Assembly: GCA_016193065.1 (NCBI GenBank)
Contig: JACPSX010000213.1
Location: forward strand, 1-14,155
Origin: Candidatus Tectimicrobiota bacterium
GTDB lineage: Bacteria > JACPSX01
Length of the DNA stretch: 14,155 bases
Direction of reading: 5' to 3'
Below, one piece after another: positions 1 through 14,155 of this stretch. Position 1 is the first letter of the stretch. Each line of letters starts with the position of its first letter. Made by a program: the position numbers and the translations under genes. The notes under the pieces were generated by a model. The model saw only the letters and a program-made list of their open reading frames with translations. It did not search any database and was not told the DNA's origin.

Positions 1-4
1 GCCG

Positions 5-18
5 GTCAGCGCCCTGAC
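5..18 (-). other. Small stem-loop downstream of tRNA-Thr(GGT)
   Basis: The minus strand reads GTCAG, a four-base loop, then CTGAC: a perfect 5-bp stem starting 6 nt after the encoded CCA end of the last tRNA. No T-run follows, so it does not look like a terminator. It could be a processing signal between the tRNAs and the tuf gene expected beyond the window edge, or chance. The same arms recur at 548-558. Confidence 0.35.
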
Positions 19-24
19 AATTTG

Positions 25-100
25 TGGAGCCCACGACCGGGCTCGAACCGGTGACCTCTTCCTTACCAAGGAAGTGCTCCACCGCCTGAGCTACGTGGGC
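25..100 (-). tRNA. thrT: tRNA-Thr, anticodon GGT
   Basis: This 76-nt tRNA decodes ACC and ACU threonine codons. The acceptor stem GCCCACG (from 100 downward) pairs with CGTGGGC (35-29), followed by discriminator T and an encoded CCA at 27-25. The anticodon stem CTTCC/GGAAG closes the loop TTGGTAA, giving anticodon GGT. The T arm has the usual GGTTCGAGCC. It is last of four tRNAs on this strand, 27 nt after tRNA-Gly. In E. coli the equivalent gene, thrT, is directly followed by tufB, which suggests that tuf lies beyond position 1. The gene symbol follows that synteny. Confidence 0.96.
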
Positions 101-127
101 AACCTCTCTTTCGAGCATTTTCCTAAC

Positions 128-204
128 TGGAGCGGGAAACGGGATTCGAACCCGCGACCCCGAGCTTGGAAGGCTCGTGCTCTAGCCAACTGAGCTATTC
201 CCGC
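128..204 (-). tRNA. glyT: tRNA-Gly, anticodon TCC
   Basis: This 77-nt tRNA decodes GGA and GGG glycine codons. The acceptor stem GCGGGAA pairs with a TTCCCGC 3' strand, followed by discriminator T and an encoded CCA at 130-128. The stem CGAGC/GCTCG encloses loop CTTCCAA, so the anticodon is TCC. The T loop TTCGAAT is standard. It is the third tRNA of the cluster and lies 88 nt after tRNA-Tyr, across a structured spacer. Confidence 0.96.
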
Positions 205-219
205 ACAACCCAAAAACAG

Positions 220-275
220 GTGAACAGCCATTAGTGAATCCGGATACGCTACCCTCTTCACCGTTGACTGTTCAC
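220..275 (-). repeat. Nested inverted repeat in the tRNA-Tyr/tRNA-Gly spacer
   Basis: The 88-nt spacer (205-292) holds a perfect 8-bp inverted repeat: GTGAACAG at 220-227 and CTGTTCAC at 268-275. Nested inside is a second pair, GTGAA at 234-238 and TTCAC at 257-261, and an 8-bp palindrome ATCCGGAT at 238-245. On the transcribed minus strand the outer stem is followed within 2-3 nt by a run of five Ts (216-212). This could be a processing stem, a weak attenuator or the remains of a decayed element. No tRNA or reading frame is recognisable in it. Confidence 0.6.
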
Positions 276-292
276 GACCAGGAACCATGTTA

Positions 293-377
293 TGGTGGGG
301 AGGGGAGGATTCGAACCTCCGAAGGCTGCGCCGACAGATTTACAGTCTGTTCCCTTTGACCGCTCGGGAACCTCCCC
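293..377 (-). tRNA. tyrU: tRNA-Tyr, anticodon GTA
   Basis: This 85-nt class II tRNA with a long variable arm decodes UAU and UAC. The acceptor stem GGGGAGG pairs with CCTCCCC, with discriminator A and an encoded CCA at 295-293. The anticodon stem ACAGA/TCTGT closes loop CTGTAAA, giving GTA. The variable arm CGGCGCAGCCTTCG is typical of bacterial tRNA-Tyr. It follows tRNA-Thr(TGT) by 23 nt, as tyrU follows thrU in E. coli. Confidence 0.96.
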
Positions 378-400
378 TTTGCAAACTCAAACCCAACCCC

Positions 401-475
401 TGGAGCTGGCGAAGGGATTTGAACCCCCAACCTGCTGATTACAAATCAGCTGCTCTACCGTTGAGCTACACCAGC
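401..475 (-). tRNA. thrU: tRNA-Thr, anticodon TGT
   Basis: This 75-nt tRNA decodes ACA and ACG threonine codons. The acceptor strands are GCTGGTG and CGCCAGC, with one T-G wobble at the sixth pair, then discriminator T and an encoded CCA at 403-401. The stem GCTGA/TCAGC encloses TTTGTAA, so the anticodon is TGT. It is the first tRNA of the cluster, about 78 nt downstream of the predicted transcription start near 553. Confidence 0.96.
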
Positions 476-482
476 AACGCGC

Positions 483-521
483 TGAATTCCCATGTATAAT
501 TACTATGAATCCCCGGAATTC
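483..521 (-). repeat. Inverted repeat in the tRNA operon leader
   Basis: GAATTCC (483-489) and GGAATTC (515-521) form a perfect 7-bp inverted repeat around an AT-rich 25-nt loop, starting 8 nt before the first tRNA. In the transcript it would be a leader hairpin next to the tRNA 5' end. It may be a processing structure or chance; the sequence gives no further support. Confidence 0.4.
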
Positions 522-547
522 TGCTCTCCCCAGGTACAAATCCATAT

Positions 548-558
548 GTCAGACTGAC
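548..558. promoter_or_regulatory. Palindrome over the predicted tRNA-operon start point
   Basis: GTCAG-A-CTGAC is a perfect 5-bp inverted repeat with a single central base. It begins 1 nt after the -10 box (560-565) and covers the expected start site near 553. That position would suit an operator, but no repressor is identifiable. The same arms occur at 5-18. Confidence 0.3.
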
Positions 559-559
559 C

Positions 560-587
560 ATACTAACATAGTATGCGCAGCCGTCAA
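560..587 (-). promoter_or_regulatory. Sigma70-type promoter of the tRNA(-tuf) operon
   Basis: The minus strand has a -35 box TTGACG (587-582), a 16-nt spacer, and a -10 box TAGTAT (565-560) preceded by TGT, an extended -10. The score is 5/6 for the -35 and 4/6 for the -10, including the key T, A and final T. The TGA inside the -35 is the stop codon of rlmB (586-584). Placement just ahead of a tRNA cluster supports function: the tRNAs get their own strong promoter besides read-through from rlmB. Confidence 0.65.
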
Positions 588-1324
588 CACTTTTTTTGCC
601 CGCTACGTTGACGCCAGATCTCGTAAAGAATGATGCCGGCAGCCACCCCCACATTCAGGGACGAGACCCGGCCCCTTAGTGGAATAGACAACAGCACATC
701 ACAACTGTTCCGCACCCGGAGGCGCAGTCCCTTTCCTTCGCCTCCCAAAACCAGAGCCGTGGCTCGGGAAAAGTCCCATGAATCACAGGGAGACGGCGCA
801 CTGGCTTCTGCACCCGCCACCCAAAACCCCTCTTCCTTTAGATAGCGGATCGCCTCGGAGAGGTTCGTCACCTGGGAGATCTTCAGGTATTCCAGGGCCC
901 CGGCGGCGGTCTTGGCAACCACCGGGGAGAGTGGGGCAGACCGCCAAGTTGTCAGGATAACTCCTTGAACTCCAAATGCTTCCGCCGAGCGCAGGAGGGC
1001 CCCTAGATTCCTCGGGTCCACAATGGAGTCCAGGAGGACGAGGACCGGGGAAGGGTGTTCCTCCCGCACCTCCCTGACCAGATCCTCCAACCCCCACAGG
1101 TGTCTGCGGGCAATTAGAGCGGCCACCCCTTGATGAGATCGCGTACCCGTCAGGAGGTCCAGATCCGTGCGGAGCCGCCGCTGGATCGGAATCCCCCGCT
1201 GCCCGGCCATGGCCAGAATCTCCTCCATGGGGGTCCCCCCCCGACCCTCACCAAGAAGGAGTTTTTGTATCCGGCTGTCCTTCGAACGGAGGGCCTCCCG
1301 CACCGGTTGAATCCCGTAAATCAC
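584..1324 (-). CDS. rlmB: 23S rRNA 2'-O-ribose methyltransferase, RlmB/TrmH family (SPOUT)
   Basis: The protein has 246 residues, the usual RlmB length. Family members of this type methylate the 2'-O of G2251 in the P loop of 23S rRNA using S-adenosylmethionine. The N-terminus IYGIQPVREAL starts the small L30e-like domain; the C-terminal SPOUT domain shows all three motifs: LDSIVDPRNLGALLRSAEAFG-like motif 1 (about residue 96), LVLGGEGKGLR (about 193) and SIPLRGRVSSLNVGVAAG (about 212). The third has G where S is more usual after SLNV. The start is GTG at 1324, which overlaps the cysS TGA as GTGA with a purine-rich stretch before it, implying translational coupling. A longer in-frame ATG at 1432 would lie inside cysS and is not needed. 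Substrate assignment within the TrmH family is by similarity and context. Confidence 0.88.
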   Translation of the reverse strand: MIYGIQPVREALRSKDSRIQKLLLGEGRGGTPMEEILAMAGQRGIPIQRRLRTDLDLLTGTRSHQGVAALIARRHLWGLEDLVREVREEHPSPVLVLLDSIVDPRNLGALLRSAEAFGVQGVILTTWRSAPLSPVVAKTAAGALEYLKISQVTNLSEAIRYLKEEGFWVAGAEASAPSPCDSWDFSRATALVLGGEGKGLRLRVRNSCDVLLSIPLRGRVSSLNVGVAAGIILYEIWRQRSGQKKC

Positions 1325-2853
1325 TCCCCACTTCCGTCGTCTTTGAGCTTCCACTGGGTCCCCTGAGGGGTATCCTCGAGCACGATCCCCCGGGCCAGGA
1401 GGTCGGAGCGGATCTGATCCGCCAGGGCCCAATCTTTGTGGCGCCTGGCCTCCTGGCGCTCCGCAATCTTGCGCTCCACGAATTCCGCGGTGAGCGCGTT
1501 TTCCGGTCCCGTACCCAGCGCGGGCTCCCGCACAGCGGCGGACAAATTGCGGAAATATTCCCCCGCTGGGATCGTAAGGATCCCCAAGATCTCTCCGGCT
1601 TCCGACAGGGCCTTTCTGGCTTCCCGGAGCACCAGGGCCGAGGGACCGGGTCGATCCGCCAGGGGCCGGGCCAGGAAACGGTTCACAATCCGGACGGTCT
1701 CAAAGATCTGGCCCAGCGCCGCGGGAGTGTTGAGGTCATCATCCATGCTCTCCCAGAAGCGGGTAGACATCTCACGGATCAAGCCTAGCGCAGCCCTCTC
1801 TTCGCTATCCAATTCCGGGTCTGCTACAGCCGGCGAAGGGGGGCGTTCCAGAAATCGATCCATCCGATCCAGGCATGTATAGAGCCGGTCCAGAGCTTCC
1901 CGGCTCTCCCTCAGAGCCTGGATTGAATAGTCCAGGGGGCTGCGATAATGGGTCCCCAGGAGAAAAAGCCGCACGACCTCCCGCCCCAGGAGGGTGTGGC
2001 GGCCAAATTGCTGAAACACCTCCCGGATGGTGAAAAAATTCCCCAGAGACTTGGACATCTTCTCCTGGTTCACATCCACGAAGCCGTTGTGGATCCAGTG
2101 CCGGACCGTCTGTTTTCCCCATACTGACTCGGATTGGGCAATCTCGTTCTCGTGATGAGGGAAGATCAGATCCTGCCCGCCGCCGTGCAGGTCAAAGGTC
2201 TCCCCAAGATATTTCCAGCTCATGGCCGAGCATTCGATGTGCCAGCCGGGGCGACCCGGTCCCCAAGGACTGTCCCAAGCAGGCTCACCCGGCCGGCTCG
2301 CTTTCCACAGAGCAAAGTCCAGGGGATCTTCCTTGCGCTCTCCCACTTCCACACGGGCCCCGGCCCGCAGATCGGCGATATCCCTCCCCGAAAGCTTGCC
2401 GTATCCCGGAAAGGACTTCACGGAAAAGTAGACATCCCCTCCGGCCACATAGGCGTTGCCCTTGCGGATCAGGGCCGCGATGAGCATACGCATCTCTTCG
2501 ATATGCTCGGTCGCTCTGGGCTCGATGGTCGGAGGGACAAGCCCCAGGAAGCCCATGTCCCGGGTAAACTCCTCGATGTAGCGCTCGGCGATCTCCCGCC
2601 AGGCGACTCCCTCCCGATTGGCCCTGGCAATGATCTTGTCATCCACATCCGTAAAGTTGCGCACGTAGGTAACCTGGTGGTTCCGGCGCAGGTAGCGGTA
2701 GATCACGTCAAAGACCACGGCGGAGCGGGCGTGCCCCATATGACACAAGTCGTAGACCGTCACCCCGCAAACGTACATCTTAACGGTGCCCGGCTCGAGG
2801 GGGGCCAGCGGCTCTTTTTGCCGTGTCAGTGTGTTATGAATTCGCAGGGCCAT
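1321..2853 (-). CDS. cysS: Cysteinyl-tRNA synthetase
   Basis: This is a class I aminoacyl-tRNA synthetase that charges tRNA-Cys with cysteine using ATP. It has 510 residues, slightly longer than the usual 460-490. Visible signatures are the HIGH-type motif HMGH at 38-41, the KMSKS motif at 265-269, and the zinc ligands that discriminate for cysteine: C29, C208 (in WHIECSAM), H233 and E237 (in FPHHENEIAQ). The C-terminal helical and anticodon-binding region is present (KIAERQEARRHKDWALADQIR). ATG at 2853 lies 18 nt after the ispDF stop, with a weak GGGA-type ribosome site. Its stop overlaps the GTG start of rlmB. It belongs to the yacL-ispDF-cysS-rlmB run. Confidence 0.97.
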   Translation of the reverse strand: MALRIHNTLTRQKEPLAPLEPGTVKMYVCGVTVYDLCHMGHARSAVVFDVIYRYLRRNHQVTYVRNFTDVDDKIIARANREGVAWREIAERYIEEFTRDMGFLGLVPPTIEPRATEHIEEMRMLIAALIRKGNAYVAGGDVYFSVKSFPGYGKLSGRDIADLRAGARVEVGERKEDPLDFALWKASRPGEPAWDSPWGPGRPGWHIECSAMSWKYLGETFDLHGGGQDLIFPHHENEIAQSESVWGKQTVRHWIHNGFVDVNQEKMSKSLGNFFTIREVFQQFGRHTLLGREVVRLFLLGTHYRSPLDYSIQALRESREALDRLYTCLDRMDRFLERPPSPAVADPELDSEERAALGLIREMSTRFWESMDDDLNTPAALGQIFETVRIVNRFLARPLADRPGPSALVLREARKALSEAGEILGILTIPAGEYFRNLSAAVREPALGTGPENALTAEFVERKIAERQEARRHKDWALADQIRSDLLARGIVLEDTPQGTQWKLKDDGSGE

Positions 2854-2871
2854 AGGAATCCCAGGCTGATC

Positions 2872-4041
2872 TTAGAATTGCTTTTCGACTAAAAGAGCGC
2901 CGGCATGGGCCGCGATCCCGGCCCCTTTCCCCACGAACCCGAGACCTTCAGAGGTCGTGGCCTTGATGCTAATCCGATCCGGGGCAATCTCAAGCACCTC
3001 GGAAATTTTGCGGATCATGGCGGGAATGTGGGGAGAAAGACGAGGCGCTTCGGCAATCACGGTACAGTCCACGTTACCGACGCCGTAACCCCGCTTGGCC
3101 ACAATCTCCCTGATCCGGGACAGGAGTAGGAGGCTCGAGATCCCTGAAAACTGCGGATCCGAATCGGGGAAATGGGTCCCCAGATCTCCGGCCGCGGCGG
3201 CTCCCAGCAAGGCATCTCCCAGCGCATGGAGAAGAACGTCCCCGTCGGAGTGCCCCCAAAGGCCCTTCTCGTAGGGGATTTCCACACCACCAATCACCAG
3301 CTTACGGCCGCTGGCCAGGCAATGGACGTCGTAACCTTGTCCGATCCTCACGCCCCCTTCTCTTCTCAAGTACTTCTCCCCCCAGAGCAGGTCCTCGGGG
3401 GTGGTGATCTTCAGATTGGACGGAGAGCCCGCCACCACCTCCACCGGGTGGTTCAGGCGCTCCACTAAACTTGCCTCATCCGTTCCCAAGACCTGTTCCT
3501 CTTGGGCTCGTTTCAGAGCCTCGAGCAGGATCGCCCTGCGAAAGACCTGGGGGGTCTGAGCACACCAAAGCCCCTCCCGAGGGACCGTGCCCAGGCAAAT
3601 CCCCTGGGGGCTTACGTTCTTCAGGGTGTCGGCCAGCGGGAGGGCGGCAATTGCGGCTCCGGAGCGGGAAGCGGCTTCAAGCGTCCGGATCAGGAGATCC
3701 TGGGTCAAAAACGGCCGCACGCTGTCATGGACCAGAACAAACTCACCGTCCGGACGGGTCCTCAGCACTCCGGCCTGAACGGAATCCTGGCGCCTCTCTC
3801 CGCCCGGAACCAGGGCGCCCAGCTTGCGCAACGGATACGCCGAAAGGACGTTCTCGCGGCAATAACCGACCCGCTGCGGGGGAACCACAAGGATGATTTC
3901 CTCGATCAGCGGGCACTGCTCCAGAGCCAGGAGCACATGGACAAGCACCGGCTTTCCTGCCAAGGGCAAAAACTGCTTTTCGATCCCCCCCCCGAATCGG
4001 CTCCCTCGGCCTGCCGCCGGAACAACGGCCGCGGCCCTCAC
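2872..4041 (-). CDS. ispDF: Bifunctional IspD/IspF (MEP cytidylyltransferase / MECDP synthase)
   Basis: This 389-residue fusion carries out two non-adjacent steps of the non-mevalonate isoprenoid pathway. Residues 1 to about 228 are IspD (CTP + 2-C-methyl-erythritol 4-phosphate), with VVPAAGRGSRFGGGIEKQF at the CTP site, HDSVRP at 105-110 and the terminal NLKITTPEDL. Residues about 231-389 are IspF, which cyclises to the 2,4-cyclodiphosphate; its metal ligands are D238 and H240 (GYDVH) and H272, with HSDGD at 264-268 and TTSEGLGFVGKG near the end. IspE, the intermediate step, is not in the window. The start is GTG at 4041, with GGGGAG upstream; IspD begins immediately with no spare residues. 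It follows the yacL stop by 21 nt. The fusion joint is only a few residues long. Confidence 0.95.
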   Translation of the reverse strand: MRAAAVVPAAGRGSRFGGGIEKQFLPLAGKPVLVHVLLALEQCPLIEEIILVVPPQRVGYCRENVLSAYPLRKLGALVPGGERRQDSVQAGVLRTRPDGEFVLVHDSVRPFLTQDLLIRTLEAASRSGAAIAALPLADTLKNVSPQGICLGTVPREGLWCAQTPQVFRRAILLEALKRAQEEQVLGTDEASLVERLNHPVEVVAGSPSNLKITTPEDLLWGEKYLRREGGVRIGQGYDVHCLASGRKLVIGGVEIPYEKGLWGHSDGDVLLHALGDALLGAAAAGDLGTHFPDSDPQFSGISSLLLLSRIREIVAKRGYGVGNVDCTVIAEAPRLSPHIPAMIRKISEVLEIAPDRISIKATTSEGLGFVGKGAGIAAHAGALLVEKQF

Positions 4042-4062
4042 GGGCCGCTTCTCCCCATTTCG

Positions 4063-5118
4063 TTATTCCTCCTTGCTCCCATTTTCCCGCAGCTTTGTAA
4101 AGATCATGCGCCCGGCAGTGGTCTGCAGCACGCTCGTGACGGACACTTCGACGTTCCGCCCGAGAAACTTGCGAGCTCCATCCACCACGACCATGGTGCC
4201 GTCGTCCAGATAGGCGACTCCTTGTCCGTACTCCTTTCCTTCTTTGAGGACGTACACCTTCATGATTTCCCCGGGAAGAACGACCGGCTTGACGGCATTG
4301 GCCAACTGGTTGATGTTAAGAACGGTCACGCCCTGAAGCTCGGCAACCTTGTTCAGGTTGAAGTCATTCGTTATCACTTTGGCACCCATGGCCTTGGCCA
4401 GCTCGATCAGCTTGGCGTCCACTTCCCGGATTTTGGGAAAATCATTCTCGACGAATCTCACCTCCAAGTCGTTGTTTTTCTGGATGCGCTGCAGAATATC
4501 GAGGCCGCGGCGTCCCCGGTTCCGCTTCAGTGGATCCGACGAGTCGGCGATATGCTGGAGCTCCTTGAGGATGAACTGAGGGATGATCAGTTCCCCTTCC
4601 AGGAAGCCGGTCTCACAGATATCCGCAATTCGTCCGTCAATGATCACGCTGGTGTCCAGAATCTTGTGCCCCTCCTTTTCCGGCTCCCCTTTGAAGAACT
4701 GGCGGTAGGTGGAGAGCTCGAATTCCTCGCCTTTCCTGACCCCAATCATAATCCCCAGATAGGCAAAAACGGCGTTGATCAGCATCCGCACCGTCTCTCC
4801 GAGAACCGGATGATGGAAGGGGATCAGGAGCAACGAGGAAGTCGCCACATTGGCAGTGAGCAGACCGGCCAACAGCCCCAAGATTCCCCCTATCAGGACC
4901 TTGGCGGAAAGCTTGCGCAAACCCACCTCGAGCCCAATGATCACCAACCCCCCGAAAAAGCCCAAAACGGTCCCCAGGTAGTTCGCATGAGGAAGATCAG
5001 CCGGAAAGCGCCAGCCCAGGAAGTAGCCCACGGAAGAAGTCAGGATCAGGAGAAGGAAGCGCAAGATAATGTAATGCAGGCGATGGCTTCCCTTAAACTC
5101 CGAGCTTTTCCCAGCCAT
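4063..5118 (-). CDS. PIN/TRAM-domain membrane protein, YacL type (putative RNase)
   Basis: This 351-residue protein resembles B. subtilis YacL, found in the same radA-ispD neighbourhood in Firmicutes and other phyla. Four hydrophobic segments occupy roughly residues 15-35, 47-65, 73-90 and 108-127. A PIN nuclease domain (about 152-265) follows, with acidic residues D155, D161, E186, D234 and D252 placed as expected for a metal site (ILDTSVIIDGR, TNDFN). A TRAM RNA-binding domain ends the protein (about 283-342). A membrane-anchored RNase is the natural inference, but no substrate is known from the sequence. ATG at 5118 has AGGGGGG 8 nt upstream and its own promoter at 5178-5206. It is probably the first gene of the operon that continues to rlmB. 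Confidence 0.9.
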   Translation of the reverse strand: MAGKSSEFKGSHRLHYIILRFLLLILTSSVGYFLGWRFPADLPHANYLGTVLGFFGGLVIIGLEVGLRKLSAKVLIGGILGLLAGLLTANVATSSLLLIPFHHPVLGETVRMLINAVFAYLGIMIGVRKGEEFELSTYRQFFKGEPEKEGHKILDTSVIIDGRIADICETGFLEGELIIPQFILKELQHIADSSDPLKRNRGRRGLDILQRIQKNNDLEVRFVENDFPKIREVDAKLIELAKAMGAKVITNDFNLNKVAELQGVTVLNINQLANAVKPVVLPGEIMKVYVLKEGKEYGQGVAYLDDGTMVVVDGARKFLGRNVEVSVTSVLQTTAGRMIFTKLRENGSKEE

Positions 5119-5165
5119 CTTAAAAGCCCCCCTGAAAGAAACCCCACAGGTGATGTGTTAAGACC

Positions 5166-5177
5166 TTTAAATTTAAA
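5166..5177. promoter_or_regulatory. 12-bp A/T palindrome abutting the yacL -10 box
   Basis: TTTAAATTTAAA is a perfect 12-bp palindrome that starts directly after the -10 hexamer (5183-5178) and spans the expected start near 5171. It stands out in GC-rich surroundings. It may be an operator or simply easily melted start-site DNA. Confidence 0.35.
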
Positions 5178-5206
5178 ATGTTATCATTCAGAAGGACGAT
5201 CGTCAA
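5178..5206 (-). promoter_or_regulatory. Sigma70-type promoter of the yacL-ispDF-cysS-rlmB operon
   Basis: On the minus strand TTGACG (5206-5201), a 17-nt spacer and TAACAT (5183-5178) give 5/6 and 4/6 matches with ideal spacing. The -35 contains the TGA stop of the radA reading frame (5205-5203). The predicted 5' leader is about 50 nt, ending in the AGGGGGG ribosome site of yacL. Confidence 0.6.
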
Positions 5207-6529
5207 CCCGGATCGCCCTGGGAGCGCGGAAAAAGCACCTCCGTGGCTTCTTTAACCGTACGGACTTCTCTGACCTCCAGGGATACGAATCCCTCCTCAA
5301 GACGGCGAGCCGGAATCACAGCCCGACAAAACCCCAGCTTTTCCGCTTCTCGAAGCCGGGCCTGCAATTGGGTGACGGCCCGCACTTCCCCGGCCAGCCC
5401 CACCTCGCCTAAAATCACTGTGTGGGGATCCACCTCCCGGTCGTGAAAACTCGAGCATAGGGCGATGGCCACCCCGAGATCCACTCCGGGCTCTTCTACT
5501 CGCAAGCCTCCCGCCACATTAATGAAGACGTCGCTCCCCTGCAGAGGGTAGCCCAGTCTCTTTTCCAGAACCGCGATTAAAATCGCCACGCGCTGCGGGT
5601 CGACCCCCGTAACCGCACGTCGCGGGACCGCCGTATTGGTGGGGGACACCAGGGCCTGGATTTCCAAAAGCAGAGGCCTTGATCCTTCCATGCTGGCGGT
5701 CACCACGGAACCTGAAGCACCGGCTGGTCTCTCGGCTAAAAAGGCACTGGAAGGATTCAGGACCTCCCTCAGGCCACCGGAGACCATCTCGAAAATCCCC
5801 ACCTCATTGGTCGACCCGAAGCGGTTCTTTACCGCCCGCAGGACCCGAAAAAGGTGGGTTTTGTCCCCCTCAAAGTAAAGCACCGTATCGACCATGTGTT
5901 CGAGAACCCTGGGACCCGCCAGTGAGCCGTCCTTGGTCACGTGGCCAATCAGAAAAACCGAAAGACGAGATTTTTTGGCCAGTTCGACCAGGTGCGCCGC
6001 GCTCTCTCGAACGGATGGAATCAATGACGACGGCAGAGAGCTCCCGTTCTTGGACCCGTTCGAGGACACGCTGCAGACAGGTCTCGTAGAGGAGCAGGAG
6101 TCCTTCTCCTTTGAGTCCCAGGCGATCCCCTCGACCCCGGACCTGCTCCAGTGACTCCTCCCCGGTCACGTAGAGGACGGTTCCCTGGCGGGCCAGTCCT
6201 CCCACCGCTTGCAGAAGAAGGGTAGACTTGCCAATCCCCGGATCGCCGCCAACGAGCACCACCGATCCCGGCACAACTCCCCCGCCCAAAACCCGATCCA
6301 GTTCGGCAATCCCGGTCCCAAGGCGAGGGTAACGGGCGAGATCGATATCGCTCAGAGGGACGGGAAGTTCAGAAGAAGGAGGCGGACGCAGTTTGTGATC
6401 CTGCGACCCGGAATAGCTCTGACGCTCTTCTACCAGCGTGTTCCAATGCCCGCAGTCCGGGCAGCGGCCCAACCACTTGGGCGCCTGGTAGCCGCACTCC
6501 TGGCATACGTAGACAGCCCTAAATTTCAT
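5203..6529 (-). pseudogene. radA: radA, DNA repair ATPase, disrupted by a net 50-nt deletion
   Basis: RadA (Sms) is a RecA-like ATPase that drives branch migration at recombination intermediates. Frame one (from ATG 6529) has the zinc finger C9-C12-C23-C26, Walker A GGDPGIGKST and Walker B VVIDSI ending at residue 172 (codon at 6016-6014). There homology stops; the next 46 codons, to a stop at 5870, are out of frame. Homology resumes in another frame at 6012 (VRESAAHLVELAKK), then GHVTKDGS, the KNRFG motif and the complete Lon-like C-terminal domain to 5203. Compared with E. coli RadA, about 17 residues are absent between DSI and VRE, with one leftover base: a net 50-nt loss. Adding 50 nt gives a 458-residue protein, against about 460 in E. 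coli. It may be true inactivation or an assembly error. No good ribosome site precedes the ATG. Confidence 0.88.
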
Positions 6530-6697
6530 GCTTGAGGAGAGGGGATTGCCCCTCGAACAGCCAAGAACAAGCCCCGCAACTGGAGAATCAGACCGCGGTG
6601 CATGCCAGAGGCGTGAAGTGAGGATTGAGATCGGAAGGATCTGCTGACGGCAGTTTGCGCCTGGAACCGAAACGAACGGTTGCGAAGAAGACCAGCA
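6530..6697. other. Gene-free spacer between moaC and radA
   Basis: These 168 nt are the longest stretch without a gene. Short frames here have no recognisable product. I see no convincing promoter or T-tailed terminator. The only structure is a perfect hairpin at 6539-6554, GAGGGG and CCCCTC around a four-base loop, ending 9 nt before the radA start. It occupies the place where a ribosome site would be expected. Confidence 0.5.
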
Positions 6698-7204
6698 CTA
6701 GAAACCAACGGACTCTCTGAACCCTGGGGCACGATACTCGCCACTCTTGCCCCCATGCTTGTAGACCAAACGGACCTCCGAAACGGTGATGCCGCGGTCG
6801 ACGGCCTTGCACATATCATAGATCGTCAAGCCAGCTCCCATGACGGCACACAACGCTTCCATTTCCACCCCCGTGGGTCCGACGGTCTTCACCCTGGCTT
6901 CGATATCGATCCGACAATCCTCCTCATGCAGGGTAAACCCCATTTCCACTCCCGTCAAAGATAAGGGGTGGCACATGGGAATGAGATCCGCGGTCTTTTT
7001 TGCCGCCAGAATGCCAGCCACCTGCGCCACCCCCAGGACATCCCCCTTCTCGATGCGGCGGTCCTGAATGCGGCGAAACGTTTCCGGACTCACCCGCACT
7101 GTGCCTCGGGCTACGGCCACTCGTTGGGTGCTCTTCTTGGCAGTTACATCCACCATGCGCCCGCGGCCCGCCGGGTCAAAATGGGTAAGCCCTTGCTTTG
7201 CCAT
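6698..7204 (-). CDS. moaC: Cyclic pyranopterin monophosphate synthase MoaC (molybdenum cofactor)
   Basis: MoaC converts the MoaA product, a 3',8-cyclo-GTP intermediate, to cyclic pyranopterin monophosphate in molybdenum cofactor synthesis. The 168-residue product has normal length. Diagnostic residues are the MCHPLSLTGVEM motif with H79, VGPTGVEMEAL with E115, and LTIYDMCKAVD with D130 and K133, matching the E. coli catalytic set H77, D128 and K131. ATG at 7204 is chosen because AGGAAGG lies 10 nt upstream; a TTG at 7213 is in frame but nearly touches that site. No other moa or mog gene is in the window. It is divergent from the P1 peptidase gene and 168 nt upstream of radA. Confidence 0.95.
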   Translation of the reverse strand: MAKQGLTHFDPAGRGRMVDVTAKKSTQRVAVARGTVRVSPETFRRIQDRRIEKGDVLGVAQVAGILAAKKTADLIPMCHPLSLTGVEMGFTLHEEDCRIDIEARVKTVGPTGVEMEALCAVMGAGLTIYDMCKAVDRGITVSEVRLVYKHGGKSGEYRAPGFRESVGF

Positions 7205-7227
7205 AAGTTGCAAACCTTCCTGCGGGA

Positions 7228-7256
7228 GTATTAACCACCCAAACCGGCAAAGTCAA
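7228..7256 (-). promoter_or_regulatory. Possible moaC promoter
   Basis: TTGACT (7256-7251), a 17-nt spacer and TAATAC (7233-7228) match sigma70 boxes 5/6 and 3/6. The start would fall near 7221, at the edge of the ribosome site, which is tight. The call is tentative. Confidence 0.35.
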
Positions 7257-7304
7257 ACATAAAGTTTCCCGACGTTGGTAGCATGTGAAATGTCCGCCTG
7301 TTCG

Positions 7305-7333
7305 TTGACACCACCGAAAAGTCGTGTTAAAAG
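7305..7333 (+). promoter_or_regulatory. Probable promoter of the P1 peptidase-cvpA genes
   Basis: A perfect -35 TTGACA (7305-7310) is followed after 17 nt by TAAAAG (7328-7333), or after 16 nt by TTAAAA. Transcription would start near 7340. That is downstream of the alternative GTG start at 7324 and so favours ATG 7369 as the start of the peptidase gene. Confidence 0.45.
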
Positions 7334-7368
7334 GGCGCAACAGTTCCGCGGGGAATTTGGCGCGCCTT

Positions 7369-8370
7369 ATGGACGAGATAAAGGCTGCTTTGATTTCCGA
7401 TGTGGGCCCGATTACCATCGGCCACGCCTCCGATTTCACCCACTACACAGGTTGCACGGTGATCCTCTGTGAACAGGGGGCTGTCGCTGGAGTCGAGGTG
7501 CGAGGGTTGGCCAGCAGCACCCGCGAGTTGGACGCCCTATCAGCCCACCACCTCGTGGACAAGATCCATGCCCTTCTCCTGGCAGGAGGAAGCGCATTCG
7601 GGCTGGAAGCGGCTTCCGGAGTGATGGACTACCTGGAAGAAAAGGGGATTGGATTCCAGACCAGCACGGGCCCCGTACCGATCGTCCCCTGTGCCATCCT
7701 CTATGACCTGAACTTCGCTTCCCGACAGGGCAGGCCCAACCGGGCCATGGGGTATGAGGCTTGTCTAAACGCGGCTGCAGCCCCCCCGCAAGAGGGGAGT
7801 ATAGGGGCGGGCACCGGCGCCACCGTGGGGAAGCTTTTTGGCATCAAGCGGGCCACCAAGGGAGGATTGGGGGTCGCGTGCTATCAAATTCCGGACACGA
7901 GCGTTCTGGTGGGGGCTATGGCCGCGGTAAACGCTTTCGGAGACGTCCTCGACCGACGCACGCGGGAAATACTTGCGGGCGCCCGCTCCGCGCCGGACAG
8001 CCACCGCTACGTGGACACCGCCCGGGAAATGATGCGAGGGGTCACCCGCACAGACTTCGCCAACACCCACACCACCCTGGGGGTTATTGTGACCAATGCC
8101 GCCCTCGACAAAAGGGGGGCTACCATTCTGGCCCGCCTGGCCTCCAATGGGTTGGTGCGGGTCAGCTCTCCTGCCTCCACAACATTTGACGGGGATGTAG
8201 TCTTCGCTCTCTCCGTAGGAAATCTTTCCGCCGATATCAACGTCCTCGGTGTGGTGGCCGCCGAGGCTCTCTCCGAAGCAGTCAACCGGGGAGTGCGCAC
8301 AGCGGACGGCTTCGGAATTCTCCCCTCGCATCTGGAAATCGCCGGCCAGCAGGGAGCAGAGAAGAAATGA
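7369..8370 (+). CDS. P1 (S58, DmpA/NylC-like) self-processing peptidase
   Basis: This 333-residue protein belongs to the P1 family of N-terminal-nucleophile hydrolases, made as a precursor that cleaves itself and exposes a Ser or Thr as catalytic residue. Family hallmarks are ISDVGPITIGHASD at the start, LLLAGGSAFGLEAASGV, GAGTGATVGK (about 146-155), the HTTLGVIVTNAAL strand (T235 and T236) and TTFDGDVVFAL. By alignment from memory with NylC-type members (NTT-I/L-GV), T235 should be the nucleophile, with H234 where Asn is common. Substrates in the family include beta- or D-amino peptides and nylon oligomers; none can be assigned here. GTG 7324 is a possible longer start, but the promoter and family N-terminus favour ATG 7369. 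Its stop overlaps the cvpA start as ATGA. Confidence 0.88.
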   Translation: MDEIKAALISDVGPITIGHASDFTHYTGCTVILCEQGAVAGVEVRGLASSTRELDALSAHHLVDKIHALLLAGGSAFGLEAASGVMDYLEEKGIGFQTSTGPVPIVPCAILYDLNFASRQGRPNRAMGYEACLNAAAAPPQEGSIGAGTGATVGKLFGIKRATKGGLGVACYQIPDTSVLVGAMAAVNAFGDVLDRRTREILAGARSAPDSHRYVDTAREMMRGVTRTDFANTHTTLGVIVTNAALDKRGATILARLASNGLVRVSSPASTTFDGDVVFALSVGNLSADINVLGVVAAEALSEAVNRGVRTADGFGILPSHLEIAGQQGAEKK

Positions 8371-9005
8371 ACTGGCTTGACATCATCCTACTAATCATAC
8401 TGGGATTCGGCGTCTTCAAAGGCCTACGGGCGGGGTTTTCGGGACAGGTGGTCTCACTGCTGTCGCTCGTGGTCGGCTACGTAATTGCGAGCAAGGCCCA
8501 ACAATGGGGGGCCAACCAACTGACAACCATCTTTGAAAGCGAAACGGGATCCCGGATATTGGCCTTTTTACTCCTCTTTGGCGTGGGTTATCTGGCGACG
8601 CACTTTGCCGTTGGCCGATTATTGGAAAAACTTTTGGGAAACCGCCTCTCTCTGGGAAATCGAATTGCCGGAGGGGCCATTGCCCTGATGAAGACTTCAA
8701 TCATTCTTTCCTTCCCCCTGATCATCTGGATCCTTTTCATGCCCGAGTCCTCCTTTTCATCTCTAGCCCACTCCAGAGTTCGCCCGTATCTCAAGCCGGC
8801 ACTTGGGTTTACCCTGAAATTTCTGCCTGAAGATCTCAAGGAAGCATACGATAAAAGAGTCGATGATCTGGAAACCGAAAAGTTTCCGGAGACGAAGCAG
8901 AAGAAGGGCGACAAAACGGAACCTGGGGCTGAAAAACCGCTTCAAGAGCGCGAAACTCATCAACTTAAGGATCGCCGGAAGGTCGAAAAGCTCATCGAAC
9001 AGTAA
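8367..9005 (+). CDS. CvpA family membrane protein
   Basis: This 212-residue inner-membrane protein has the CvpA (colicin V production) architecture: four hydrophobic segments at about 4-22, 26-43, 63-83 and 102-127, the start MNWLDIILLIILGFGVFKGLRAGF, and a charged Lys/Glu-rich cytoplasmic tail from about 150 onward. In E. coli CvpA is needed for colicin V export and lies next to purF; in other bacteria it is linked to envelope stress tolerance. The biochemical role is unknown. It overlaps the P1 peptidase stop by 4 nt (ATGA), so the two are almost certainly co-translated. The hydrophilic tail is longer than in minimal family members. Confidence 0.85.
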   Translation: MNWLDIILLIILGFGVFKGLRAGFSGQVVSLLSLVVGYVIASKAQQWGANQLTTIFESETGSRILAFLLLFGVGYLATHFAVGRLLEKLLGNRLSLGNRIAGGAIALMKTSIILSFPLIIWILFMPESSFSSLAHSRVRPYLKPALGFTLKFLPEDLKEAYDKRVDDLETEKFPETKQKKGDKTEPGAEKPLQERETHQLKDRRKVEKLIEQ

Positions 9006-9018
9006 CGCGGACGGCGGA

Positions 9019-9028
9019 GGCGGCCGCC
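9019..9028. other. GC palindrome between cvpA and cheY
   Basis: GGCGGCCGCC is a perfect 10-bp palindrome 14 nt after the cvpA stop. No T-run follows, so termination of cvpA transcripts here is not supported, and cheY may be co-transcribed. Confidence 0.25.
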
Positions 9029-9110
9029 CATAGGAAACAGGACTGGTTTGGTTGAGCAAATCCTGCGGGGCGACCAGTGCGAGAGCGGGCAGGAGGAGGC
9101 AATTGTCACA

Positions 9111-9488
9111 ATGAACCTGAATATGAAGGTCCTCATCGTTGACGATTTCTCGACCATGCGGAGGATCATGAAAAACCTGCTGCGCCAGATCGGTTTCACC
9201 AACATTCAGGAAGCCGATGACGGCACCACCGCTCTGCAACTGCTCAAGACGGACCCCGTGGACCTGGTTATTTCCGACTGGAAAATGCCCAAGATGAGCG
9301 GCCTCGACCTCCTGAAAGCGATCCGGGGGGACAACCAACTGAAAGCGATCCCGGTCCTCATGGTCACTGCCGAGGCTAAAAAGGAAAACATCGTCGAGGC
9401 GGTTCAGGCGGGAGTGAACAATTACATTGTCAAACCCTTCACAGCCGAGACGCTGAAAGAGAAGCTGGAAAAAGTGCTCAACCCTTAA
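9111..9488 (+). CDS. cheY: CheY-like single-domain response regulator
   Basis: This 125-residue receiver domain has no output domain. The CheY set is complete: acidic pair D11-D12, phospho-acceptor D56 ([12 protein letters not shown]), T86 (MVTAEA), Y105 and K108 (IVKPF). [16 protein letters not shown] after the acidic pair is typical of true chemotaxis CheY, which binds the flagellar switch protein FliM when phosphorylated by CheA. No other che, fli or mot gene is in the window, so its kinase and target are inferred only. ATG 9111 is chosen because AGGAGGAGG lies 11 nt upstream and the receiver domain starts at once; a TTG at 9048 would add 21 unconserved residues. It is 105 nt after cvpA. 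Its TAA overlaps the panC stop on the other strand. Confidence 0.93.
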
Positions 9489-10333
9489 GGGACACTGAGA
9501 ACCGCATTGTCGATCAGACGGGACTTTCCTACAAACGCCGCCAGGGCCAGCAAGGTGTCCCCCTGCAGCAGGCTCACCTCCTCCAGGGTTTCCGGATCAC
9601 ACAGCACGACATAGTCAATCCGCACCTGGGGTTGCTGCGAAATCATCTCCTTCACCACGGCCAGAATTGTTTCCGGTCTCCGTTCCCCCTCATCGATCAG
9701 TTCCTGGGCTCGCCGCAATGAGCGGTTCAGGGACAAGGCGGACTGTCTCTGCCGCGGGCTCAGGTAGACGTTGCGCGAGCTCATGGCCACTCCATCGGGA
9801 TCCCGCACGGTCTCCACACCCACGACTTCCAGGTCCCAGTTGAGATCCGCCACCATGCGCTTGATCACCAGAAATTGCTGGTAGTCTTTCAGTCCAAAGT
9901 AAGCCCGCTGGGGCTGGACGATGTGGAAGAGCTTGCCAACCACCGTGGCAACTCCCCGGAAGTGCCCCGGACGAGACTCACCGCAGAGCTTGTCGGTAAT
10001 GCCTTCCACGTGGACCGAGGTGCGGGACCCAGGAGGGTACATGTCCTCGGCACGGGGGCAGAACAGGACGTCGACCCCCACGGAGGCGGCCTTCGCCGCA
10101 TCTCCTTCGGGATCCCGTGGGTAGGAGGCCAGGTCCTCGCCGGGACCGAACTGGGTTGGATTGACAAAGAGGCTTACGACCACCAGATCGGATTCCTGTC
10201 TGGCCCGGGTCATGAGCCGCAGGTGGCCGTCGTGGAAATAGCCCATGGTGGGCACGAAGCCGATGGTTTTCCCCTCCCGGCGCGCCCGGCGGGCCGCAGC
10301 GATCATGTCCTGGATCTCGACAATTCGCTCCAT
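9485..10333 (-). CDS. panC: Pantothenate synthetase (pantoate-beta-alanine ligase)
   Basis: PanC condenses pantoate and beta-alanine with ATP hydrolysis to AMP, the last step of vitamin B5 synthesis. The 282-residue protein shows the HIGH-like [53 protein letters not shown] and the KMSK-like MSSRNVYLS. All are standard for the family; the residue before KDYQQ is L where E or P is common. ATG 10333 has AAGGTGG 8 nt upstream, which overlaps the panB stop (TAAGG); a GTG at 10345 is also in frame. It is the last gene of the dapB-to-panC run and meets cheY tail to tail. Confidence 0.96.
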
Positions 10334-10346
10334 GATCCCCACCACC

Positions 10347-11152
<806 letters not shown>

Positions 11153-11153
<1 letters not shown>

Positions 11154-11256
11154 CCGGACCTCCTCTTCAAACAGGTTCCCCAATAAACCAGGAAAGCCTT
11201 CCAGCGCTCGACCGGAAGGCATTGTTTGCTGCCCGGCGCCAACCCACGGGTCCGGA
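11153..11256 (-). promoter_or_regulatory. panB leader able to sequester the ribosome binding site
   Basis: On the minus strand TCCGGACC (11256-11249) is fully complementary to GGTCCGGA (11160-11153). The latter contains the last two Gs of the AGGAGG ribosome site (11164-11159) and the A of the panB ATG. Between the arms lies a second perfect hairpin, GCCTTCC/GGAAGGC at 11196-11220 with an 11-nt loop. The inner hairpin is followed by TTTCCT, too weak a T-run for a confident terminator. Translational control of panB is an inference; a relation to the known pan leader RNA motif is unverified. Confidence 0.45.
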
Positions 11257-11296
11257 ATTCCGCGCAGCCCATCCTTGCCACCGGAACAGACCCTGG

Positions 11297-11941
11297 CTAA
11301 CGGGATCCGAGCGGGATATCGTATTCGGTCCCTTTCTTCATCTTATGAATCTTTGCGATCAGGTCTTGCAGGTCCTCGGTCTGGTTCACGAAATCGATCT
11401 CGCTGGTGTTGATCACCAGCAAAGGGGTCTCACGGTAGTGGAAGAAAAACTCATTATACGTGCGGCTGACCGCTTCCACGTATTCCACGGCTATCCCGCG
11501 TTCATACTCCCTGGACCGGGACCGGATCCGTCTTAGCAAGACCTCTAGTTCTGCCTGCAAGTAAATGACCAGGTCAGGCTTGGGAACACGGGGCTCGAGC
11601 AATTGGTAGACCTCATCATAGAGTTTTAGCTCCTTATCGTCAAGCGTGACCGAGGCAAAGATCCGGTCCTTGACGAAAAGGTAATCGCACACGGTGGTTT
11701 GCTGAAAGAGCTGGTGCTGGACCAGTTCCTCTTGCTGGCGAAACCGGCTCAACAGGAAAAAGATCTGAGCCTGGAAGGCATAGCGCACCGGGTCCCGGTA
11801 AAAATCCTCGAGGAAAGGGTTTTTCTCGGCCACTTCCAGGACCGTATGAGCCTGGAAGGCATCCCCCAGAAGACGAGCCAGGCTGGTCTTGCCCACGCCG
11901 ATGGGCCCTTCGATGGCAATGTAGCGGGTCTCAGATGCCAC
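11297..11941 (-). CDS. Deoxynucleoside kinase family protein
   Basis: This 214-residue P-loop kinase belongs to the deoxynucleoside kinase family (dAdo/dGuo kinase type), which phosphorylates deoxynucleosides for dNTP salvage. Motifs are the P-loop GPIGVGKTS at residues 12-20, the conserved glutamate after FLEDFY-type sequence, the DR motif in FVKDRIFASV, and the arginine-rich lid RRIRSRSREYERGI. Base preference cannot be read from the sequence. The start is GTG at 11941, 11 nt inside the end of folK, with GAGGA 8 nt before it; IAIEGPIG then begins at the expected distance. An ATG at 12007 would add 22 residues lying inside folK. In several bacteria such a kinase sits beside folK and pan genes. 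Confidence 0.88.
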   Translation of the reverse strand: MASETRYIAIEGPIGVGKTSLARLLGDAFQAHTVLEVAEKNPFLEDFYRDPVRYAFQAQIFFLLSRFRQQEELVQHQLFQQTTVCDYLFVKDRIFASVTLDDKELKLYDEVYQLLEPRVPKPDLVIYLQAELEVLLRRIRSRSREYERGIAVEYVEAVSRTYNEFFFHYRETPLLVINTSEIDFVNQTEDLQDLIAKIHKMKKGTEYDIPLGSR

Positions 11942-12437
11942 AGGCAGCGTCCTCGCGCAGCTTTTCCACTTGCTGGGCAGTCCCCAGAGCGGCCAGATAC
12001 GCGGCAAAGGGGACGCCCGTCTCCGGGTGTTTCCCGTCAGGATCCACTTCCAGCAGCGGGATGAGCACGAAACGCCGCTCCGTCAATCTGGGATGAGGCA
12101 CCTGGAGTCCCCCGCCCTCGTAGACACAATCGCCGTACAAGAGCAGATCCAGATCGACGAGGCGCGGACCCCAGCGCACCGCCGGCGCGCGCCCCATATG
12201 CGCCTCGATGCTTTTGAGAGCCTTCAGCACCTCCGTGGGCCCGAGGGCCGTTTGGATCCGGACGACCCCATTGACAAACCAAGGCTGCAACGGACCGCCG
12301 ACGGGCTCCGTGCGATACAGAGAGGAAACCTGCAGAACGTGGAAATCTTTCGCTTGTTGCAGAAGGCAGACTGCCTGCCGGCAATTGGCTGCCGGCTCGT
12401 CCAGGTTGGAACCGATCCCCACCGTGGCAACAGGCAT
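11931..12437 (-). CDS. folK: 6-hydroxymethyl-7,8-dihydropterin pyrophosphokinase
   Basis: FolK (HPPK) moves pyrophosphate from ATP to 6-hydroxymethyl-dihydropterin, the step before dihydropteroate synthesis in folate formation. The 168-residue product starts with VATVGIGSNLDEP, carries SSLYRTEPVG, FVNGVV, and the signature RWGPRLVDLDLLLYG with its two metal-binding aspartates, then VPHPRLTERRFVLIPL. ATG 12437 lies 2 nt after the dapL stop; the ribosome site is weak, so coupling to dapL translation is likely. Its 3' end overlaps the kinase start by 11 nt. No folP, folB or folE is in the window. Confidence 0.95.
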   Translation of the reverse strand: MPVATVGIGSNLDEPAANCRQAVCLLQQAKDFHVLQVSSLYRTEPVGGPLQPWFVNGVVRIQTALGPTEVLKALKSIEAHMGRAPAVRWGPRLVDLDLLLYGDCVYEGGGLQVPHPRLTERRFVLIPLLEVDPDGKHPETGVPFAAYLAALGTAQQVEKLREDAACGI

Positions 12438-12439
12438 GC

Positions 12440-13615
12440 TCAGATTCGAAGCTTCCGGATCCGCTCCACGGCCTCCTGAAGCCGCTCCTCGGAAACCGTC
12501 AGTGTGAACCGGATAAACCCCTCTCCATAGGAACCGAAACCCACACCCGGGGTACTCACGATGGCTGCCTCCTGCAAGAGGTGGGCGCAAAACTCCACGG
12601 AGCGGACTCCCTGGGGAAGAGGAACCCAGAGATAAAACGTGGCCTGGGGTTTCTCCACCTGAAATCCCGCCCGCTGCAGCCCGTCCACGAGAACATTGCG
12701 GCGCCCGGTGTAGATCCTTCGCACTTCCTCCAGCTCCTCCGCAGGACCCAGAAGAGCGGCAATGCCGGCCTCCTGAACCGCCTCGAAGAGCCCCGAATCC
12801 AGATTCGCCTTGACCGCTGCCAGGCCGGAGAGGATCTCCCGGTTGCCCACCGCAAAGGCCGCCCGCCAGCCGGTCATATTGAAGGTCTTGGAAAAGGAAT
12901 GGAACTCAATCCCGACCTCTTTCCCTCCCTCAACCTGCAGGAGGCTCGGAGCCTTGTATCCATCATAGGACATCTCGTTATAAGCCGCGTCATGGCACAG
13001 GATCAGATGATTACGGCGGGCAAACTCGACGGATTCCCGGAGAAACTCCACAGGGGCCACGGCAGCCGTGGGGTTGTTCGGGTAGTTGAGGAAGAGCATT
13101 TTTGCTTTTTTCAGATCCGCCGGGTCGATCCGGGAATAATCGGGCAGGAAGCGGTTTTCCCTGCGCAGAGGTATGAGCACGGGATGGCCGCCGGCCAGAA
13201 CCGTTCCCGAATAATAAACAGGATAGCCGGGATCCGGCACCAGCACCACGTCCCCGGGGTTCACGAAGGCCAGAGGAATGTGGCCAATCCCCTCCTTGGA
13301 GCCCAGCATGGAGATGATCTCGCCATTCGGGTCCAGAGTGACCCCGTATCGCTTCTGGAACCAGGTCGCCACCGCCTGCCGGAAGCTCTCCATGCCTGCA
13401 TAGGAAGGGTAGCGATGATGAGACGGGTCCGCCGCAGCCTCCTGCAGGCGCTTTACGATGTGCGGGTACGTCGGCAGATCGGGGTCCCCGACTCCCAAAT
13501 CAATGATGTCGGCCCCTTTTGCCTGAGCCTCCTTGCGCATGCGATCGATCTCGGCAAAAAGGTAGGGGGGAAGTTGATTGAGTCGTTCAGCCCGGGCAAA
13601 AGAAGCTGCGGCCAC
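12440..13615 (-). CDS. dapL: LL-diaminopimelate aminotransferase (DapL)
   Basis: This PLP-dependent class I/II aminotransferase of 391 residues closely resembles LL-diaminopimelate aminotransferases, which convert tetrahydrodipicolinate directly to LL-diaminopimelate with glutamate and bypass the acyl-blocked DapD-DapC-DapE route. Support includes SMLGSKEGIGHIPLAFVNPGD and VPDPGYPVY, the NYPNNPT cofactor loop (N181), D209 and Y212, and the Schiff-base lysine K243 in HSFSKTFNMTGWR. The adjacent dapB, which makes the substrate, strongly supports the call over a generic aspartate or alanine aminotransferase. The start is GTG at 13615, with AGGAGG at 5-nt spacing, 12 nt after dapB. Confidence 0.9.
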   Translation of the reverse strand: MAAASFARAERLNQLPPYLFAEIDRMRKEAQAKGADIIDLGVGDPDLPTYPHIVKRLQEAAADPSHHRYPSYAGMESFRQAVATWFQKRYGVTLDPNGEIISMLGSKEGIGHIPLAFVNPGDVVLVPDPGYPVYYSGTVLAGGHPVLIPLRRENRFLPDYSRIDPADLKKAKMLFLNYPNNPTAAVAPVEFLRESVEFARRNHLILCHDAAYNEMSYDGYKAPSLLQVEGGKEVGIEFHSFSKTFNMTGWRAAFAVGNREILSGLAAVKANLDSGLFEAVQEAGIAALLGPAEELEEVRRIYTGRRNVLVDGLQRAGFQVEKPQATFYLWVPLPQGVRSVEFCAHLLQEAAIVSTPGVGFGSYGEGFIRFTLTVSEERLQEAVERIRKLRI

Positions 13616-13627
13616 GGAATCCTCCTT

Positions 13628-14155
13628 TTAGCGCTTGAGTCCCAACACGTCCTGCATATCATAGATTCCCGGAGGCTGGCCCACAACCCACTGGGCCGCT
13701 CTGAGGGCTCCCCAGGCAAAGGTGTCCCGGCTGTGAGCCCGGTGCACCATCTCCAGCCGCTCCCCGGGGCCCGCCAGGACCACCAGGTGCTCACCCACCA
13801 CGTCCCCGGCGCGCACGGCGTGCACTCCAATCTCTGCTGAAGTTCTCTCCCCGGTGATCCCACGGCGCCCGAAGATTCCGCTACCCGGCCACGGGCGCTG
13901 CAAGGCACCAGCGACCACCTGGGCCAAACGCAAGGCCGTCCCGCTGGGAGCATCTTTCTTTAGACGGTGATGGATCTCGACAATTTCCACATCATATCCT
14001 TCTCCCAGAGAGGCAACGGCCTCTTCCAGAAGACGGTACAGCACGTTGACCCCCAGGCTCATGTTGGGGGATTTCACGAGGCGGGCTCGGGAAGCCAGGC
14101 TTTCAATCTCCTTGTCCTGTTCCGGCGAGAACCCCGTGGTGCCAATGACCATCGC
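13628..14155 (-). CDS. dapB: 4-hydroxy-tetrahydrodipicolinate reductase, N-terminus beyond window
   Basis: DapB reduces 4-hydroxy-tetrahydrodipicolinate with NAD(P)H in the diaminopimelate/lysine pathway. The window holds the last 175 codons; the frame stays open through 14155. Visible are VIGTTGFSPEQ at the cofactor side, the SPNMSLGVNVL stretch, and the signature EIHHRLKKDAPSGTA with the catalytic histidine-lysine pair, then GERTSAEIGVHAVRAGDVVGEH and the C-terminal AHSRDTFAWGAL. The nucleotide-binding N-terminal Rossmann part, about 90 residues, lies outside. It is the most upstream gene of this run that can be seen; dapA would be a likely neighbour. Confidence 0.96.
   Translation of the reverse strand, partial: AMVIGTTGFSPEQDKEIESLASRARLVKSPNMSLGVNVLYRLLEEAVASLGEGYDVEIVEIHHRLKKDAPSGTALRLAQVVAGALQRPWPGSGIFGRRGITGERTSAEIGVHAVRAGDVVGEHLVVLAGPGERLEMVHRAHSRDTFAWGALRAAQWVVGQPPGIYDMQDVLGLKR

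Follow-up and report, generated by a model that had tools for sequence, protein, structure and literature searches.

RadA/Sms is a DNA branch-migration helicase represented by the TIGR00416 profile and by the structures 5lkm and 8rxc, in which a C4 zinc finger, Walker A and Walker B motifs, the RL1 loop, a KNRFG motif and a Lon-like domain follow one another along the protein. In the crystal structure, DnaB-type L1 and L2 loops, both unresolved, sit inside the ring (PMC5512693). Cryo-EM places the contacts with DNA in RL1 (residues 213-223, with K216 as the main contact) and at the N-terminus of helix RH1 (residues 188-204; S188 and R191), and it locates KNRFG at 251-255 and assigns D170 to the active site (PMC11612176). 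A second body of work bears on genes that appear broken in assembled genomes. It is documented that errors of assembly create false pseudogenes, driven by the assembler, the sequencing platform and coverage (Cooley and Wright 2024, PMC11017572).

The stretch of DNA analysed here, termed the window, is an entire contig (C192) of 14,155 bases. It belongs to a 2.90-Mb draft genome in 294 contigs that is 86.3% complete and 0.95% contaminated; the draft is the sole genome of its phylum in the compared set, which contains no close relatives from within the phylum. The minus strand of the window encodes a RadA/Sms homolog in which all of the elements listed above are present in their usual order. Unlike described family members, however, the gene as assembled is divided between two frames by a net loss of 50 nt, and the equivalent of Streptococcus pneumoniae RadA residues 173-189 is absent.

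The radA gene is split between two reading frames

RadA/Sms homology passes from one frame to the other with one base between them (Table 1). Positions 3-181 of the TIGR00416 profile match window 6526-6008 (187.1 bits), and positions 188-453 match 6042-5245 in a different frame (364.7 bits). Both scores fall below the curated cut-off of 403 bits, and no single-frame match exceeds it. The identity of the two halves is nonetheless clear from their content: the zinc finger and both Walker motifs lie in the first frame, at window 6529-6014, while the second frame carries the KNRFG motif (as AVKNRFGSTNE) and the Lon-like C-terminal domain and aligns with residues 190-446 of 5lkm (phmmer, E = 3.6e-87). 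These two-frame matches bear out the preliminary description, which had placed the break just after Walker B, with a switch from DSI to VRESAAHL across a single base. It had given the gene as 5870-6529; that interval covers the N-terminal open reading frame only, and the gene reaches 5203. Likewise, the frameshifted tail had been counted as 46 residues and is in fact 47.

Table 1. Features of the radA locus and of other broken genes in the draft genome. Positions are those of the window unless another contig is named.
Feature	Position	Strand	Description
RadA N-terminal part, in frame	6014..6529	-	ATG at 6529; C4 zinc finger, Walker A, Walker B; ends ...VVIDSI; 172 codons; TIGR00416 3-181
Junction	6012..6013	-	Lone C (6013), then GTT from 6012; 50 nt absent, on the basis of the 17-residue Q...Q block of relatives
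RadA C-terminal part, other frame	5203..6012	-	VRESAAHL, RL1 equivalent, KNRFG, Lon-like domain; stop at 5203; 269 aa plus stop; TIGR00416 188-453; 5lkm 190-446
Frameshifted tail of the N-terminal ORF	5870..6013	-	47 residues plus stop, from translation; homology not expected
Inverted repeat (9 nt, perfect), left arm	6056..6064	-	CTCGAACGG
Inverted repeat (9 nt), right arm	6006..6014	-	CCGTTCGAG; spans the radA junction
ahcY	L220 (C216), ~2823	-	Profile 1-119 / 141-416 in two frames; 20 residues absent, net 59 nt
clpB	L184 (C177), ~5238	+	24 residues absent, net 70 nt; frame-broken
tgt	L181 (C250), ~15313	-	53 residues absent, net 157 nt; frame switch
clpC (probable break)	L242 (C159), ~2523	+	Probably frame-broken

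The size of the gap follows from the conservation of the family. In all 96 readable intact relatives, 17 residues separate D-S-I from V-R-E (92 by direct match; the remaining four, called longer by a regular expression, also have 17 on inspection), and this block is absent from the window. Its first and last residues are Q throughout the 96, and its consensus is QTxxxxxxxSAPGSVSQ. Judging from this conservation, the lone C at 6013 most likely opens a conserved Q codon, and the net loss amounts to 3 x 17 - 1 = 50 nt. Restoring 50 nt yields (6529 - 5203 + 1 + 50)/3 = 459 codons including the stop, or 458 amino acids, and both the loss of about 17 residues and the restored length of exactly 459 codons had been proposed beforehand. 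A search of the genome for a second radA had also been suggested; profile and junction searches of this draft found neither a second radA nor an alternative copy of the junction, and the junction flanks had no exact match among the genome contigs searched.

The missing segment and the structure of RadA

In S. pneumoniae RadA (5lkm), the lost residues 173-189 adjoin Walker B, and VRE begins at 190. The segment lies where a DnaB-type L1 loop would be and includes S188 of the DNA-contacting helix RH1. The earlier proposal that the lost piece corresponds to the L1 DNA-binding loop region therefore holds in part: an L1-like segment and S188 are gone, but the main DNA-contact loop, RL1 (213-223), and KNRFG lie downstream of the gap and are retained intact in the second frame.

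Similar deletions elsewhere in the draft genome

The break in radA is one of many in this draft. A codon-usage scan for switches of coding frame inside genes, covering 1.30 Mb (45%) of the draft, returned 25 sites including radA. The count is an upper figure for the scan, because it takes in some genuine gene boundaries and small indels; in-frame deletions are invisible to the scan. The identical script and thresholds applied to 300 kb of E. coli K-12 MG1655 returned none. Earlier rounds of the scan used differing thresholds, and the strict round did not list radA. Two of the sites, at L211 11922 and L201 6716, are probably true gene boundaries. At another, near position 2292 on the minus strand of L135 (C191), the reading frame of a sigma-54 regulator is interrupted, apparently by a tandem duplication of 7 bases (GGGAGGA) and not by a deletion.

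Homology on both sides of the switch confirms a lesion of the radA type in at least six other conserved genes: ahcY, clpB, tgt, rmuC and the genes for a CoA-transferase and a periplasmic binding protein. For rmuC, the family III CoA-transferase and the Peripla_BP_6 protein, the same Pfam family is found on either side; no other full-length copy of ahcY was found in the draft genome. dctM, clpC and parA are probably broken likewise. Each broken gene has one lesion and is otherwise conserved. A fixed deletion size is ruled out by the values of 50, 59, 70 and 157 nt.

This pattern resembles the spurious pseudogenes that arise from assembly errors, in that many conserved genes are frame-broken within one draft. 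The lesions confirmed here, read from the assembled sequence alone, differ in that most are deletions ranging from tens of bases to over 100, whereas the published account covers frameshifts and internal stops of all kinds (Cooley and Wright 2024, PMC11017572).

Origin of the deletions

The preliminary description left open whether the change in radA was very recent or an artefact of assembly, noting that the rest of the gene is well conserved. That conservation is evident, and the genome-wide survey strongly favours an artefact, because several conserved genes are broken once each, and are otherwise undecayed, in one fragmented draft. The simultaneous recent loss of all these genes in one cell is far less likely, and recurrent deletion during library preparation or assembly is therefore the favoured explanation. 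Given a demonstrated deletion in radA and comparable ones in other conserved genes, we infer with high confidence that the gap has this origin and that the organism's own radA is ordinary and intact, with about 458 codons. The gap is one of many such deletions in the draft, those measured spanning 50 to 157 nt. Their probable source is rare deletion-bearing fragments, produced when the polymerase skipped sequence in library amplification or present as chimeric reads at low coverage, with which the short-read assembler bridged poorly covered stretches.

Neither slippage between direct repeats nor simple repeat collapse in the assembly graph accounts for the radA gap, because the flanking Q codons, as deduced from family conservation, leave neither shared bases nor direct-repeat microhomology at the join. 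Some deletion-bearing template must therefore have existed. Moreover, in a de Bruijn assembly with k = 141 the join must occur in some read or low-k contig, and deletion-bearing fragments made in the library are therefore its likeliest source. This value of k is suggested by one contig pair, C36 and C57, whose ends share exactly 141 bases; the largest k that MEGAHIT uses by default is also 141.

The existence of such a template would equally suit a real and recent deletion, in which case the sampled cells would lack the helicase and produce instead a zinc finger-Walker fragment ending in 47 out-of-frame residues. A single lesion in an otherwise conserved gene also fits a recent event, and E. 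coli tolerates the loss of radA, which is partially redundant with RecG and RuvAB (PMC4786428). However, the comparable lesions in ahcY, clpB, tgt, rmuC and other genes would demand many simultaneous recent losses, which makes this reading very unlikely. What counts against an artefact is that rpoB and recA are intact and that no gene essential in all bacteria was identified among those broken, which leaves slender room for real loss affecting a group of dispensable genes. It is highly improbable that the deletions are real and stem from a genome-wide process in this lineage, such as loss of sequence at short inverted repeats, by which numerous conserved genes, radA among them, were recently disrupted. 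The deletions might instead be real in a minority strain whose reads entered the consensus; the draft is fragmented and has features of a metagenome assembly, compatible with a mixture of strains, but many broken conserved genes would again be needed, and the prospect is remote. Lastly, both halves of radA are open, and an out-of-frame GTG (6069) lies upstream of the second, so that both frames might be used, either through ribosomal frameshifting to give a RadA that lacks some 17 residues or through separate production of the C-terminal half from GTG 6069. By eye, however, no slippery heptamer is recognisable at GATTCCATCCGTTCGAG and no Shine-Dalgarno-like motif stands close before the GTG; together with the retention of the 17-residue block throughout the 96 relatives, this renders such use scarcely credible.

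With recurrent library or assembly deletion as the preferred explanation, the break in radA almost certainly has no biological basis, and there is nothing unusual in the finding; the gap is no demonstration of a bacterium without RadA. It serves instead as a warning that a draft standing alone for its phylum in the compared set carries many gene-breaking deletions, and any gene loss deduced from it therefore needs checking at the level of reads.

Inverted repeats at the junctions

A perfect 9-nt inverted repeat, one arm of which spans the radA junction (Table 1), would occur by chance in about 0.5-1% of simulated 50-nt deletions, and short inverted repeats lie near several other junctions. Hairpins as the cause of the deletions are not upheld by tests across the set and serve as a lead only: folding energy at 22 sites was not significant (z = -1.2), and a pooled inverted-repeat test on 10 junctions, all at sites inspected beforehand, gave P values that varied with the radius between 0.005 and 0.19.

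Further features of the draft genome

In this 86% complete draft, no ruvB above the family cut-off and no 16S rRNA were found, and both may simply be missing from it. The uvrA gene is divided between the end of contig C36 (L144) and the start of contig C57 (L143), the pair with the 141-base overlap. At the left end of the window, four clustered tRNA genes (Thr, Gly, Tyr, Thr) occupy positions 25-475 of the minus strand.
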